From positions 17,874 to 81,873 of the forward strand of contig CACWOH010000013.1 in NCBI GenBank assembly GCA_902762435.1: 64,000 nt of DNA, read 5' to 3'. Both the position numbers and the translations under genes were made by a program. Positions 1 to 64,000 of the stretch are shown here, piece after piece. The DNA is from an uncultured Bacteroidia bacterium (GTDB lineage Bacteria; Bacteroidota; Bacteroidia; Bacteroidales; UBA932). Below the pieces are notes generated by a model that saw only the letters and a list, made by a program, of their open reading frames with translations, made no database searches and was not told the origin of the DNA. Every line of letters starts with the position of its first letter. Positions within the stretch are counted from its first letter, which is position 1.

Positions 1-1232
<1,232 letters not shown>

Positions 1233-1246
<14 letters not shown>

Positions 1247-2069
1247 TTTCTGGGTCAGGACGCTGACGGGGATCGCCTTCCTCGCGGTGATGGTCTTCGG
1301 CCTCATCTGGGACCGGGCCGTGTTCGGCGCCCTGTTCGTCTTCATCCTGTGGGTGGCGCTGCAGGAGTTCTACCGGATGGCCCTGGGCGCCCGTTTCCTT
1401 TTCCAGCAGAAGCTGGGCCTGGTCACCGGTGCCCTGGCGTTCCTGCTCGTGGCCTGCCATTGTTTCTATGGCTGGAGCCTGCACCTGCTGCCGCTCGTCC
1501 TGGTTCCGCTGCTGCTCATTCCGGCCAGCTGCCTGCTCCTCCCGTCGCGGGAAGGATTCGGGGACCTGTCCTATATCTACGCCGGGCTGCTGTATATCGC
1601 GCTTCCGGTCAGCCTGTCTCCGCTGCTGATGATGGACGGGGACGTGTTTGACGGCTGGTTGCTGCTTTCGTTCTTCATCCTGATCTGGGTGTCCGACGTG
1701 GGCGCCTACTGTATCGGGACGGCGTTCGGGCAGCGGGAAGGGGCGCGCAAACTTGCGCCCTCCATCTCGCCGAAGAAGTCCTGGTGGGGCTTCTGGGGCG
1801 GTCTGGCGTTCTGCGTCGGCGCCGCCGTCGGCCTCCACTTCCTGACCTGGCTGCCCTTCCCGCTGGTCCACTGCATCGCACTGGGCTTGATCGTGGGTGT
1901 GGGCGGCGTCTGCGGCGACCTGTTCGAATCGATGTGGAAGCGCCAGTTCGGCGTCAAGGATTCCGGCAAGTGCATCCCCGGCCATGGTGGCATGCTGGAC
2001 CGCTTCGACAGCAGCCTGGTGGCCATCCCCCTGGCTTGTGTGTATCTGACCCTGTTCGGCCTGCTATGA
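1233..2069 (+). CDS. cdsA: phosphatidate cytidylyltransferase (CDP-diglyceride synthase)
   Basis: Makes CDP-diacylglycerol from phosphatidate and CTP at the inner membrane, the branch point of phospholipid synthesis. About 278 residues, hydrophobic almost throughout, with some seven to eight membrane segments. The C-terminal family signature is clear: SPKKSWWGFWGG, then GDLFESMWKR and KDSGKCIPGHGGMLDRFDS. I chose the ATG at 1233 (a second ATG lies at 1239); the in-frame TTG at 1212 lies deeper inside ftsH and is less likely. The gene overlaps ftsH by 14 bases and psd by 4 (ATGA), a tightly coupled operon in which the precursor of phosphatidylserine is made just ahead of the decarboxylase gene. 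Confidence 0.95.
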
Positions 2070-2719
2070 AGATAGACCGGAATTCCAGGGGTACGCTGGC
2101 GCTGGTCTATGCGCTGAGCATCGCGGCCGGCGCCGCGCTGTTCTGCTTCGTGCACGTCCCGTGGATCGTCTGGCCCCTGGTCGCACTGCTGCTCTGGTTC
2201 TGCGCCTGGCAGACGGCTTTCTTCCGTGTCCCCGAGCGCCAATACGCCGGCGCTCCGGACAGCGTCACCTCCGTCGCGGACGGCGCCGTCGTCATCCTGG
2301 AGAAGGTCTTCGAGGACGAGTTCCTGAAACGCGACTGCATCCAGCTGTCGGTCTACATGAATTTCTTCGACGTGCACGCCAACTTCTGGCCGGCGTCCGG
2401 CGAGGTGACCTATTACCATTATTACCCGGGCGAGCATTTCCTGGCGTTCGCGCCGAAGGCTTCCGCCGAGAACGAGCACTCCTGCATCGGCCTGCGGCTC
2501 GCCGGCGGGCAGGAAATCCTTTTCAAGCAGCTGGCCGGCGTCTTCGCGCGGCGCATCGTCTGCTATGCGAAAGACGGACTGCAGGTGCAGGGCGGCGCCC
2601 AGTGCGGCATCATCAAGTTCGGGTCGCGCATCGACCTCTTCCTGCCCCTGGATGCAAAGGTGAAAGTAAAAGTGGGGGACAGCGTCCGGGCCTGCGAGAC
2701 GGTGCTCGCAGAATTGTAA
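2066..2719 (+). CDS. psd: phosphatidylserine decarboxylase family protein (short form)
   Basis: Converts phosphatidylserine to phosphatidylethanolamine using a pyruvoyl group made by self-cleavage. 217 residues, matching the short Psd family of Bacteroidota and other anaerobes rather than the roughly 320-residue E. coli type. Two N-terminal hydrophobic stretches (about residues 10-50) anchor it. The central segment with VYMNFFDVHANFWP holds the conserved His region, and the self-cleavage Gly186-Ser187 lies in KFGSRID near the C-terminus. The ATG overlaps the cdsA stop (ATGA). It ends five bases before the convergent HAD gene, with no clear terminator between. Confidence 0.95.
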   Translation: MKIDRNSRGTLALVYALSIAAGAALFCFVHVPWIVWPLVALLLWFCAWQTAFFRVPERQYAGAPDSVTSVADGAVVILEKVFEDEFLKRDCIQLSVYMNFFDVHANFWPASGEVTYYHYYPGEHFLAFAPKASAENEHSCIGLRLAGGQEILFKQLAGVFARRIVCYAKDGLQVQGGAQCGIIKFGSRIDLFLPLDAKVKVKVGDSVRACETVLAEL

Positions 2720-2724
2720 TCCGT

Positions 2725-3327
2725 TTATTCAGAGAGGATCCTGTCCAGGTCGCGGCGCAGTTGCGCGGCATCCTGGAAAACGAGGCCGCGGATGCCGACG
2801 GCTTCGGCGCCGGCCGTATTCTTCGGATTGTCGTCGATGAAGATGCATTCTTCCGCCCGGAGGCCGTAGCGCTCCAGCAGGATCCGGTAGATCCTCGGTC
2901 CGGGCTTTACCGTCTTCTCCTTCCCGGAGACTACGAACCCGTCCAGCAGCCCGAACACCGGGTAGCGGTCCCGGATGAGCGGGAAGGTCTCCCACGACCA
3001 GTTGGTGAGCCCCCACGCGCCGTATCCGCGCGCCTTGTAGTCGCGCACGAGCGCTTCCATCCCGGGAATCCCGTCACCCATCATGTCGATCCAACGGTCG
3101 AAGTACAGGCGGATTTCCTTCTCCCATTCCGGGAAGAGGGCCACGCGTTCCTCGGTAACTTCCTTCGGGCTGCGGCCGGCGTCCACCTGGGCGTTCCACT
3201 CATAAGGGCAGATCTCCGTCAGGAACCAGTCCGCCCGGGCTTCGTCCCCGAAATAGGGAACGTAAAGCCGGCGCGGGTCCCAGTCCACCAGCACGGCGCC
3301 GAAATCGTAAATGAGGTGCCGGATCAT
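2725..3327 (-). CDS. HAD superfamily hydrolase, YihX-like phosphatase
   Basis: Soluble haloacid-dehalogenase-type phosphatase of 200 residues. Motif I is YDFGAVLVD with Asp8 as the presumed nucleophile; the DxG form matches the YihX (glucose-1-phosphate phosphatase) branch. A four-helix cap follows, then a conserved Lys in KEKTVKPGPRIY and the motif IV acids in CIFIDDNPKN. The substrate cannot be read from sequence; a sugar phosphate is the family-level guess. The ATG overlaps the stop of the upstream plug lipoprotein gene by four bases, so the two are translationally coupled. The link between them is not understood. Confidence 0.9.
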   Translation of the reverse strand: MIRHLIYDFGAVLVDWDPRRLYVPYFGDEARADWFLTEICPYEWNAQVDAGRSPKEVTEERVALFPEWEKEIRLYFDRWIDMMGDGIPGMEALVRDYKARGYGAWGLTNWSWETFPLIRDRYPVFGLLDGFVVSGKEKTVKPGPRIYRILLERYGLRAEECIFIDDNPKNTAGAEAVGIRGLVFQDAAQLRRDLDRILSE

Positions 3328-3770
3328 TCCTGTCCCGTCGTAATGAGGATGACGCCGTTCGCGCCGCGGATGCCATAGATGGAAGCGGAGCTGTCCTTGA
3401 GCACTTCCACGGACTTAACGTCGCCGGGGTTGATGTCGCTGAGGTCGTCGACCGGCACGCCATCCACGAGGATCAGGGGGTCGGCCGTGCCGTTGACCGT
3501 GTCGGTCGAACGGATCCGGATGGTCTTACCGTTCACCGTGACGCCCGGTACGCGCCCGCGCAGATAGTCATACATGTCCGAATAATTCCGGGCATCATTC
3601 ATATTGACCTTGCTGATGGCTTCGGTGACGTCATCCCGGCGGCGCTGTCCATAGCCGGTTTCGACCATTTCGTCTCCGGGAGAACTGCCTGCGGGTTTGG
3701 CGCCGGGCTGGAAAACGCCGCAAGAACACAGCAGCGTACAAAGCAGGATAAGGGGGTATACCGGTCTCAT
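3324..3770 (-). CDS. lone TonB-dependent receptor plug-domain lipoprotein
   Basis: 148-residue predicted lipoprotein: a signal sequence ending in the lipobox-like LLCSC with acylated Cys17, a short linker, then one plug domain. The plug carries the SusC/RagA signature (DPLILVDGVPVDD, then VEVLKDSSASIYGIRGANG and VILITT) and stops straight after it, so no beta-barrel is encoded. Full SusC proteins have a barrel of several hundred residues after this point. It may be a free-standing plug that interacts with TonB or with another receptor. I took the ATG at 3770 because it begins the signal peptide; a longer frame to 3905 would read through the promoter and tRNA. A promoter lies at 3791-3821. Confidence 0.85.
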   Translation of the reverse strand: MRPVYPLILLCTLLCSCGVFQPGAKPAGSSPGDEMVETGYGQRRRDDVTEAISKVNMNDARNYSDMYDYLRGRVPGVTVNGKTIRIRSTDTVNGTADPLILVDGVPVDDLSDINPGDVKSVEVLKDSSASIYGIRGANGVILITTGQE

Positions 3771-3790
3771 GTAATTGTGTTTTGGGTGTT

Positions 3791-3821
3791 CAAAAATACG
3801 ATTTATTCTCCGGAAAACAAA
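3791..3821 (-). promoter_or_regulatory. promoter of plug lipoprotein gene (-33/-7)
   Basis: On the minus strand TATTTTTG (3791-3798) is preceded 19 bases upstream by TTTG (3818-3821), the Bacteroidota -7/-33 arrangement. The -33 box abuts the -33 box of the oppositely directed tRNA-Cys promoter; together they form CAAATTTG at 3818-3825. Confidence 0.75.
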
Positions 3822-3852
3822 TTTGCAAGTACAGGAAAAATGCGTATATTTG
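3822..3852 (+). promoter_or_regulatory. promoter of tRNA-Cys (-33/-7)
   Basis: TTTG at 3822-3825, a 19-base spacer, then TATATTTG at 3845-3852. The mature tRNA starts only eight bases after the final G, which fixes the transcription start to within a few bases and calibrates the other -7 boxes in this window. Confidence 0.85.
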
Positions 3853-3859
3853 CAGTCCC

Positions 3860-3930
3860 GGTGCGTTGGCCGAGTGGCTAGGCGCAGGTCTGCAAAACCT
3901 GTCACAGTGGTTCGATTCCGCTACGCACCT
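3860..3930 (+). tRNA. tRNA-Cys (anticodon GCA)
   Basis: A 71-base cloverleaf. The 7-bp acceptor stem is perfect (GGTGCGT at 3860-3866 with ACGCACC at 3923-3929). The anticodon loop CTGCAAA is closed by CAGGT/ACCTG and gives GCA. The T-loop is TTCGATT. The discriminator is T (U73 in the RNA), typical of cysteine tRNA. CCA is not encoded. It has its own promoter and terminator. Confidence 0.97.
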
Positions 3931-3931
3931 C

Positions 3932-3968
3932 AAAAGAGTCTGTCGCAAGTGCGTCAGGCTCTTTTTTT
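3932..3968 (+). terminator. intrinsic terminator of tRNA-Cys
   Basis: An 11-bp stem (3932-3942 with 3955-3965, one G-U pair) is followed by a run of T residues that overlaps the 3' arm. It starts two bases after the tRNA. Confidence 0.85.
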
Positions 3969-4020
3969 GGTATAATTATTGATAGGAAGCGGGTTACCGG
4001 AGCTTCTAATTATCAAAAAG

Positions 4021-4584
4021 ATGAAGAAGTATTTTGTTTTGGCGGTGATCGGCCTGATGGCCGCAGCTGCGAATCTGAGCGCCCAGCCCCAGCAGGGTGC
4101 CGGTATGCCTCAGATGCCCCCCGTGCTCAATCCCGAGGAGAAGACGGCCCAGATGGCCGAGAAGTACAAACTCACGGAAGAGCAGAAGCAGGCTGTCCTG
4201 GAACTGAACCAGAAGTATGACGGCAAGCTGGAAATGAAAATGCCCGAGCAGGGCGAAATGAAGGATTTCCGCAAGATGACCGATGAAGAGCGCGAGCAAT
4301 TCATGAAGGAAATGCAGTCCCGTATGGCTGAGATGCAGGAAACCCAGGCACAGCTGGAAGAGAACCAGAAGGCCTACGAGAATGAACTCAAGGGCATCCT
4401 GGACAAGAAGCAGTTCCGGAAATACCGTTCCGATATCCTCCGTGCGCAGGCCGAGCGTGAGCAGGCCATGCAGCGCGGCTTCGGCGGCGGATTCCCCGGT
4501 GGTGGCTTCCCGGGCGGAGGTTTCCCCGGTGGGGGCATGCCTGGCGGCGGCTTTCCGGGCGGAGGTTTCCCCGGCGGCTTCTGA
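4021..4584 (+). CDS. secreted Spy/CpxP-like protein with GGGFP-repeat tail
   Basis: 187 residues. Signal peptide about 1-21 (MKKYFVLAVIGLMAAAANLS, then AQ). The middle (about 35-150) is charged and helical and contains KLTEEQKQAV and ILDKKQFRKY, resembling the LTxxQ-type periplasmic helical proteins (Spy/CpxP-like, DUF4890-like in Bacteroidota), several of which bind misfolded proteins or metals. The last 30 or so residues are repeats of GGGFP (one GGGMP), probably disordered and sticky. I chose ATG 4021, just after AAAAAG, because it starts a proper signal peptide; the in-frame start at 3979 does not. No binding partner can be inferred. Confidence 0.75.
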   Translation: MKKYFVLAVIGLMAAAANLSAQPQQGAGMPQMPPVLNPEEKTAQMAEKYKLTEEQKQAVLELNQKYDGKLEMKMPEQGEMKDFRKMTDEEREQFMKEMQSRMAEMQETQAQLEENQKAYENELKGILDKKQFRKYRSDILRAQAEREQAMQRGFGGGFPGGGFPGGGFPGGGMPGGGFPGGGFPGGF

Positions 4585-4605
4585 TCAAGCCTGAAAAACG
4601 AATGG

Positions 4606-4632
4606 TCCCCGGCAGTTTTGCCGGGGATTTTT
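4606..4632 (+). terminator. intrinsic terminator after the GGGFP protein
   Basis: Perfect 9-bp stem TCCCCGGCA/TGCCGGGGA (4606-4614 with 4619-4627), loop GTTT, then five T residues. It abuts the stop of the convergent phosphotransferase gene. Confidence 0.9.
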
Positions 4633-5720
4633 CATGGGCAGAGGATGGATTTCACGAATTCGACCATGCCCGGCTGGAACCCGTAGGAAACGCCCAGGTA
4701 GATCATGTGCAGGGCCGCGTAGGGAAGCACCTGCCGCACGAACGCCTGTCTGTCCGCCGGCGAGGGCGCGTCCGCATATTCCTCCGCAAAGAAGTCCCAG
4801 GCACGGGCGAGCTCGTCCAGCCCCAGGTGGAACAGGTCCCGCGCACGCTCTTCGGTGTTGAGTTTCGTGAGGAAATACCACATGGCGACGTCCAGCAGGG
4901 GATGTCCGTAACCGAAATCGCCCAGGTCGATCCAAAGGTCCTCACCCTCGGGGGTGCGGATGACATTGCTCATCTGCAGGTCGCCGTGCACGCAGGTCGT
5001 GGCGGCGGGGATGCCGTCCACGAAGCGCAGAACGGCCGCTTTCTCCTCTTCGGACAGCTCCCGGCAGAGCAGGACCGCCTGCCGGTGCGCGAGGACGCGG
5101 TCGCCGAACAGGGCGGTATCGCAGGGGGTTTCGTGCAGATGGCGGCACATCCGGGCGAAGCAGCGGCTGATTTCCTCCAGCCGCTGCGGTTCCTCCGAGA
5201 TGATGCGGGAGAAGGAGCGTTTCCCGGGAATGCGCTCGAAATCCAGCGCCGTCCGGTCCCCGTCGGCATAAAGGGTCCCGACCAGCGGGGTGGGCAGGCC
5301 GAAGCGCAGTACGGCGCGCGCCACCGCCTTCTCCCGGGCGACCGCCTCCCGTGACACGTTGGCACCGTAAATTTTCATCATGGCGTCCCCGTCCGCGCTG
5401 TTATACGACTTGGACAGGTAACTGGCGCCGAACTCCTCGTATTGCGAGGCGTCCAGCGGGCGCGGCCGGCGGCACACGTCGATGAATTCGCCGACGCCGG
5501 AATCCGTAAAGCGGTCCACGACTGCATCAGAAGCGTTGATGACGCTGAAACGGCAGCCTTGACGGCGGGCCTCCAGCAGCTTGCGGAGGGCCGCGAAATG
5601 GATGGCGTCCACATCGGAGAAATCCAGGACATAGGGTTCCGGGCCTTTCATCCGGGCGACCAGGCAGCCGGCGGCCCCGGCATCCAGGATGCCCGCGGGA
5701 CAGAGGATTCGATCATTCAT
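4632..5720 (-). CDS. STAS-like domain fused to an APH-type phosphotransferase (TIGR02172-like)
   Basis: 362 residues in two parts. Residues about 1-85 look like a STAS/anti-sigma-antagonist fold: VLDFSDVDAIHFAALRKLL, then a strand FSVINAS and a helix TDSGVGEFID. Residues about 95-362 are an aminoglycoside-phosphotransferase/choline-kinase-type kinase. The catalytic loop is HGDLQMSN with His245, Asp247 and Asn252, and the metal-binding acid is Asp265 in WIDLGD. The kinase part resembles the TIGR02172 family first described in Fibrobacter, small-molecule kinases of unknown substrate. The fusion suggests that partner or ligand binding by the STAS part controls the kinase, which is inference. Its promoter is divergent from that of the epimerase gene. 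Confidence 0.8.
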   Translation of the reverse strand: MNDRILCPAGILDAGAAGCLVARMKGPEPYVLDFSDVDAIHFAALRKLLEARRQGCRFSVINASDAVVDRFTDSGVGEFIDVCRRPRPLDASQYEEFGASYLSKSYNSADGDAMMKIYGANVSREAVAREKAVARAVLRFGLPTPLVGTLYADGDRTALDFERIPGKRSFSRIISEEPQRLEEISRCFARMCRHLHETPCDTALFGDRVLAHRQAVLLCRELSEEEKAAVLRFVDGIPAATTCVHGDLQMSNVIRTPEGEDLWIDLGDFGYGHPLLDVAMWYFLTKLNTEERARDLFHLGLDELARAWDFFAEEYADAPSPADRQAFVRQVLPYAALHMIYLGVSYGFQPGMVEFVKSILCP

Positions 5721-5736
5721 CTTCTCGAAGTTTCTA

Positions 5737-5744
5737 CAAATTTA
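5737..5744 (-). promoter_or_regulatory. -7 box of STAS-phosphotransferase gene
   Basis: TAAATTTG on the minus strand, 16 bases before the ATG. No TTTG at -33; GAAA on the plus strand at 5764-5767 (TTTC on the minus strand) is a near match. Confidence 0.6.
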
Positions 5745-5775
5745 GCCAAGATGCGCGGAATCTGAAAAAAGATTG

Positions 5776-5783
5776 TTAATTTG
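5776..5783 (+). promoter_or_regulatory. -7 box of epimerase gene
   Basis: TTAATTTG, a close match to TAnnTTTG, 30 bases before the chosen ATG at 5814. Confidence 0.5.
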
Positions 5784-5813
5784 CAGAAGAAAACCGTTAG
5801 CCACATTTTGCAT

Positions 5814-6836
5814 ATGAAAAGAAAAGCCTTGTTCATCGGCGGCACCGGCACGATCAGCACCGCCATTACCGCCCGTATTGCCGCAGAAGGGGAATGGGAA
5901 CTGACCCTGCTCAACCGGGGTTCCCGCAGCGATGCCGTCCCGCCGGGCGTGCGTGTCATCCAGGCGGACATCTCCGACGAAGCGGACGTCGCGCGCAAGC
6001 TCGCCGGCATGCAGTGGGACTGCGTGTGCGATTTCATCGGATTCGTGCCCGCCCAGGTCGAACGCGACTGGCGGCTGTTCCGGAACTGCACCAGGCAATA
6101 TATGTACATCAGTTCCGCCTCGGCCTACCAGAAGCCCGCGGTCAACCCCTACATCACGGAAAGCACGCCCCTGTCCAATCCGCACTGGCAGTACTCGCGC
6201 GACAAGATCGCCTGCGAGGCTTTCCTGATGGAGAAGTTCCGCGAGGAAGGCTTCCCGGTCACGATCATCCGCCCGAGCCACACCTATGACAACCGCAGCG
6301 TCCCCCTGGCCGTCCACGGCCCCAAGGGCTCCTGGCAGGTCATCCGGAGAATGCTCGACGGCAAGCCGGTCATCCTCCCGGGCGACGGTACGTCCCAGTG
6401 GACGGTCACGCACAATACGGACTTCGCCAAGGGTTTCTGCGGCCTGATGGGCAATGTTCACGCCATCGGGAACGCCTTCCAGATCACCTCGGACGAGACG
6501 CTTACCTGGCGCCAGATCTACCAGACCGTCGCCGACGTGCTCGGCGTGGAACTGAAGCCGTATTTCGTTCCCTCCGATTTCCTCGCCGCCATCGGGCCGT
6601 ACAATTTCGACGGCGAGCTGTTGGGCGACAAGGCCTGGACCGTGCTGTTCGACAACAAGAAACTGAAGCGGCTCGTTCCCGGATTCTGCTGCACGACCCG
6701 TTTCGACCAGGGAGTGCGCGGAACGCTGGAGAACATCCTCGCGCATCCGGAACTCCAGGTCCCGGACCCGGAATTCGACGCCTGGTGCGACCGGGTGATC
6801 GCCGCGATGGAGCAGGCGAAGGCCTCGCTCCGTTAG
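5814..6836 (+). CDS. NAD-dependent epimerase/dehydratase family protein (extended SDR)
   Basis: 340-residue Rossmann-fold enzyme. N-terminal nucleotide-binding loop FIGGTGTIS (residues 7-15), a conserved DFIGF segment, and the SDR catalytic pair Tyr127 and Lys131 in QYSRDK. The end of the protein has the sugar-epimerase-like substrate region. Acts on an unknown substrate, probably a nucleotide sugar; it belongs to the branch of plain NAD-dependent epimerases often seen near carbohydrate genes. The start is the ATG at 5814 because it directly begins the dinucleotide-binding strand. An upstream in-frame codon at 5781 would overlap the promoter box. Confidence 0.85.
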   Translation: MKRKALFIGGTGTISTAITARIAAEGEWELTLLNRGSRSDAVPPGVRVIQADISDEADVARKLAGMQWDCVCDFIGFVPAQVERDWRLFRNCTRQYMYISSASAYQKPAVNPYITESTPLSNPHWQYSRDKIACEAFLMEKFREEGFPVTIIRPSHTYDNRSVPLAVHGPKGSWQVIRRMLDGKPVILPGDGTSQWTVTHNTDFAKGFCGLMGNVHAIGNAFQITSDETLTWRQIYQTVADVLGVELKPYFVPSDFLAAIGPYNFDGELLGDKAWTVLFDNKKLKRLVPGFCCTTRFDQGVRGTLENILAHPELQVPDPEFDAWCDRVIAAMEQAKASLR

Positions 6837-6874
6837 CGGGCGGCGGAGCAGACGGTATATTCCGCAAAAAGTCT

Positions 6875-6882
6875 TATATTTG
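6875..6882 (+). promoter_or_regulatory. -7 box of CPBP protease gene
   Basis: TATATTTG, 25 bases before the ATG at 6908. No clear -33 box. Confidence 0.7.
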
Positions 6883-6907
6883 TAATCCTGATCAAGCAGA
6901 TTCAACG

Positions 6908-7732
6908 ATGCGCAAATATACGTCTGCGGCGCGGATGCCGCTCTGGAAATGGATACTGTGCCTGCTGGGCGGGCTGGTCATCTTCACGATCCTGTACGGG
7001 CTCGCCTCGATGACGCGGGCCCTGCCGAATCCGTGGATGCGTATGGGCGCCTATGTGCTCAGCGCCGGACTCGGTTTGTTCCTGTATGCCGTCTGGTGCA
7101 ACCTGACCGAGCGGCGCCCCGTGCTGGAACTGCCCATGAACCGGTTCTGGAAGGATCTCGGCCTGGGACTGCTGCTGGGCGTCGTCATCTTCGGCATCGT
7201 CGTGGGCCTGATGGCCCTGGCGGACTGCTACCGCATTTCGGAAATCCATTTCAACCCCCTCGGACAGGCGGAGTGGTTCCTGATGTTCCTGATGGTGGCC
7301 GTCTTCGAGGAGATTATCTTCCGGGGCGTGCTTTTCCGCCTGATCGACGACCGCTGGAACACCTTCGTGGCGCTGCTCGTGTCCGCCGTACTGTTCGGCG
7401 TCATGCACCTGCCCAACCCGGGCGCCACGCTCTGGAGCACCGCTGCCATCGCCATCGAGGCCGGCCTGCTGCTCGGCGCCGCATACAAGTTCAAGGGCAC
7501 CCTCTGGCTGCCGATCGCCATCCACTGGGCCTGGAACTACACCCAGGGCAACATCCTCGGTTTCGCCGTTTCGGGCGAGCCCATCCAGGAGAAACTCTTT
7601 TCGCCCATCATCACGGGACCGGACTGGATTACCGGCGGCGCTTTCGGGGCGGAGGCATCCGTACCCGCCGTGGCGGTCGGCCTGCTGCTGACCGTCATCC
7701 TGCTCTATAAATGCAAGCGCGACGAACGGTGA
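6908..7732 (+). CDS. CPBP (CAAX/Abi) family intramembrane metalloprotease
   Basis: 274-residue membrane protein with about seven to eight hydrophobic segments. The three family motifs are present: Glu134-Glu135 and Arg139 in FEEIIFRG, His167 in FGVMHLPN, and His196 in IHWAWN. CPBP proteases cleave or chaperone membrane peptides, and in bacteria some act in bacteriocin self-immunity; the substrate here is unknown. The gene overlaps the following msrC by 22 bases, so the two are expressed together. Confidence 0.9.
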   Translation: MRKYTSAARMPLWKWILCLLGGLVIFTILYGLASMTRALPNPWMRMGAYVLSAGLGLFLYAVWCNLTERRPVLELPMNRFWKDLGLGLLLGVVIFGIVVGLMALADCYRISEIHFNPLGQAEWFLMFLMVAVFEEIIFRGVLFRLIDDRWNTFVALLVSAVLFGVMHLPNPGATLWSTAAIAIEAGLLLGAAYKFKGTLWLPIAIHWAWNYTQGNILGFAVSGEPIQEKLFSPIITGPDWITGGAFGAEASVPAVAVGLLLTVILLYKCKRDER

Positions 7733-8181
7733 GCATCCCTGAACGATATACCCTCCTGCTCGCCCAGATGAAGGGCCTGCTGGAAGGGGAGCGCGACCGC
7801 ACGGCGAACCTCGCCAATGCAGCCGCGCTCATTCACGGGAGTTTTGATTTCTGGTGGACGGGATTCTATCTGGCGGCCGGCCGGGAACTGGTGTTGGGGC
7901 CTTTCCAGGGCCCGGTTGCCTGCACGCGCATACCCTATGGCAAGGGAGTCTGCGGCACCGCCTGGGCGCGGCGGGAAACCGTCGTGGTACCGGACGTGGA
8001 AGCGTTTCCGGGGCACATCGCCTGCAGCAGCGCTTCCCGCAGCGAGATCGTCGTACCGCTGGTCCGGGACGGGGAGGTGCTCGGCGTGCTGGACATCGAC
8101 AGCCGCGACCTGGCGGCCTTCGACGCGGAAGACGCCGCGGGCCTCGAAGAGATCGCCGCGCTGCTGGTGCAACACATCTAG
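7711..8181 (+). CDS. msrC: free methionine-(R)-sulfoxide reductase (GAF domain)
   Basis: Reduces free methionine-R-sulfoxide, a cytosolic oxidative-damage repair step. 156 residues forming one GAF domain. Three cysteines, Cys71, Cys81 and Cys105, have the same spacing (10 and 24) as the catalytic and resolving cysteines of E. coli YebR/fRMsr. The segments YGKGVCGTAW and ACSSASRSEIVVP are typical of the family. The ATG at 7711 lies inside the CPBP gene; an in-frame GTG at 7729 is an alternative. It ends converging with the 51-residue gene on the other strand, overlapping by three bases. Confidence 0.92.
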   Translation: MQARRTVSIPERYTLLLAQMKGLLEGERDRTANLANAAALIHGSFDFWWTGFYLAAGRELVLGPFQGPVACTRIPYGKGVCGTAWARRETVVVPDVEAFPGHIACSSASRSEIVVPLVRDGEVLGVLDIDSRDLAAFDAEDAAGLEEIAALLVQHI

Positions 8182-8333
8182 GCGAGGACGAGATCGAGTT
8201 CGCCGAACAGTTCGATGAAATCGGAAGAGAGCTGACCTGCGATTTCGCGGGCGGTCTGCTCATTGTGCGTACGGTCGGTAATCTGCTGCGCGAGCGCGGA
8301 GCGAAGGCTCAGTATTTTCTCATTCTTGCTCAT
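8178..8333 (-). CDS. small protein, 51 residues, unknown
   Basis: ATG at 8333, stop TAG at 8178-8180. The sequence starts MSKNEKILSLRSALAQQITD and is charged and helical, with no signal peptide, membrane segment or cysteine. A -7-like box (TACCTTTG, 8373-8380, minus strand) lies about 40 bases upstream. Base and codon use match neighbouring genes. It lies downstream of the WYL regulator gene on the same strand. Real coding is likely, given clean fit between two genes and promoter, but no function can be given. Confidence 0.6.
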   Translation of the reverse strand: MSKNEKILSLRSALAQQITDRTHNEQTAREIAGQLSSDFIELFGELDLVLA

Positions 8334-8372
8334 AAGTCCTGTCTGTTAAGTCGTTCCTTTGATTCAACGATA

Positions 8373-8380
8373 CAAAGGTA
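8373..8380 (-). promoter_or_regulatory. -7 box for the 51-residue gene
   Basis: TACCTTTG on the minus strand; a TTTG lies 24 bases upstream (8405-8408), longer than the usual 19-20 spacing. Confidence 0.5.
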
Positions 8381-8390
8381 AGGCCCAATT

Positions 8391-8407
8391 TTGACAGGTC
8401 TTGTCAA
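8391..8407. promoter_or_regulatory. inverted repeat TTGACA-N5-TGTCAA, possible operator
   Basis: Perfect 6-bp arms (TTGACA at 8391-8396, TGTCAA at 8402-8407) around GGTCT. It overlaps the stop codon of the WYL regulator gene and lies just upstream of the 51-residue gene's -7 box, where a regulator could block transcription. Which protein binds is unknown; the adjacent WYL regulator is the obvious candidate. Confidence 0.4.
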
Positions 8408-9318
8408 AGAGAAAATAATTTCGAAAAACAGGCGGAATAATCCCGCAAATAATCCTTGAGAGGCTCCCCGTCCAGGATTTCCACCTCCCCGGCCAGGCCG
8501 GAAACGAAGCGGCCCACGCCCGCCACGGCGCAGATGCCGGTATCCAGGATCCAGTGTGCGTCACCGTCCGCCGTAAGGTTGCGTTCGGCGAGCGGGTACT
8601 CTTCCACCAGCAGGTTCTTGGCTTTCATCGTGAGGCGCAGGCGGACGCGGAACGCCTCCCGGCCGGCCATCCGGAACACGTCCGTCGAGCGGAGTTCGTG
8701 CTCCGCTTCGCGCGTCCAGGGACGGTCCTCCAACACCTCCACTTCCACCATCCGGCTGACCTTGAAGATCTTGTTCCGCCCGTCCTCAAGGTCGAAGGCC
8801 TGGATGTCGATGTAATTGGTGGTGAAGGCGAAAGGCTCCACGAGCCGGTCCCGTACCTGCCCGCTGTGGCCGGATTCATAACGGAGCAGGCGCACGGCCT
8901 TCTTCTCGCGGATGGCGTGCGAGAGCGCCTCCACGTTGGCCGCGTTGGATCCCTTGTCGATGTAGTCCGCGATGCTCGTACTGGCGTAGATGGCCGCCAG
9001 TTTGCTTTTCAGGCCCGCCTTGAGGGCGTTGGTCGGATCCAGCCTGTCGATCAGGTGGTTCACCAGGAAAGCCTCCTCCTCCGAGAAATAGACCAGTTTG
9101 TCCAGGTCCGGGTACTTCGGCGACATCTTCGCGAGGCGGTACACGCCCCCGTGGACCTTCTCCACGGCGAAGCCACAGGCCTTGAAGGTGTCTATGTAGC
9201 GGTAGATGGAGCGGTAGGACGTATCCAACCGTTCGGCCAGTTCGTCGATGGTGTACCCGACGCGGCCCGACATCAGCGTCATCAGGCGCAGGACGCGCTC
9301 GATCTTGGGCTGGTCCAT
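8404..9318 (-). CDS. HTH and WYL-domain transcriptional regulator
   Basis: 304 residues. N-terminal winged HTH (about 1-65: TIDELAERLDTSYRSIYRYI is the recognition unit), a middle helical section, then a WYL domain (about 130-215) and a C-terminal extension (WCX-type). WYL proteins sense ligands, often nucleotides or nucleic acid, and regulate diverse genes including defence and DNA-damage systems. No defence genes are next to it here. It is two bases downstream of the unknown 147-residue gene, so both share a transcript, and it ends inside the palindrome at 8391-8407. Confidence 0.9.
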   Translation of the reverse strand: MDQPKIERVLRLMTLMSGRVGYTIDELAERLDTSYRSIYRYIDTFKACGFAVEKVHGGVYRLAKMSPKYPDLDKLVYFSEEEAFLVNHLIDRLDPTNALKAGLKSKLAAIYASTSIADYIDKGSNAANVEALSHAIREKKAVRLLRYESGHSGQVRDRLVEPFAFTTNYIDIQAFDLEDGRNKIFKVSRMVEVEVLEDRPWTREAEHELRSTDVFRMAGREAFRVRLRLTMKAKNLLVEEYPLAERNLTADGDAHWILDTGICAVAGVGRFVSGLAGEVEILDGEPLKDYLRDYSACFSKLFSL

Positions 9319-9319
9319 C

Positions 9320-9763
9320 CTATTTGAGGCGCAGGCCGCATTCCGCGAGCTGGACGGCCTCCACGAGGGTGTCGTCGTCCTTGCCCAGGATGCAGAGGAT
9401 CACGAGGATGCCTTTCTTGAGCTCGACGCACATCATCCGCATCGGGGAGTCGTCCTCGGCAATGGCCTCGAAACCATACGCCTTCTTGCCGTTGAAGGGC
9501 CACTCGACGATCGGGTCGAAATCTTCGGGATCATCCTCGTCGAAGCCCACCGTGTCGGCGTAGTTGGAGAGCGCCTGGTCCGCGGCCGTGGTGTCTTCGG
9601 GGAGCGGCCCGACATAGACGTCGATCAGCGCTTCGTCGGTCTGCTTCCTGTCGTTCGGCAGGTGGCAGGACAGGTGCGTGATCTCCACGCCGGATTCATC
9701 GATGTAACTGTCCAGGTCGGATACCCAGCCCTGCGGGAGTTTGAGGGAAATGTCGTAAGCCAT
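9320..9763 (-). CDS. conserved-looking hypothetical protein, 147 residues
   Basis: Soluble, acidic protein of unknown function. Begins MAYDISLKLPQGWVSDLDSY and has alternating strand-like and polar segments; acidic patch FDEDDPEDFD in the middle; hydrophobic strand ILVILCILG near the C-terminus. No signal peptide or known catalytic motif. It is first in a two-gene unit with the WYL regulator and has a promoter at 9796-9803. Possibly a small alpha/beta ligand-binding fold, but that is a guess from strand pattern only. Confidence 0.75.
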   Translation of the reverse strand: MAYDISLKLPQGWVSDLDSYIDESGVEITHLSCHLPNDRKQTDEALIDVYVGPLPEDTTAADQALSNYADTVGFDEDDPEDFDPIVEWPFNGKKAYGFEAIAEDDSPMRMMCVELKKGILVILCILGKDDDTLVEAVQLAECGLRLK

Positions 9764-9795
9764 ATTCTCGTTGTTTACTGATTCTCGTCAACAGA

Positions 9796-9803
9796 CAAAT
9801 ATA
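9796..9803 (-). promoter_or_regulatory. -7 box of 147-residue gene and WYL regulator
   Basis: TATATTTG on the minus strand, 32 bases before the ATG at 9763. Confidence 0.7.
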
Positions 9804-9858
9804 AGGAAAAATATGGCAGAATTTCCGTACCTTAGGGGCTGCAAAACACTTTTTGACC

Positions 9859-11262
9859 ATGAAACTGTCCCGATACAGCCTCGCCGCGGCCGCCCTGGTC
9901 CTGGCGTCCATCCTTCCCGTCCGGGCCCAGGGGGATCCGGAACCTTTCTTCACCACGAAGGAACTTCCCGACCTGATCCGGAGCCTGCCCGCGCCGCCGG
10001 ACACCCTGTCCGCCGCCTTTACCTACGATATCATGCGGTATATGTGGGGCAAGACGCAGCGGCCCGATTCCGCACGGGCGGCGATGGCCCGCCGCGACGC
10101 CGTGTGGAACTACGGAGCGCTGCTGGGCGAACTCAGCGAACCCTTCGGCCTGGCCATCTCGGAAGAGGCGACCCCCGAGATCTGGGCGCTGATGACGCGC
10201 AGCCTCGCCACGACGGACCAGATGCGCGTGGCGCCCAAGGCGTTCTATCACCGGAAGCGCCCTTTCGAGCGCTTCCACGAAGCGATGCTGACCGGCGAGG
10301 AAAAGGAACTGAGCGGGGAGGGGAGCTACCCCTCCGGGCACACGATGCGCGGCTGGACGGCCGCACTGCTGCTCGCCGAGATCAACCCGTCCGCGGCCGA
10401 CGCCATCTACGCCCGGGCGTGGGAATACGGGGAGAGCCGGGTCATCGCCGGCGCCCACTGGCAGAGCGACGTGGACGCCAGCCGGGTCGCCGCCAGTATC
10501 GGCTACTCGCGCCTGCAGACCAGTCCGGCGTTCCGCGCCCAGATGGCGCGCGCCTGCAAGGAATTCCGCCGGCTCCGCCCCGCGGCGCTGCCTGCAGACG
10601 GACGCGATGCATTCGTCCTGCTGACGGAAGCCGTTCCGGACGCCATCTTCGAGATCCGCTATTTCAGCACGTACAATTTCGTGGGAGACCGCATCGACGG
10701 GTATCTGGCCCCCGTCGCCCTGATGACCCGGCAGGCCGCGGACAGCCTGCATGCCGTCAGCGACGACGTGATGCGCCTGGGATACCGGCTGAAGATCTAC
10801 GACGCCTACCGGCCGCAGATGGCCGTGGACCATTTCGTTCGCTGGGCCCGCGACCGCCGGGATACCCGGATGAAGGAGAGCTTCTATCCCGACCTGAACA
10901 AGAACGTCCTTTTCCCGCGGGGCTACATCGCCCTGAAGAGCGGACATACGCGGGGCTCCACCGTCGACCTGACGCTGCTGGACGCCGTATCCGGCAAGGA
11001 ACTGGATATGGGCGGCACCTTCGACTGGTTCGGGCCCGAGAGCCATCCCGATTTCTGCGGCAATCCGGATACGGGCGTCTATGATGCCGCCGCGGCGGCC
11101 CGGTCACCCAAGGGCCTGAGCGAGGAACAGTTCCGCCATCGCCTGATCCTGCGGGAGGCGATGCTGCGTCACGGCTTCAAGCCGCTCGATGAAGAGTGGT
11201 GGCATTTTACCCTGCGGAACGAGCCGTTCCCGGATACCTATTTCAACTTCCCGGTAGGATAA
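9859..11262 (+). CDS. secreted PAP2 phosphatase fused to VanX-like D-Ala-D-Ala dipeptidase
   Basis: 467 residues with a signal peptide (about 1-23, ending VRAQ). Domain 1 (about 40-230) is a class A acid phosphatase/PAP2: Lys127 to Arg134-Pro135 (KxxxxxxRP), Pro158-Ser-Gly-His161-Thr, and Ser193-Arg-Val to His200 (SRVxxxxH). Domain 2 (about 250-467) is an M15 dipeptidase of the VanX type: Arg in YDAYRP, zinc ligands His363 and Asp370 in SGHTRGSTVD, and Glu446 and His449 in EEWWHF. Both domains keep all motif residues, so both may work. Likely periplasmic, cutting a D-Ala-D-Ala dipeptide and removing a phosphate, perhaps from undecaprenyl pyrophosphate or a nucleotide. The start is the ATG at 9859; a TTG two codons earlier is less likely. 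Confidence 0.92.
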   Translation: MKLSRYSLAAAALVLASILPVRAQGDPEPFFTTKELPDLIRSLPAPPDTLSAAFTYDIMRYMWGKTQRPDSARAAMARRDAVWNYGALLGELSEPFGLAISEEATPEIWALMTRSLATTDQMRVAPKAFYHRKRPFERFHEAMLTGEEKELSGEGSYPSGHTMRGWTAALLLAEINPSAADAIYARAWEYGESRVIAGAHWQSDVDASRVAASIGYSRLQTSPAFRAQMARACKEFRRLRPAALPADGRDAFVLLTEAVPDAIFEIRYFSTYNFVGDRIDGYLAPVALMTRQAADSLHAVSDDVMRLGYRLKIYDAYRPQMAVDHFVRWARDRRDTRMKESFYPDLNKNVLFPRGYIALKSGHTRGSTVDLTLLDAVSGKELDMGGTFDWFGPESHPDFCGNPDTGVYDAAAAARSPKGLSEEQFRHRLILREAMLRHGFKPLDEEWWHFTLRNEPFPDTYFNFPVG

Positions 11263-11273
11263 GTCGGGCCCGG

Positions 11274-11657
11274 TCAGCTGACTTTTCCCTTGCCGCCGGG
11301 CTTGTAATTGCGGAGGAAGTCTTCCAGACGGATTTCGCTGGGACGGGCGCCGCGGGCCACGGGATCCATCGGCGTCCCGACGGGTTCGCCGGTGAGTTCG
11401 TCCTCGGGCGGGCCCAGGATCTCGTCGATCAGGGCGAATGCCTGGTCCAGCAGGTCCAGGGCATGCTCGGCCTGGGCGCGCTGCTCCTTGTCCGCAAGCT
11501 TGCCGAGGTCTTCCCGCATCGGCAGGCGCGCGTCGATGTCGCTCACGCCCTTCTCCACGTCCAGCGCCACGTCCTCCACGGCGTAGAGGACCTCCTTGAT
11601 CTCCTGCAGGCGCTTGATGCTGTCCTGAAGGGTTTTGATATCGTCTGCGTATCCCAT
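11274..11657 (-). CDS. hypothetical coiled-coil protein, 127 residues
   Basis: Cytosolic, mostly helical and acidic. Heptad-like stretches run from about residue 5 to 80 (IKTLQDSIKRLQEIKEVLYA; then ALDLLDQAFALIDEILG), followed by a Pro/Gly-rich linker and a basic end (NYKPGGKGKVS). No recognised domain. Its start overlaps the ettA stop by one base (TAATG), so it is probably translated from the ettA transcript. A role near the ribosome can be suggested only from that linkage. Confidence 0.7.
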   Translation of the reverse strand: MGYADDIKTLQDSIKRLQEIKEVLYAVEDVALDVEKGVSDIDARLPMREDLGKLADKEQRAQAEHALDLLDQAFALIDEILGPPEDELTGEPVGTPMDPVARGARPSEIRLEDFLRNYKPGGKGKVS

Positions 11658-13333
11658 TATTCCATCAGTTTTTTGTACTTGAAGCGCTTGGGCTCCGTAT
11701 CGCCCAGGCGGGCCTTGCGGTTCTCCTCGTATTCGGAGTAGCTTCCCTCGAAGAAATACACCTGTCCGTCGCCCTCGAAGGCGAGGATGTGCGTGGCGAT
11801 GCGGTCCAGGAACCAGCGGTCGTGGCTGACCACCACGGCGCAGCCCGCAAAGCCGTCCAAGCCGTCTTCCAGGGCCCGGATCGTATTGACGTCCACGTCG
11901 TTGGTGGGTTCGTCCAGCAACAGCACGTTGCCTTCGTCCTTGAGCGTGAGGGCCAGGTGGAGGCGGTTGCGTTCACCGCCGGACAGCACGCCGCAGAGCT
12001 TCTCCTGGTCGGCGCCGGAGAAATTGAAGCGCGATACCCACGAGCGGGCGTTGATATCGCGGCCGCCCAGACGCACCCACTCGGAATTGCCCGCGATGGT
12101 CTCATAGACCGTCTTGTCGGGGTCGATGCTCTTGTGCTGCTGGTCCACATAGGCGATTTTAGCGGTGGGGCCGATTTCGATCGTGCCGCTGTCGGGCTGC
12201 TCGATGCCCATGATCAGGCGGAAGAGGGTGGTCTTGCCGGCGCCGTTGGGGCCGATCACGCCCACAATGCCGGCGGGCGGCAGCACGAACGTCAGGTGCT
12301 CGAACAGCAACTTGTCGCCGTAGGCCTTGCTGACGTCGTGGAACTCGATGACCTTGTTGCCCAGGTGCGGGCCGTTGGGGATGTAGATTTCCAGCCGGGC
12401 CTCTTTCTCCTTCGCATCCGCGGAAGCCAGTTTCTCGTAGGCGCCCAGACGGGCTTTCTGCTTGGCCTGACGGGCCCTGGGGGCCATCCGGACCCATTCC
12501 AGTTCGCGCTCCAGCGTCTTGCGGCGGCGGCTTTCCTGCTTCTCTTCCTGCGCGAGGCGCAGGCTCTTCTGCTCCAGCCAGGAGGAGTAGTTGCCCTTCC
12601 AGGGGATGCCCTCGCCGCGGTCTAGCTCGAGGATCCAGCCCGCCACGTTATCCAGGAAATAGCGGTCGTGCGTGACGGCGATCACAGTGCCCTTGTACTT
12701 CTGCAGATGGGCCTCCAGCCACTGGATGCTCTCGGTGTCGAGGTGGTTGGTGGGCTCGTCCAGCAGCAGCACGTCCGGTTCCTGCAGCAGCAGGCGGCAC
12801 AACGCCACACGGCGCCGCTCGCCGCCGGACAGGGTGGCCACCTTCGCGTCGGAAGGCGGGCACTGCAGGGCGTCCATCGCGCGCTCCAGCTTGGCATCGA
12901 TCTCCCAGCCGTCGTGGTGCTCGATGAGTTCGGTCAGTTCGCCCTGGCGCTCGATGAGCCGGTCCATTTCGTCGTCGTCCATCGGTTCGCAGAACTTCAG
13001 GCCGATCTCGTTGTACTCGGCGAGCAGCCCCATCACCTCCGCGACCCCCTCCTGGACCACCTCCAGCACGGTCTTGTCCGGATCCATCTGCGGCTCCTGC
13101 TCCAGGTAGCCCACGGTGTAGCCGGGCGCCCAGACCACCTCGCCCTTGTAGGATTTCTCCACGCCGGCGATGATCTTCAGGAGCGTCGATTTGCCGGAGC
13201 CGTTCAGGCCGATAATGCCGATCTTGGCCCCGTAGAAGAACGAGAGGTAGATGTCCTTGAGGATCACCTTGTTGTTATGGGGGAGGACCTTGCCCACCCC
13301 GTTCATCGAGAAGATAATCTTTTCGTCTGCCAT
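11657..13333 (-). CDS. ettA: ABC-F translational throttle EttA
   Basis: 558-residue soluble ABC-F protein with two nucleotide-binding domains and no membrane part. EttA binds the ribosomal E site and tunes early elongation to the ATP/ADP ratio. Walker A: GLNGSGKS and GPNGAGKT. Signatures: LSGGERRR and LSGGERNR. Walker B with the family DEPTNHLD and DEPTNDVD. The linker between domains holds the P-site tRNA interaction motif (ERELEWVRMAPRARQAKQKA). Length matches E. coli EttA (555). The gene sits seven bases after the cstA start region's 3' end and probably shares its transcript. Confidence 0.96.
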   Translation of the reverse strand: MADEKIIFSMNGVGKVLPHNNKVILKDIYLSFFYGAKIGIIGLNGSGKSTLLKIIAGVEKSYKGEVVWAPGYTVGYLEQEPQMDPDKTVLEVVQEGVAEVMGLLAEYNEIGLKFCEPMDDDEMDRLIERQGELTELIEHHDGWEIDAKLERAMDALQCPPSDAKVATLSGGERRRVALCRLLLQEPDVLLLDEPTNHLDTESIQWLEAHLQKYKGTVIAVTHDRYFLDNVAGWILELDRGEGIPWKGNYSSWLEQKSLRLAQEEKQESRRRKTLERELEWVRMAPRARQAKQKARLGAYEKLASADAKEKEARLEIYIPNGPHLGNKVIEFHDVSKAYGDKLLFEHLTFVLPPAGIVGVIGPNGAGKTTLFRLIMGIEQPDSGTIEIGPTAKIAYVDQQHKSIDPDKTVYETIAGNSEWVRLGGRDINARSWVSRFNFSGADQEKLCGVLSGGERNRLHLALTLKDEGNVLLLDEPTNDVDVNTIRALEDGLDGFAGCAVVVSHDRWFLDRIATHILAFEGDGQVYFFEGSYSEYEENRKARLGDTEPKRFKYKKLME

Positions 13334-13339
13334 ATTCCG

Positions 13340-14797
13340 TTATTTGCGGGCTTTGGTGAGTTTCCAGCGGAAGAAGAGCGCGGCGCTGACCGCGATTACG
13401 GCGGCGCCGATCGCGCGGTTCCAGCCGAGCGGGAGATTGAGCCCGATCTGGGCGATGCAGATATAGGCGACGCTGACGGCAGTCATCACGCAGGCCGGCA
13501 GCAGGGTGATCAGATAGGAGACGCCTTCGCGTTCGCGGGCGAGGAAGACCGTCACCGCCCACAGCGTGAAGACAGAAAGGGTCTGGTTGGCCCAGCCGAA
13601 ATAACGCCAGATGATGTTGAATCCGTCTTCGTTGGCGATGTTGAACCAGAGCATCACGGCGCAGACACAGAAGAGCGGCAGGCTGATCGCCAGGCGTTTC
13701 CCGATGGGTTTCTGGCTGAAGTGCAGCGAATCGGCGATGATCAGGCGTGCACTGCGCAGGGCCGTGTCGCCGCTGGTAATCGGGGCGGCCACCACGCCCA
13801 ACAGGGCCAGGACGCTGCCGGTCACGCCCAGCCAGCTGCGGGACACTTTCGTGACCACGGTCGGCGCGGCGTCCGAGAAGGTGCCGCCCACCTCGGCGGC
13901 TCCGCCGGCAAAGAAGAAATAGGAAGACACGGCGGCCCAGACCAGGGCCACGAGCCCCTCGGTGATCATCGATCCATAGAAGACGGGCCGGCCGAGCTTC
14001 TCGTTCTTCAGGCAGCGCGCCATCAGCGGGCTTTGCGTCGCGTGGAAGCCGCTGATGGCCCCGCAGGCGATGGTGACGAACATATACGGCCAGATGGGCT
14101 GCCCCTTGCCGCCCCAGGTCTGGCTGCGGTTCTGCAGGCCGTCCCAGAGTTCGGGAATCTGCGGCATCTTCACGATCAGGCCCACCATCAGGGCGATGGC
14201 CATGAAGATCAGCGCCACGGCGAAGAGAGGGTATATCTTGCCGATGATCTTGTCGATGGGGAGCATCGTGGCGATGATGTAATAGACGAAGATCACGCCC
14301 GCCCAGATCAGGAAAGCGCTGTTCGTGCCATTGCCGGCGAGGTCCTTCAGGATCACGGCCGGGCTGTACACGAATACGGCGCCCACCAGCACCAGCAGCA
14401 GGACGCTGAAGCACAGCATCACGGCCTTGGTGCGCTTTCCGAGATACTTCCCGATCAGGTCCGGCAGGCCCGCACCGCCGTTTCGCAGCGACAGCATTCC
14501 GCTGAAATAGTCGTGCACGGCGCCGCCGAAGATGCAGCCCAGCACGATCCACAGGTAGGCAGCCGGGCCGAACTTGGCGCCCATGATGGCGCCGAAGATG
14601 GGCCCCGTGCCCGCGATGTTCAGGAACTGGATCATGAACACCTTCCAGGTGGGGAGGGGAATGTAATCGATTCCGTCGGCCTGGGTAATGGCCGGCGTCT
14701 GCCGGGCGGGGTCCGGACGGAAAACGCGTTCCACGAACTTGCCGTAGAGCAAGTATCCGAGGATGAGCGCGATGACGCTGATAAAGAAGGAAATCAT
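13340..14797 (-). CDS. cstA: carbon starvation protein CstA, peptide/pyruvate transporter (short form)
   Basis: 485-residue inner-membrane transporter with about 13-14 hydrophobic segments. E. coli CstA and related BtsT import peptides and pyruvate under nutrient limitation. Conserved segments: FLNIAGTGPIFGAIMGAKFG, then VHDYFSGMLSLRNGG and SGFHATQSPLMARCL, and PITSGDTALRSARLI. It is shorter than the E. coli 701-residue form, as is usual in Bacteroidota. I chose ATG 14797 (MISFFISV). A TATTTTTG box ends five bases before it, so the mRNA may be leaderless. It lies upstream of ettA on the same strand. Confidence 0.93.
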   Translation of the reverse strand: MISFFISVIALILGYLLYGKFVERVFRPDPARQTPAITQADGIDYIPLPTWKVFMIQFLNIAGTGPIFGAIMGAKFGPAAYLWIVLGCIFGGAVHDYFSGMLSLRNGGAGLPDLIGKYLGKRTKAVMLCFSVLLLVLVGAVFVYSPAVILKDLAGNGTNSAFLIWAGVIFVYYIIATMLPIDKIIGKIYPLFAVALIFMAIALMVGLIVKMPQIPELWDGLQNRSQTWGGKGQPIWPYMFVTIACGAISGFHATQSPLMARCLKNEKLGRPVFYGSMITEGLVALVWAAVSSYFFFAGGAAEVGGTFSDAAPTVVTKVSRSWLGVTGSVLALLGVVAAPITSGDTALRSARLIIADSLHFSQKPIGKRLAISLPLFCVCAVMLWFNIANEDGFNIIWRYFGWANQTLSVFTLWAVTVFLAREREGVSYLITLLPACVMTAVSVAYICIAQIGLNLPLGWNRAIGAAVIAVSAALFFRWKLTKARK

Positions 14798-14801
14798 AAT
14801 A

Positions 14802-14809
14802 CAAAAATA
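14802..14809 (-). promoter_or_regulatory. possible -7 box of cstA, very close to ATG
   Basis: TATTTTTG on the minus strand with its last base five positions from the cstA ATG. If used, the transcript would start at or near the start codon. No -33 box seen. Confidence 0.4.
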
Positions 14810-14862
14810 CAAATAATGCCGAAAAATAACTAAATTGCCGACGAATAACAGACCTTACCGAA

Positions 14863-16272
14863 ATGCCCTTCTCCTTCTGGCTGAACATCGTGTTCGTCGT
14901 CATCCTCGTCAGTATCATCCTGATGGAGGTGGCGGAGAACGGGCGCCCGATGCGGACCCTCGCCTGGATCCTGGTCCTGATCTTCCTGCCCGTGGTCGGG
15001 CTCGTGCTCTACTTCTTCTTCGGCCGGGACCGCAAGAACCGCCGCATGGTGAACACGGAGGACATGAACCGCCTGCTTTCGCTTTCGCAGGAGGCGGTGC
15101 AGGAACACCTGTGCACCGACCCGCCCGCGCAAAGCCGGAACCTGGTCACCCTGCTGCAGACGGCCGGGAACGCCCTGCCGGTGGAAGGGAACGAAGTACG
15201 CGTGTACACCGATTTCCCGTCGATGTACGAGGACCTGCTCGCCGACCTGGAAGCCGCGCAGCACCACATCCATTTCCAGTTCTTCAAGTTCGAGGACGAC
15301 GAGATGGGCCGCCGGGCGGAGGAGATCCTAGCGCGCAAGTCGGAGGAAGGCCTGGAAGTGCGCCTGCAGATCGACGACCTGGCGAACCTCACGCGCCGCC
15401 GCTTCTACCGCCGGATGGCGGAGCGCGGCGTGCAGGTGCGTCCTTTCTTCCGTGTCCGGCTCCTGCTTTCCAGCGACACAAACTACCGCAACCACCGCAA
15501 GAACGTCGTCATCGACGGCCGCATCGGCTACACCGGCGGGATGAACATCGCGAAACGCTATGCCATCGGCAACCGGGCCGGCACCTGGCGGGACACCCAT
15601 ATCCGCGTGGCGGGCCCCGTCGTGGCGGAGATGCAGACCGCCTTCCTGGTGGACTGGAAGTTCTCGACGAAGCAGCTGCTGGACAAGCCGGTCTATTACC
15701 CCCGCATCCCGAAAGGAGGGTCCCTGCTGATGCAGGTGGCCACTTCCGGGCCGATGGGGGAGTTCCGCGTGATCATGCAGGGGCTGCTGCGCATGCTCTC
15801 GGAGAGCCGCCGTTACGTCTATATCCAGACGCCCTATTTCGTGCCCAACGAGGCGATGATCGCCGCATTGCGGGGCGCGGCCCTGTCGGGCGTGGACGTC
15901 CGCCTGATGATGCCCCGCCGCGGCGACACCAATTTCCTCGTCACCCTGGCCGGCCGGTCGTATGTCTCGGACGTGACCGCCGCGGGCGTCAAGGTGTACC
16001 TCTACGAGCCGGGCTTCCTGCACGCCAAGACCATCGTCGCCGACGACAGTGTAGTATCGATCGGCTCCGCAAACCTGGACATCCGCAGTTTCGAGCAGGA
16101 CTTCGAGATCAACGCCTTCATATATGATAAGGCGCTCGCGCGCGCGATGCGCTCGCAATTCCTTGAAGACCAGCACGCCTGCCGGCCCGTGGACCCGGCC
16201 GCCTGGAACGCCCGGCCCGCGCTGACACGCTTCTGGGAGTCGTTCGCCCGCCTGTTTTCCCCGCTGCTGTAA
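14863..16272 (+). CDS. cls: cardiolipin synthase (phospholipase D family)
   Basis: 469-residue membrane enzyme joining two phosphatidylglycerol molecules into cardiolipin. Two N-terminal membrane helices (about 4-24 and 30-50, PLDc_N type), then two PLD domains. Catalytic HKD motifs: His211-Arg-Lys with Asp218 in HRKNVVIDG, and His387-Ala-Lys in HAKTIVADD followed by GSANLD. Length is typical of bacterial Cls. It is divergent from cstA with 65 bases between starts; no strong promoter was found on this strand. Confidence 0.95.
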   Translation: MPFSFWLNIVFVVILVSIILMEVAENGRPMRTLAWILVLIFLPVVGLVLYFFFGRDRKNRRMVNTEDMNRLLSLSQEAVQEHLCTDPPAQSRNLVTLLQTAGNALPVEGNEVRVYTDFPSMYEDLLADLEAAQHHIHFQFFKFEDDEMGRRAEEILARKSEEGLEVRLQIDDLANLTRRRFYRRMAERGVQVRPFFRVRLLLSSDTNYRNHRKNVVIDGRIGYTGGMNIAKRYAIGNRAGTWRDTHIRVAGPVVAEMQTAFLVDWKFSTKQLLDKPVYYPRIPKGGSLLMQVATSGPMGEFRVIMQGLLRMLSESRRYVYIQTPYFVPNEAMIAALRGAALSGVDVRLMMPRRGDTNFLVTLAGRSYVSDVTAAGVKVYLYEPGFLHAKTIVADDSVVSIGSANLDIRSFEQDFEINAFIYDKALARAMRSQFLEDQHACRPVDPAAWNARPALTRFWESFARLFSPLL

Positions 16273-16311
16273 ATTTTTTAAAAATTTTTAACAACGTGCC
16301 GGATTAATTTC

Positions 16312-16319
16312 TATCTTTG
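16312..16319 (+). promoter_or_regulatory. -7 box of TonB_C lipoprotein gene
   Basis: TATCTTTG, 28 bases before the ATG at 16348, in an AT-rich gap of 75 bases. Confidence 0.7.
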
Positions 16320-16347
16320 CGGCGGAAAACGTTTAAAACCATTTGAT

Positions 16348-16905
16348 ATGAAAAAGATTCTTTCTTTCGTGACTATCGCCGCCATGGCGGTGATGGTGCT
16401 CTCTTGCAAGAATGAAGGCAAGGGCAAGGATGAGGTCAAGGACGCTGCCGAAGAGGCTGTCGAGGCCGTCGAGGGAGCTGCCGAGGAAGGCGCTGAGGCC
16501 GTCAAGGACGCTGCCAAGGACCTGAACGACGCTGCCAAAGACGCTGCCAACCGCGCCGGCGATGCTATCGAGAAGCTCGAGGACATCAAGCCGTACGCCG
16601 CCGTCGAGGTAAAGCCTACGTTCAACGGTGGTGACGATGCCGCTTTCGTCAAGTACCTCCAGCAGAACATCAAGTACCCGCAGTCCGCTCTCGACAATGA
16701 GGAGCAGGGTACCGTGCGCGTGGCCTTCGTCGTGGACGCCAATGGCAAGATCCGCAACGCCAAGGTCGTGAAGGGTGTCTCCGAGGCGCTCGACGCCGAG
16801 GCGCTCCGCGTCATTGAAAGCGCTCCGGACTGGACGCCGGCCAAGCAGGACGGCAAGAACGTCCCCGTTACCTTTACCGCCCCCGTTACTTTCGCGATTA
16901 AATAA
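16348..16905 (+). CDS. lipoprotein with amphipathic helix and TonB C-terminal domain
   Basis: 185 residues. Lipoprotein signal with Cys20 in MVLSC. Residues about 22-90 are an Ala/Glu/Lys/Asp-rich repeat region (DAAEEAVEAVEGAAEEGAEA, then KDAAKDLNDAAKDAAN) expected to be one long amphipathic helix, like apolipoprotein or LEA repeats. Residues about 100-185 are a TonB_C/energy-transducer fold: FNGGDDAAFVKYLQQNIKYP, then GTVRVAFVVDANGKI and VIESAPDWTPA. It has no N-terminal membrane anchor or Pro-rich spacer of a real TonB, so it is unlikely to transmit proton motive force; it may bind TonB boxes or peptidoglycan. It ends overlapping the convergent arginase-like gene by 8 bases. Confidence 0.85.
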   Translation: MKKILSFVTIAAMAVMVLSCKNEGKGKDEVKDAAEEAVEAVEGAAEEGAEAVKDAAKDLNDAAKDAANRAGDAIEKLEDIKPYAAVEVKPTFNGGDDAAFVKYLQQNIKYPQSALDNEEQGTVRVAFVVDANGKIRNAKVVKGVSEALDAEALRVIESAPDWTPAKQDGKNVPVTFTAPVTFAIK

Positions 16906-17500
16906 GGATTTCGCGGAATATCCCGTACAGGGCCTCCCCGGTGCTTGCGTTCAAGGCAAGATCCTCCGGGGAGGCTCCTTTTTCTGCCGTGTTGCCGCCG
17001 CACAGGTCCACCCCCAGCAGCGGGCGGAAGCCGGCGACGCGGCGCAGCGCCCGCGTCAGTTCCGGAAGCGTCATCCCGCCCTGGTCCCAGTCCGTCCGCG
17101 CGAACTTCGGGGACAGGACGTCCAGGTCGACGGACAGATAGACCGGCAGCAGCGGAAGCTCCTCCAGGGCGGGGAAGTCCGCCGACGAACGGATCCAGAC
17201 GTCCGTGTGGCAACAGGGGAGCCGGCGCGCCGCAGCCACCCACCCGCCGCAGCTGAGCAGTTCGCCGCCGAAGGCGCCGGCCTGGTCGTCCGGATGGTTG
17301 TCGAACAGGACCAGGGAGAACGGCTCGCGGAGCCGCTCCAGCCAGAAGAGGGTCTGGTAATGATAGTCGCCCGTACCGATATAATGGAACGCACCGACGG
17401 GCAGGCCGGCAATTTCGCGCCGGATCCGGTCCGCACTTTCCGCCGAACAATAGCAATTCGTACCCTCCAGATGCGAGAAATCGACATTTATCCGCTCCAT
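16898..17500 (-). CDS. arginase/ureohydrolase-fold protein
   Basis: 200 residues, shorter than classical arginases (about 300). The metal-site motifs are present in altered form: GTGDYHY (Asp45, His47) in place of GGDHS, DNHPDD (Asp67, His69, Asp71) in place of DAHxD, and SVDLDVL (Asp125, Asp127). A two-Mn hydrolase of a guanidino or amide substrate is possible, but the shorter active-site loops make arginine itself uncertain. I chose ATG 17500 (MERINVDF); the frame extends upstream to 17557 but there it covers the opposite promoter. It stands alone and is convergent with the TonB_C lipoprotein gene. Confidence 0.8.
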   Translation of the reverse strand: MERINVDFSHLEGTNCYCSAESADRIRREIAGLPVGAFHYIGTGDYHYQTLFWLERLREPFSLVLFDNHPDDQAGAFGGELLSCGGWVAAARRLPCCHTDVWIRSSADFPALEELPLLPVYLSVDLDVLSPKFARTDWDQGGMTLPELTRALRRVAGFRPLLGVDLCGGNTAEKGASPEDLALNASTGEALYGIFREILI

Positions 17501-17536
17501 AACAGCGTAAAAATAAGAAAAATCAAAAAAAAAACC

Positions 17537-17544
17537 TATATTTG
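17537..17544 (+). promoter_or_regulatory. -7 box of the gcv operon
   Basis: TATATTTG, 24 bases before the ATG of the first gene (17569). It appears to be the only promoter ahead of the unknown gene and gcvT-H-PA-PB. Confidence 0.7.
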
Positions 17545-17568
17545 TTGAATTGAACACGGTTTTGTAGA

Positions 17569-18033
17569 ATGCCCGAAACAGGACTTGCCCCGCTGGATCC
17601 CGAGAAGATCTACTACTCGATGGACGAGTTGACGCTCGACACCGAGGAGGGTCCCCAGACGCTCCGCCTGGGCGCCTGGCTGAACGTGGACCCGGTCCGG
17701 ATCCACCGGATGATCATGCGCGACAAGGTCCTGCAGGTCGATCAGATGGAAGTGTACAATCCGCTGGTCAGCAAGCTCCGCCGGGCCGACCCGGACTATT
17801 ACAAGAAATTCATGGGCCTCCGCCTTGTCATCGACTATCCCGGCTACAGTTCCGGCATCCTGGCCAAGATCCCCTTTGAGAACGACCCCGTAGGCTTCTA
17901 CAAATGGTGGCGGAAGGGCCGCCACGAAGACAAGGTCTATCTGTCCCTGGGCAACCAGGTCCGGCTTTTCCAGAAAGTGGCGATCATGGACCCCAAGATG
18001 ATTCTCAAGAAAGACCTCGAAATCCTGAAATAA
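17569..18033 (+). CDS. hypothetical protein, 154 residues, first gene of the gcv operon
   Basis: Soluble protein of unknown function starting MPETGLAPLDPEKIYYSMDE. No signal peptide, membrane helix or nucleotide-binding motif. A central YYKKFMGLRLVIDYP and FYKWWRKGRHEDKVYLS give a mixed alpha/beta look, rich in aromatic and basic residues near the C-terminus. The stop is 25 bases before gcvT on the same strand and the only good promoter lies ahead of this gene, so it should be made with the glycine cleavage enzymes. A regulatory or accessory role is possible but unproven. Confidence 0.75.
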   Translation: MPETGLAPLDPEKIYYSMDELTLDTEEGPQTLRLGAWLNVDPVRIHRMIMRDKVLQVDQMEVYNPLVSKLRRADPDYYKKFMGLRLVIDYPGYSSGILAKIPFENDPVGFYKWWRKGRHEDKVYLSLGNQVRLFQKVAIMDPKMILKKDLEILK

Positions 18034-18058
18034 ACTAAAACAACAGCCAATAGCCAAT

Positions 18059-19162
18059 ATGGACAATCCTTTGAAGAAGACTTGTCTGCACGACCTCCAC
18101 GTGGGGCTCGGTGCCAAGATGAGCCCTTTCGCCGGTTTTGACATGCCGATCCAGTACAGCGGCATCATCGACGAACACAATGCGGTACGCCACGCGGTCG
18201 GCGTGTTCGACGTTTCCCACATGGGGGAGATCTTCGTCAGCGGCCCCGACGCGGAGAGTTTCGTCAATTACGTTTTCACCAACGACATCCGCCCGATGGT
18301 CCCCGGCCAGATCCTCTACGGAATGATGCTCTACCACGACGGCGGCACGGTGGACGACCTGCTCGTCTACAAGGAATTCGAGCCGCAGCACTACCTGCTG
18401 GTCGTGAACGCATCCAACGTGGACAAGGACTATGCCTGGCTGCGCGAACAGTCCGAGGCCTTCGACGTCCGCCTGGACGACCAGTCCGAGGCCTGGGGGC
18501 AGATCGCCGTCCAGGGCCCCGGGGCCGAGACGGCCGTCAAGGACCTGCTCGGATTCCCGGAAGCGGCGAACATCGCCTTCTACAACTTCCTGGACCTCGA
18601 GCGCGACGGCGTCCGCGTGATCCTCAGCCGCACCGGCTATACCGGCGAAGACGGCTTCGAGATCTACGCCGCTCCGGATTTCATCCGCGCCTGCTGGCAG
18701 AAACTGATGGACGGCGGCGTGAAGCCCTGCGGCCTGGGCTGCCGTGACACGCTCCGCTTCGAGGCGGGCCTGCCGCTTTACGGCGACGAACTGACGGCCG
18801 ACATCTCCCCGGTGATGGCCGGGCTCGGGATGTTCTGCAAGCTGGACAAGCCGGAATTCATCGGCAAGTCTGCCCTGGAGGAGCAGAAGTCGCTGGGCGT
18901 GGCCCGCAAGCTCGTGGGTATCGAACTGGAAGACAAGGCCGTGCCGCGCAACGGCTACCCGGTGGAACTGGAAGACGGTTTCGAGGTGGGCGTCGTGACC
19001 ACGGGCTACCACTCCATCTCCCTGGAGAAGAGCCTCTGCTTCGCCCTGGTGGACAGCGCCTACGCCGCCCTGGGCACGCCGCTCTGGGTCCGCGTGCGCA
19101 AGCGCAGCTTCCCCGGCATCGTGGTCAAGAAGCGCTTCTATCAGACCAAGTACAAGAAATAA
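18059..19162 (+). CDS. gcvT: aminomethyltransferase, glycine cleavage T protein
   Basis: Transfers the methylene group from aminomethyl-lipoyl GcvH to tetrahydrofolate and releases ammonia. 367 residues, full length. Conserved pieces: FAGFDMPIQY near the N-terminus, FDVSHMGEIFVSGPDA, the folate-site region RTGYTGEDGFEIY, GLGCRDTLRFEAGLPLYG, and a C-terminal barrel with GVVTTGYHSISLEKSLCFAL. Second gene of the operon, 19 bases before gcvH. Confidence 0.97.
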   Translation: MDNPLKKTCLHDLHVGLGAKMSPFAGFDMPIQYSGIIDEHNAVRHAVGVFDVSHMGEIFVSGPDAESFVNYVFTNDIRPMVPGQILYGMMLYHDGGTVDDLLVYKEFEPQHYLLVVNASNVDKDYAWLREQSEAFDVRLDDQSEAWGQIAVQGPGAETAVKDLLGFPEAANIAFYNFLDLERDGVRVILSRTGYTGEDGFEIYAAPDFIRACWQKLMDGGVKPCGLGCRDTLRFEAGLPLYGDELTADISPVMAGLGMFCKLDKPEFIGKSALEEQKSLGVARKLVGIELEDKAVPRNGYPVELEDGFEVGVVTTGYHSISLEKSLCFALVDSAYAALGTPLWVRVRKRSFPGIVVKKRFYQTKYKK

Positions 19163-19181
19163 CCACTAAAACATATTATCT

Positions 19182-19559
19182 ATGAGCAAGATTGCAGAGG
19201 GACTCCTCTACAGCGAATCCCACGAATGGGTCAGAGTCGATGGCAACGTGGCCATCATCGGCGTTTCCGATTTCGCACAGGCTGAAATGGGGGACATCAC
19301 CTATGTCGAGATGCCCGACGTCGACGACGAAGTGTCCGCCGGCGAAGACTTCGGCGCCCTGGAAAGCGTCAAGACGTCCAGTGAACTCGTCGCCCCCGTC
19401 TCCGGCCGTGTCGTCGCCCGCAACGACGAACTCGAAGACAAGCCCGAACTGATCAACGAAGATGCCTACGAGGCCTGGATCATCAAGGTCGAGATGTCCG
19501 ACAAGAGCGAGCTCGACAAGCTGATGAACGCCGCCGCTTACACCAACATCGCCGGTTAG
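19182..19559 (+). CDS. gcvH: glycine cleavage system H protein
   Basis: Lipoyl carrier that shuttles the aminomethyl group between P, T and L proteins. 125 residues; the lipoylated Lys64 sits in ALESVKTSSE. The start HEWVRVDGNVAIIGVSDFAQ is diagnostic. Four bases before gcvPA. Confidence 0.98.
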   Translation: MSKIAEGLLYSESHEWVRVDGNVAIIGVSDFAQAEMGDITYVEMPDVDDEVSAGEDFGALESVKTSSELVAPVSGRVVARNDELEDKPELINEDAYEAWIIKVEMSDKSELDKLMNAAAYTNIAG

Positions 19560-19563
19560 GGAC

Positions 19564-20868
19564 ATGGGAGCATTCAGCTATTTTCCTCACACTGAGGAAG
19601 ATATCCGCGTAATGCTCGAAAGGATCGGTGTCGGGTCGATGGACGACCTCTATGCCGATGTCCCTGCGGATTTCATCTATAAAGGGGAGTACGACCTGCC
19701 GTCCGCGATGAGCGAACAGCAGGTTCGTGACTTTTTCGAGAGCCTGGCCTCCAAGAACACCCGCCTGAAGGTATTCGTGGGCCAGGGAGCCTACGACCAC
19801 TACGTGCCGTCCGTAATCCCGTACATCACTTCGCGCAGCGAATTCCTGACCGCCTACACGCCGTACCAGTGCGAGATCTCGCAGGGCACGCTCCGTTACA
19901 TCTTCGAGTGGCAGTCGATGATCTGCCGGCTCACCGGCCTGGACTGCGCCAACGCCTCGATGTACGACGGCCCGACGGCCGCCGCGGAAGCCATGCGCAT
20001 GTGCGTGGCCAGCGCCAAGCGGCGCAACTCCGTCCTGGTGTCCGCCCGGCTGCTGCCGAACGTCATCGAGACCATCCAGACCTACGCCAAATACGCCGGC
20101 ATCAACGTCGTCGTATCCGATACGGTCTTCGAGGACGCGGCGGAAGGCGTACTTGACCTCGCAGGCGTCATCGTCCCGTCCATCAACCGCTTCGGCGTGA
20201 TCGAGAACCACCTCGGCCTCGCGGACCTCGTCCACGAAATGGGCGCCCTGCTCGTCGAATACTGCGACCCGTCCGCCCTCGCCGTCGTGAAGTCGCCGGC
20301 CGAATGGGGCGCCGACATCGCCGTAGGCGACGGCCAGAGCCTCGGCATTCCGCTGTGCTTCGGCGGTCCGTACGTGGGCTTCATGGCCTGCACCGCCGCC
20401 CTGATGCGCAAACTTCCCGGCCGCATCGTCGGAGAGACCACCGACGCCTCCGGCAAGCGCTGCTACGTCCTGACGCTCCAGGCGCGCGAGCAGCACATCC
20501 GCCGCGAGAAAGCTACGTCGAACATCTGCTCCAACGAATCCCTGATGGCACTCTGGTGCACCGTATACCTGTCGCTGATGGGTCCGGAAGGCATGCGCAG
20601 GGTCAACGCCCTCTGCTACGAAGGCGCGCACTACCTGCACGACGCCCTGCTCGCCACGGGCAAGTTCCAGCGCGTCTTCGACGCCGACTTCCTCAAGGAA
20701 TTCTGCCTCAAGCCGCTCTGCCCGGTCCACAAACTCCAGAAGGCCCTGCTCGACGCCGGCTTCTTCGCCGCCCTGCAGACCGAGGAAGGCTACGTGACCT
20801 TCTGCGTCACGGAAAAGCACACCCGTGAGGAGATGGACCGCATCGTCGAAATCGTCAAATCAATCTAA
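19564..20868 (+). CDS. gcvPA: glycine dehydrogenase (decarboxylating) subunit 1
   Basis: N-terminal half of the P protein as a separate polypeptide, 434 residues; forms an alpha2beta2 enzyme with GcvPB and decarboxylates glycine. Starts GAFSYFPHTEEDIRVML and includes TPYQCEISQGTLRYIFEWQS and NASMYDGPTAAAEAM. It lacks the PLP lysine, which lies in GcvPB. A split P protein differs from the single long chain found in Bacteroides and E. coli and matches the arrangement of Thermotoga and many Firmicutes. Confidence 0.97.
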   Translation: MGAFSYFPHTEEDIRVMLERIGVGSMDDLYADVPADFIYKGEYDLPSAMSEQQVRDFFESLASKNTRLKVFVGQGAYDHYVPSVIPYITSRSEFLTAYTPYQCEISQGTLRYIFEWQSMICRLTGLDCANASMYDGPTAAAEAMRMCVASAKRRNSVLVSARLLPNVIETIQTYAKYAGINVVVSDTVFEDAAEGVLDLAGVIVPSINRFGVIENHLGLADLVHEMGALLVEYCDPSALAVVKSPAEWGADIAVGDGQSLGIPLCFGGPYVGFMACTAALMRKLPGRIVGETTDASGKRCYVLTLQAREQHIRREKATSNICSNESLMALWCTVYLSLMGPEGMRRVNALCYEGAHYLHDALLATGKFQRVFDADFLKEFCLKPLCPVHKLQKALLDAGFFAALQTEEGYVTFCVTEKHTREEMDRIVEIVKSI

Positions 20869-20883
20869 CGGGAGGGCTGCGAT

Positions 20884-22371
20884 ATGAAATACTACGACAA
20901 ACTCATTTTCGAACTCTCCAAGCCCGGCCGCATCGGCTTCTCCCTTCCCAGACCTGCTGACCGGCAGCAGCTGCCCTTCGGAAACACTGCCACCCTCGGC
21001 ACGTTAAGAGGGGGGACCGCAAGCGAAGCGCAGCGGTGGGGTCCGAAGGACGTTTCCGAAGGGCAGGCTGCTGCTGGCAGCAAAGTATGCAGTAAAGTAT
21101 GGCGGGAGGCTCCGCTGGACCTGCCGGAAGTCAGCGAGGTGGACGTGGTACGCCACTACACGAACCTCAGCCAGATGAACTTCGGCGTCGACACAGGCTT
21201 CTACCCGCTCGGCTCCTGCACGATGAAATACAACCCCAAGATCAACGAAGAGATCGCGGGGATCCCGGGATTCGCCGGCCTGCACCCCCTGCAGCCCAAC
21301 GAAACAGTCAAAGGCGCCTTCGAAGTCCTCGTGGGGATGGACAAGGCCCTCGCCGCCATCACGGGCATGAAGCACTTCACCTTCCTGCCCTGCGCCGGCG
21401 CCCACGGTGAACTCACCGGCCTGATGCTGATGCGCGAATACCACATGAGCCGCGGCGACACGGCCCGCACCAAGGTCATCGTCCCCGACAGCGCCCACGG
21501 CACCAACCCCGCCTCGGCGGCGGTCTGCGGCCTGGACATCGTCGTCGTCAAGTCCAAGGAAGACGGCCTCGTGGACGTCGAAGCCCTCAAGGGCCTGCTC
21601 GGCCCGGACATCGCGGGCATCATGCTCACGAACCCCAACACGCTGGGCCTCTTCGAGCGCGACATCAAGCAGATCGCGGAACTCGTCCACGGCTGCGGCG
21701 GCCTGCTCTACTACGACGGGGCGAACATGAACCCGCTGCTGGGCATGGTCCGTCCCGGCGACATGGGCTTCGACATCATGCACCTGAACCTGCACAAGAC
21801 CTTCTCGACGCCCCACGGCGGCGGCGGTCCCGGCGCGGGTCCGGTCGGCGTGTCCGACAAGGTGCTCCCGTTCCTGCACATCCCGCGCGTGAGCGGCTTC
21901 CACGGCAACTTCGGCATCATCCTGCGCGCCTACGCGTACATCCTGATGCTGGGCCGTGAGCACATCAAACTGGCGGGCAAGTTCGCCACCCTGAGCGCCA
22001 ACTACATCAAGGAATCGCTCAAGGACTGCTACAAGCTGCCCATCCCGTCCGTCTGCAAGCACGAGTTCGTCTTCGACGGTCTGCTGGACGACAACGGCGT
22101 CACCACGCTGGACGTCGCCAAGCGCCTGCTGGACTACGGCTTCCACGCGCCGACCATCTATTTCCCGCTCCTGTTCCACCAGGCCATCATGATCGAGCCC
22201 ACGGAAACCGAGTCGCTCGAGACCCTGGATGCGTTCATCGCCGTGATGCGCAAGATCGCGGAAGAGGCGAAGACGGACCCGGAGTTGCTGCACGGTGCGC
22301 CGCACAACACGCCCATCGGCCGTCCCGACGAGACGACCGCCGCGCGCCAACCGGTCCTGAAATATGAATAA
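20884..22371 (+). CDS. gcvPB: glycine dehydrogenase (decarboxylating) subunit 2, carrying an in-frame repeat insertion
   Basis: PLP-bearing half of the P protein, 495 residues. The PLP lysine is Lys305 in [14 protein letters not shown]; the core [20 protein letters not shown] is intact. Between the N-terminal LP (residue 22) and LPEVSE (residue 80) there are about 57 residues, where a typical GcvPB has about 20. The excess matches a 117-base inverted-repeat element (20961-21077, exactly 39 codons) read in frame, giving the odd sequence [12 protein letters not shown]. The insertion lies in the N-terminal arm before the catalytic core, so activity may survive. The stop overlaps the next gene by eight bases. 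Confidence 0.95.
20961..21077. repeat. 117-bp palindromic element inserted in frame in gcvPB
   Basis: Outer arms CAGCAGCTGCCCTTCGGAAA plus C (20965-20985) and their near-perfect inverse at 21052-21073 (one extra G). The inner module 21010-21040 (31 bases, containing ACCGCAAGCGAAGCGCAGCG) is identical, on the opposite strand, to 47774-47804. The inner module is itself a hairpin (ACCGC/GCGGT). Element length is a multiple of three and has no stop in the gcvPB frame. Confidence 0.8.
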
Positions 22372-23140
22372 GCGGCAGAAAGCCCTGATCGTGCTGCTGA
22401 CCCCCTTCGTACTGGGATTCCTGCTCGGACTCCTGGTCGGAGGGGGTTGCAGCAAGAAGGAGCGTCCCCCGAAGAAGGAGAAGACCGCCACCGTGGCGGA
22501 CAGCCTCGCCCGGGAGAATGCCGCCGAAGAGGAAGGGGAGGACGACGTGGACGGAACGGGGGAGTCCACCGCGAAGGAGATCATCTACTACACCAAGCTG
22601 ATGTCCTACGGACAGGTGTTCAATGACATCAACGAGGTCCATCTGGAAAAGGCGCGCGCCGTGGGCCTGCGCAAGGTGCCTGAGAAGCGGGACGACATCG
22701 ACACCCAGCGGCTCGTCCGGATCGACGACAGCGACTACCTCGTGATCGACAACCTGCGCTACTCGGTGCCATATCTGACCAAAAACGCGGCCGCCGAACT
22801 GAACCGCATCGCCGTCGCTTTCCACGACTCGCTCACACGCAAGCAGTTCCCGGTCTACCAGCTCGTCTGCTCCTCGATCCTGCGGACCGAGGAAGACGTC
22901 GCGAATCTCCGGAAGAGCGGCAATCCCAACGCTTCCGACAACTCCGCACACTGCTACGGCACCACTTTCGACATTACCTACACGCGCTACTGGCGCGATG
23001 AGGAAACCGATGAGTTCATGCAGCCGTATGAGCTCACGAAGGTGCTCGCCGAGGTGCTGCGCGACGAGAAGGCGGCCGGCCGCATCCTCGTGAAATACGA
23101 ACGGAAGGAACACTGCTTCCACATCACTTCCACGAAATAA
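22364..23140 (+). CDS. DUF5715-like secreted protein, M15 peptidase-like
   Basis: 258 residues. Short basic start, one membrane/signal segment (about 8-28: [20 protein letters not shown], then C-S-K-K), an acidic low-complexity linker (30-70), then a globular domain. That domain ends with [16 protein letters not shown] and HCFHIT, an SxHxxGxxxD...H pattern seen in M15-type D,D-carboxypeptidases and in the DUF5715 family of Bacteroidota. A role in peptidoglycan trimming is likely at family level only. Cys29 after GGG could be a lipobox. It overlaps gcvPB by eight bases but is probably not part of glycine metabolism. Confidence 0.78.
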
Positions 23141-23164
23141 CGAAACACTCAACCACAACCCATC

Positions 23165-24241
23165 ATGAACACGAAGAAAACTTTTGCGCTGCTCCTCCCG
23201 CTGCTGGCCGCAGGCGTTGTCGCCCTGGCCCAGACCGGGCGTACGCAGGTCATCGAAGGCGGCGGTACCGGTGCCTACAAGTCCGTCGCCGTGGAGGACA
23301 CGAGCCTCCCGACCCACACCATTTACCGGCCGGAGAACCTGAAGGCCTATGTGAGCGAGAACGGCAGGATTCCCGTCCTGCTGTATGCCAACGGCGCCTG
23401 CGCCAACAACAACCTGGAGATGAGCCGCCTGCTCAGCGAGGTGGCCTCCCACGGCTACATCATCCTGGCCATCGGCCCCTATCAGGACATGCCCGACGAA
23501 GCGTTCTATGCCCAATGGAAAGGCGTCGTGCGGGGCTGGTATCCCGAGACCAAGCCCGTGGCCATCATGGGCAACGGCGAACGCCTGACCCCATACACGG
23601 AGGCTGAACTGGCCGCCCGCGCCGCCGAGCAGGAAGCCGCCCGGAAGGCTGCCGAGGCGGCCGCAAAGAAGAACCGCAACAAGAAGCCCGTCGTCACGGT
23701 GGAACCCTTCCGCACCTACGCCCGGCAACTGCTGGAGGCGCTGGACTGGCTGACCGACCAGAACGGGAACGAGGAAAGCGAATACTACCACCTGATCGAC
23801 CTCGAGAAGGTGGCCGCGATGGGGCAGTCCTGCGGCGGCGCCCAGGTGCTGGGCGTGGCCCACGACCCGCGCATCAAGACCTGCATGATCTTCAACTCCG
23901 GCATCGGCGAGATGTCGATGAGCGGCGCGTCCAAGAAGTCCCTGGCCAACCTGCACACTCCGATGCTCTACATCAACGGCGGCACCGCGGACGTGGCCTA
24001 CAACAACGCCAACGGCGACTGGGGCCGCATTGCGGATGATATCCCCGTGGTCAAGATCTCCACGCTCGACGGCCACCACGGTACCTATTACGAGAAGAAC
24101 GCCGGCGCCTTCGCCGTCGTGGCCCGGATGTGGCTGAACTGGCAGCTGAAGGGTATCGTGGGCGACTCCGCACTCTTCATGAACGACGAGTACGGGAAGA
24201 CCTTCTACCCGCAGTGGACCTTCGACCGCAAGAACTGGTAG
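23165..24241 (+). CDS. secreted alpha/beta hydrolase
   Basis: 358 residues with a signal peptide (about 1-22, ending ALAQ). Alpha/beta hydrolase core: strand VLLYANGAC, nucleophile elbow GQSCGGAQ with the Ser as likely nucleophile, acid in NGGTADVAY, and His in DGHHGTYY. An Ala/Glu/Lys-rich insertion (about 140-180, EAELAARAAEQEAARKAAEA) interrupts the fold and may form a cap or protrusion. Resembles chlorophyllase/PET-hydrolase-like lipase families in Bacteroidota; the substrate is unknown. Follows the DUF5715-like gene by 24 bases. Confidence 0.82.
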   Translation: MNTKKTFALLLPLLAAGVVALAQTGRTQVIEGGGTGAYKSVAVEDTSLPTHTIYRPENLKAYVSENGRIPVLLYANGACANNNLEMSRLLSEVASHGYIILAIGPYQDMPDEAFYAQWKGVVRGWYPETKPVAIMGNGERLTPYTEAELAARAAEQEAARKAAEAAAKKNRNKKPVVTVEPFRTYARQLLEALDWLTDQNGNEESEYYHLIDLEKVAAMGQSCGGAQVLGVAHDPRIKTCMIFNSGIGEMSMSGASKKSLANLHTPMLYINGGTADVAYNNANGDWGRIADDIPVVKISTLDGHHGTYYEKNAGAFAVVARMWLNWQLKGIVGDSALFMNDEYGKTFYPQWTFDRKNW

Positions 24242-24247
24242 CGGGAA

Positions 24248-24913
24248 CTATTCTATTTCGAGGACGGTCAGGACACCGTCCGAAACCCGGAATCTGACAT
24301 TACGGCCTTCGTACAGGAGGCCGTAAATCCGTTCCGGGTCGTCCTGGTAGGACGGGCGCGGGTCCTGCGAGAGGATCTCCAGCAGGCCGTCCACGCTGTC
24401 GGCGGAAAGATCTTGGAAGACGCTTTTGGGCAGCCGGACTTCCAGCGGTTTCCACTCGTGGTCGTCCACGAAGCCGCTGCGGGCGCCGGGATGGCTGTCG
24501 GCGTATTCCACATAGGGTTTGATGTCGTAGATGGGCGTGCCGTCCGCCAGGTCGGCGCCAAGTACGTGGATCTCGCCTTTTTCAAGATCGATGGATTCGA
24601 TGCGTACCGAACTGAGGCCCAACGGATTGGGGCGATAGGGGGAGCGGGAGGCGAACACCCCGACTCGCTCGTTTCCGCCCAGGCGGGGCGGCCGGACGGT
24701 CAGGCCGTCCGGCACGTCTTCGCGGTTCAGGTGGAAGCCCCAGAGGAGCCAGAGCCAGTCGAAACCGTCCAGCCCGCGGAGCGCGTCCGGGCTGCGGTAT
24801 GGCGGCTCCAAAACGACGGTACCCCGCAGGGAGCCGGCCAGACCGGCCTGGCGGGGAATACCGAATTTCTCCGGAAGCGGAGCCCGGAAAACAGCAACAG
24901 TTTTAAGTTCCAT
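24248..24913 (-). CDS. trmO: tRNA (N6-threonylcarbamoyladenosine(37)-N6)-methyltransferase TrmO
   Basis: Methylates t6A37 in threonine tRNAs. 221 residues. The N-terminal TsaA/YaeB beta-barrel has the diagnostic GVFASRSPYRPNPLGLSSVR and DGTPIYDIKPYVEYAD. The C-terminal part (about 160-221) is the usual small second domain. Ten bases downstream of the M23 peptidase gene's stop, on the same strand. Confidence 0.95.
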   Translation of the reverse strand: MELKTVAVFRAPLPEKFGIPRQAGLAGSLRGTVVLEPPYRSPDALRGLDGFDWLWLLWGFHLNREDVPDGLTVRPPRLGGNERVGVFASRSPYRPNPLGLSSVRIESIDLEKGEIHVLGADLADGTPIYDIKPYVEYADSHPGARSGFVDDHEWKPLEVRLPKSVFQDLSADSVDGLLEILSQDPRPSYQDDPERIYGLLYEGRNVRFRVSDGVLTVLEIE

Positions 24914-24922
24914 AGGTCAGTG

Positions 24923-26191
24923 TTATCTGGTGGTTAGCGTATCCAAGGCGGGAACGGACGTGGAGTCCGCCGGCTGCAGGCCGTTTATCTCGTTTATATA
25001 ATTCTCATACAGGCGGTTGAAGTCCGCCAGCAGGGCCGTATCCAGCGGCTCCGAGGCGGGGGAGTTCAGCGACAGCGGGTCGATGGCCCTGCCGTTCTCG
25101 AAGACCCGGAAGTCCAGGTGCGGGCCCGTGGCGGTGCCGGTGGCGCCCACGTAGCCGATCAGCTGGCCCTGCGACACGCGCGAACCGACTTTCAGCCCGG
25201 GCGCATACTTCGACAGGTGCATATAACTGGTTTCATACCCCCGGGCATGCTTGATGCGGATGCGGTTGCCGCCGCCCCCGCCGTCCCAGCCCAGCTTGGT
25301 CACGACGCCGTCGCCGATGGCGTACACGGGCGTGCCGGTCGGGGCGGCGTAGTCCACCGCGGTATGCGCCCGCACCACGCCGGTCACCGGATGCTTGCGG
25401 GCATAGGAGAAGCGGCTGCTGATGCGGTTGTACTTGAGCGGCGCCTTCAGGAACATCCGCTTGAGGCTCTCGCCGCCCTGGTCCCAATAAGCGGTGCCGT
25501 CCGCTGTCGTGAAACGCACGGCGGCGACCTCCCGGCCGGATTCAGGGGTGAAGAGGCTGAAGCGGACGCTGTCGATCGAGACCACCTCGCCCTCGCAGAG
25601 GGTCTGGTCGTAAATCATCCGGAAGCGGTCCCCGCCCTGCAGGGCGAAGAAGTTCACGCTCCACTGATAGATGTCCGCCAGTTCCATGATCAGGTTGGGC
25701 GTGGCGCCCGCCTTCATCATGTCGTTCCAAAGCGAACTGGTGATCGTTACGTCCGCGACCTTGCGTTCGTGTTCGACCGGTTTGTCGTAATGCCAGACGG
25801 CGAGCGAATCCGCGCAGCGGAACACGGTGGAACGCACCTTGTCCTGCACATACACGACATACCGCAGGGCCCGCGTGCTGTCCGGTGTGTAATAAGCCAG
25901 CACGTCGTTTCCGGCCCGCAGCCTGCGCACGTCGAATACGCTGTCGCAGAGCACCGACAGGGCGTACGCGTCCTTCGCGTCCATGCCCAGACGGTGCATC
26001 AGGCCGTTGAAGGTCTCCCCGCTGCGGACCTGCAGCGTATCCGCCGCGAGCGCTTCCGTCCGGAAACCGATCGGCGGGATCTCCGGTTCCGGGGGCACGA
26101 CAATCTCCGGCGGCTTGGGGCGGCAGGAGGCCACCGCCAGCAGCAGGAGAAGGATCGTATAAAGATGTCCGGACCGGGCGTTCAAAGTCAT
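24923..26191 (-). CDS. M23 family murein endopeptidase, lipoprotein
   Basis: 422 residues, predicted lipoprotein (Cys23 in AVASC). The middle section contains an OapA/LysM-like region (about 50-110, GETFNGLMHRLGM) and a Csd3-type domain. The C-terminal LytM/M23 domain has zinc ligands in HTAVDYAAPTGTP and HLDFRVF and the intervening HARGYETSYMHLS. It cuts peptide cross-links in peptidoglycan during growth. Start and end are tight: its ATG abuts the stop of the DUF853 ATPase gene. Confidence 0.93.
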   Translation of the reverse strand: MTLNARSGHLYTILLLLLAVASCRPKPPEIVVPPEPEIPPIGFRTEALAADTLQVRSGETFNGLMHRLGMDAKDAYALSVLCDSVFDVRRLRAGNDVLAYYTPDSTRALRYVVYVQDKVRSTVFRCADSLAVWHYDKPVEHERKVADVTITSSLWNDMMKAGATPNLIMELADIYQWSVNFFALQGGDRFRMIYDQTLCEGEVVSIDSVRFSLFTPESGREVAAVRFTTADGTAYWDQGGESLKRMFLKAPLKYNRISSRFSYARKHPVTGVVRAHTAVDYAAPTGTPVYAIGDGVVTKLGWDGGGGGNRIRIKHARGYETSYMHLSKYAPGLKVGSRVSQGQLIGYVGATGTATGPHLDFRVFENGRAIDPLSLNSPASEPLDTALLADFNRLYENYINEINGLQPADSTSVPALDTLTTR

Positions 26192-27802
26192 TTATTTCAA
26201 CAGGTTGCCCAGGATGCTGCGGGTCAGGGCGCGGAGCGCGCTGGACGTGGCGCTGGAAATGGCCTTTTCCGCCGTGCCCTTCGAATTCTTGCTTTTCTTC
26301 TTGCCGGTGATGGCGTTGGCGGCGGCCGTACCGGCACTGCGCGTCACGCTGGAAATCGCAGCGGATGCGGCAGCGGCGGCGACGGTTGCGGCGATGGTCT
26401 TCTTCGCCTTGCCGCTCTTGACAGGCTTCTTGGCGGCCGCGGCTTCTTTCTGTTTCGCCGCTTCCTCCTTCTGCCGGGCAACCGCTTCCGCCTGCCGGGC
26501 CTGCTCCTCTTCGGCCTTCTGCTGGTCGGCGAGCAGGATCTCAAAGGCGGATTCGCGGTCGATCACCGTGTCGTATTTCCCGCCGACAGGCGAAGCGGCG
26601 TTGATGTCCAGGCGCTGGCCTGCCGTGATGGCGCCAATCTGGCTGAGCGGGAAGAGGATCTTGGCGCGCTGGACCACGGACGGGGCGCCTTTCGGGTCCA
26701 GGAAACTGACGAGGGCTTCGCCGGTCTCCAGGTTCATGATGGCCTCGTCGGTCTTGAAGGCGGGATTGGCGCGGAAGGTCTCCGCTGCGGCCTTGACGGC
26801 CTTCTGGTCCTTGGGCGTATAGGCGCGCAGCGCGTGCTGGACGCGGTTACCCAGCTGGCCGAGCACGGTCTCGGGAATGTCTGTAGGGCTCTGCGTGATG
26901 AAGTACACGCCCACGCCTTTGCTTCGGATCAGGCGGATCACCTGCTCGATCTTGCTCACGAGGGCGGGGGAAGTGTCCGTGAACAGCGTATGCGCCTCGT
27001 CGAAGAAGAACACGAGCTTCGGCAGTTCCGGGTCGCCCACTTCCGGCAGTTTGGCGTAGATGTCGGACAGCAGCCACAGCAGGAAGGTCGAGTAGAGCTT
27101 CGGATTCAGCATCAGCTTGTCCGCGGCGAGCACGCTCATCACGCCCCGGCCGTTCTCCACGGCGAAGAGGTCCTGGATGTCGAAGGCCGGCTCGGCGAAG
27201 AACTTGTCCGCCCCCTGGTTCTCCAGCGACAGGAAGGCCCGCTGGATGGCGCCCACGCTGGACGTGGACACATTGCCGTACTGGCGGGAGTACTCCTCCG
27301 CGTGCTCGGCCACATAGCTGAGCATCGCACGGAGATCCTTCATGTCCAGGAGCAGCAGCCCGCGGTCGTCCGCCACGCGGAAGACGATATCCATCACGCC
27401 GGACTGGACCTCGTTGAGCCCCAGCAGGCGGCTGAGCAGCATCGGGCCCATGTTCGAGATGGTCGTGCGCATGGGATGGCCCTCTTCGCCGAAGACGTCG
27501 TAGAAACGCGTCGGGCAGCCGGCGAACTGCGGATTCTCGATGCCGAATTCGGGCAGGCGCTTCTCGATGAAGCCGCTCAGGCGGCCGGCCTGGCTGATGC
27601 CCGACAGGTCGCCCTTCATGTCCGCCATGAAGCAGGGCACGCCCGCCTGGCTGAACGATTCGGCGAGCACCTGCAGGGTGACGGTCTTGCCGGTGCCGGT
27701 GGCGCCGGCGATGAGCCCGTGGCGGTTCGCCATCTTGCCGGTAATGGAAATGGGCCCTTCGGGGCCGTGGGCGACATAAAGTCCGTGGTCAGCGTCGTAC
27801 AT
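26192..27802 (-). CDS. DUF853/HerA-like ATPase with Lys/Ala-rich tail
   Basis: 536 residues. HerA/FtsK-type ATPase: Walker A GATGTGKT, Walker [14 protein letters not shown], and an Arg-finger region [13 protein letters not shown]. This is the DUF853 helicase-like family of unknown role, often standing alone. Residues about 420-536 are an Ala/Lys/Ser-rich, low-complexity tail ([20 protein letters not shown], then KKKSKNSKG) that may bind nucleic acid or polyanions. I took ATG 27802 ([10 protein letters not shown]). Co-transcribed with the M23 peptidase and trmO downstream. Confidence 0.9.
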
Positions 27803-27902
27803 ATCGTGATTCGTTTTTTGATTTCTATCGGGTAAAGTTAGCAAAAAATAGGGATTTTTGTTAAATTAGCATCGTGAAACAAACCATTAAACCACATTCA
27901 AA

Positions 27903-28571
27903 ATGAAAAAGTACTTTGCTGAATGCATCGGAACCTTCGTTCTGACGCTCCTGGGCTGCGGCACCGCGATGTTCCTCGGGTGCGGCGAGCCGGCCGGTGT
28001 CGTGGGCACCGCCATTGCTTTCGGTCTGACCGTCGTCGCCATGGCGTACACGATCGGAAACATCTCCGGCTGCCACATCAACCCGGCCATCACCTTCGCC
28101 GTCGCCCTGTCCGGCCGTATGAGCTGGAAGGACGCCTGCGGCTACTGGGTGGGTCAGCTGGTCGGCGGTATCATCGCCGGTGCCATCCTGCTGCTCCTCA
28201 CCAAGGTCGTCGCGGCTCCGGACCTGACCGGCGGTCTCGGCACCAACGGCGTGGCCAATGCGGGCGGCGTCGGCGGCGCACTGCTCGTCGAGTTCATCGC
28301 CACCTTCATCTTCGTGCTCGTCGTGCTCGGCGCCACGGATGCGAAGCTGGGAGCCGGCAAGCCTGCGGGTCTGGCCATCGGTCTCACCCTCATCCTCGTG
28401 CACCTCGTGTGCATCAACCTGACCGGCACCTCCGTCAACCCGGCCCGTTCCATCGGTCCGGCCCTGTTCGCCGGTGGGGAAGCCCTCGCCAACGTGTGGG
28501 TGTTCATCGTTGCCCCGATGGCCGGTGCTGCCCTTTCCGCCTGCGTGTGGAAATGCCTCGCCAAGGAGTAG
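27903..28571 (+). CDS. aquaporin (MIP family)
   Basis: 222-residue channel with six membrane helices and two half-helices carrying the NPA motifs at Asn60-Pro-Ala (SGCHINPAIT) and Asn179-Pro-Ala (TSVNPARSIG). The second NPAR ends as in AqpZ-type water channels, and the small, hydrophobic look of the pore loops favours water over glycerol, though this is not proven. Single gene ending in a strong terminator. Confidence 0.93.
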   Translation: MKKYFAECIGTFVLTLLGCGTAMFLGCGEPAGVVGTAIAFGLTVVAMAYTIGNISGCHINPAITFAVALSGRMSWKDACGYWVGQLVGGIIAGAILLLLTKVVAAPDLTGGLGTNGVANAGGVGGALLVEFIATFIFVLVVLGATDAKLGAGKPAGLAIGLTLILVHLVCINLTGTSVNPARSIGPALFAGGEALANVWVFIVAPMAGAALSACVWKCLAKE

Positions 28572-28586
28572 GAAGTTCCGAAACGA

Positions 28587-28624
28587 CAATAAAACCGGCC
28601 CTGGATCCAGGGTCGGTTTTATTG
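28587..28624. terminator. bidirectional terminator between aquaporin and repeat-protein genes
   Basis: Long near-perfect stem CAATAAAACCG...CGGTTTTATTG around CCCTGGATCCAGGG, with T-rich ends on both strands. Confidence 0.9.
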
Positions 28625-28649
28625 TTGCATTCCGGCTGCGACGGGGAAG

Positions 28650-29060
28650 TTACCGTTTCATGAAGAAATAGAAGAAGGCCACCCACTCCGTCTTCAGGCT
28701 GCTGGGATAATAGCCGATCGTGCTGTGGGAACCGTTCTCCACACGGCCGTTGCTGATGTAGCCGATGGTGCTGTGGGAGCCGTTTTCCACGCGGTTGCCG
28801 CTCAGGTAGCCGATGGTGGAATGGCTGCCGTTCTCGAAGCGGCCGCTGCTGTAATAGCCGATGGTAGAGTGACTTCCGTTCTCAAAGCGGCTGTCGCTGA
28901 AGTAACCGATGGTGCTGTGGCTGCCGTTCTCCACGCGGCCGTTGGAATTGATATAGCCGATGGTGGAGTGGCTGCCGTTTTCCAGACGCGACTGCGCGCG
29001 CGTTTCCACCCCCGCCAGGAGCAGCAGGGAGGCGATCATCAGGAAAAGGATTCTTTTCAT
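28650..29060 (-). CDS. secreted repeat protein with six ENGSHSTIGY units
   Basis: 136 residues. Signal peptide about 1-22 (ending TRAQ), then six tandem copies of a 15-16 residue unit, ENGSHSTIGY plus a short variable spacer ending in R[VFL]. The conserved part alternates polar and beta-forming residues, suggesting a small beta-propeller or beta-flower, similar to the repeated short beta-sheet proteins of Bacteroidota annotated as 5-fold beta-flower proteins; here I count six units. The last 16 residues are non-repeat and aromatic (EWVAFFYFFMKR). Function unknown. The unit period in DNA is 42-48 bases and codons differ between units, so the repeat is maintained at protein level. Confidence 0.85.
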   Translation of the reverse strand: MKRILFLMIASLLLLAGVETRAQSRLENGSHSTIGYINSNGRVENGSHSTIGYFSDSRFENGSHSTIGYYSSGRFENGSHSTIGYLSGNRVENGSHSTIGYISNGRVENGSHSTIGYYPSSLKTEWVAFFYFFMKR

Positions 29061-29082
29061 AAGTGCAGGTTTTGTTCTTCTG

Positions 29083-29090
29083 CAAATATA
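29083..29090 (-). promoter_or_regulatory. -7 box of the ENGSHSTIGY gene
   Basis: TATATTTG on the minus strand, 22 bases before its ATG at 29060. Ten bases separate it from the opposite -7 box at 29101. Confidence 0.75.
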
Positions 29091-29100
29091 GTTTTTTTCT

Positions 29101-29108
29101 TATATTTG
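29101..29108 (+). promoter_or_regulatory. -7 box of the DUF6935 lipoprotein gene
   Basis: TATATTTG, 33 bases before ATG 29142. It faces away from the box at 29083-29090. Confidence 0.75.
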
Positions 29109-29141
29109 TAGTAGAAACAACCATTTAAAAACGATAACGGT

Positions 29142-29738
29142 ATGAAAAAACCTTTTCTCGGCCTTCTGAGCCTCCTGTCCGGCTGCGCGCTGTTCTCCGG
29201 CTGCGGTACGCTGAACAACGTCATGAGCCTCGCCACCGGCAACAGCTCCCGTTCCTTCACTTTCCAGTCCCTCCCGAAGACGACGGACGACATCACCTCC
29301 CTCAAGGAAGCGGACCTGAAAGATCCGTACGGAGTGGCTGCGCTTACGCTCCTGGCGCTGACCCGCTATGGCGACAACCCCGACGCCTGCTATGAGATGC
29401 TGAACTTCCTGAAGGGCCCCGAGCCGCTTTCCACCTATGAGAAGCAGTTCATCCGCGAGCGCCTGCAGGGCAAGGAATACAAGCCGTTCTCCTACTTTGC
29501 CGGCTCCAGCCCCGACAACAACTACACGCCCTCCAAGCCCTACAAGATCACGGTAAGCAGCAACCCGTATTCCTTCCAGGAGGACGGTTGGGCGGTGATG
29601 CACGTCACTTCCAGCGGTGCGGACAACCCGCGCCAGATCAAGCTCCGCCAGAAAAAGAGCACGGGCCAGTGGTTCCTGAACGACATCCAGTGCCTCAGCG
29701 ACATCCGCACCCCGGCCAAGGACGACAAGTGGAGATAA
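29142..29738 (+). CDS. DUF6935 family lipoprotein
   Basis: 198 residues, signal with lipobox LFSGC and Cys21. The body has the DUF6935 pattern: DPYGVAALTLLALTRYG, then YEMLNFLKGPEPLS, then YKPFSYFAGSSPDNNYTPS. Family function is unknown. The stop overlaps the GTG start of nudC. Its promoter lies ten bases from that of the repeat protein, so both may respond to one signal. Confidence 0.85.
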   Translation: MKKPFLGLLSLLSGCALFSGCGTLNNVMSLATGNSSRSFTFQSLPKTTDDITSLKEADLKDPYGVAALTLLALTRYGDNPDACYEMLNFLKGPEPLSTYEKQFIRERLQGKEYKPFSYFAGSSPDNNYTPSKPYKITVSSNPYSFQEDGWAVMHVTSSGADNPRQIKLRQKKSTGQWFLNDIQCLSDIRTPAKDDKWR

Positions 29739-30481
29739 AGACATACTTCTTCCGGGGACGGGAAGTCCTGGTAGACGGCGAGGGCGAAGCCGCTGAGGCG
29801 GAAGCCCTCGCCGCTTTTCCGGGTGCCTTCCGCTTCACCGATCCGCTGACCGGCTGCACCGGCGTGGAACTGCCCGCCGCTGCCGGCGCCCCGGGTGGCC
29901 AGCACTTCCTGCCGGTCCCCGCGTATTTCTTCTCGCACGGCGACGCGGAAAACGCCCGGCTGTCCCGGGTGAAGGGGCTGACGCTCTGGCGCAGCCGGAC
30001 CCGGTTCTGCCCCGCCTGCGGGCAGGAACTCCGCCCGCATCCGGTCGAAAACGCCCTGGAATGCCCGGCCTGCGGGCAGCTCCAGTTCCCGCGCATCGAA
30101 CCCTGCATCATCACCCTGGTCAGCCGCGGCGACGAAATCCTGCTGCTGCGCAACATCAAGGACCGGGAGGGCATTTACGCCTGCCTGGCGGGATTCGTGG
30201 AGATGGGGGAGACGCTGGAACAGGCCGTCCGCCGCGAGGTCCGCGAGGAAACCGGCCTGGAAATCAAGGACATCCGCTACGCCGGCAGCCAGGCCTGGCC
30301 CTTCCCGGACCAGTTGATGGCCGGGTTCTATGCGGAATATGCCGGGGGAGAGATCGTCATCCAGCAGAGCGAGGTCCGGGACGCCCGCTGGTTCCGCCGC
30401 GACGCCCTGCCGCCGCTGCCGCGGCCAGGGTCCATCGCCTGGCGGCTGATCAACAACTGCCTGCAGTCCGGGGATCAATAG
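29729..30481 (+). CDS. nudC: NADH pyrophosphatase NudC-like Nudix hydrolase
   Basis: Hydrolyses NAD(H) and removes NAD caps from RNA in E. coli. 250 residues, N-terminal domain, zinc ribbon with CPACGQ repeated (about residues 93-119), then the Nudix box [20 protein letters not shown], and the NudC signature [11 protein letters not shown] (SQPWPFP in E. coli). I chose GTG 29729, after AAGGACGACAA, because upstream the frame is a shadow of the DUF6935 gene. Converges with rubrerythrin, overlapping by seven bases. Confidence 0.92.
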
Positions 30482-31020
30482 TTCTCCGCCAGGACCTGGA
30501 AATAGGCCTGGGGATGAGCGCACACGGGGCAGATCTCCGGCGCTTCCTTTCCCACCACGATGTGCCCGCAGTTGGAGCACTGCCAGATGGCGTCGCCGTC
30601 CTTGGAGAAGACCTTCTTGTCGTTGATGTTCTTCAGCAACTTGCGGTAACGCTCCTCGTGGTGCTTCTCGATGGCGGCCACCTGCTCGAAACGCTCGGCA
30701 ATCTCGTCGAAGCCTTCCTCACGGGCCTCCCGCGCCATGCGCGCGTACATGTCGGTCCACTCAGCGTTCTCGCCGGCAGCCGCATCGGCGAGGTTCTCCA
30801 CGGTCGCGGGAACGGCTCCGCCGTGCAGGTATTTATACCAGATCTTGGCGTGCTCCTTCTCATTGGCGGCCGTCTCTTCGAAGATGGACGCGATCTGGAC
30901 GTAACCGTCCTTCTTGGCCTTGGATGCGAAATAGGTGTACTTGTTGCGGGCCATGGATTCGCCGGCGAAGGCTTCCATCAGGTTGGCCTCGGTCCGGGTG
31001 CCTTTCAGTTCTTTGCTCAT
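30475..31020 (-). CDS. rubrerythrin
   Basis: 181-residue cytosolic peroxide-scavenging protein, normal for an anaerobe. N-terminal ferritin-like four-helix domain with the diiron Glu/His residues ([40 protein letters not shown]-type helix) and C-terminal rubredoxin domain with CSNCG and CPVC. It uses NADH-derived electrons to reduce H2O2. Single gene with its own promoter. Confidence 0.97.
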
Positions 31021-31053
31021 AGGAAATGCGTATTGCTAGTTTCCGTAAATATA

Positions 31054-31061
31054 CAAATTAA
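31054..31061 (-). promoter_or_regulatory. -7-like box of rubrerythrin gene
   Basis: TTAATTTG on the minus strand, 33 bases before ATG 31020. Next to the oppositely directed box at 31066. Confidence 0.5.
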
Positions 31062-31065
31062 TCCC

Positions 31066-31073
31066 TATATTTG
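31066..31073 (+). promoter_or_regulatory. -7 box of YhfC gene
   Basis: TATATTTG, 16 bases before the ATG at 31090. Confidence 0.7.
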
Positions 31074-31089
31074 TATAAACTGATAAGCC

Positions 31090-31899
31090 ATGGTTTCATC
31101 TTTTTCTATTGTCATGATGGCCCTCTGCGCCTTCCTGGGCGTGGCCGTCCCGATTGCGCTGGCCTGGTGGCTGGTCCGGAAGCACAAGGCCCGCTGGTCC
31201 GTGATCCTGGTCGGCGCCGCCGCGTTCTTCATTGCTGCGCTGGTCTTGGAGTCGGCCGTGCACCAGCTGGTCCTGAACGGGCCTGGCGGGAACGCCATCC
31301 TGGGGAACACCCTCTACTATGCACTGTACGGGGGCCTGATGGCCGGCCTCTTCGAGGAGACGGCCCGCTTCCTGGTCATGAAATACTATCTAAAAAAACG
31401 CGTCCCGGATACGGTCCTGCCCGGAGTCGCCTATGGTGTCGGCCACGGGGGAGCGGAAATGCTCATCATTTTCGGAATCGGCATGGTCTCGAGCATCGTG
31501 ATGGCCCTGATGGTCAACGCCGGCCAGACGGAGGCGCTGATCGCCAAGACGCCGGAAGCGTCACAGGCGGCCCTGCAGGCACAGATCGACCAGTTGGTGG
31601 GCACGAAGCCCGGCGCCCTGCTGATCGGGATCTGGGAGCGCATCGCCGCCATTGTCCTGCAGATCGCGCTGTCCGTGCTGGTCTGGACCGGTGTGCGCAA
31701 GGGAGGAAAGTGGATCTGGCTCTTTCCGCTCGCGATCCTGCTGCACGCCGTGATCGACGGCGGAGCCGTCCTGCTGTCGAAGTCCGTGGGGATGGTCCCG
31801 ATCGAGCTGATCGTCACGGCCGAAGCCGTCGCCGTCGCGGCCCTGGCGTGGCTGGTCGCCCGGAAAGCTTGTCAATGCCCGGCGCCCGAAGGGCATTAG
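31090..31899 (+). CDS. YhfC family intramembrane metalloprotease-like protein
   Basis: 269 residues with about seven to eight membrane helices. YhfC belongs to the CPBP-related clan: Glu-Glu and Arg in LFEETARFLV, His in GVGHGGAE, and a late HAVIDGG. The protein's substrate is unknown. It is followed within one base by GtrA, so the small membrane genes share a transcript. Confidence 0.88.
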   Translation: MVSSFSIVMMALCAFLGVAVPIALAWWLVRKHKARWSVILVGAAAFFIAALVLESAVHQLVLNGPGGNAILGNTLYYALYGGLMAGLFEETARFLVMKYYLKKRVPDTVLPGVAYGVGHGGAEMLIIFGIGMVSSIVMALMVNAGQTEALIAKTPEASQAALQAQIDQLVGTKPGALLIGIWERIAAIVLQIALSVLVWTGVRKGGKWIWLFPLAILLHAVIDGGAVLLSKSVGMVPIELIVTAEAVAVAALAWLVARKACQCPAPEGH

Positions 31900-31900
31900 C

Positions 31901-32299
31901 ATGACAGGTAAAACCGACAACGTCTTCATCCAGTTCTTCCGCTACTGCATAGTCGGAGGACTGGCTTTCCTGGTGGATTACTGCCTCTTGTTTATATTGT
32001 CGGACAAGTGCGGGCTGCATTATCTCCTGTCGGCCAGCATTGCGTTCATCGCAGGGCTGGTCGTGAATTACCTGCTCAGCATCTTCTGGGTATTCTCCGA
32101 ATCAAAATACCAGGACAAGCGGAAAGAGTTTGCCATTTTCGCCTTCATCGGCGTGATCGGCCTCGGTCTTACGGAAGGATTGATGTGGCTGTTTACCGAC
32201 CTGACCGGCCTGCACTACCTGCTTTCCAAACTGATTACGGCTGCCCTCGTCCTTTTATGGAATTTCTTCGCCCGTAAAGCTGTCCTGTTCACAAAATGA
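31901..32299 (+). CDS. GtrA family membrane protein
   Basis: 132 residues with four membrane helices. GtrA proteins are proposed to flip polyprenyl-linked sugars or otherwise help lipid-linked glycan export. Base use is noticeably more AT-rich than neighbouring genes (about 53% G+C over one sampled 60-base line versus about 65% in gcvT). ATGA overlap (four bases) with the next gene. Confidence 0.88.
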
Positions 32300-33891
32300 G
32301 CCACGACGACACCCCCCGGAAAGCTGTTATCGCCGGGGCCGGTCCCGCCGGCCTGACGGCTGCCTCTGAGTTGCTCGACCATACCGCGATAGCGCCCGTG
32401 ATCCTGGAAGCCGGTTCCCGGATCGGCGGCCTGTCCCAGACCGTCAACTACAAGGGAAACCGGATGGATATCGGCGGGCACCGCTTTTTCAGCAAGAGCA
32501 AGCGGGTGACGGACTGGTGGGAAAAGATCCTGCCGCTGCAAGGAGCTCCCGCCCTGGACGACCTCCTACTGGACCGGACCGTCGCCACCCGACCCGGCGG
32601 ACCGGATCCTTCGGATACCGACCGGGTGATGCTGAACCGGAACCGGGTCAGCCGGATCTACTATCTCCGCAGTTTCTTCGACTATCCCATCTCCCTGAAA
32701 TGGCAGACTTTTGCCAACATGGGTCTGGGTAGAACCATCCAGGCGGGATTCGGCTATCTCGCTGCCACCCTCCACAAAAGGCCGGAGAATTCCCTGGAAG
32801 ACTTCTACGTCAACCGTTTCGGAAAGCCACTCTACAAGATGTTCTTCGATGGGTACACCGAGAAGGTCTGGGGCATCCACCCTTCCCGGCTGGGCGCGGA
32901 CTGGGGTTCGCAGCGCGTGAAGGGGCTGTCCGTCGGCGCCGTGCTGGCGGACATTTTCCGGAAGGCGTTCCACGTCAAGGGGAAAGAAGTGGAGACGTCC
33001 CTGATCGAATCCTTCATCTACCCGAAACTCGGGCCCGGGCACCTGTGGGAGACCGTCGCGTCGGATATCCGCGAAAAAGGCGGGGAGATCCGGATGGAAT
33101 CCGCCGTCAGGGAGGTCCACGTTCGGGAAGACGCAGGCAGTGTGCGGAGGGTGGATTACGTCGTTTACGAGCACCCGGAACAGGGGCTCGTCCGGGAGGA
33201 CTGCGACTGGTTCTTCTCCTCCATGCCCGTCAAGGACCTCGTCGCCGCCCTGTCCGGCATCGATGTGCCGGAAGCGGTCAAGGCCGTCGCCGGACAGCTC
33301 CGGTACCGGGATTTCATCACGGTGGGCCTGCTGGTCGATGAACTGAAAATCAGCAACAAGACGAAAATCAAGACCTATGGGAACCGCATCCCGGACACCT
33401 GGATCTATATCCAGGAACGGGACGTCAGGCTGGGACGCCTGCAGGTCTTCAACAACTGGTCCCCGTACCTGGTGGATGACTTCAAGAACAAGGTCTGGAT
33501 CGGTCTGGAATACTTCTGCGACGAGGGCGACGAGCTTTGGAATATGGAGAAGGAGGACTTCATCCGGATGGCCATCGGTGAGTTGGAGCACATCGGCATC
33601 ATCGACGCCGCCAAGGTCGTGGACAGCACACAGGTAAAGATCAAAAAAGCCTATCCGACCTATTACGGCAGTTACTACCAGCTGGACCAGGTCATCGCCT
33701 TCCTGAACACGATTGAAAACCTCTTCTGCATCGGACGGAACGGCCAGCACCGCTACAACAACATGGACCACTCGATGCTGACGGGAATGACCGCCGTCGA
33801 CAGCATCAGAAACGGCACCTGGAAAGACAAGACGCCCGTCTGGTCCGTCAATTCGGAAGCGGCTTACCTCGAGGCGAAACAAAACAAATAA
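32296..33891 (+). CDS. FAD-dependent amine-oxidase-type oxidoreductase (UDP-galactopyranose mutase-like)
   Basis: 531 residues. N-terminal dinucleotide-binding motif [18 protein letters not shown] (about 10-27) and the second FAD motif with [11 protein letters not shown]. The pattern [11 protein letters not shown] and the C-terminal [17 protein letters not shown] are those of NAD(P)/FAD-dependent oxidoreductases near glycan genes in Bacteroidota. Likely redox-dependent sugar or isoprenoid chemistry on lipid-linked glycans, as suggested by its coupling with GtrA; no substrate is known. Its stop codon lies in the stem of a terminator. GC is lower than the chromosomal average here too. Confidence 0.85.
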
Positions 33892-33914
33892 CCCGCTGAG
33901 ATTCAGCGGGTTAA
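33889..33914. terminator. terminator between oxidoreductase and tRNA-Phe
   Basis: 11-bp perfect stem TAACCCGCTGA/TCAGCGGGTTA with a 3-base loop. It includes the oxidoreductase stop codon. The T-run is weak on the plus strand; on the minus strand it also follows tRNA-Phe and may serve both. Confidence 0.7.
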
Positions 33915-33916
33915 TG

Positions 33917-33989
33917 TGGTGCTGGGAAGAATCGAACTGCCGACACAAGGATTTTCAGTCCTTTGCTCTACCATCTGAGCTACAGCACC
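33917..33989 (-). tRNA. tRNA-Phe (anticodon GAA)
   Basis: Minus strand: acceptor GGTGCTG paired with CAGCACC, discriminator A, D-arm TAGCTCAG, anticodon loop CTGAAAA giving GAA, and T-loop TTCGATT. One C-T mismatch in the T-stem. CCA is not encoded. No clear promoter in the 180 bases before the EamA gene. Confidence 0.95.
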
Positions 33990-34059
33990 ATTTCCCTTAC
34001 GGGATTGCAAAGGTAGATAAAAAAAGCAGAAATCCAAAATTAATTTGCAAAACGGCGTA

Positions 34060-34168
34060 CAGGCAGGTTGCCGGAGCAAACCGTGCCGCCCGCGGCAATG
34101 AGCGGGAGGGGCCCACGAAGTGGGAGGGACGGAGCGAAGCGAAGGGTTTGCGCAGGCAAGCCTGCCTG
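34060..34168 (+). repeat. REP-like composite repeat between tRNA-Phe and EamA gene
   Basis: Contains the module at 34060-34083, identical to 47901-47924 on the opposite strand, then AGCGAAGCG-plus-AAGGGTTTGCG and the palindrome GCAGGCAAGCCTGC (34151-34168 region). Related modules occur near 47.6-47.9 kb. Also contains a short palindrome CCCGCGG...GCGGG. No ORF. Confidence 0.75.
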
Positions 34169-34175
34169 TCGCCGT

Positions 34176-35108
34176 TCAGCGATTGGAACGTCCCTGCTGC
34201 CCTGCAACGATGACGCCGAGCAGGATCAGGGCGGAGCCGACCGCACCGGCGGGCGTAAGCCGCTCGCCCAGGATGATCATCGCCGAGACAAGCGTAAAGA
34301 CCGGATTCAGATAGACATAGTTGGTGGAGGTCAGGTTCCCGATCTTCGACATCACCAGATTCCACGCCACGAAGCAGCCCAGGGAAGCCAGCAAACCCAG
34401 GAAGAGCAGATTCCCCCAGACCACGGGCCGGCAGAAGAGCTCCAGCGGCGCGAATTCCCGGCCCAGCAGGAAGGGGAGGATGGTCAGCAGGCCGTAGAAG
34501 AAAACCTTCCGGGTCGCGAACACGGCCCCGTACTCGTCCGTCATCTTTCCCATGAAAAGGCTGTACAGCGCCCAGCAGAGGGCGGCGCCCAGGGCCAGCA
34601 GGTCGCCCCGGAGCGATACCTGCACCCGGGAACCGTCGAACAGCATCAGCGCCATCCCGCCCAGGGCCAGCAGCGTCCCGAGCACGAGCAGCCAACCCGA
34701 ACCCACCCGCTCCAGGGCGGCTGCGAAACGGTCGCGGCGCAGCCGCCGGTAGGCGAGCGACAGGAGCGCGGTCATCAGCGGCGCGCTGCACACCAGGAAC
34801 GCCACGTTGCTGGCCTGCGTGTAGGCGAGCGCCGTATTTTCCGTCAGGAAATAGAACGATCCTCCCGTCACGCCCAGGAAGAAGAACAGCAGTTCATCCT
34901 TCCAATTGCGGCTCCACAGGCGGCGGGGACCCTTCTGCAAGAGCGAAAGGACCCAGATGCCGAGGTAGGCCATCGTAAAGCGAACGACGAAGATTTCCGC
35001 CGGATCCAGTCCGGCGGAAATCAAGGTCTTCGTGCAGACGAAGGTCACGCCCCAGATCCCTACGACGGCGAGGGCGAGCAGATGATACAGGAACTTCGAC
35101 CTGGCCAC
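34176..35108 (-). CDS. EamA family transporter (drug/metabolite exporter)
   Basis: 310 residues with ten membrane helices forming two EamA repeats (about 1-145 and 155-300). The second repeat ends with NYVYLNPVFTLVSAMIILGE, typical. The group exports amino acids or metabolites; as last gene of the arginine cluster (5 bases after carB), export of arginine or ornithine-type metabolites is conceivable but not shown. The reading frame stops eight bases past the repeat module at 34168. Confidence 0.9.
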   Translation of the reverse strand: MARSKFLYHLLALAVVGIWGVTFVCTKTLISAGLDPAEIFVVRFTMAYLGIWVLSLLQKGPRRLWSRNWKDELLFFFLGVTGGSFYFLTENTALAYTQASNVAFLVCSAPLMTALLSLAYRRLRRDRFAAALERVGSGWLLVLGTLLALGGMALMLFDGSRVQVSLRGDLLALGAALCWALYSLFMGKMTDEYGAVFATRKVFFYGLLTILPFLLGREFAPLELFCRPVVWGNLLFLGLLASLGCFVAWNLVMSKIGNLTSTNYVYLNPVFTLVSAMIILGERLTPAGAVGSALILLGVIVAGQQGRSNR

Positions 35109-35113
35109 GGCGG

Positions 35114-38100
35114 CTAATACTCGTCCCAGCTCTTGATGGAGATGGCGTCCTGCGGCACGGTGCAGAAGGCCCGGATATAGGCGGTCGCCAGGCGGCTGTT
35201 CGTAATGAGCGGCACGTTGAAGTCAATGGCGGCGCGGCGCATCTGGTAACCGTTGCTGAGCTCGCTGTGGGTGAAGTTCTTGGGGATGTTGATCACCAGT
35301 TCCACCTGATGCTTCCGGATGAGGTCCAGCGCAGCGGGTGCGCCTTCTTCCCGCTCGTTCGGCCACAGGGCCTTCAAGGCAGGCACGCCGTTCTCGTTCA
35401 GATACTTGCAGGTGCCACCGGTGGCGTAGATGGTATAATCCTTCTCCGCGAGCAGCTGGCAGGCGCGGAGCAGGTCCGCCTTCTGGATCGGGTTGCCCGA
35501 AGAGATGAGGATGGACTTCTGCGGGATGCGGTGCCCCACGGAAAGCATCGACTTCAGCAGGGCCTCGTTGAGGTTGTCGCCGATGCAGCCCACCTCGCCG
35601 GTGGAAGCCATGTCCACGCCCAGTACCGGGTCCGCCTTGCCCAGGCGGGCGAAGGAGAACTGCGAGCACTTGATACCCACGTAATCCAGCTCGAAGGGAT
35701 CGATGTCGATCTTCTCGGGACGCTGCCCGAGCATACAGCGCGTGGCAAGGTCGATCAGGTTGACCTTCAGGACCTTGGACACGAACGGGAAGCTGCGGGA
35801 AGCCCGCAGGTTGCACTCAATCACCTTGATGTAGTTGTCCGTGGCGAGGAACTGGATGTTGAAGGGGCCCGTAATATGCAGCTCCGCGGCGATGGCCGCC
35901 GTGGTCTTGCGGATCTTGGCGGCGGTGATGCCGTAGATCTTCTGCGGCGGGAACTGGATGGTGGCGTCGCCGGAGTGAACGCCGGCAAACTCGATGTGCT
36001 CCGAGATGGCGTAGGCGATCACCTTGCCGCCGTCGGCCACGGCGTCGCACTCCAGCTCCTTGCAACGCTGCATGAAGGAACTGATCACGACGGGATGCTC
36101 CTCCGACACCTCCACGGCCATGCCGAGGAAGATGCGCAGGTCCTCCTTGCTGTAGCAGACGTTCATCGCGGCGCCGGACAGCACGTAGGAAGGCCGCACC
36201 AGCACCGGGAAGCCCACCTCGTCCACGAAGCGGTCCACATCCTCCATCGTCGTCAGCTCGCTCCAGCGCGGCTGGTCGATGCCCAGCTTGTCCACGATCT
36301 GCGAGAACTTGTTGCGGTCCTCCGCCCGGTCGATGTCGTGTGCGGTGGTGCCGAGGATATGCACGCCGGCGCGCATCAGGGGCACCGCCAGGTTGTTCGG
36401 AATCTGGCCGCCCACGCTCACGATCACGCCGTACGGCTTCTCCAGGCCGCAGATCTCCATCACCGTCTCAAAGCTCAACTCGTCGAAATACAGCCGGTCG
36501 CAGACGTCATAGTCGGTGGAGACGGTCTCCGGGTTGTAGTTGATCATGATGGCCTTGTAGCCGCTCTCGCGCAGCGTCTTCAGGGCATTCACGCCGCACC
36601 AGTCGAACTCCACGCTGCTGCCGATGCGGTAGGCGCCGGAGCCCAGCACGATCACGGTGTTGGAGCCGTCCTCGAAAGCGATGTCGTCCGCCTCGCCGTT
36701 GTAGGTCAGATAGAGGTAGTTGGTCGAGGAAGGGAACTCCGCGGCCAGCGTATCGATCTGCTTCACGACCGGGCGCAGGCCCAGGAAGGCGCGGTACTCA
36801 CGTACCTTGGACTCCGGCACGCCCAGAACGCGGGCGATCTGGATGTCCGAGAATCCCTGGCACTTGGCCTTCCGGAGCAGGTCAAAGCCGATGTCGGTCA
36901 GTTTCTTGCAGGACTCGAGTTCCTGGTAGGTCTTCTCGATATTGTCCAGCTTGTCCAGGAACCAGCGGTCGATCTTGGTCAGCTCATAGATGCGGTCCGC
37001 CGTATAACCCGCCTCGAAAGCGGCCGCGACGGCGAAGATGCGCATGTCCGTGGGGTGGCGCAGCGCATCGTCCAGGTCCTCTTTCCGGAACGGCTTGTTG
37101 CACACAAAGCCGTTGGCGCCCTGGCCGATCATACGCAGGCCCTTCTGCATCGCTTCCTCGAAGGTGCGGCCGATGGCCATCACTTCGCCGACGCTCTTCA
37201 TGCTGGAGCCGATCTCGCGCGAGACGCCCTTGAACTTATTGAGGTCCCAGCGGGGGATCTTCACCACCACGTAATCCAGGGCCGGCTCGAAGAAGGCGGG
37301 CGTGGTCTTGGTCACGGTGTTCTTGAGTTCGTGGAGGCCGTAGCCCAGGCCGAGCTTGGCGGCGATGAAGGCGAGGGGATAGCCCGTGGCCTTGGAGGCC
37401 AGCGCGGAAGAACGGCTCAGGCGGGCGTTGATCTCGATCACGCGGTAATCGTCGCCGTCCGGGCTGAAGGCATACTGGATGTTGCATTCACCCACGATGC
37501 CGATGTGCCGCACGATCTCGATCGCCTTCTTGCGCAGGAAGTTGCATTCGTCGTTGCTGAGCGTCTGGCAGGGGGCGACCACGATGCTCTCGCCGGTATG
37601 GATGCCCAGCGGGTCGAAGTTCTCCATGTTGCAGACACAGATGCAGTTGTCGAAGCGGTCGCGCATCACCTCGAACTCGATTTCCTTCCAGCCGCGCAGC
37701 GACTTCTCCACCAGCACCTGCGGCGAGAAGGAGAAGGACTTGCGCGCCATGGCTTCCAGTTCCTCTTCGTTCTCGCAGAAGCCGGAACCGAGTCCGCCGA
37801 GGGCGTAGGCGGCACGCAGGATCACCGGATAGCCCACTTCGCGGGCGGCGGCGCGCGCCTCCTCGATGTTGGCCGCAGCGTGCGACTTGATCGTCTTGAC
37901 CTTGATCTCATCCAGGCGCTCCACGAACAGTTCGCGGTCTTCCGTGTCAATAATGGCCTGCACCGGGGTGCCGAGCACCTGCACGCCGTACTTTTCGAGC
38001 ACGCCGCTCTTGAACAGTTCCACGCCGCAGTTCAGCGCCGTCTGGCCGCCGAAGGAAAGCAGGATGCCCTGCGGCTGCTCTTTCCGGATGACCTTCTCCA

Positions 38101-38317
38101 CGAAGAAGGGGGTCACGGGCAGGAAATACACCTTGTCGGCAACGCCTTCGGAGGTCTGCACCGTGGCGATGTTGGGGTTCATCAGAACGGTGCTGATGCC
38201 TTCCTCGCGGAGGGCCTTGAGGGCCTGCGAGCCGCTGTAGTCGAATTCGCCGGCTTCGCCGATCTTGAGGGCGCCCGATCCGAGCACCAGGACTTTCTTT
38301 ATGTTGGAGTCGATCAT
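35114..38317 (-). CDS. carB: carbamoyl phosphate synthase large subunit
   Basis: 1067 residues, full length. Two ATP-grasp halves: N-terminal (carboxyphosphate) with GEAGEFDYSGSQ and VGYPVILRAAYALGGLGSG, C-terminal (carbamate) with GSSVEFDWCG and GFPVLVRPSYVLSGAAM, and an MGS-like allosteric domain at the end. It makes carbamoyl phosphate from bicarbonate, ATP and ammonia passed from CarA. As it lies in the arginine cluster it probably serves the ArgF' step. ATGA overlap with carA. Confidence 0.98.
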   Translation of the reverse strand: MIDSNIKKVLVLGSGALKIGEAGEFDYSGSQALKALREEGISTVLMNPNIATVQTSEGVADKVYFLPVTPFFVEKVIRKEQPQGILLSFGGQTALNCGVELFKSGVLEKYGVQVLGTPVQAIIDTEDRELFVERLDEIKVKTIKSHAAANIEEARAAAREVGYPVILRAAYALGGLGSGFCENEEELEAMARKSFSFSPQVLVEKSLRGWKEIEFEVMRDRFDNCICVCNMENFDPLGIHTGESIVVAPCQTLSNDECNFLRKKAIEIVRHIGIVGECNIQYAFSPDGDDYRVIEINARLSRSSALASKATGYPLAFIAAKLGLGYGLHELKNTVTKTTPAFFEPALDYVVVKIPRWDLNKFKGVSREIGSSMKSVGEVMAIGRTFEEAMQKGLRMIGQGANGFVCNKPFRKEDLDDALRHPTDMRIFAVAAAFEAGYTADRIYELTKIDRWFLDKLDNIEKTYQELESCKKLTDIGFDLLRKAKCQGFSDIQIARVLGVPESKVREYRAFLGLRPVVKQIDTLAAEFPSSTNYLYLTYNGEADDIAFEDGSNTVIVLGSGAYRIGSSVEFDWCGVNALKTLRESGYKAIMINYNPETVSTDYDVCDRLYFDELSFETVMEICGLEKPYGVIVSVGGQIPNNLAVPLMRAGVHILGTTAHDIDRAEDRNKFSQIVDKLGIDQPRWSELTTMEDVDRFVDEVGFPVLVRPSYVLSGAAMNVCYSKEDLRIFLGMAVEVSEEHPVVISSFMQRCKELECDAVADGGKVIAYAISEHIEFAGVHSGDATIQFPPQKIYGITAAKIRKTTAAIAAELHITGPFNIQFLATDNYIKVIECNLRASRSFPFVSKVLKVNLIDLATRCMLGQRPEKIDIDPFELDYVGIKCSQFSFARLGKADPVLGVDMASTGEVGCIGDNLNEALLKSMLSVGHRIPQKSILISSGNPIQKADLLRACQLLAEKDYTIYATGGTCKYLNENGVPALKALWPNEREEGAPAALDLIRKHQVELVINIPKNFTHSELSNGYQMRRAAIDFNVPLITNSRLATAYIRAFCTVPQDAISIKSWDEY

Positions 38318-39390
38318 AACTTGGAAATGAAATCGTCAAAGATGAATTCGGTATCTTCCGGACCGCTGGAGGCCTCCGGATGGAACTGGGCAGAGAAATA
38401 CGGCTTGGTCTTGTGCCGGATGCCCTCGTTGGAGCCGTCGTTCATATTGATGAAGTAGGGCTCCCAGTCGGCGGGCAGGGAGGCGTCGTCCACGGCGAAA
38501 CCATGGTTCTGGGCGGTGATATAGCACTTGTCGGTGCCGCACTGGCGCACCGGCTGGTTGTGGGAGCGGTGGCCGTATTTCAGTTTATAAGTCTTGGCGC
38601 CGACGGCCAGGCCGAGCAGCTGGTTGCCCATGCAGATGCCGCAGATAGGCTTCCCGGTCTCCATCGCCTTACGGATGTGCTCCACCGTCACCTGGCAGTG
38701 AAGCGGATCTCCGGGCCCGTTGGAAAGGAACAGCCCGTCCCATTCCAGCTGGTTGAAATCGTAATCCCAGGGCACGCGGATGACCTCCACCCCGCGGATC
38801 ACCAGGTTGCGCAGGATCTGGTGCTTCACACCGCAGTCCACCAGCACCACCTTCTTGTCGCCCTTTCCGTAACGGATGATCTCCTTGCAGCTTACCAGCG
38901 CAGCCTGATTCTCCCGGTGCGGATCCGGCACGTCGAACGGGCTCTCGTCGTCCGCCGGGACGATCTTTCCGAGCATCGTGCCCTCCTCGCGCAGGATCTG
39001 GGTCAGCAGGCGCGTGTCGATGCCGCAGATTCCGGGGATCTTCTGTTCCGCCATCCAGTCGCCGAGGCTCTGGACAGCGTCCCAGTGGCTGTAGTTCTCG
39101 CTGTAATCGGTCACGACCAGGCCGCGGATCCATATTTTCTCGGACTCGAAGCTCTTGATGATTCCGTAAGCGTCCACTTCCATCGGCGGGATGCCGTAGT
39201 TGCCCAGGATCGGATAGGTCAGGCAGAGGATCTGGCCCGAAAAAGACGGATCCGTGAGGCTCTCCGTGTAGCCGACCATCGCCGTGGAGAAGACCACTTC
39301 TCCGTCGCAAGGGCCGTCATAGCCGAATCCCCAGCCTTCCATTGTGCGTCCGTTCTGCAGGACGAGTTTCACTTTTTTGCGTGTTGCCAT
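38314..39390 (-). CDS. carA: carbamoyl phosphate synthase small subunit (glutaminase)
   Basis: 358 residues. N-terminal CPSase domain and C-terminal class I amidotransferase with the nucleophile in ICGICMGNQLL and the His/Glu in FHPEASSGP. Supplies ammonia to CarB. ATGA overlap with carB; separated by 18 bases from the broken argH. Confidence 0.98.
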   Translation of the reverse strand: MATRKKVKLVLQNGRTMEGWGFGYDGPCDGEVVFSTAMVGYTESLTDPSFSGQILCLTYPILGNYGIPPMEVDAYGIIKSFESEKIWIRGLVVTDYSENYSHWDAVQSLGDWMAEQKIPGICGIDTRLLTQILREEGTMLGKIVPADDESPFDVPDPHRENQAALVSCKEIIRYGKGDKKVVLVDCGVKHQILRNLVIRGVEVIRVPWDYDFNQLEWDGLFLSNGPGDPLHCQVTVEHIRKAMETGKPICGICMGNQLLGLAVGAKTYKLKYGHRSHNQPVRQCGTDKCYITAQNHGFAVDDASLPADWEPYFINMNDGSNEGIRHKTKPYFSAQFHPEASSGPEDTEFIFDDFISKL

Positions 39391-39408
39391 CTTATATTAC
39401 TGTATTAC

Positions 39409-40679
39409 TCATTTCCAGTCGGCCGCCGCATCCATCAAGGCGGCGATCCTGTCGTTGCACAGATTCCCCAGACTGCCGATGTGCGTGTGCTTCAGGTCGG
39501 ATGCCTTCAGCCCCGCAGGGTCCGCGCCGGCATAGCTGAAGCGCCCCTCGTTCACCTCGATGCCCACCTGGCGGTACGCGTCGCGGAAGGGTGTGCCGGC
39601 GAGCGTGCGGCGGTTCACTTCCTCCACCGTAAAGAGATAATCATAGAGGGGATTGTCCAGGATGTGCCCGTTCACCTCGATGTGCGCGAGCATATAGTCC
39701 GTCATCTGCAGGCAATCGTGCATCGCCTCCAGGGCGGGGAAGAGGATGTCCTTCAGCAGCTGGTAGTCGCGGTGGTAGCCGTGCGGCATGTTGCTGCACA
39801 GCAGCGCGACCTCGTTCTCGCAGGAGAGGATGCGGTTGCACTTGCCGCGCAGGATCTCCCACACGTCGGGATTCTTCTTGTGCGGCATGATGCTGGAGCC
39901 CGTATGCAGCAGTCCGCCGCGAACTTATTGAGCGTCAGGGCGATGCCGCCGAGGGCGGAAGCCACGGCCCGCTCGCAGCGACCGCGCTGCATCTGCGCCG
40001 CCACGCTGTTGTAGACGGGGGAGGCGAAGCCCAGCAGCCGGGTGGTCATCTGCCGGTCCAGCGGGAAGGAATTCCCGTAACCGGCGGCCGAACCCAGCGG
40101 GTTGCGGTCCACCACCTTGAACACCCCGCCCAGCACGTTCATGTCGTCCACGAGCGCCTCGGCGTACGCGCCGAACCACAGGCCGAAGGAGGAAGGCATC
40201 GCCACCTGCGCGTGCGTGTAGCCCGGCAGCAGCACCTCTTTATACTGTTCGCTCAGGGCCTGGAGGCGGCGGAACAGCGCCAGGACCTCCTCGCGCACGG
40301 ACAGCAGCCCGTCCTTCAGGAAGAGCTTGATGTCCACGAGCACCTGGTCGTTGCGGGAGCGGCCGGAGTGGATCTTCCCGCCCAGTTCGCCGAGTTCCCG
40401 GGTGAGCAGGAGTTCCACCTGCGAGTGGATGTCCTCCACGTCGTCCTCGAGCCGGAAATCCCCGGCCTCAATGCGCTCCGCGATGCGGGCGAGCGCGGCG
40501 TCCAGCGTGGCGAGCTCGTCCGCCGTCAGCAGGCCGATGCTCTCCAGCATCCGGATGTGCGCCCGCGAGCCCTGCACGTCGTAGCGGGCCAGCCGGAGGT
40601 CCAGCACCCGGTCGTTCCCGACCGTGAACCGCTCCACGGCTTCCGTCGCGGAAGTACCTTTATTCCAGAGTGTTGCCAT
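39409..40679 (-). pseudogene. argH: argininosuccinate lyase, disrupted by internal out-of-frame deletion
   Basis: Cleaves argininosuccinate to arginine and fumarate when intact. The first 256 residues (ATG at 40679) are normal: GGKIHSGRSRNDQ, then GYTHAQVAMPSSFG, then NKFAAD. Immediately after, the frame is lost; the rest (HTGSSIMPHKKNPDVWEILR to the end) continues in another frame from about 39912. Between NKFAAD and TGSS there should be about 18 residues, here three. The missing piece (about 50-60 bases, a length of 1 mod 3) includes the helix before the catalytic GSSxMPxKKN loop. The protein cannot be full-length unless this is an assembly or sequencing error; 1271 bases from start to stop is not a multiple of three. 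Confidence 0.85.
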
Positions 40680-41745
40680 AAAACTTCTCAATAAAAGCGA
40701 TATATCCGTCAATACCCTGCGCGATCTCGCGCGCAAGGATGAATTCGTCCGCCTTGTGGGAACGGGCAGACTCCCCGGGCCCCATCTTGACGGCATCCAC
40801 GGGGATGCGCATCCAGTCGGAGGTGGTGGGGGAGGAATAGCATTCCAAACCGAGCGCTTCGGCCGTCCGCTGCAGGGGGGATCCAGCCGCCGTCGCGGAC
40901 GAGCGGTTCGCGAGATTGCGCGCCGTCAGCGTGCTGCGGCACAGCGCCTGCAGTTCTTCCAGGATCTCTTCATTGGTATACTGCTCCGTCGGGCGGATGT
41001 CCACCACGAAACGGCAGCGGTCAGGGATCACGTTGTGCGCAGTTCCCGCACTGATCTGCGTCACGTTCAGGTGCACCTCGCCCATCCGCGGGGAGATACG
41101 GCCGAACCTGTGTGCACGCAGGGCGGCGATATCGTCCAGGGCGATGTAGAGGGCGTTCACGCCCTCACCGCGGGCAGCGTGCCCGCTGACGCCCTGCGCC
41201 TCGCCGTCCAGCACCAGCAGGCCCCGCTCGCTCGTCGCGGCGTTCATCCCGGTGGGCTCTCCCACGATCACCCACTTCGGCATCGGCCAGTCACGGCCCA
41301 GCGGGCCTTCCGCGGAATACAGCCAGCGGGCTCCGTGCGGGCCGGCCACCTCTTCCTCGCGGACGAGGGACAGCAACAGGTTCACGGGCATTTCCCGTTC
41401 AAAAAAATGGCGGAATGCAGCAATCATCGACACTACACTTCCGCCATCGTCGTTGGAACCCAGTCCATAGATGATATCGGGGTCGTTGCCGGAATCGAAG
41501 GGATCGCGCGTGTAACCGTTGTTCACGGGAACCGTGTCCAGGTGGGCGTCGAGCGCGAGGGTCGGCTTGCCCGGGTCGAATCGTCGGTTCAGCGCCAGGA
41601 TATTGCCGCCCACGTTGCCGTACGGAATGCCCCAGGCGTCCAGGGCGGCGCCCACGCAGGCGGCGACGGCTTCTTCTTTCCCCGAAAGGGCGGGGATGCG
41701 CACCATCTGCCGCAGCAGGGCTATGCTGTCTTCGTGCAAACTCAT
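40660..41745 (-). CDS. argE: M20 family acylornithine deacylase
   Basis: 361 residues, zinc peptidase family M20. Catalytic region: ALDAHLDTVPV, GLGSNDDGG, VREEEVAG and GEPTGMN. Removes the acyl group from N-acetyl- (or N-succinyl-) citrulline/ornithine in the Bacteroidota-type route. Its 3' end overlaps the argH start by 20 bases and its ATG overlaps the argB stop (ATGA). Confidence 0.93.
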   Translation of the reverse strand: MSLHEDSIALLRQMVRIPALSGKEEAVAACVGAALDAWGIPYGNVGGNILALNRRFDPGKPTLALDAHLDTVPVNNGYTRDPFDSGNDPDIIYGLGSNDDGGSVVSMIAAFRHFFEREMPVNLLLSLVREEEVAGPHGARWLYSAEGPLGRDWPMPKWVIVGEPTGMNAATSERGLLVLDGEAQGVSGHAARGEGVNALYIALDDIAALRAHRFGRISPRMGEVHLNVTQISAGTAHNVIPDRCRFVVDIRPTEQYTNEEILEELQALCRSTLTARNLANRSSATAAGSPLQRTAEALGLECYSSPTTSDWMRIPVDAVKMGPGESARSHKADEFILAREIAQGIDGYIAFIEKFYGNTLE

Positions 41746-42521
41746 AGCTTCAATTCCGTTCCGCCCGGCGAAAGCAGGTCGGCGGCGTTCCGGATGACCA
41801 CCCCGGCGGCACCGTCCCGCAAGGCCTTGAACGCGTTGTCGAGCTTGGGAATCATCCCGTCGGCCACGCGCCCTTCGGCTTTCAGCCGGGCATACGCGCC
41901 CGGGTCGAGGACGGGAATCACGCTGTCGTCGTCATTCCGGTCACAAAGTACGCCATTTTTCTCGAAACAATAAAATAATTCTGCCCCCAGCGCCACGCAT
42001 ACCGAAGCGGCCACGGTATCCGCGTTGGTGTTGAGCAGCTGCCCCGCGCCGTCGTGGTTGATGGCGCACAGCACGGGCGTCAGGCCGGCGTCCAGCAGAT
42101 GCATCAGAAAGCCCCGGTTCACGCTCTCCGGCGTGACGTCGCCCACGAAGCCGAAATCCACCTTCGTCACGCCGTCGGACAGGGTTTTGGGCGGGCGCCG
42201 CCGGGCGGTGATGACGCCGCCGTCGCAGCCTGCCAGGCCGATGGCGTTGCAGCCGCAGGCCTGCAGCCGGGCCACGATGTCCTTGTTGCACCAGCCGGCA
42301 TAGACCATCGTCACGACCTCGAGCGTCTGCGCGTCGGTGACGCGCCGTCCCTCGATCTTGACGGGCTCCTGCCCGAGGGCCTTCTGGACCTGGCTCGCGC
42401 GCACGCCGCCGCCGTGCACCAGGACCTTCGGCCCCGGCACGGCCGCGAACTCCCGGCAGAAGTGCTCCAGCGCCGCCGGATCGTCCACCACGTTGCCGCC
42501 GACTTTGTACAGGCTGATCAT
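41742..42521 (-). CDS. argB: N-acetylglutamate kinase-type amino-acid kinase
   Basis: 259 residues. Phosphorylates N-acylglutamate, second step of the pathway. Starts MISLYKVGGNVVDDP (the family's usual KxGG); substrate/ATP loops HGGGVRASQ, ITARRRPP and DGMIPKLDNAFKAL. ATG 42521 was chosen; the frame extends to 42653 but there overlaps argF'. ATGA overlaps on both sides keep expression coupled. Confidence 0.95.
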   Translation of the reverse strand: MISLYKVGGNVVDDPAALEHFCREFAAVPGPKVLVHGGGVRASQVQKALGQEPVKIEGRRVTDAQTLEVVTMVYAGWCNKDIVARLQACGCNAIGLAGCDGGVITARRRPPKTLSDGVTKVDFGFVGDVTPESVNRGFLMHLLDAGLTPVLCAINHDGAGQLLNTNADTVAASVCVALGAELFYCFEKNGVLCDRNDDDSVIPVLDPGAYARLKAEGRVADGMIPKLDNAFKALRDGAAGVVIRNAADLLSPGGTELKL

Positions 42522-43480
42522 AGGCTTTCCAGCATCCGTTTCATCACCACCTGGGCGGACACGGCGCGGTTCGCCGCCTCCGGGATCACCAGGCTCGTTG
42601 GCGCGTCGATCACCTCGTCGGAGACGATCATATTGCGCCGCACCGGCAGGCAATGCATGAAGAAGGCGTCGTTGGTCACGGCCATGTGGCGCGCATCCAC
42701 CGTCCAGCCCATGTCCATGCTGAGGATCTGCCCGTACTTCGACGGATCCGTCACGCCCGGGCAGCTCCAGTTCTTGGCATATACGAAGTCCGCGCCTTCC
42801 AGCGCCTTCATCTGATCGTATTCCACGGGCGCATCGCCCGCGAACGCGGGATCCAGTTCATAGCCGCGGGGATGCGTGATCACGAAGTCCACGTCCGCCG
42901 CGTTCATCCATTCCGCGAAGGAATTCGGCACCGCCTGGGGGAGCGAGCGCGGATGCGGGGCCCAGGTCAGGACCACCTTGGGGCGCTTCTTCCTGCGGTA
43001 CTCCTCGATCGTGATCAGGTCGGCGAAGGCCTGGCAGGGATGCACGGTAGCGGACTCCAGGCTGATCACCGGCTTGCCGCCATATTCGATGAACTGGTTC
43101 AGGATCGTCTCCCGGTAATCGAATTCCCGGTCCTTCAGGCCCGCGAAAGAGCGGATGCCGATCAGGTCGCAATAGCTCGTCATCACGGGGATGGCCTCGC
43201 GCAGGTGTTCGGACTTGTCGCCGTCCATCACCACGCCCAGCTCGGTCTCCAGCTTCCAGCTATCCTGGCCGATGTTCAGCACGATGGGGTTCATGCCCAG
43301 GTTCAGGGCGGCCTTCTGGCTGCTCAGCCGGGTACGCAGGCTGCTGTTGAAGAAGACCAGCATGATGGTCTTGTCCTGCCCCAGGTGTTTCCAGGCGAAC
43401 GGCGTGGCCTTCACCTGCTTCGCTTCCTCGAGCGCTGCGCCGAGGTCGCCGATGTCGCCGACGTGAAAGAAGGATTTCAT
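42518..43480 (-). CDS. argF': N-succinylornithine/N-acetylornithine carbamoyltransferase ArgF'
   Basis: 320 residues. The carbamoyl phosphate loop is FFNSSLRTRLSSQKA, the acylornithine-specific form, rather than STRTR. It ends with FMHCLPVRRNMIV. From memory, the Bacteroides fragilis enzyme has a Pro at position 90 (in DGDKPEH) that sets succinyl preference, while acetyl enzymes have Glu there; this protein has Ser90 (DGDKSEH), and Ser at this position was reported to give succinylornithine activity in an engineered enzyme. So succinyl is favoured, but that is inference. Overlaps argB and argD by four bases each. Confidence 0.95.
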   Translation of the reverse strand: MKSFFHVGDIGDLGAALEEAKQVKATPFAWKHLGQDKTIMLVFFNSSLRTRLSSQKAALNLGMNPIVLNIGQDSWKLETELGVVMDGDKSEHLREAIPVMTSYCDLIGIRSFAGLKDREFDYRETILNQFIEYGGKPVISLESATVHPCQAFADLITIEEYRRKKRPKVVLTWAPHPRSLPQAVPNSFAEWMNAADVDFVITHPRGYELDPAFAGDAPVEYDQMKALEGADFVYAKNWSCPGVTDPSKYGQILSMDMGWTVDARHMAVTNDAFFMHCLPVRRNMIVSDEVIDAPTSLVIPEAANRAVSAQVVMKRMLESL

Positions 43481-44604
43481 TGTGCCAGAACTTCAGAAAA
43501 TGCAGTAAGGAACCGGTCCGCCTCGTCCCGGGTCAGGCACAGCGGGGCCAGCAGGCGGATCATGTTGCTTCCGGCCACGCCGGTGAAGATGTGCTTGTCG
43601 TAGAGCAGCGCCTTCCGCAGGGGAGCGACACTCTCGTCGAACTCGATGCCGAGCATCAGGCCCTTGCCGCGCACCTCCTTGATCCGGGGGCTTTCCGGCA
43701 GCTGGGACTTCAGATATTCCCCGACCTCCCGGGCATTGTCCACCAGATGCTCCTCTTCGATGATGTCCAGCACCGCGAGGGCGGCCGCGCAGGCCAGGTA
43801 GTTGCCCCCGAACGTGGTGCCGAGCATGCCTTTGCGCGCCTGGAACTGCGGGGCGATCAGGATGCCCCCGCAGGGGAATCCGTTCGCGATGCCCTTGCCC
43901 AGGGTGATGATGTCCGGCCGGATGCCCGCCCACTGGTGCGCGAAGAACTTGCCCGTGCGCCCGTAGCCGCTCTGCACCTCGTCCAGGATGAGCGCGGCGC
44001 CATATTGCCTGCAAAGGCGGGAAAGCGTCTGCAGGAAGCCCTGCGTGGGCACGTGGATGCCGCCGCAGCCCTGGATGCCCTCCACGATCACGGCGGCCAC
44101 GTCGCGTTTCATCAGCTCCTCGGCCACGGCGTCGCCGTCATTCAGGTCGAGGAAGGTCACGCGGTGATGCGCGTTGAAAGGGGAGACGATCGCGGGGTTG
44201 TCCGTCAGCGCCACGGCGCCCGAGGTGCGCCCGTGGAAACTCCGGCGGAAAGCGATGATGCGGTCCTTGCCGGTATGGAAGGAGGCCAGCTTGGCGGCGT
44301 TCTCGTTCGACTCCGCGCCGCTGTTGTCCAGGAACAGCGCGTAGTCTTCATAACCGGCGGCCTCGCCGATGCGGCGCGCGAGCTCCTCCTGGAGCGGGTT
44401 GCGCACGCTGTTGGAATAGAATCCGATCTTGTCCAGCTGCGCCTTGAGCGCCTCCACGTAGTGCGGATGGCTGTGGCCGACGGAGATGACGGCGTGTCCG
44501 CCGTAGAGGTCCAGGTATTCCTGCCCCTTGTCGTCCCACACGGTGCAGCCTTTCGCCCGCACGGGCGTCACGTCGAAAAGGGAATATACGTCAAACAGTT
44601 CCAT
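43477..44604 (-). CDS. argD: acetylornithine/succinylornithine aminotransferase
   Basis: 375 residues, class III PLP aminotransferase. Contains LILDEVQSGYGRTGKFFAHQ and the PLP lysine in TLGKGIANGFPCGG. Converts N-acylglutamate semialdehyde to N-acylornithine. Between argC (four-base gap) and argF' (four-base overlap). Confidence 0.96.
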   Translation of the reverse strand: MELFDVYSLFDVTPVRAKGCTVWDDKGQEYLDLYGGHAVISVGHSHPHYVEALKAQLDKIGFYSNSVRNPLQEELARRIGEAAGYEDYALFLDNSGAESNENAAKLASFHTGKDRIIAFRRSFHGRTSGAVALTDNPAIVSPFNAHHRVTFLDLNDGDAVAEELMKRDVAAVIVEGIQGCGGIHVPTQGFLQTLSRLCRQYGAALILDEVQSGYGRTGKFFAHQWAGIRPDIITLGKGIANGFPCGGILIAPQFQARKGMLGTTFGGNYLACAAALAVLDIIEEEHLVDNAREVGEYLKSQLPESPRIKEVRGKGLMLGIEFDESVAPLRKALLYDKHIFTGVAGSNMIRLLAPLCLTRDEADRFLTAFSEVLAQ

Positions 44605-44608
44605 AGCG

Positions 44609-45571
44609 TCAGAATGCGGATGCCTTCAGCCGCAGGCCGGCGTTTTCCGGCAGGCCGAAGGCGAGGTTCATGTTCTGCACCGCCTGGCCGGACGCCCCTT
44701 TCAGGAGGTTGTCGATCACGGACGAGACGACCAGCGTCCCGTCGTGCTTCTCCAGCGCCACGATGCACTTGTTGGTATTCACGACCTGCTTGAGGTCCAC
44801 CGGGCGGTCGCTCACGAAGGTGAACGCCGCGTCGGCGTAAAAGTCCCGGTAGAGCGCGAGCGCCTCGTCGCCGGACAGCGGGCATTCCGCCGTCACGGAA
44901 GCGAAGATGCCGCGGGCGAAGTCGCCCCGCATCGGCACGAACTGCACCGGCGAGTCGAAGCCCGGCTGCAGCCGCCCCAGCGTGCGGCGGATCTCCAGCA
45001 GGTGCTGGTGCTCGAAGACCTTGTAGGTCGAGAGGTTGTTGCTGCGCCAGCTGAAATGCGTTGTCGCAGAAGGTTTTACCCCGGCTCCGGTAGAACCGGT
45101 TACGGCGGTCACGCGCACGGGCCCGTCCAGCAGGCCGGCGCTGGCGAGGGGCAGCAGCGCCAGCTGGATGGCCGTGGCGAAGCAGCCCGGGTTGGCGATT
45201 TTCTCCGCTCCGCGGATGCGCTCCCGCTGCCACTCCGGCAGGCCGTACACATAGCCGTCGGATTCGTCGCGGAAGTCCTGGGCGAGGTCGATCACCTTCA
45301 GGCCGGCGGGCCGCTCGTTCTGTTCCCAGAACTCCTTGCTCTTGCCGTGCGCGGAGCACAGGAAGAGCACGTCCGCGGCGCCCAGGTCATAGCTGTCGCT
45401 GAAGCGCATCTGCGTGTCGCCCAGCAGGCCCTCGTGGACCTCCCAGAGGTAATTCCCGGCGTTGCTGGTCGAATGCACGAAGGCGATCTCCACATCCGGG
45501 TGGTTCACCAGGATGCGGACCAGTTCGCCCGCCGTATAGCCGGCTCCGCCGATGACGCCCGCCTTAATCAT
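44609..45571 (-). CDS. argC: N-acetyl-gamma-glutamyl-phosphate reductase
   Basis: 320 residues, NADPH-dependent third step. NADP loop GVIGGAGYTAGELVRIL, catalytic Cys130 in ANPGCFATAI, GSTGAGVKPS, and a typical C-terminal domain. Overlaps argG by eight bases. Confidence 0.97.
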   Translation of the reverse strand: MIKAGVIGGAGYTAGELVRILVNHPDVEIAFVHSTSNAGNYLWEVHEGLLGDTQMRFSDSYDLGAADVLFLCSAHGKSKEFWEQNERPAGLKVIDLAQDFRDESDGYVYGLPEWQRERIRGAEKIANPGCFATAIQLALLPLASAGLLDGPVRVTAVTGSTGAGVKPSATTHFSWRSNNLSTYKVFEHQHLLEIRRTLGRLQPGFDSPVQFVPMRGDFARGIFASVTAECPLSGDEALALYRDFYADAAFTFVSDRPVDLKQVVNTNKCIVALEKHDGTLVVSSVIDNLLKGASGQAVQNMNLAFGLPENAGLRLKASAF

Positions 45572-46778
45572 CGCCCTTGAATTCGTCTTTATGATTGCCG
45601 TAATAGACGCGCAGCGGCGTGGACGTTACCTTGATGAAGCCCTTGGCCTCCTCGGCCGTCCAGCCTTTCTGCGTCTCGCCGTATTCGCCCAGCTTGCTCT
45701 TCACCAGGTCGTCGGGGGAGTCCACGCCCACGGTCGAGAAGCCGTAGGGGCGCAGTTCCAGGGTCACGGTGCCGTTCACGTTGCGCTGGCTGCTCTCGAG
45801 CATCGCCTCGATGTCCCGCATCACGGGCTCGAGGTACTGGCTCTCGTGCAGGAACATCCCGTACCAGTTCGCCACCTGGTCCTTCCAGTACTGCTGCCAC
45901 TTGGACAGGGTGAACTTCTCCAGGAAACGGTGCGCGCCGATGATCAGCATCGGGGCGGCGGCCTCGAAGCCCACGCGGCCCTTGATGCCGATGATGGTGT
46001 CGCCCACGTGCATGTCGCGGCCGATGCCGTACGGGGCGCCGATGGCCTCCACGGCCTGGATGGCGGCGATCTTGTCGGTGTACTCCACGCCGTTCACGCT
46101 CTTCAGCTCGCCCTTCTCGAAGCCCAGGCTGAGGATCTCCGAACCGCTCTTCTCCACCTGCTTGAGGTAGGCGCTCTCGGGCAGGCCCTGCCGCGAATCG
46201 AGGATCTCGCCGCCGCAGATGGACGTGCCCCAGATGCCCACGTTGTAGGAGTATTTCAGTTTCGCGAAGTCCGCGTTGAAGCCGTGCGCGTTCAGGTAGT
46301 CCACCTCTTCCTTGCGCGTGAGGTTGCCGTCGCGCGTAAGGGTGATGATCTCCATCTGCGGGCACATCACCAGGAAGGTCATGTCGAAGCGGACCTGGTC
46401 GTTGCCGGCGCCGGTGGAGCCGTGGGCGATGGCATCCGCGCCGATCTCGTTGGCGTAGCGGGCGATCGCCATTCCCTGGAAGATGCGCTCGGACGACACC
46501 GAAATGGGGTAGGTGCCGTTCCGGAGCACGTTGCCGTACACCATGTATTTCAGGCTCTTGGCATAGTATTCCTGCGTGACGTCCAGGGTGACGTACTTGG
46601 TCGCACCCAGTTTATAGGCATTCTCCTCGTTGGTTTTCAGCTGCTCGGGGCTGAAGCCGCCGGTGTTGGCGCAGGCGGCGTGGACTTCGTAGCCCTTTTC
46701 CTTCGCGAGGTACATCACGGTGTAGGACGTGTCCAGCCCCCCGCTGAATGCCACGACGACTTTCTTTTTCTTATCCAT
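45564..46778 (-). CDS. argG: argininosuccinate synthase
   Basis: 404 residues. ATP-PP loop VVVAFSGGLDTSYTVMYLA, citrulline/aspartate region HGSTGAGNDQVRFD. Joins citrulline and aspartate. Chosen start ATG 46778 (MDKKKK); the codon at 46790 is four codons further upstream and overlaps the repeat at 46786-46811. Confidence 0.96.
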   Translation of the reverse strand: MDKKKKVVVAFSGGLDTSYTVMYLAKEKGYEVHAACANTGGFSPEQLKTNEENAYKLGATKYVTLDVTQEYYAKSLKYMVYGNVLRNGTYPISVSSERIFQGMAIARYANEIGADAIAHGSTGAGNDQVRFDMTFLVMCPQMEIITLTRDGNLTRKEEVDYLNAHGFNADFAKLKYSYNVGIWGTSICGGEILDSRQGLPESAYLKQVEKSGSEILSLGFEKGELKSVNGVEYTDKIAAIQAVEAIGAPYGIGRDMHVGDTIIGIKGRVGFEAAAPMLIIGAHRFLEKFTLSKWQQYWKDQVANWYGMFLHESQYLEPVMRDIEAMLESSQRNVNGTVTLELRPYGFSTVGVDSPDDLVKSKLGEYGETQKGWTAEEAKGFIKVTSTPLRVYYGNHKDEFKGDD

Positions 46779-46785
46779 AAGGTTT

Positions 46786-46811
46786 GTCATTTTGAGCGAA
46801 GCGAAAAATCT
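46786..46811 (-). repeat. short repeat GTCATTTTGAGCGAAGCGAA-type
   Basis: 26 bases that match the common bacterial repeat reading GTCATTTCGAGCGAAGCGAG (then AAATCT) with a few differences. It lies between the GNAT gene and argG and supplies the first two bases of the GNAT stop codon CTA (TAG on the minus strand). Confidence 0.7.
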
Positions 46812-47376
46812 ATTCTCCCGGCGAATGGATCTCCAGGTGCTCCTTCGGGTCGTAGAGCAGCCCGGTGCAGATGCACATCTTGTAGTCGTGGCTCTTGAGG
46901 ATGTCGAAATGGCGGCAGCCCTCGCAGCCCTTCCAGAACTCGGGATCGTCCGTGAGTTCGGTGTAGGGGACCGGCCGGAAGCCGAACTGGTAGTTCATCT
47001 TCATCACCGCCGCGCCGGTGGTGATGGAGAAGATCTTGGCGTCCGGGAAGAGCCGGCGCGACAGCAGGAAGGTCTGTTCCTTGATGCGCTTGGCGATGCC
47101 CATGCCGCGGAACTTGTGCGCGACGATCAGACCGGAATTGGCGACAAAGCTCTTGCCGCCCCAGGATTCGATGTAGGAGAAGCCGGCGAATTCGCCCTCG
47201 TCGGTCAGGGCGATGACCGCCTTGCCGGAAAGGATCTTGCCGTTGATGTAGGCGGGCGTACGCTTGGCGATGCCGGTCTTGCGTTCCAGGGACGAAATGT
47301 AGATCTCCTGGCAGATCTCTTCCGCATAGCGGGTGTGGCGCTGGTCCGCCACCATAACGTTGATGTTCGTTTCCAT
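46810..47376 (-). CDS. GNAT N-acyltransferase, probable N-acylglutamate synthase
   Basis: 188 residues, GNAT fold: a HKFRGMGIAKRI segment (R/QxxGxG/A acyl-CoA loop) and a Cys-rich C-terminal stretch (GCEGCRHF, then CIC). It is the first gene of the arginine operon, where the first pathway enzyme belongs, and there is no ArgA or ArgJ elsewhere in the window. Related proteins at the head of arginine operons in Bacteroides have been proposed as N-acetyl/succinylglutamate synthases. The start lies just after an AT-rich leader of about 170 bases. Confidence 0.85.
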   Translation of the reverse strand: METNINVMVADQRHTRYAEEICQEIYISSLERKTGIAKRTPAYINGKILSGKAVIALTDEGEFAGFSYIESWGGKSFVANSGLIVAHKFRGMGIAKRIKEQTFLLSRRLFPDAKIFSITTGAAVMKMNYQFGFRPVPYTELTDDPEFWKGCEGCRHFDILKSHDYKMCICTGLLYDPKEHLEIHSPGE

Positions 47377-47473
47377 ACAATAAAGCCCCTAATGGCAAGA
47401 CAAACCGAGATTGTCAATTGCAATTATTGAGCGAAAATTCATATTTGGGATGACTAACCGAATTACCGAATTT

Positions 47474-47511
47474 CCGAAGATGTGGGAGGGTTCTACGCCT
47501 CCTATCTTCGG
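47474..47511 (-). promoter_or_regulatory. leader hairpin overlapping the leader ORF's Arg codons
   Basis: Arms CCGAAGAT (47504-47511) and ATCTTCGG (47474-47481) pair over 8 bp; a second stem GGAGG/CCTCC (47485-47489 with 47498-47502) lies inside. Its 5' arm covers the last Arg codons and stop of the leader ORF. No poly-T follows, so it is not a standard intrinsic terminator. Confidence 0.55.
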
Positions 47512-47546
47512 TCTCGCCTGGAGCTCTGGTAACACACGCATAACAT
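47502..47546 (-). CDS. possible arginine operon leader peptide, 14 residues
   Basis: ATG at 47546, stop TAG at 47502-47504. Sequence MLCVCYQSSRRDRR: four of the last five codons are arginine (AGG, CGA, CGA, AGA, with GAC between). A -33/-7 promoter ends eight bases before the ATG, so the message would be nearly leaderless. The ORF ends within a strong hairpin, as expected if ribosome stalling at Arg codons changes RNA folding. Real translation is unproven and the length is short, so this is a candidate only. Confidence 0.4.
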   Translation of the reverse strand: MLCVCYQSSRRDRR

Positions 47547-47553
47547 AACTTCG

Positions 47554-47585
47554 CAAATGTAATTAAATTTTTTAATATCTCCAAA
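47554..47585 (-). promoter_or_regulatory. promoter of the arginine operon (-33/-7)
   Basis: Minus strand: TTTG (47582-47585), a 20-base spacer, TACATTTG (47554-47561). With tRNA-Cys and the plug gene it is one of the three best-formed promoters here. It precedes the leader ORF and GNAT-argG-argC-argD-argF'-argB-argE-argH-carA-carB-EamA. Confidence 0.75.
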
Positions 47586-47605
47586 TCTCCGGGTTACCAA
47601 CAGAC

Positions 47606-47711
47606 GACCAGCTCCGGTCGCAGGCAGGCTTGCCCCTTCAAACCCTTCGGTTGCTTCGCTCCCTCGTCCCACCGCTGCGCTTCGCTTGCAGTCCCACTGC
47701 TCATGAGCCAC
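47606..47711 (-). repeat. tandem repeat unit 1 (106-bp period)
   Basis: GC-rich unit whose next copy starts 106 bases later (GCTCCGGTCGCAGG at 47611 and 47717). It contains GCAGGCAGGCTTGCC, AAACCCTTCGG and ACCGCTGCGCTTCGCTTGC. Confidence 0.8.
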
Positions 47712-47817
47712 AGACGGCTCCGGTCGCAGGCAGGCTTGCCTCCGCAAACCCTTCGGTCGCTTCGCTCCCTCGTCCCACCGCTGCGCTTCGCTTGCGGTCC
47801 CCCCGTTCATGAGCCAC
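47712..47817 (-). repeat. tandem repeat unit 2 (106-bp period)
   Basis: Second copy, about 90% like the first. 47774-47804 is identical to the inner module of the gcvPB element on the other strand. The two units read through in one minus-strand frame (ending at 47502) by chance of their length, but that frame has no coding character. Confidence 0.8.
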
Positions 47818-47900
47818 GGGCGGCTACGGTTTAACCTTCGGTTTTCCTCCTTGCCGGTCGGCATAGAAAGTTAAACTTTCTCTACTCTCCCTGGCTGCGT

Positions 47901-47924
47901 CGGTTTGCTCCGGCAACCTGCCTG
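47901..47924 (-). repeat. 24-bp module shared with 34060-34083
   Basis: The reverse complement of CAGGCAGGTTGCCGGAGCAA (plus ACCG), exact copy of the 34.06 kb module. Between this and the tandem units lies a small palindrome around GAAAGTTAAACTTTC (47866-47880). Confidence 0.8.
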
Positions 47925-47957
47925 CAGACCTGCGCCAACGTCCGACCGGAGAGGGAA

Positions 47958-49139
47958 TTACAGAGCGGCGGCGAGCGACGCCAGGGCGGCCTGCAGGTTC
48001 GAGCGGGGACAGCCGACGTTCAGGCGCATGAAACCGGCGCCCTCCGGCCCGAACATCGAGCCGTCGTTGAGCGCCAGCCGCGCCTTGTTCACGAACAGGT
48101 CCGCCAGGGCGGGCTGCGAAAGCCCCAGCCGGCGGCAGTCCAGCCACACCAGGAACGAAGCCTGCGGCCGCACGGCCCGGATCTGCGGCAGGTTCGCACG
48201 CAGCCAGCCGTCCACGAAATCCACGTTGCCCTGCACGTAATCCAGCATCTCCGCCCGCCAGGCAAAGCCCCGGTCGGTGTAGGCCGCCCGCGTCGCGACC
48301 GTCGAGAAGAGGGGCGGATAATCCATCTCCAGCGACTCCAGGCAGCGGAAGAAGCGGTCGGACAGGTCGGGATTGAGGACGATGGCGTAAGAACTCACGA
48401 CGCCCGCGATGTTGAAAGTCTTGGTGGGCGCCATGAAGGTGATGCTGCATTGCGCTGCGTTTTCGCTCACCGAGGCGAACGGCGTATGGCGACGGCCGCC
48501 CAGCAGCATCTCGCCGTGGATCTCGTCGGAAAGCACGATGATGCCGCGGCGCACGCAGAGGTCGGCCAGCCGCCGGAGCGTCTCCGCCGGGAAGGCCACG
48601 CCGCCGGGATTGTGGGGATTGCAGAGCACCAGCATCCGGGTGCGGGTGTCGATCTTGCGCTCCAGATCCTCCAGGTCCATCTCGTAGGTCTCCAGGAAGC
48701 CCTCGGCGTCACAGACCGGGCGCAGGGGATTGTCCACCACCTCGAAGCCGCTCAGTTCCGGCACGATGCGGAAAGGATGATACACCGGCTGCTGGATGAT
48801 TACCTTGTCGCCGGGCTGCAGGAAGCAGCGGCAGGCGGCGCCCAGGCCCCGCACGACGCCCGGAACGAAGCGGAAGCGGTCCGCGGGCACCTTCCATCCG
48901 TGCAGCCGCTCCACCCAGGCCGACACGACTTCGAAATAGTCGTCCCCGGTATCGGGATAACCCAGCACGGGGTGGTCCAGGCGGCGGCGCAGCGCCTCCA
49001 GGATGAAATCCGGGGTGCGGAAATCCATATCCGCCACCCAGAGGGGATTGAGGTCGCCGCGGCCGAATGTTTTCGCCAGCGTATCGTATTTGATGCAGCG
49101 CGAGCCGCGCCGGGGGATGACTTCGTCGAAATCGTACAT
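47958..49139 (-). CDS. PatB/MalY family PLP aminotransferase (C-S lyase type)
   Basis: 393 residues, class I/II PLP fold. Opens MYDFDEVIPRRGSRCIKYD, then LWVADMDFRTP, substrate loop LCNPHNPGGVAF, SDEIHGEML, and the PLP lysine in APTKTFNIAGV. PatB/MalY proteins act as cystathionine beta-lyases or aminotransferases. The ATG at 49139 is used; the frame to 49217 would include its own promoter. It is not obviously related to the neighbouring arginine genes. Confidence 0.92.
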   Translation of the reverse strand: MYDFDEVIPRRGSRCIKYDTLAKTFGRGDLNPLWVADMDFRTPDFILEALRRRLDHPVLGYPDTGDDYFEVVSAWVERLHGWKVPADRFRFVPGVVRGLGAACRCFLQPGDKVIIQQPVYHPFRIVPELSGFEVVDNPLRPVCDAEGFLETYEMDLEDLERKIDTRTRMLVLCNPHNPGGVAFPAETLRRLADLCVRRGIIVLSDEIHGEMLLGGRRHTPFASVSENAAQCSITFMAPTKTFNIAGVVSSYAIVLNPDLSDRFFRCLESLEMDYPPLFSTVATRAAYTDRGFAWRAEMLDYVQGNVDFVDGWLRANLPQIRAVRPQASFLVWLDCRRLGLSQPALADLFVNKARLALNDGSMFGPEGAGFMRLNVGCPRSNLQAALASLAAAL

Positions 49140-49164
49140 AAGGACAACAAATTGACAGCGAAAA

Positions 49165-49172
49165 CAAAAATA
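49165..49172 (-). promoter_or_regulatory. -7 box of PatB/MalY gene
   Basis: TATTTTTG on the minus strand, 25 bases before ATG 49139; divergent from the box at 49187. Confidence 0.6.
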
Positions 49173-49186
49173 CTGAAAAAAATGTA

Positions 49187-49194
49187 TATCTTTG
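49187..49194 (+). promoter_or_regulatory. -7 box of the barrel-potABCD operon
   Basis: TATCTTTG, 37 bases before the ATG at 49232. Confidence 0.7.
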
Positions 49195-49231
49195 CGGCGA
49201 AGTTTCACCAACCCCATTTTTATGGTAGGAA

Positions 49232-50323
49232 ATGAAGAAATACCTTTTATCGATTGCAGCGCTGCTGCTCGGCTTGCTTGCGCACTCGCAAGAGGCTGAC
49301 GATCTCGGTAACTACGCCGAGGTCAGTGTCATTTCGCGCCTGGATTTGAACCCGACCTGGTACCGCAGTCCCGCGGAGACCGGATTCGACCTCGGCAATT
49401 CTTCAATCTACACCCAATTCGAAGGAAGAGCATCCGAACATTTCTCCTGGACCGTCGTGAACCACTGGTTCTCCTTTACCGACTGGCCCTCGGGGGACTT
49501 TGAAGCGTTCGAGCTGTTCAAGACGCTCGGCTACTCGGATTCCAACAATTTCATCGACATCATGAAGGCGGACCTGACGTTCGGGTCCTGGACCTTCACC
49601 CTCGGCAAGGACTGCATCACCACGGGCGGCCACGAGTATGACGACGACGACTACGACGTCCATACCCCGCTCGCAACCCCGCTGTGGAACGACCTGGCCT
49701 GCTACCAGTGGGGCGGCAAGGTGGCCTGGACCACCCCGTCCGAGTTGACCACCTTCAGCCTGCAGATGACCACTTCTCCCTTCGGCGAGCGTCCTTTCGC
49801 CAGCGGCCTTTACACCTGGTCCGCGCAGTGGAGCGGCGACTACGACTGGTACTCGCCCCTGTGGAGCGCGACCGTCCTGGGCCGCGAAGCCTCGGAATTC
49901 AGCTCCTCCCCGCGCGCATACGACGTCCTCGTCTCCCTGGGCAACCAGTTCTTCTTCGGCGACTGGACTGTCACCCTGGACTGGAGCAACACCTCCGGTC
50001 TCGGCTGGGATTTTCCGCTCACCTCGTCGGACCTCGCCGACTACGAGGCCGGCTACAAGCTTCTTCCCGGCCACATGTTCCACGGCCGGCTGGACTACGC
50101 CCCCTCCGAGCGCTGGAACTTCTCGCTGCGCAGCAACTACGTCATCACGCCGAAGGACTCCCTGCTTGAAAACTGGTGGAACGTCGGCGGCATCGCCGAG
50201 TTCTTCCCGCTGCGCGACTCGGACGCCCTGCGCCTGCACGCGTTCGTCGAATACGACAACCTCCTGGACGCCTTCTCCCTCAATGTAGGAGCCCGTTACC
50301 GGCTCAGCTTCAAGCTCTGGTAA
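49232..50323 (+). CDS. predicted outer-membrane beta-barrel protein in the pot operon
   Basis: 363 residues. Signal peptide (about 1-20, ending AHSQ), then many alternating hydrophobic/polar strands rich in Trp, Tyr and Phe ([46 protein letters not shown]), and a C-terminal aromatic end (RLSFKLW), all signs of a barrel inserted by the BAM machine. An acidic patch DDDDYDV near residue 137 could face the pore or loop. Not a known porin family by sight. Four bases before potA, so it may be the outer-membrane path for the polyamine importer; this is inference. Confidence 0.8.
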
Positions 50324-50327
50324 GACG

Positions 50328-51716
50328 ATGGCAGGGGAGCACATCATCGACCTCAATCACGTCAGCAAGTCTTTCGGAGACAAGAAGATCCTCGACGACA
50401 TCAACCTCTACGTCCGCAAAGGCGAGTTCGTGACCCTGCTGGGCCCCTCGGGCTGCGGCAAGACCACCACGCTCCGCCTGATCGCGGGCTTCCTGGCGCC
50501 GGACGAAGGGGAAATCCTGCTGGACGGCAGGGACATCTCCGGCATCCCGCCGCACAAGCGTCCATTCAACACGGTGTTCCAGCGCTATGCGCTCTTCCCG
50601 CACCTGGACGTCTATGACAACATCGCCTTCGGCCTGAAACTGCAGAAGGTGCCCTCCGACGAGATCGACAAGCGCGTGCGCAAGGTCCTCAAGATGGTCT
50701 CGATGACCGACTACGAGGAACGCGACGTGAACTCCCTGTCCGGCGGGCAGCAGCAGCGCGTGGCCATCGCCCGGGCGCTCGTGAACCAGCCCAAGATCCT
50801 GCTGCTGGACGAGCCCCTCGCGGCCCTGGACCTCAAGATGCGCAAGGACATGCAGATCGAACTGAAGGAGATGCACAGGGAACTGGGCATCACCTTCATC
50901 TACGTCACCCACGACCAGGAGGAAGCCCTTACGCTTTCCGACACCATCGTGGTGATGAACGAAGGCAAGATCCAGCAGATCGGCACCCCGACGGACATCT
51001 ACAACGAGCCTGTCAACTCCTTCGTCGCGGACTTTATCGGCGAGAGCAACATCCTGAACGGCACGATGATACGCGACCGGCGGGTGTCCTTCATCGGCCA
51101 CGAATTCGAGTGCGTGGACGAAGGCTTCGGCGAGAACGTCCCGGTGGACGTGGTCGTGCGCCCGGAAGACATCTACTTCACCAAGAAACCCGAACGCGCG
51201 CAGTTCACCGCCACGGTGAACTCCTGCACCTTCAAGGGCGTCCACTACGAGATGTACGTGGACACCGACACCGGCAACGAACTGATGATCCAGGACTACG
51301 ACGCCTACCCGGTGGGCAGCACCGTGATGCTCTACATCGACCCGGACGACATCCAGGTGATGGTCAAGGAGCGCACCTGCAACACCATCGAAGGGAAGAT
51401 GGTCGACGAGACCCACGTCGAACTGCTGGGCGGCGAGTTCGAATGCCTGCCGCAGCCCGGCCTCACGGGCGGCGAGGAGATCGTGGCCGAAATCGCCTTC
51501 GACAAGGTGGACCTGCTGGACCACCAGGAAGACGGCGTGCTCGCGGGCGAAGTGCACTTCCTGCTGTACAAGGGCGACCACTACCACCTGACCATCCTCA
51601 CCGAGGACGGCGACCACCTCTGGGTGGACACCGACGACATCTGGGACAAGGGCGACCTCGTGGGCATCGACCTCGCCAAGGAGGACATCAAGATCCGCAG
51701 GAAACATGAAGCGTAG
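50328..51716 (+). CDS. potA: spermidine/putrescine ABC transporter ATP-binding protein with extended C-terminus
   Basis: 462 residues; E. coli PotA has 378. Walker [12 protein letters not shown], signature [12 protein letters not shown], Walker [14 protein letters not shown], and switch His in VTHDQEEA. After residue about 240 come two TOBE-like beta domains instead of one; the extra part ends in [10 protein letters not shown]. The extension may bind a regulatory ligand or make a tighter contact with PotB/C. Overlaps potB by eleven bases. Confidence 0.95.
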
Positions 51717-52470
51717 CCACTGGAGTATCCCTTACGCGGTGTTCCTGGCCATTTTCGTGGTGCTGCCACTGCTGCTCGTGCTCGTGTATGCCGTCCAGGA
51801 CGGGCAGGGGCACTTCACCCTGGCCAATATCACGCGCTTCTTCTCCGACTCCGACGCCCTCGGCACCTTCGCCGTGTCGCTGGAGATCGCCATCGAGAAC
51901 ACGCTGATCTGCATCCTGCTGGGCTACCCGGCCGCCTGGATCCTGGCGAACAAGGAGCTGAACCGCAGTGCGGTGACCATCGTGCTCTTCATCCTGCCGA
52001 TGTGGATCAACGCCCTGATGCGCACGCTCGCCACGGCCGAGCTTTTCAACATGCTCGGCTTCCAGCTGGGCAAGGGCACGCTCCTCTTCGGCATGGTGTA
52101 CGACTACCTGCCGTTCATGATCTATCCGATCTACAACGTGCTCGCCAAGATGGACAAATCCTACGCGGAGGCCGCCCAGGACCTGGGCGCCACCCCGTGG
52201 AAGGTATTCTGGAAGGTCACCGTTCCGCTCTCGATGCCCGGCGTGTCCAGCGGCATCCTGATGGTGTTCATGCCCACGGTCAGCACCTTCGCCATCTCGG
52301 AATTCCTCACGAACAACAAGATCAAGCTGTTCGGTACCATCATCCAGGAGAACATCAACTCCTCGATGTGGAATTACGGCGCCGCCCTGGCGCTCATCAT
52401 GCTCGTCATCATCGGCATCAGCACGATGATCACCGGTGACGGGAAGGAAGCGGAGGAGGCGCTGATCTAG
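51706..52470 (+). CDS. potB: spermidine/putrescine ABC transporter permease PotB
   Basis: 254 residues, six membrane helices. The EAA loop for PotA contact is [20 protein letters not shown]. The N-terminus follows the potA stop region without spacer. A short gap separates potC. Confidence 0.95.
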
Positions 52471-52474
52471 GAAG

Positions 52475-53281
52475 ATGAAGAAGTTCCTCGCGCAAACCTA
52501 CATCTGGATCCTGATGGTCCTGCTGTACGCCCCGCTGGCGTTCATCGCCGTGTTCTCCTTCACGGAGAGCAAGGTGCTGGGCAACTGGACGGGCTTCTCC
52601 ACGAAGCTGTACGAGAACCTGTTCACCGGCCGGATGCAGGGGAGCGCCTCGCTCATCTCCGCCGTGGAGAACACCCTGCTCATCGCGCTGGTGTCCGCCT
52701 TCGTATCGATGGTCCTGGGCACCGTGGCCGCCATCGGCATCCACAACCTCAGCGGCCGCAAGAAACGCGCGCTGACCTTCGTGAACAACATCCCGATGAT
52801 CAACCCGGACGTCATCACGGGCGTTTCGCTGTTCCTGCTGTTCATCTTCCTGCACTTCAGCCAGGGCTACCTGTCCGTGATCCTGTCGCACATTTCCTTC
52901 GGCACGCCCTACGTCGTGCTGAGCGTGCTCCCGAAGCTCCGGCAGATGAACCCGAACATCTACGAAGCGGCCCTGGACCTGGGCGCCACGCCCGGCCAGG
53001 CCCTCCGCAAGGTGCTCGTGCCGCAGTTGCGCCCCGGCATGGTATCCGGCTTCATCCTGGCCTTCACGATGTCCTTGGACGACTTCGCCGTGACCTTCTT
53101 CACCCGCGGCACGATCGGCCTGGAGACGCTTTCGACCTATATCTATGCGGATGCGCGCAAGGGCGGCCTCACGCCCGAGCTGCGCCCGCTGATGACCCTC
53201 ATATTCCTGATTATCCTGGTCCTCCTGCTGGTCATCAACATCCGGCAGGCGAGGATGCAAAAAGAAAAAGAGAACCTGTAA
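52475..53281 (+). CDS. potC: spermidine/putrescine ABC transporter permease PotC
   Basis: 268 residues, six helices, with the EAA loop in PNIYEAALDLGATPGQALRK. Forms a heterodimer with PotB. Four bases after potB and five before potD. Confidence 0.95.
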   Translation: MKKFLAQTYIWILMVLLYAPLAFIAVFSFTESKVLGNWTGFSTKLYENLFTGRMQGSASLISAVENTLLIALVSAFVSMVLGTVAAIGIHNLSGRKKRALTFVNNIPMINPDVITGVSLFLLFIFLHFSQGYLSVILSHISFGTPYVVLSVLPKLRQMNPNIYEAALDLGATPGQALRKVLVPQLRPGMVSGFILAFTMSLDDFAVTFFTRGTIGLETLSTYIYADARKGGLTPELRPLMTLIFLIILVLLLVINIRQARMQKEKENL

Positions 53282-53285
53282 AAAG

Positions 53286-54584
53286 ATGATGAAAAGATTC
53301 CTGCTCACGCTTGCCGCTGCGGCGCTGCTGTGCGCCTGCGGCCCCGACCGCGAACACACCCTGAAGGTGTACAACTGGTCCGACTACCTGGACGTCGCCG
53401 TGATCGAAGAATTCGAACAATGGTATGAAGAGCAGACCGGTGAACCGGTCAAGGTCATCCTCCAGACCTTCGACGTCAACGAGACGATGCTGTCCAAGAT
53501 CGAGAAGGGACAGGAAGACTTCGACGTCGTGTGCCCGTCGGACTACATCATCGAGCGGATGCTCCAGAAGGACCTCCTGCTGCCCATCGACCGGAACTTC
53601 GGCAGCACGCCCGACTACATCTCCCAGTACCTCTCGCCCTTCATCCGCGACTGCTTCGACAAGTTCGACGGCGCCGGCAAGAACGCCAACGACTACGCCG
53701 TCGGCTATATGTGGGGCACGGTGGGCATCATCTACAACCCCAAGTATGTCACCGCCGAAGAGGCGTCCACCTGGGACATCTTCCGCAACCCCAAGTTCGA
53801 CGGCAAGCTGTTCATGAAGGAGGACGCGCGCGATGTCTTCTCGCAGATCGCCATCTTCCTGCACCACGACGAACTGGAGCGCGGCGAGGTCACGATGGAC
53901 GAAGTCCTGCGCGATTCCTCCGACGAGGCCATCGCCGAGGTGGAGGCCTACCTGAAGGAGGTCAAGCCGCTCGTGGCGGGCTGGGAGGCCGATTTCGGCA
54001 AGGACCAGATGGTGCTGGAGCGCGGCTGGGTGAGCCTGAACTGGAGCGGTGACGGCGTATGGACCCGCGAACAGGCCGAGCCCCTCGGCGTGCCCATCGA
54101 GTTCTCCTTCCCCAAGGAAGGCTTCACCCTTTTCTTCGACGGCTGGGTGATCCCGAAGTATGCGAAGAACCCCAAGGCGGCCAGCTACTGGATCAACTTC
54201 ATGAACCGGCCGGACGTCGTGATCCGCAACGTCACCGAGACGGGCTACGTGTCCTGCAACGCCGCTCCCGAAGTGCTGGAGGCCTTTGTCGACGACAGCT
54301 ACGAGCCCATCGACCTCAGCTATTTCTTCGGTCCCGACTATACGGCCGTGCGCACCGACCCCGTGCTGTACCCCGACCGTTCCGACATCGAGCGTGCCGG
54401 CCTGCAGCATGACTGGGGCGACCGCTCCCAGGCCCTTATCGCGATGTGGAGCCGCGTGAAAGGTGATGACGCCAACGCGATGACGGCCATCGTCATCGGT
54501 GCCGTCGTGGTGGCCGTGGCCGCCTTCCTGATCTACCGCCGCTTCGGCGGCAAGAAGCACCGCCGCCCTTCCCGCAAGAAATAG
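53286..54584 (+). CDS. potD: spermidine/putrescine-binding lipoprotein PotD with a C-terminal membrane helix
   Basis: 432 residues; E. coli PotD is 348. Lipoprotein signal (LLCAC, first 18 residues), then the PotD fold: LKVYNWSDYLD, DVVCPSDYIIERML, GYMWGTVGIIYNP, and SLNWSGDGVW, which carry the polyamine-contacting aromatic and acidic residues. The unusual part is the end: about 395-420 is a hydrophobic helix (NAMTAIVIGAVVVAVAAFLI) followed by a basic tail (KKHRRPSRKK). The chain would be anchored at both ends. Ends in a strong terminator. Confidence 0.93.
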   Translation: MMKRFLLTLAAAALLCACGPDREHTLKVYNWSDYLDVAVIEEFEQWYEEQTGEPVKVILQTFDVNETMLSKIEKGQEDFDVVCPSDYIIERMLQKDLLLPIDRNFGSTPDYISQYLSPFIRDCFDKFDGAGKNANDYAVGYMWGTVGIIYNPKYVTAEEASTWDIFRNPKFDGKLFMKEDARDVFSQIAIFLHHDELERGEVTMDEVLRDSSDEAIAEVEAYLKEVKPLVAGWEADFGKDQMVLERGWVSLNWSGDGVWTREQAEPLGVPIEFSFPKEGFTLFFDGWVIPKYAKNPKAASYWINFMNRPDVVIRNVTETGYVSCNAAPEVLEAFVDDSYEPIDLSYFFGPDYTAVRTDPVLYPDRSDIERAGLQHDWGDRSQALIAMWSRVKGDDANAMTAIVIGAVVVAVAAFLIYRRFGGKKHRRPSRKK

Positions 54585-54605
54585 CCTTTTTCCACAGGCT
54601 GAATG

Positions 54606-54639
54606 ATAATCGCCCGGCTGAAATCAGTCGGGCGATTAT
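54606..54639. terminator. bidirectional terminator between potD and SprT
   Basis: 11-bp perfect stem ATAATCGCCCG/CGGGCGATTAT, extended by several pairs around a short loop, with AT-rich sequence at both ends. Confidence 0.85.
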
Positions 54640-55278
54640 TTATTCAGTATCAGCCAGATGCGGGGCGAGTTCGGCCGGATCCACCGGGAACAGCTTTGGG
54701 GTGCGGCAATGGGGGAAACGGTTGAACCAGGGGTCGGTACTGTGGAACCATTCGCTGGAACGGACCGTGGGGGAGAGCCGGAACGTGCGCCGGATCCGCG
54801 GGATGGCGGCCTGGGCGCAGACCGTCAGGGCGGTGCGCCCGTCGGACAGCTGCGACACGCATACGAAGTGGTCGCGCACCCGCGTGTCCCGGTCCAGTTC
54901 TTCGGGCGTTGACTTGTGTGAGATGGTCAGGTGACGGCCGTAGGAGGCGTTGATCTCTTTCATCTTGGCACGGAACAGGCGCCCGTGCGTGGAACTGTCC
55001 TTCAGGCCCTTCCACGCGATCCAAAGGTGGATCATCTCGTGGATCAGCGTATCCTCGACCTCGGCCTCCGGGAGGTCGAAGCGGGTGCTGATCCGGAGGA
55101 CGAAATCCTCGCGTCCCACGACGCGCCGGCGCCAGTCCCGCTTCACGCGGTACTGCAGCCGGCCCACGAAGCCGCGCGCCTTGCTCAACTTAATGGGAAT
55201 ACGCGGAAGAGCGCCCCCGAAACACATCGAATTGAACGTGTCGAAGCGCTCTTCCAGATATCCGACGGTCGGGATCAT
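54640..55278 (-). CDS. SprT-like zinc metalloprotease
   Basis: 212 residues. Zinc motif His80-Glu81-x-x-His84 in LIHEMIHLW and a third His at residue 98 in STHGRLF. SprT/Spartan-like proteins degrade proteins cross-linked to DNA; the bacterial forms are little studied. There is a C-terminal domain with a basic stretch (ALTVCAQAAIPRIRRTFRLS). I chose ATG 55278, which overlaps the tdh stop (ATGA), over earlier codons. Confidence 0.85.
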   Translation of the reverse strand: MIPTVGYLEERFDTFNSMCFGGALPRIPIKLSKARGFVGRLQYRVKRDWRRRVVGREDFVLRISTRFDLPEAEVEDTLIHEMIHLWIAWKGLKDSSTHGRLFRAKMKEINASYGRHLTISHKSTPEELDRDTRVRDHFVCVSQLSDGRTALTVCAQAAIPRIRRTFRLSPTVRSSEWFHSTDPWFNRFPHCRTPKLFPVDPAELAPHLADTE

Positions 55279-56237
55279 CCCTTCGGCAGCAGTTTCTCCC
55301 GAAGGTGCTTGAGCATATCCTTGGTCATCGATTCCAGGTTGTAGGACGGCGTCCAGCCCCATTCCTTGCGGGCGCACACGTCGTCCATCTTGTTGGGCCA
55401 GGAGTCGGCGATGGCCTGGCGGACCGGGTCCACCTCATAGCGCATCGTGAAGGTCGGGATGTGCTTGCGGATGGCGTCATAGACCTCTTCCGGGTCGAAA
55501 CTCATCGAGGCGATGTTGAAGGAATTGCGGTGCACCAGGTAGCGCGGGTCCGCCTCCATCAGCTTGATGGCCGCCTTGATGGCGTCCGGCATATACATCA
55601 TGTCGAGGTAGGTGCCGTGGGCCAGGGGGCACACGAACTCCTCGCCCTTCACGGCCGCGTAGTAGATCTCCACGGCGTAGTCGGTGGTGCCGCCGCCGGG
55701 CAGCGTCTTGTAGGAGATCAGGCCCGGGAAGCGCACCGAGCGTGTGTCCACACCGTATTTGTGGAAATAATAGTCGCTCAGCAGCTCAGTCGCCACCTTC
55801 GTGACGCCGTACATCGAAGTCGGGCGCTGGATGGTGTCCTGCGGGGTGTTGTCGCGCGGGGTGTCCGGGCCGAAGGAGCCGATCGAAGACGGGGTGAACA
55901 CGGCGCAGTGTTTCTCGCGCGCCACTTCCAGCACGTTGATCAGGCCGTTCATCTGGATGTCCCAGGCCTTGAGCGGCAGGCGCTCGGCGGTCGCGGACAG
56001 CAGGGCCGCGAGGTTGTAGATGGTGTCGATATCGTATTTGTCCACGATCTCGGCGATCTGCTTGCCGTTGCAGACGTTCGCCTGCTCGGCGGGACCGCTT
56101 TCGAGCAGGTCGCCGGTGGGCGCGGAACCGGGGATGTAACCGGCCACGATCCGGCCCTGGTGGTAAGTCTTACGGAGTTTCATCGTGAGTTCCGAACCGA
56201 TCTGGCCGGTGGAACCGATGACGAGAACATTTTTCAT
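55275..56237 (-). CDS. tdh: L-threonine 3-dehydrogenase, SDR (epimerase-like) type
   Basis: 320 residues, NAD-dependent. Rossmann loop VIGSTGQIGSELTMKL, catalytic Tyr143 and Lys147 in SMYGVTKVATE, and FTPSSIGSFGPDTPRDNTPQ, all typical of the short-chain threonine dehydrogenase. Makes 2-amino-3-ketobutyrate, the substrate of Kbl, whose gene is divergent. Co-transcribed with the SprT gene downstream by a four-base overlap. Confidence 0.95.
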   Translation of the reverse strand: MKNVLVIGSTGQIGSELTMKLRKTYHQGRIVAGYIPGSAPTGDLLESGPAEQANVCNGKQIAEIVDKYDIDTIYNLAALLSATAERLPLKAWDIQMNGLINVLEVAREKHCAVFTPSSIGSFGPDTPRDNTPQDTIQRPTSMYGVTKVATELLSDYYFHKYGVDTRSVRFPGLISYKTLPGGGTTDYAVEIYYAAVKGEEFVCPLAHGTYLDMMYMPDAIKAAIKLMEADPRYLVHRNSFNIASMSFDPEEVYDAIRKHIPTFTMRYEVDPVRQAIADSWPNKMDDVCARKEWGWTPSYNLESMTKDMLKHLREKLLPKG

Positions 56238-56259
56238 AAGTGTGTTATTAATTATCGTG

Positions 56260-56267
56260 CAAATTTA
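56260..56267 (-). promoter_or_regulatory. -7 box of tdh
   Basis: TAAATTTG on the minus strand, 22 bases before the ATG. One base from the opposing box at 56269; the two form CAAATTTATTAAATTTG (56260-56276), a perfect 17-base palindrome with a central T. Confidence 0.75.
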
Positions 56268-56268
56268 T

Positions 56269-56276
56269 TAAATTTG
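56269..56276 (+). promoter_or_regulatory. -7 box of kbl
   Basis: TAAATTTG, 32 bases before ATG 56309. Half of the palindrome 56260-56276. Confidence 0.75.
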
Positions 56277-56308
56277 TAGGAGAAAACGCTAATAAATCCA
56301 CATAATTC

Positions 56309-57499
56309 ATGTACGGAAAGTTTCAATCTTATCTCCAGAACGAGCTGAAAGCCATCGACGACGCCGGCCTGTACAAACGCGAACGGACCATCTGCTCCCC
56401 GCAGGGAGCGGAAATCACCCTGGCAGACGGCAGCAAGGCCCTGAATTTCTGCGCCAACAACTACCTCGGCCTGTCCGACAACCCCCGGCTGATCGCGGCC
56501 GCCAAGAAAGCCATGGACGAGCGCGGCTTCGGCATGTCGTCGGTCCGCTTCATCTGCGGCCGGCAGGACCTGCACCGCCAGCTCGAGGAGGCCATCTCGG
56601 CCTATTTCCACACGGACGACACCATCCTCTATGCGGCCTGCTTCGACGCCAACGGCGGCGTGTTCGAGCCGCTGCTCACCGCGGAGGACGCCATCATCTC
56701 CGACGCCCTGAACCACGCTTCCATCATCGACGGCGTGCGCCTTTGCAAGGCCGTCCGCTACCGTTACGCCAACGCCGATATGGCCGACCTGGAGCGCTGC
56801 CTGCAGGAGGCCCAGGCCCAGCGTTTCCGCATCATCGTCACGGACGGCGTGTTCTCCATGGACGGCAACGTGGCCCCGATGGACAAGATCTGCGAACTCG
56901 CGGAGAAATACGACGCGCTGGTGATGGTGGACGAGAGCCATTCCGCCGGCGTGGTGGGCAAGCGGGGCCGCGGCGTGGCGGAACTCTTCGACCTGTACGG
57001 CCGCATCGACATCCACACCGGCACCCTCGGCAAGAGCTTCGGCGGCGCCGTGGGCGGCTTCACGACCGGCCGGCAGGAGATCATCGACATGCTCCGCCAG
57101 CGCTCCCGCCCGTACCTGTTCTCCAACTCGCTGCCGCCGATGATCTGCGCCGCGGGCGTCGAACTGTTCAAGATGCTCGACGAATCCGACGACCTGCACG
57201 ACCGCCAGCAGGAGAACGTGGCCTACTTCCGCGACCGGATGATTGCCGCGGGCTTCGACATCAAGCCCACGCAGAGCGCCATCTGCGCCGTGATGCTGTA
57301 CGACGCACCGCTAAGCCAGCGCTTCGCCGCCGCCATGGCGAAGGAGGGCATCTTCGTGACCGGATTCTACTACCCGGTGGTACCGAAGGGCCAGGCCCGC
57401 ATCCGCGTGCAGCTGTCCGCCGCCCACACGCGCGGGCAGCTGGACAAGGCCATCGCCGCCTTCATCAAGGTAGGTAAGGATCTGGGCGTCCTGAAATAG
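56309..57499 (+). CDS. kbl: glycine C-acetyltransferase (2-amino-3-ketobutyrate CoA ligase)
   Basis: 396 residues, PLP enzyme of the alpha-oxoamine synthase family. PLP lysine Lys242 in TLGKSFGGAVGG; SMDGNVAPMD and ESHSAGVVGKRGRG are typical. Splits 2-amino-3-ketobutyrate with CoA into glycine and acetyl-CoA. With tdh this feeds the glycine cleavage operon at 18 kb. Confidence 0.96.
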   Translation: MYGKFQSYLQNELKAIDDAGLYKRERTICSPQGAEITLADGSKALNFCANNYLGLSDNPRLIAAAKKAMDERGFGMSSVRFICGRQDLHRQLEEAISAYFHTDDTILYAACFDANGGVFEPLLTAEDAIISDALNHASIIDGVRLCKAVRYRYANADMADLERCLQEAQAQRFRIIVTDGVFSMDGNVAPMDKICELAEKYDALVMVDESHSAGVVGKRGRGVAELFDLYGRIDIHTGTLGKSFGGAVGGFTTGRQEIIDMLRQRSRPYLFSNSLPPMICAAGVELFKMLDESDDLHDRQQENVAYFRDRMIAAGFDIKPTQSAICAVMLYDAPLSQRFAAAMAKEGIFVTGFYYPVVPKGQARIRVQLSAAHTRGQLDKAIAAFIKVGKDLGVLK

Positions 57500-57516
57500 C
57501 CTGCGGACATACGGAA

Positions 57517-57552
57517 ACGAGGACGGCTCGGGTCATACCGGGCCGTCCTCGT
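57517..57552. terminator. terminator between kbl and MFS gene
   Basis: 11-bp stem ACGAGGACGGC/GCCGTCCTCGT with a short T-run after it on the plus strand. Serves the convergent genes. Confidence 0.8.
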
Positions 57553-57569
57553 CATTTTGCTTCCGCCTG

Positions 57570-58841
57570 TCAGGCGACCTTCTTCTGCGGATCCTTGAAG
57601 AGGATGGCGAAGAGGACGCCGACCACGAGGGAATAGGCGGCGAAGATATACCAGGCCGTGGACCAGTTGGCCGGCGTGTTGAACACGTCGCAGGCCTCCA
57701 CCACCTTGCCCGCGGCCAGCGTTCCGATCGTGGCGCCCAGGCCGTTGGTCATCAGCATGAACACGCCCTGCGCACTGGAGCGGATGTCCGGGGATGCGTT
57801 CTCATTCACATACAGCGAACCGGAAATGTTGAAGAAGTCGAAGGCCACGCCGTAAACGATGCAGCTCAGCACGAACAGCAGCACGCCCGGCCAGGCCGGA
57901 TTGCCGACACCGAACAAACCGAAGCGGAACACCCAGGCGAACATGGCCATCAGCATCACCTTCTTGATACCCAGCTTCTTCATGCAGATGGGGATAAGCA
58001 GGATGCAGAGCGTCTCGGACGCCTGGCTGATTGCGATCAGCGCGTTGGAATTCTTCACCGCGAAGGTGTCCGCCAGGGCGGGATTCTCCGCGAAGGAACC
58101 CAGGAAAGTATTGGCATAGCCGTTGGTAATCTGCAGCGCGGCGCCCAGCAGCATCGAGAAGATGAAGAACACGGCGAACTGCGAATCCTTGAACAGGCTG
58201 AACGCCTTCAGGCCGAAGGCTTCCGCCAGGCTCTGGGACTCGCCGCGGTTCGTATCGCAGGCGGGCATCGTGAGGGCGTAGGCGGCCAGCACCAGCGACA
58301 GCGCGCCGGACGAGAACAGCTGCGTGTAGCTGTCCTGCATCGCCACGCCGCCGATCTTCACGAAATTCGTGGCCAGCATGCTGATGATGAAGCCGATCGT
58401 ACCGAACACCCGGATGGGCGGGAACTCCTTCACCGGATCCATTCCGTTCTTACCCATCGCGCTGTAAGCCACCGAGTTGGAGATGGCGATCGTGGGCATA
58501 TAGAAAGCCACGCTCACGCTGTACAGGGCGAAAAGGGGACCGAACTGGACGCTGTCCCCGGCGCCCATGCAGTACAGGCCCGCACCGATCATCGCCAGGC
58601 CGGCCAGGCCGTGGCAGAGCGACAGCGTCTTCTGTGCCTGGATGAAGCGGTCCGCCACGATACCCATCAGCGTGGGCATGAAGATGGACACGATGCCCTG
58701 CATCGCGAAGAACCACTTGATCTGGGGGCCGAGCCCCGCATTGCCGAGATAGCGGCCCAGGGAGGTCAGATAGGCGCCCCAGGCGCCGAACTGGAGGACC
58801 AGCATCAGGATAAGCCTGAACTTGAGCTGTGAACTTTTCAT
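57570..58841 (-). CDS. nucleoside:H+ symporter family MFS permease (NupG/XapB-like)
   Basis: 423 residues, twelve membrane helices. Starts KFRLILMLVLQFGAWGAYLT, then AMQGIVSIFMPTLMGIVADR, then YSVSVAFYMPTIAISNSVAY, typical of the nucleoside symporter branch. Imports nucleosides by proton coupling. It is divergent from tgt, whose product uses a nucleobase, but queuine transport is not shown. Confidence 0.9.
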   Translation of the reverse strand: MKSSQLKFRLILMLVLQFGAWGAYLTSLGRYLGNAGLGPQIKWFFAMQGIVSIFMPTLMGIVADRFIQAQKTLSLCHGLAGLAMIGAGLYCMGAGDSVQFGPLFALYSVSVAFYMPTIAISNSVAYSAMGKNGMDPVKEFPPIRVFGTIGFIISMLATNFVKIGGVAMQDSYTQLFSSGALSLVLAAYALTMPACDTNRGESQSLAEAFGLKAFSLFKDSQFAVFFIFSMLLGAALQITNGYANTFLGSFAENPALADTFAVKNSNALIAISQASETLCILLIPICMKKLGIKKVMLMAMFAWVFRFGLFGVGNPAWPGVLLFVLSCIVYGVAFDFFNISGSLYVNENASPDIRSSAQGVFMLMTNGLGATIGTLAAGKVVEACDVFNTPANWSTAWYIFAAYSLVVGVLFAILFKDPQKKVA

Positions 58842-58867
58842 TTTATTCCGATTGTGTGTTCAACTAA

Positions 58868-58875
58868 CAAAAATA
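58868..58875 (-). promoter_or_regulatory. -7 box of MFS permease gene
   Basis: TATTTTTG on the minus strand, 26 bases before ATG 58841. Confidence 0.55.
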
Positions 58876-58897
58876 AAAATTTTTCACGGGATTTCAC

Positions 58898-58905
58898 TAT
58901 CTTTG
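58898..58905 (+). promoter_or_regulatory. -7 box of tgt, five bases before ATG
   Basis: TATCTTTG with its G at 58905 and the tgt ATG at 58910. In the tRNA-Cys gene the transcript must begin within eight bases of the G, so tgt mRNA would start at about its start codon. Confidence 0.6.
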
Positions 58906-58909
58906 AACG

Positions 58910-60040
58910 ATGAAATTCACGAAGACCGCAAGCGACCCGCATTCCGCCGCACGGGCGGGCGTCATCGAGACGGACCACGGCTCGATCCGCACGCCCATCT
59001 TCATGCCCGTGGGCACGGTCGGCTCCGTGAAAGGCGTCTGGCACCGCGACCTGCGGGACGATATCGGCGCCGAAATCATCCTCGGGAACACCTACCACCT
59101 GTATCTCCGGCCCGGCCTCGGCACGCTGAAGGCGGCCGGCGGCCTGCACGCCTTCGAGGCCTGGGACCGCCCCATCCTCACCGACAGCGGCGGCTTCCAG
59201 GTGTTCTCGCTCAGCCCCATCCGCAAGCTTACCCCCGAAGGCTGCACCTTCCGCAGCCACATCGACGGCTCGAAGCACATCTTCACCCCGGAGAACAACG
59301 TGGACACGCAGCGCATCATCGGCGCGGACATCTGCATGGCCCTCGACGAATGCTGCCCGGGCGATGCCGACCACGCCTACGCCCGCAAGAGCCTGGACCT
59401 CACCAAGGGATGGCTGGAGCGCTTCGCGAAGCGTTTCCGCGAAACGGAGCCCCTGTACGGCTACGCCCAGACCTTCTTCCCGATCATCCAGGGCTGCGTC
59501 TATCCCGACCTCCGGCGCGAGGCCGCGGACCACGCCGTGCAGCTGGATGCCGACGGATACGCCATCGGCGGCCTGGCGGTGGGGGAGCCCACCGAAACGA
59601 TGTACGAGATGCTCGAACTCGTGTGCCCGCTGCTGCCCGCCGACCGCCCGCGCTACCTGATGGGCGTCGGCACGCCCGCCAACATCCTGGAGGCCATCGA
59701 ACGCGGCGTGGACATGTTCGACTGCGTGATGCCCACCCGCAACGGCCGCAACGGCATGCTTTTCACCCGCCACGGCGTGATGAACATGCGCAACGCGAAA
59801 TGGGCGGAGGACTTCTCACCCATCGAGGAAGGCGGCGCCTCCTTCGTGGACCGCACCTACACGAAAGCCTACCTGCACCACCTGTTCGTGGCCGGCGAGA
59901 TGTTCGCCGCGATGCTCGCCAGCGAACACAACCTCGCCTTCTACCTGTGGCTCGTCCGCGAGGCGCGGGCGCACGTCGAGGCCGGCGATTTCGCGGCCTG
60001 GAAGGCGGCGACGCTGTCGGAAGTAACTCGTAGAATCTAG
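58910..60040 (+). CDS. tgt: queuine/preQ1 tRNA-ribosyltransferase lacking zinc cysteines
   Basis: 376 residues. Exchanges guanine 34 in GUN tRNAs for preQ1. Catalytic site DSGGFQVFSL and DIAMALDECCPGDAD-type loop are intact; the second Asp region is GVDMFDCVMPTRNGRNGM. The usual zinc site (CxCxxC then His) is changed: the sequence reads SPIEEGGASFVDRTYTKAYL, with Gly, Ser and Asp where the three Cys should be, while the final His (LHHLF) remains. Bacteroidota enzymes may share this; I cannot check. Operon: six bases before the LptF/G gene. Confidence 0.94.
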   Translation: MKFTKTASDPHSAARAGVIETDHGSIRTPIFMPVGTVGSVKGVWHRDLRDDIGAEIILGNTYHLYLRPGLGTLKAAGGLHAFEAWDRPILTDSGGFQVFSLSPIRKLTPEGCTFRSHIDGSKHIFTPENNVDTQRIIGADICMALDECCPGDADHAYARKSLDLTKGWLERFAKRFRETEPLYGYAQTFFPIIQGCVYPDLRREAADHAVQLDADGYAIGGLAVGEPTETMYEMLELVCPLLPADRPRYLMGVGTPANILEAIERGVDMFDCVMPTRNGRNGMLFTRHGVMNMRNAKWAEDFSPIEEGGASFVDRTYTKAYLHHLFVAGEMFAAMLASEHNLAFYLWLVREARAHVEAGDFAAWKAATLSEVTRRI

Positions 60041-60046
60041 CGCAGG

Positions 60047-61135
60047 ATGTTCGGAATCAAGAAGATAGACTGGTACATCTCGAAGAAGTTCCTGCTGACT
60101 TTCTTCTTTGCGATGCTGCTCATCATGGTCATCGTCATCATCTTCGACCTTTCCGAGAAGATCGACGACTTCGTCAAGAACGAGGCCCCGCTGAAGGAAA
60201 TCCTCTTCGACTACTACCTGAACTACATCCCATACTTCATCAACATGTTCTCCTCGCTGTTCGTCTTCATCACGGTGATCTTCTTCACCTCCCGGCTGGC
60301 GGCGAACTCCGAGATCATCGCCATCCTCTCGTGCGGGGTCAGCTTCCACCGGATGATGGTGCCGTACATCGTCACCGCGGTGCTGATCGCGCTGCTGTCC
60401 ATCGGGCTCAACCTTTTCGTCATCCCGAACTCCAACGCCACCCGCATCGACTTCGAGGCCAAATACGTCAAGCGCCACAACAACTACAACCTGCGCGACA
60501 TCCACTACCAGATCTCGCCGGGGCAGTTCGTCTATATCGAGTCCTTCAGCCGCTGGAACAACACCGCCTACAAATTCACCATCGAAGACATGGAAGGCCA
60601 CCGGCTCGTCCGCAAGGTCAGCGCCGAGACCGCCGTCTGGGACACCGTGATGGACGGCTGGCACCTGCGCAAGGTCTTCACCCGCGACTACACCGCAGGC
60701 CTGTCCGACCGCGTGGTCTACAAAGAGAACGTGGACACCGTCATCGCCTTGAAGATCAAGGACCTGTTCAACAACGAAAAGACGGTCGAGACGCTCCCGG
60801 CGCGGGCCCTCGCCGAACTCGTGGCCACCCAGAGGCTCCGCGGCGACGAGAACGTGATGTACGCCCAGATCGAGCAGCAGCGACGCCTGGCCATCCCGTT
60901 CTCCGCCATCATCCTGACCATCATCGGGGTCTCGCTGTCCGCCCGCAAGCGGCGCGGCGGCATCGGCTGGAACATCGGCCTGGGCATCGCTCTCGCGTTC
61001 TCCTACATCCTCTTCCTGCGCCTCAGCGAGATGTTCGTCTACACGGACACGCTTCCGCCGGTCATCGCCTTGTGGCTGCCGAACCTGCTGTACATCGGCA
61101 TCGCCGCATTCCTGTATAGAAAAGCCTGTCAATAA
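60047..61135 (+). CDS. LptF/LptG (YjgP/YjgQ) family LPS export permease
   Basis: 362 residues. Three N-terminal and three C-terminal membrane helices around a periplasmic beta-jellyroll, the standard LptF/G layout (KIDWYISKKFLLTFFFAMLL; IIAILSCGVSFHRMM; IPFSAIILTIIGVSLSARKR). With the LptB2 ATPase it would extract LPS from the inner membrane. Only one such gene is seen here; its partner must be elsewhere. Confidence 0.9.
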   Translation: MFGIKKIDWYISKKFLLTFFFAMLLIMVIVIIFDLSEKIDDFVKNEAPLKEILFDYYLNYIPYFINMFSSLFVFITVIFFTSRLAANSEIIAILSCGVSFHRMMVPYIVTAVLIALLSIGLNLFVIPNSNATRIDFEAKYVKRHNNYNLRDIHYQISPGQFVYIESFSRWNNTAYKFTIEDMEGHRLVRKVSAETAVWDTVMDGWHLRKVFTRDYTAGLSDRVVYKENVDTVIALKIKDLFNNEKTVETLPARALAELVATQRLRGDENVMYAQIEQQRRLAIPFSAIILTIIGVSLSARKRRGGIGWNIGLGIALAFSYILFLRLSEMFVYTDTLPPVIALWLPNLLYIGIAAFLYRKACQ

Positions 61136-61150
61136 ACCCGTTAACAACAA

Positions 61151-61172
61151 GTCATTCCCGGCCCCGGGAATC
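61151..61172. repeat. intergenic palindromic repeat before dut
   Basis: GTCATTCCCGGCCCCGGGAA (then TC), a near-perfect palindrome ATTCCCGG/CCGGGAAT. It is the same type of repeat as the one in murF at 62825-62852. Confidence 0.7.
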
Positions 61173-61180
61173 AGCAGAAT

Positions 61181-61615
61181 ATGAAAGTCAAAGTAATCAA
61201 CAAGGGCGCCAATCCGCTGCCCGCCTACGCGACGGCATTCGCCGCCGGGCTGGACGTCCGCGCCGACAACGCCGAACCCATCGTCCTTAAGCCGCTCGGA
61301 CGGGCGATCGTCCCCACCGGCCTGTATCTCGAAATCCCTGCCGGCTACGAAGTGCAGGTACGTCCCCGCAGCGGGCTTGCCGCCAAGAAGGGCATCACCG
61401 TGCTCAACGCTCCCGGCACCATCGACGCGGACTACCGCGGCGAGGTTTGCGTGATCCTGGTGAACCTGGGCGCGGACGATTTCGTGGTGGAGCGCGGCGA
61501 GCGCATCGCGCAGCTGGTGCTCGCCAAGCACGAGGTCATCGAATGGGAAGAGGCCTCGGAACTCGCTGACAGTGAACGTGGTGCAGGCGGATTCGGCAGC
61601 ACCGGCGCCAAATAG
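61181..61615 (+). CDS. dut: deoxyuridine 5'-triphosphate nucleotidohydrolase
   Basis: 144 residues; removes dUTP and makes dUMP. The five trimeric dUTPase motifs are present: [44 protein letters not shown], and the C-terminal [10 protein letters not shown]. Nine bases before murF. Confidence 0.97.
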
Positions 61616-61624
61616 TCCCTGGCT

Positions 61625-62986
61625 ATGGAAGAACTCTATCGGATTTACCTTTCCTGCGGCGGCCGCGTGACCACCGACAGCCGCACCATCCGCGGCGGGG
61701 AGTTGTTTTTCGCCCTGCGCGGCGAAAACTTCGACGGCAACGACTACGCCCTGAAGGCCCTCGGGGCCGGCGCCGCCTATGCGGTGGTGAACGACGACGT
61801 TCAGTTTCCTGAGCCGGTCCCCGAGCCTGTCGAGGGGCGCCTCATCCGCGTACCGGACCCGTTCACGGCCCTGCGCGATCTCGCCGTCTGGCATCGCACG
61901 CACGTACGCGGCGGGAAACTGCCCGTAATCGGCCTCACCGGCACCAACGGCAAGACCACCACCAAGAACCTCATCGCCGCCGTGCTGGCGCGAAAATACC
62001 ACGTCACCGCCACCCAAGGCAACCTGAACAACGACATCGGCGTGCCCCTGTCGCTGCTTTCCATCACCCCGGACACCGAGATCGCCGTCATCGAGATGGG
62101 CGCGAACCATCCCGACGACATCGCCAAGCTGGTCCGCGTGAGCCAGCCGGACTACGGCCTCATCACCAACGTCGGCCGCGCGCACCTGCTCGGCTTCGGC
62201 TCCTTCGATGGCGTCAAGGCCGCGAAAGGGGAGTTGTACAAGTGGCTCGGCGCGCACCGCGGCTCGCTCATCTTCCTGAACGAAGACGACGCCGACCTGC
62301 GGGAGATGGCGGCCCGGGAGGCCTGCCACGTATTCGGCTACGGCATTCAGTATCAGGGCGTTGAAATCCTTCCCGCGACGCCGGAGGAGCCTTTCCTGCG
62401 GCTGAAGCTGGGGGAGGACGTGATCCGCACGCAGCTGGTCGGCGCCTACAACGCCACGAACGTGCTGGCCGCCATCGCGGTGGGCGACTACTTCGGCGTT
62501 CCACGGGCGGATGCGATTGCCGCGGTGGAGGGCTTCGTGCCGTCCAACAACCGCTCGCAGATGACGCGCACGGCCGCCAACACGCTGATCGTGGACGCGT
62601 ACAACGCGAACCCGTCTTCGATGCGCGCCGCGCTGGAGAACTTCGCCCTGGTGCAGGCGGACCGCAAGCTGGCGCTCCTGGGCGACATGCGGGAACTGGG
62701 CGCGGAGTCGCTCTTCGAGCACGTCAAGGTTCTCGAGCAGCTCCGTTCCGCCGGCTTGGACGCTTGCCTCGTCGGCGAGGAGTTCCGGAAAGCCCAGGAA
62801 TTCCTGGAGACCTCCCCTCAGCCCGTCATTCCGGCCTCGACCCGGAATCTCCTTCCGCGCTGCGACTGGTTCCCGAGTTCCGAAGCACTCGCCGAATGGC
62901 TTGAAAAACACCCCGTCCAGGGCGCCGTCATCCTCATCAAAGGCTCCCGCGGCATCCAGATGGAAAAAGTCCTCGACCGCCTGTAG
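61625..62986 (+). CDS. murF: UDP-N-acetylmuramoyl-tripeptide--D-alanyl-D-alanine ligase with two in-frame repeat insertions
   Basis: 453 residues, about 20 more than typical for the family. It adds D-Ala-D-Ala to the peptidoglycan precursor. ATP loop LTGTNGKTTTKNLIAAVLA, GDMRELGAES near the end of the second domain, and a terminal HPVQGAVILIKGSRGIQMEK. Two stretches look like intergenic repeats read as protein: FPEPVPEPVEGRL (about 59-72) from DNA at 61806-61837 and PVIPASTRNLLPR (about 400-412) from 62825-62852. Both keep the frame open and lie in loops outside the ATP site, so the enzyme is probably active. Confidence 0.94.
   Translation: MEELYRIYLSCGGRVTTDSRTIRGGELFFALRGENFDGNDYALKALGAGAAYAVVNDDVQFPEPVPEPVEGRLIRVPDPFTALRDLAVWHRTHVRGGKLPVIGLTGTNGKTTTKNLIAAVLARKYHVTATQGNLNNDIGVPLSLLSITPDTEIAVIEMGANHPDDIAKLVRVSQPDYGLITNVGRAHLLGFGSFDGVKAAKGELYKWLGAHRGSLIFLNEDDADLREMAAREACHVFGYGIQYQGVEILPATPEEPFLRLKLGEDVIRTQLVGAYNATNVLAAIAVGDYFGVPRADAIAAVEGFVPSNNRSQMTRTAANTLIVDAYNANPSSMRAALENFALVQADRKLALLGDMRELGAESLFEHVKVLEQLRSAGLDACLVGEEFRKAQEFLETSPQPVIPASTRNLLPRCDWFPSSEALAEWLEKHPVQGAVILIKGSRGIQMEKVLDRL
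61806..61837 (+). repeat. repeat encoding VPEPVEG within murF
   Basis: Contains CCGGTCCCCGAGCCTGTCGA and GGGG; the short palindrome CCCCGA...TCGAGGGG is its core. Matches from memory a widespread bacterial interspersed repeat read as VPEPVEG. Length in frame, no stop. Confidence 0.65.
62825..62852 (+). repeat. repeat encoding VIPASTRNL within murF
   Basis: Contains GTCATTCCGGCCTCGACCCG and GAATCTCC; palindrome ATTCCGG/CCGGAAT. Same type as 61151-61172. Read in frame as VIPASTRNL. Confidence 0.7.
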
Positions 62987-63034
62987 CGCCCGGAACCCGG
63001 TGTTTGAAATTGTGATAACCCATTGATTATAAAT

Positions 63035-63997
63035 ATGTCCCGGCCCCGTTTCTTTTTATTGTTCCCGACCCTGCTGACCAGCCTTTTCGGCTCCTGCCAG
63101 CGCTACGAAGACCTCTCCGCCGACACCTTCCTCAGCCGGCTCGGCACCGAGCCGGATGCCCAGCTGGTGGATGTCCGCACCCCCGAAGAATTCGCTGCCG
63201 GGCATCTGCCCGGAGCAAGCAACATCGACTGCCTTGCCGACGGCTTCCTCGACGAGGCACAGGCCGCGCTGGATGCCGGCCGGCCCGTCATGGTGTATTG
63301 CCGCACGGGCAAGCGCAGCGCGGACGCCTCCAAGCGCCTCGCCTCCGCGGGCTTCCGCGTCCTGAACCTGCTGGGCGGATATGCCGGATGGAGCGATGCG
63401 GGACTTCCCGTCCTGAGCGCCGCCGACGATCAGGTGGAAGCCGAATATGCCGGAACGCTGCTTACACCGGGTACGCCCGCGCCGGACTTCCGCTTGAACG
63501 ACATAGATGGCAATCCCGTCAGCCTCAGCGACTTCCGCGGGCAGAGCGTAGTGCTGGTCTTCTGGGCGTCCTGGTGCCCGGACTGCCGCGCCGAGGTCCC
63601 CGACCTCAAGAAGATGGCCGCCGAAGCCGACCCCGCCCGGGTCCGCTTCGTGTCCGTTTCCTTCGACCGTGAGTTCGACGCGCTGGTGAAGTTCGCCGCC
63701 GGGCAGGAACTCCCCGGCGTGCAGCTCTTCGAGCCCGCCGGCAAGGCCGGCTCCGCCGTCGGCGCCGCCTTCGGCGTCCGCTGGATTCCGTCCCTGTATC
63801 TGATCGGGCCTGACGGCAACGTCGTCTTCGGCACCGTCCTCGCCCCCAAGATCGCCGCCGCCCTGCGCGCCTACCCGACCCGCCTCCTCGCTCCCGGCGC
63901 CGCCGCTTCGGCTGACACGTCTGCGTCCAACGCATCCGCCGCGGCGGGCTCTGCCGCCACCCGCCAGCCCTGCGACGACGAATCCTGCGCACTGTAG
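63035..63997 (+). CDS. rhodanese-TlpA fusion lipoprotein
   Basis: 320 residues. Signal peptide/lipobox (LFGSC, Cys at about 21). Domain 1 (about 27-125) is a rhodanese with active-site Cys in VMVYCRTGKRS. Domain 2 (about 140-280) is a TlpA/thioredoxin fold with the redox pair in ASWCPDCRAEVPDL. The tail is low complexity (Ala/Ser-rich, SADTSASNASAAAGSAA) ending PCDDESCAL, with another Cys pair. Likely an outer- or inner-membrane-anchored thiol and sulfur-handling protein. The start ATG 63035 is preferred over a TTG four codons upstream. It ends four bases before the window edge. Confidence 0.88.
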   Translation: MSRPRFFLLFPTLLTSLFGSCQRYEDLSADTFLSRLGTEPDAQLVDVRTPEEFAAGHLPGASNIDCLADGFLDEAQAALDAGRPVMVYCRTGKRSADASKRLASAGFRVLNLLGGYAGWSDAGLPVLSAADDQVEAEYAGTLLTPGTPAPDFRLNDIDGNPVSLSDFRGQSVVLVFWASWCPDCRAEVPDLKKMAAEADPARVRFVSVSFDREFDALVKFAAGQELPGVQLFEPAGKAGSAVGAAFGVRWIPSLYLIGPDGNVVFGTVLAPKIAAALRAYPTRLLAPGAAASADTSASNASAAAGSAATRQPCDDESCAL

Positions 63998-64000
63998 GCC

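Follow-up and report, generated by a model that had tools for sequence, protein, structure and literature searches.

The window, i.e., the whole stretch of 64,000 nt that was analyzed, carries gcvPB, the gene for glycine dehydrogenase subunit 2, as an unbroken open frame of 495 codons (20884-22371). NCBIfam assigned its product to GcvPB with a score of 673 bits against a cut-off of 441. The initial annotation had judged this protein to be longer than its relatives, and rightly so: the two nearest ones have 455 and 456 amino acids. The inserted residues (about 27 to 66 of 495) lie in an N-terminal linker, and the insert at 20955-21082 is one in-frame copy of a folded repeat found throughout the genus. 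The features of this copy, together with two further copies in the window, are as follows.

20884..22371, plus strand: gcvPB with an in-frame insertion (open reading frame, NCBIfam, alignment with relatives)
20955..20985, plus strand: 5' arm of the gcvPB copy (arm pairing, comparison with empty sites)
20986..21051, plus strand: type A core, the conserved part of the repeat, in the gcvPB copy, about 66 nt (genome matches, covariance model)
20988..21001, plus strand: P2 hairpin, TGCC-[ACCCTC]-GGCA (covariation in alignment A1; pair 20-33 is UA in 22, AU in 11, and GC in 11)
20993..21012, plus strand: pseudoknot of loop CCCTC (20993-20997) with GAGGG (21008-21012) (covariation and linked variants)
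21016..21037, plus strand: P3 stem, ACCGC / GCGGT (fold of the gcvPB copy, A1 covariation)
21041..21051, plus strand: P4 hairpin, GTCC / GGAC (fold of the gcvPB copy, A1 covariation)
21052..21082, plus strand: 3' arm of the gcvPB copy, the 5' arm region copied in inverted form plus one bulged G
34065..34161, plus strand: second copy in the window, with the loop variant CCCGC / GCGGG, in no confirmed gene (model E value, 8.6e-14)
47744..47844, minus strand: third copy in the window, with the variant CCCGT / ACGGG, holding a 31-base module at 47774-47804 (model E value, 2.2e-8)

The gcvPB insert and the fold of the repeat core

The arms of the gcvPB copy pair perfectly over 15 nt (20971-20985 with 21052-21066) and, with a bulged base and mismatches, reach 31 nt per side (20955-20985 and 21052-21082). 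The inverted arms named in the initial annotation are therefore real, and the length of 21 bases given for them was too short. The 117-base element described there is indeed an in-frame repeat in gcvPB; its conserved core, however, is only about 66 nt long, and part of the arms is sequence of the insertion site rather than the repeat's own. The insert had a folding energy of -84.2 kcal/mol, compared with -53.9 kcal/mol in shuffled sequences (z = -6.95), and none of 200 shuffles equaled it. In a structure model of GcvPB of only moderate quality (mean pLDDT of 66.9), the insert was predicted to be coil, with a mean pLDDT of 30 to 41 per block over residues 21 to 70.

A covariance model was made from 45 aligned copies (alignment A1), taken from 92 that passed a filter on length, arms, and diversity. 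It matched the gcvPB copy at 20969-21068 with an E value of 1.8e-18. In A1, 83.4% of the cells pair, compared with 70.1% in shuffles, and changes on both sides occur in 253 cells, compared with 104 in shuffles; neither value was reached in any of 500 shuffles. The pseudoknot pairing was found in 99.6% of the A1 cells, and in 301 of the 313 sequences parsed, the six-base loop of P2 pairs with the G-run that follows it. This pairing comes in five linked variants: CCCTC/GAGGG (255 sequences), CCCGT/ACGGG (38), CCCGC/GCGGG (5), CCCAT/ATGGG (2), and CCCCC/GGGGG (1). The swapped control for the pseudoknot was weak (1130/5000), probably because a neighboring G-run can match too. Judged from the linked variants and the A1 covariation, the core is a conserved covarying fold with a predicted pseudoknot. 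No intron, ribozyme, or other Rfam 15 match was found at the element in 16 loci (9 + 7).

Distribution of the repeat and its copies inside genes

When the 117-nt segment was used as a DNA query, 27 matches were found in the 2.30-Mb source genome, and the covariance model gave 37. These correspond to 36 copies, since two matches, one at the beginning of contig C35 and one at that of C1, were read as halves of one copy, which sits in a pseudouridine synthase; contigs can thus break at such repeats. The 31-base module recurs exactly where the initial annotation had placed it (47774-47804, i.e., C13:65647-65677, minus strand) and, far from being absent elsewhere, is abundant across the genome. In the same region (47600-47850, minus strand), a tandem array of related repeats was seen, whose second unit reached only an E value of 0.5 with the model.

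The covariance model was also run on a panel of 61 draft genomes. Copies were found in 33 of the 37 genomes of the genus, which may be Cryptobacteroides, with up to 49 matches per genome; these counts are lower bounds because stricter filters were used and at most 65 candidates were scored per genome. None of the 24 genomes from other families of the same order had copies according to this model. A narrower motif was present in at least 120 stretches of public genomes. Among the matches listed for it, all 80 titles were Bacteroidales or Bacteroidia and 27 named a ruminant host; the RUG records are presumably rumen genomes. This motif misses type A copies, including the one in gcvPB (0 matches in the window), and its 0 matches in viral contigs are likewise blind to type A copies.

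In the source genome, 20 of the 36 copies are in frame, inside 19 genes recognized by Pfam. The hosts are those for a SpoU methylase, an XerC/D-like integrase, RibF, RNase R, an RlmI-like protein, a ComEA-like HHH protein, RsmF, BaiN/HI0933, an RluA-like protein, GcvPB, QueH, TldD, PmbA, RecG, YgiQ, DsbD, UvrD, a THUMP-like methyltransferase (two copies), and a glutamate-synthase-like small subunit (truncated copy). Proteins with the repeat look longer than their relatives. One more copy (L312) is inside an open reading frame without a Pfam match, and the remaining 15 are outside any confirmed or open gene. A truncated copy in polA was caught by the DNA query only. Open reading frames beside 12 of these 15 copies (20 frames) were scanned; this added UvrD as an in-frame case, and none of the frames was clearly a gene disrupted by the element. 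A PrmC-like frame ends 38 nt before copy L313 and matches only the first part of the methyltransferase domain, and a 738-amino-acid frame at L319 has no Pfam match. Because broken genes were scanned only in part, the proportion of 20 in frame out of 20 is a count of cases found via open frames rather than of all insertions.

The repeat occurs in genes in both orientations, and the sense and antisense peptides differ. One peptide reading is found in GcvPB, TldD, and BaiN and the other-strand reading in PmbA, while the RecG and THUMP copies are read in different frames; the core is open in about four of the six frames. In public metagenome-assembled genomes (MAGs), 61 of 110 scored copies were inside long open reading frames, compared with 1490 of 2200 random positions; the corresponding values for the other three sets were 16/27, 14/21, and 3/8, compared with 397/540, 279/420, and 90/160, and this statistic takes in spurious frames of GC-rich DNA. 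Pfam domains were found in 13 of 20 MAG frames with a copy, sampled at random from those of the 61 that were up to 950 amino acids long. They included ATP synthase gamma, MraW, and TruB and, again, RibF, BaiN, TldD, and THUMP proteins.

A second, different repeat of about 120 bp (GAGCGAAGCGAAGTCCGC..GCGGACCGGCCGGGCCCGGGAC) was also observed in frame in genes and adjoining copies of the first, at L009 (rsmF), L003 (tldD), and L025 (polA). It has nine matches in the source genome (L365-L373), and its peptide reads KGAPPPVTPxGHKPLSDF..KVPGPAGPL.RTSLRST.

The view of the gcvPB insert as a mobile palindromic repeat that entered without breaking the frame was thus borne out by relatives without the segment and by the abundance of the module. 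Beyond that first reading, the family is genus-wide, with at least 19 other in-frame copies in the genome, a covarying pseudoknotted core, and site-specific arms.

Empty sites and the origin of the arms

An alignment with 25 full-length GcvPB relatives showed that the segment, rather than being conserved in all of them, is absent from 24, including ones that are 89 to 91% identical. The remaining relative, G004, has a copy with different arms in the same linker. A copy is also present in gcvPB of G027, which is on a truncated contig and so is outside the 25. The G004 and G027 copies have an extra hairpin in common and may stem from one single insertion. The arms are nearly perfect in G004 and not so in G027; arms may therefore have been perfected later, or may have been decaying. 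Another insertion point of variable length was noticed near GcvPB residue 335 (columns about 364 to 410 of alignment A2), filled in 9 of the 25 relatives, e.g., L056.

Empty orthologous sites were found in relatives for gcvPB (G008 and G015), PmbA, BaiN, RibF, GltD, and the THUMP methyltransferase. For RecG, RlmI, and RsmF, part of the relatives are empty and others occupied. The RecG site has an antisense copy in the source genome and a sense copy in G015, with three relatives empty, and the RlmI site has copies of opposite orientation in the source genome and G008, again with three relatives empty. Insertion therefore recurs at tolerant linkers. These empty sites in sister species make it testable how repeats enter genes and what proteins tolerate. 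As separate observations, the linker of a SpoU/TrmH-type methyltransferase appears to be occupied in each of six species, by insertions that differ (L219, L230, L235, L236, L237, and L024), and a stretch in RNase R of G008 (L354; CGCGACAGCCAGCCTCTCCAGACTTCCGGCTCC), with the frame kept, may be what is left of an antisense copy after decay.

The two arms of a copy fit each other much better than they fit the arms of other copies. The median complementarity within copies was 39 in the source genome, 41 in G017, 38.5 in G033, and 46 in the MAGs, compared with 16, 14, 14, and 14, respectively, between copies. Cross pairs that reached the median of self pairs numbered 1 of 992, 0 of 650, 0 of 56, and 1 of 3000 in these sets. 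All parsed copies were taken (32, 26, 8, and 132), including those with arm scores under 24 (2/32, 3/26, 0/8, and 6/132), whose removal would favor the self scores. In G017, the mean identity between copies was 0.74 for the core and 0.56 for the arms, close to the random baseline of 0.54. In the source genome, arm identity was 0.65, compared with 0.54 for random 24-mers, and many arms carry GGCAGCAGCC; given this likeness, some of the arm sequence may have come with the element, or target preference may be at work. Single arm positions carry little information; stretches that are G-rich or pyrimidine-rich are weak. In the 3' arm, a supernumerary base, a G when read on the element strand, was located 14 to 17 nt from the inner end in 42 instances over 164 copies (those of the 189 parsed copies with an arm score of 32 or more); it is not constant, because 77 of the 164 have no arm gap at all.

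Comparison with element-free orthologs shows which arm is older. In gcvPB, part of the 5' arm (GCAGCTGCCC) is clearly present in G008 and G015, where the 3' arm is absent. The case of UvrA in G027 is also clear: its 5' arm, 12 to 13 nt coding for SSRF, is old and kept in G023, and with changes this flank is also found in G008 and the source genome, while its reverse copy is confined to the opposite side of the insert. BaiN, equally clear, has the opposite polarity, with the 3' arm being the old host side. For FADox of G008, the evidence is moderate (old 5' arm; the flank coding for VVAIS kept in G011, with 9 nt at the DNA level), and for PmbA, RecG of G015, and TrmB of G008, an old 5' arm is weakly indicated by a few bases each. 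The 5' arm is thus the old one at six of the seven readable sites (two clear, one moderate, and three weak) and the 3' arm at one clear site. In automatic alignments, the copied arms also gave matches, though weaker ones (gcvPB right arm, 18 to 21, compared with 36 to 50 for the left arm; UvrA left, 28 to 35, compared with 52 to 63 for the right), as is expected of palindromes. These few sites, three of them clear, suggest a polarity of old and copied arms.

Proposed insertion route, alternatives, and known systems

Our interpretation is that this is probably a nonautonomous mobile repeat of the whole genus, that its insertion duplicates the flank in inverted form, and that in-frame copies persist as translated linkers. 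The core, roughly 60 to 115 nt, folds (P2 with the pseudoknot, P3, and P4) between complementary GAAACC / GGTTTC ends. Insertion would duplicate about 10 to 40 nt of adjacent DNA in inverted form, so that each new copy would cap a long hairpin, whose 5' arm would mostly be old host sequence and whose 3' arm would be the copy. The old 5' arm at most sites and the additional base in the opposite arm suggest that the element's 3' end folds back and acts as a primer. In this route, single-stranded element DNA would first become attached to the target through the 5' side of the element; the 3'-terminal GGTTTC would then fold back onto GAAACC and be elongated with the 5' flank as template, and finally the elongated end would be sealed to the target's other side. 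Selection would leave the in-frame copies in genes, helped by a core open in most frames and by sites in variable linkers, and the peptide of the insert would be translated as a disordered loop. We only tentatively go as far as a new class of element that inserts by fold-back copying, has hairpin arms made of inverted host duplication (often with an added base in the copied arm), and spreads as translated linkers, a proposal to which we give somewhat less than even credence.

The likeliest enzyme would be a RAYT-type HUH transposase. Weak matches to RAYT-like HUH genes (PF01797), partly under the curated cut-off, as in G016, were found in 27 of the 37 genus genomes, and copy numbers of the repeat were higher in genomes with such a match (P = 0.005; P = 0.011 at a completeness of at least 80%). 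Of the 10 genus genomes without a match, 7 still have copies, including G014 (15 copies) and G001 (10 copies), both incomplete. Of 20 loci with RAYT-like genes, only 1 was flanked by the repeat. Genes of this HUH type are the best candidate for a putative mover. Each genome has several groups of such proteins of about 300 amino acids that weakly match PF01797 (L252-L271). Reverse transcriptase (PF00078) was set aside as a mover, with no match in G004 (41 copies) or G016 (35 copies). No autonomous copy with a gene in P3 turned up when 25 low-scoring copies were searched to the limits of their loci.

An ordinary MITE or palindrome of the Rickettsia type would carry its own arms in each jump, and these would drift with compensatory changes. 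Inner arms in the source genome do have GGCAGC/AGCC motifs in common, arms show weak positional preferences, and a selected stem would give strong covariation too. We nevertheless consider this unlikely, because in G017 the core identity is 0.74 and the arms, near random at 0.56 compared with 0.54, still pair within copies, and because one arm is old host sequence at gcvPB, UvrA, BaiN, and, less clearly, FADox. The terminal repeats are not common to the copies, as seen from the low cross-copy pairing and the arm identity of 0.56 to 0.65 compared with 0.54 at random. No direct duplication of the target site was evident by eye at the UvrA and gcvPB sites. Insertion into the tips of preexisting palindromes would explain, with no copying step, why the arms are complementary and specific to each copy, and the G-rich/pyrimidine-rich pattern could then be a target motif; this is very improbable, since the empty gcvPB, UvrA, and BaiN orthologs have one arm without the other.

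Whether the repeat belongs to a known family, as a REP/REPIN of the RAYT system, is rather doubtful. The PF01797 matches in 27 of 37 genomes, with more copies where they are present, fit such a membership, as does the bulged stem, which E. coli TnpA-REP requires according to the accessible part of PMC8266576. Against this, there is no conserved GTAG head (the letters before P2 vary in A1, with CGTA, CATG, TGTG, ACTG, and others, and GTAG is found in part of the copies only), the core is much longer and pseudoknotted, and many copies are intragenic and not beside RAYT-like genes; instead of being extragenic, 20 of the 36 are in recognized genes. A conserved pseudoknotted RNA-like fold might also belong to an insert that does no harm because it is never translated, being lost from the RNA by self-splicing or in some other way. 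However, removal would not require an open frame, and all 20 confirmed in-gene copies, found via open frames though they were, keep the frame and are stop-free; with no intron or ribozyme match in Rfam at 16 loci, we hold this to be highly unlikely. Finally, the in-frame position in an N-terminal linker would suit a lineage-specific functional extension of GcvPB, an idea that retains next to no probability given that 24 of the 25 relatives lack it, those 89 to 91% identical included, and that the same repeat is in 18 other genes.

The literature search, with most subscription papers outside its reach, returned no report of a mobile hairpin repeat of this kind in Bacteroidales and none of an inverted flank duplication by one. 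If it is a true by-product of insertion, the inverted copy of the flank would be a signature without a counterpart found in the literature searched. Several known systems share parts of this picture. MITEs such as ERIC and BOX are, in the part of PMC10969869 available, nonautonomous, short, dispersed, and sometimes intragenic, and the Bacteroidales repeat resembles them in all of this; unlike them, its terminal inverted repeats are not common to the copies, and no transposase partner was recognized. REP/REPIN sequences with RAYT are folded, too, with an irregularity in the stem (PMC8266576, as far as accessible), and RAYT-like HUH genes are in most panel genomes; the Bacteroidales repeat differs by having no GTAG head, a longer core, an often intragenic location, and a position not flanking RAYT-like genes. 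Nematomorph mitochondria have hairpins inside essential coding genes, as does the Bacteroidales genus, and template switching was proposed there for the formation and maintenance of arms; in the accessible part of the source, these palindromes are apparently without a conserved mobile core (PMC6649704).

The initial annotation had likened the insert to Rickettsia palindromic elements, which is apt in the sense that it works like them. Those elements were reportedly described by Ogata et al. in 2000 and 2002. The accessible sources describe them as presumably selfish palindromes, about 150 bp long, that have inserted with the frame intact into many genes unrelated to each other (PMC10969869, PMC6649704). 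The Bacteroidales repeat is likewise a short palindrome in frame in many unrelated genes, here 19. The differences from the Rickettsia elements as described are a host from another phylum, insertion on either strand and in several reading frames with no single conserved peptide, a pseudoknotted core, and, probably, site-specific arms. Protein-coding palindromes, described in the accessible sources as unusually developed in Rickettsia, are found in a Bacteroidales genus as well, inserted on either strand and in core genes.
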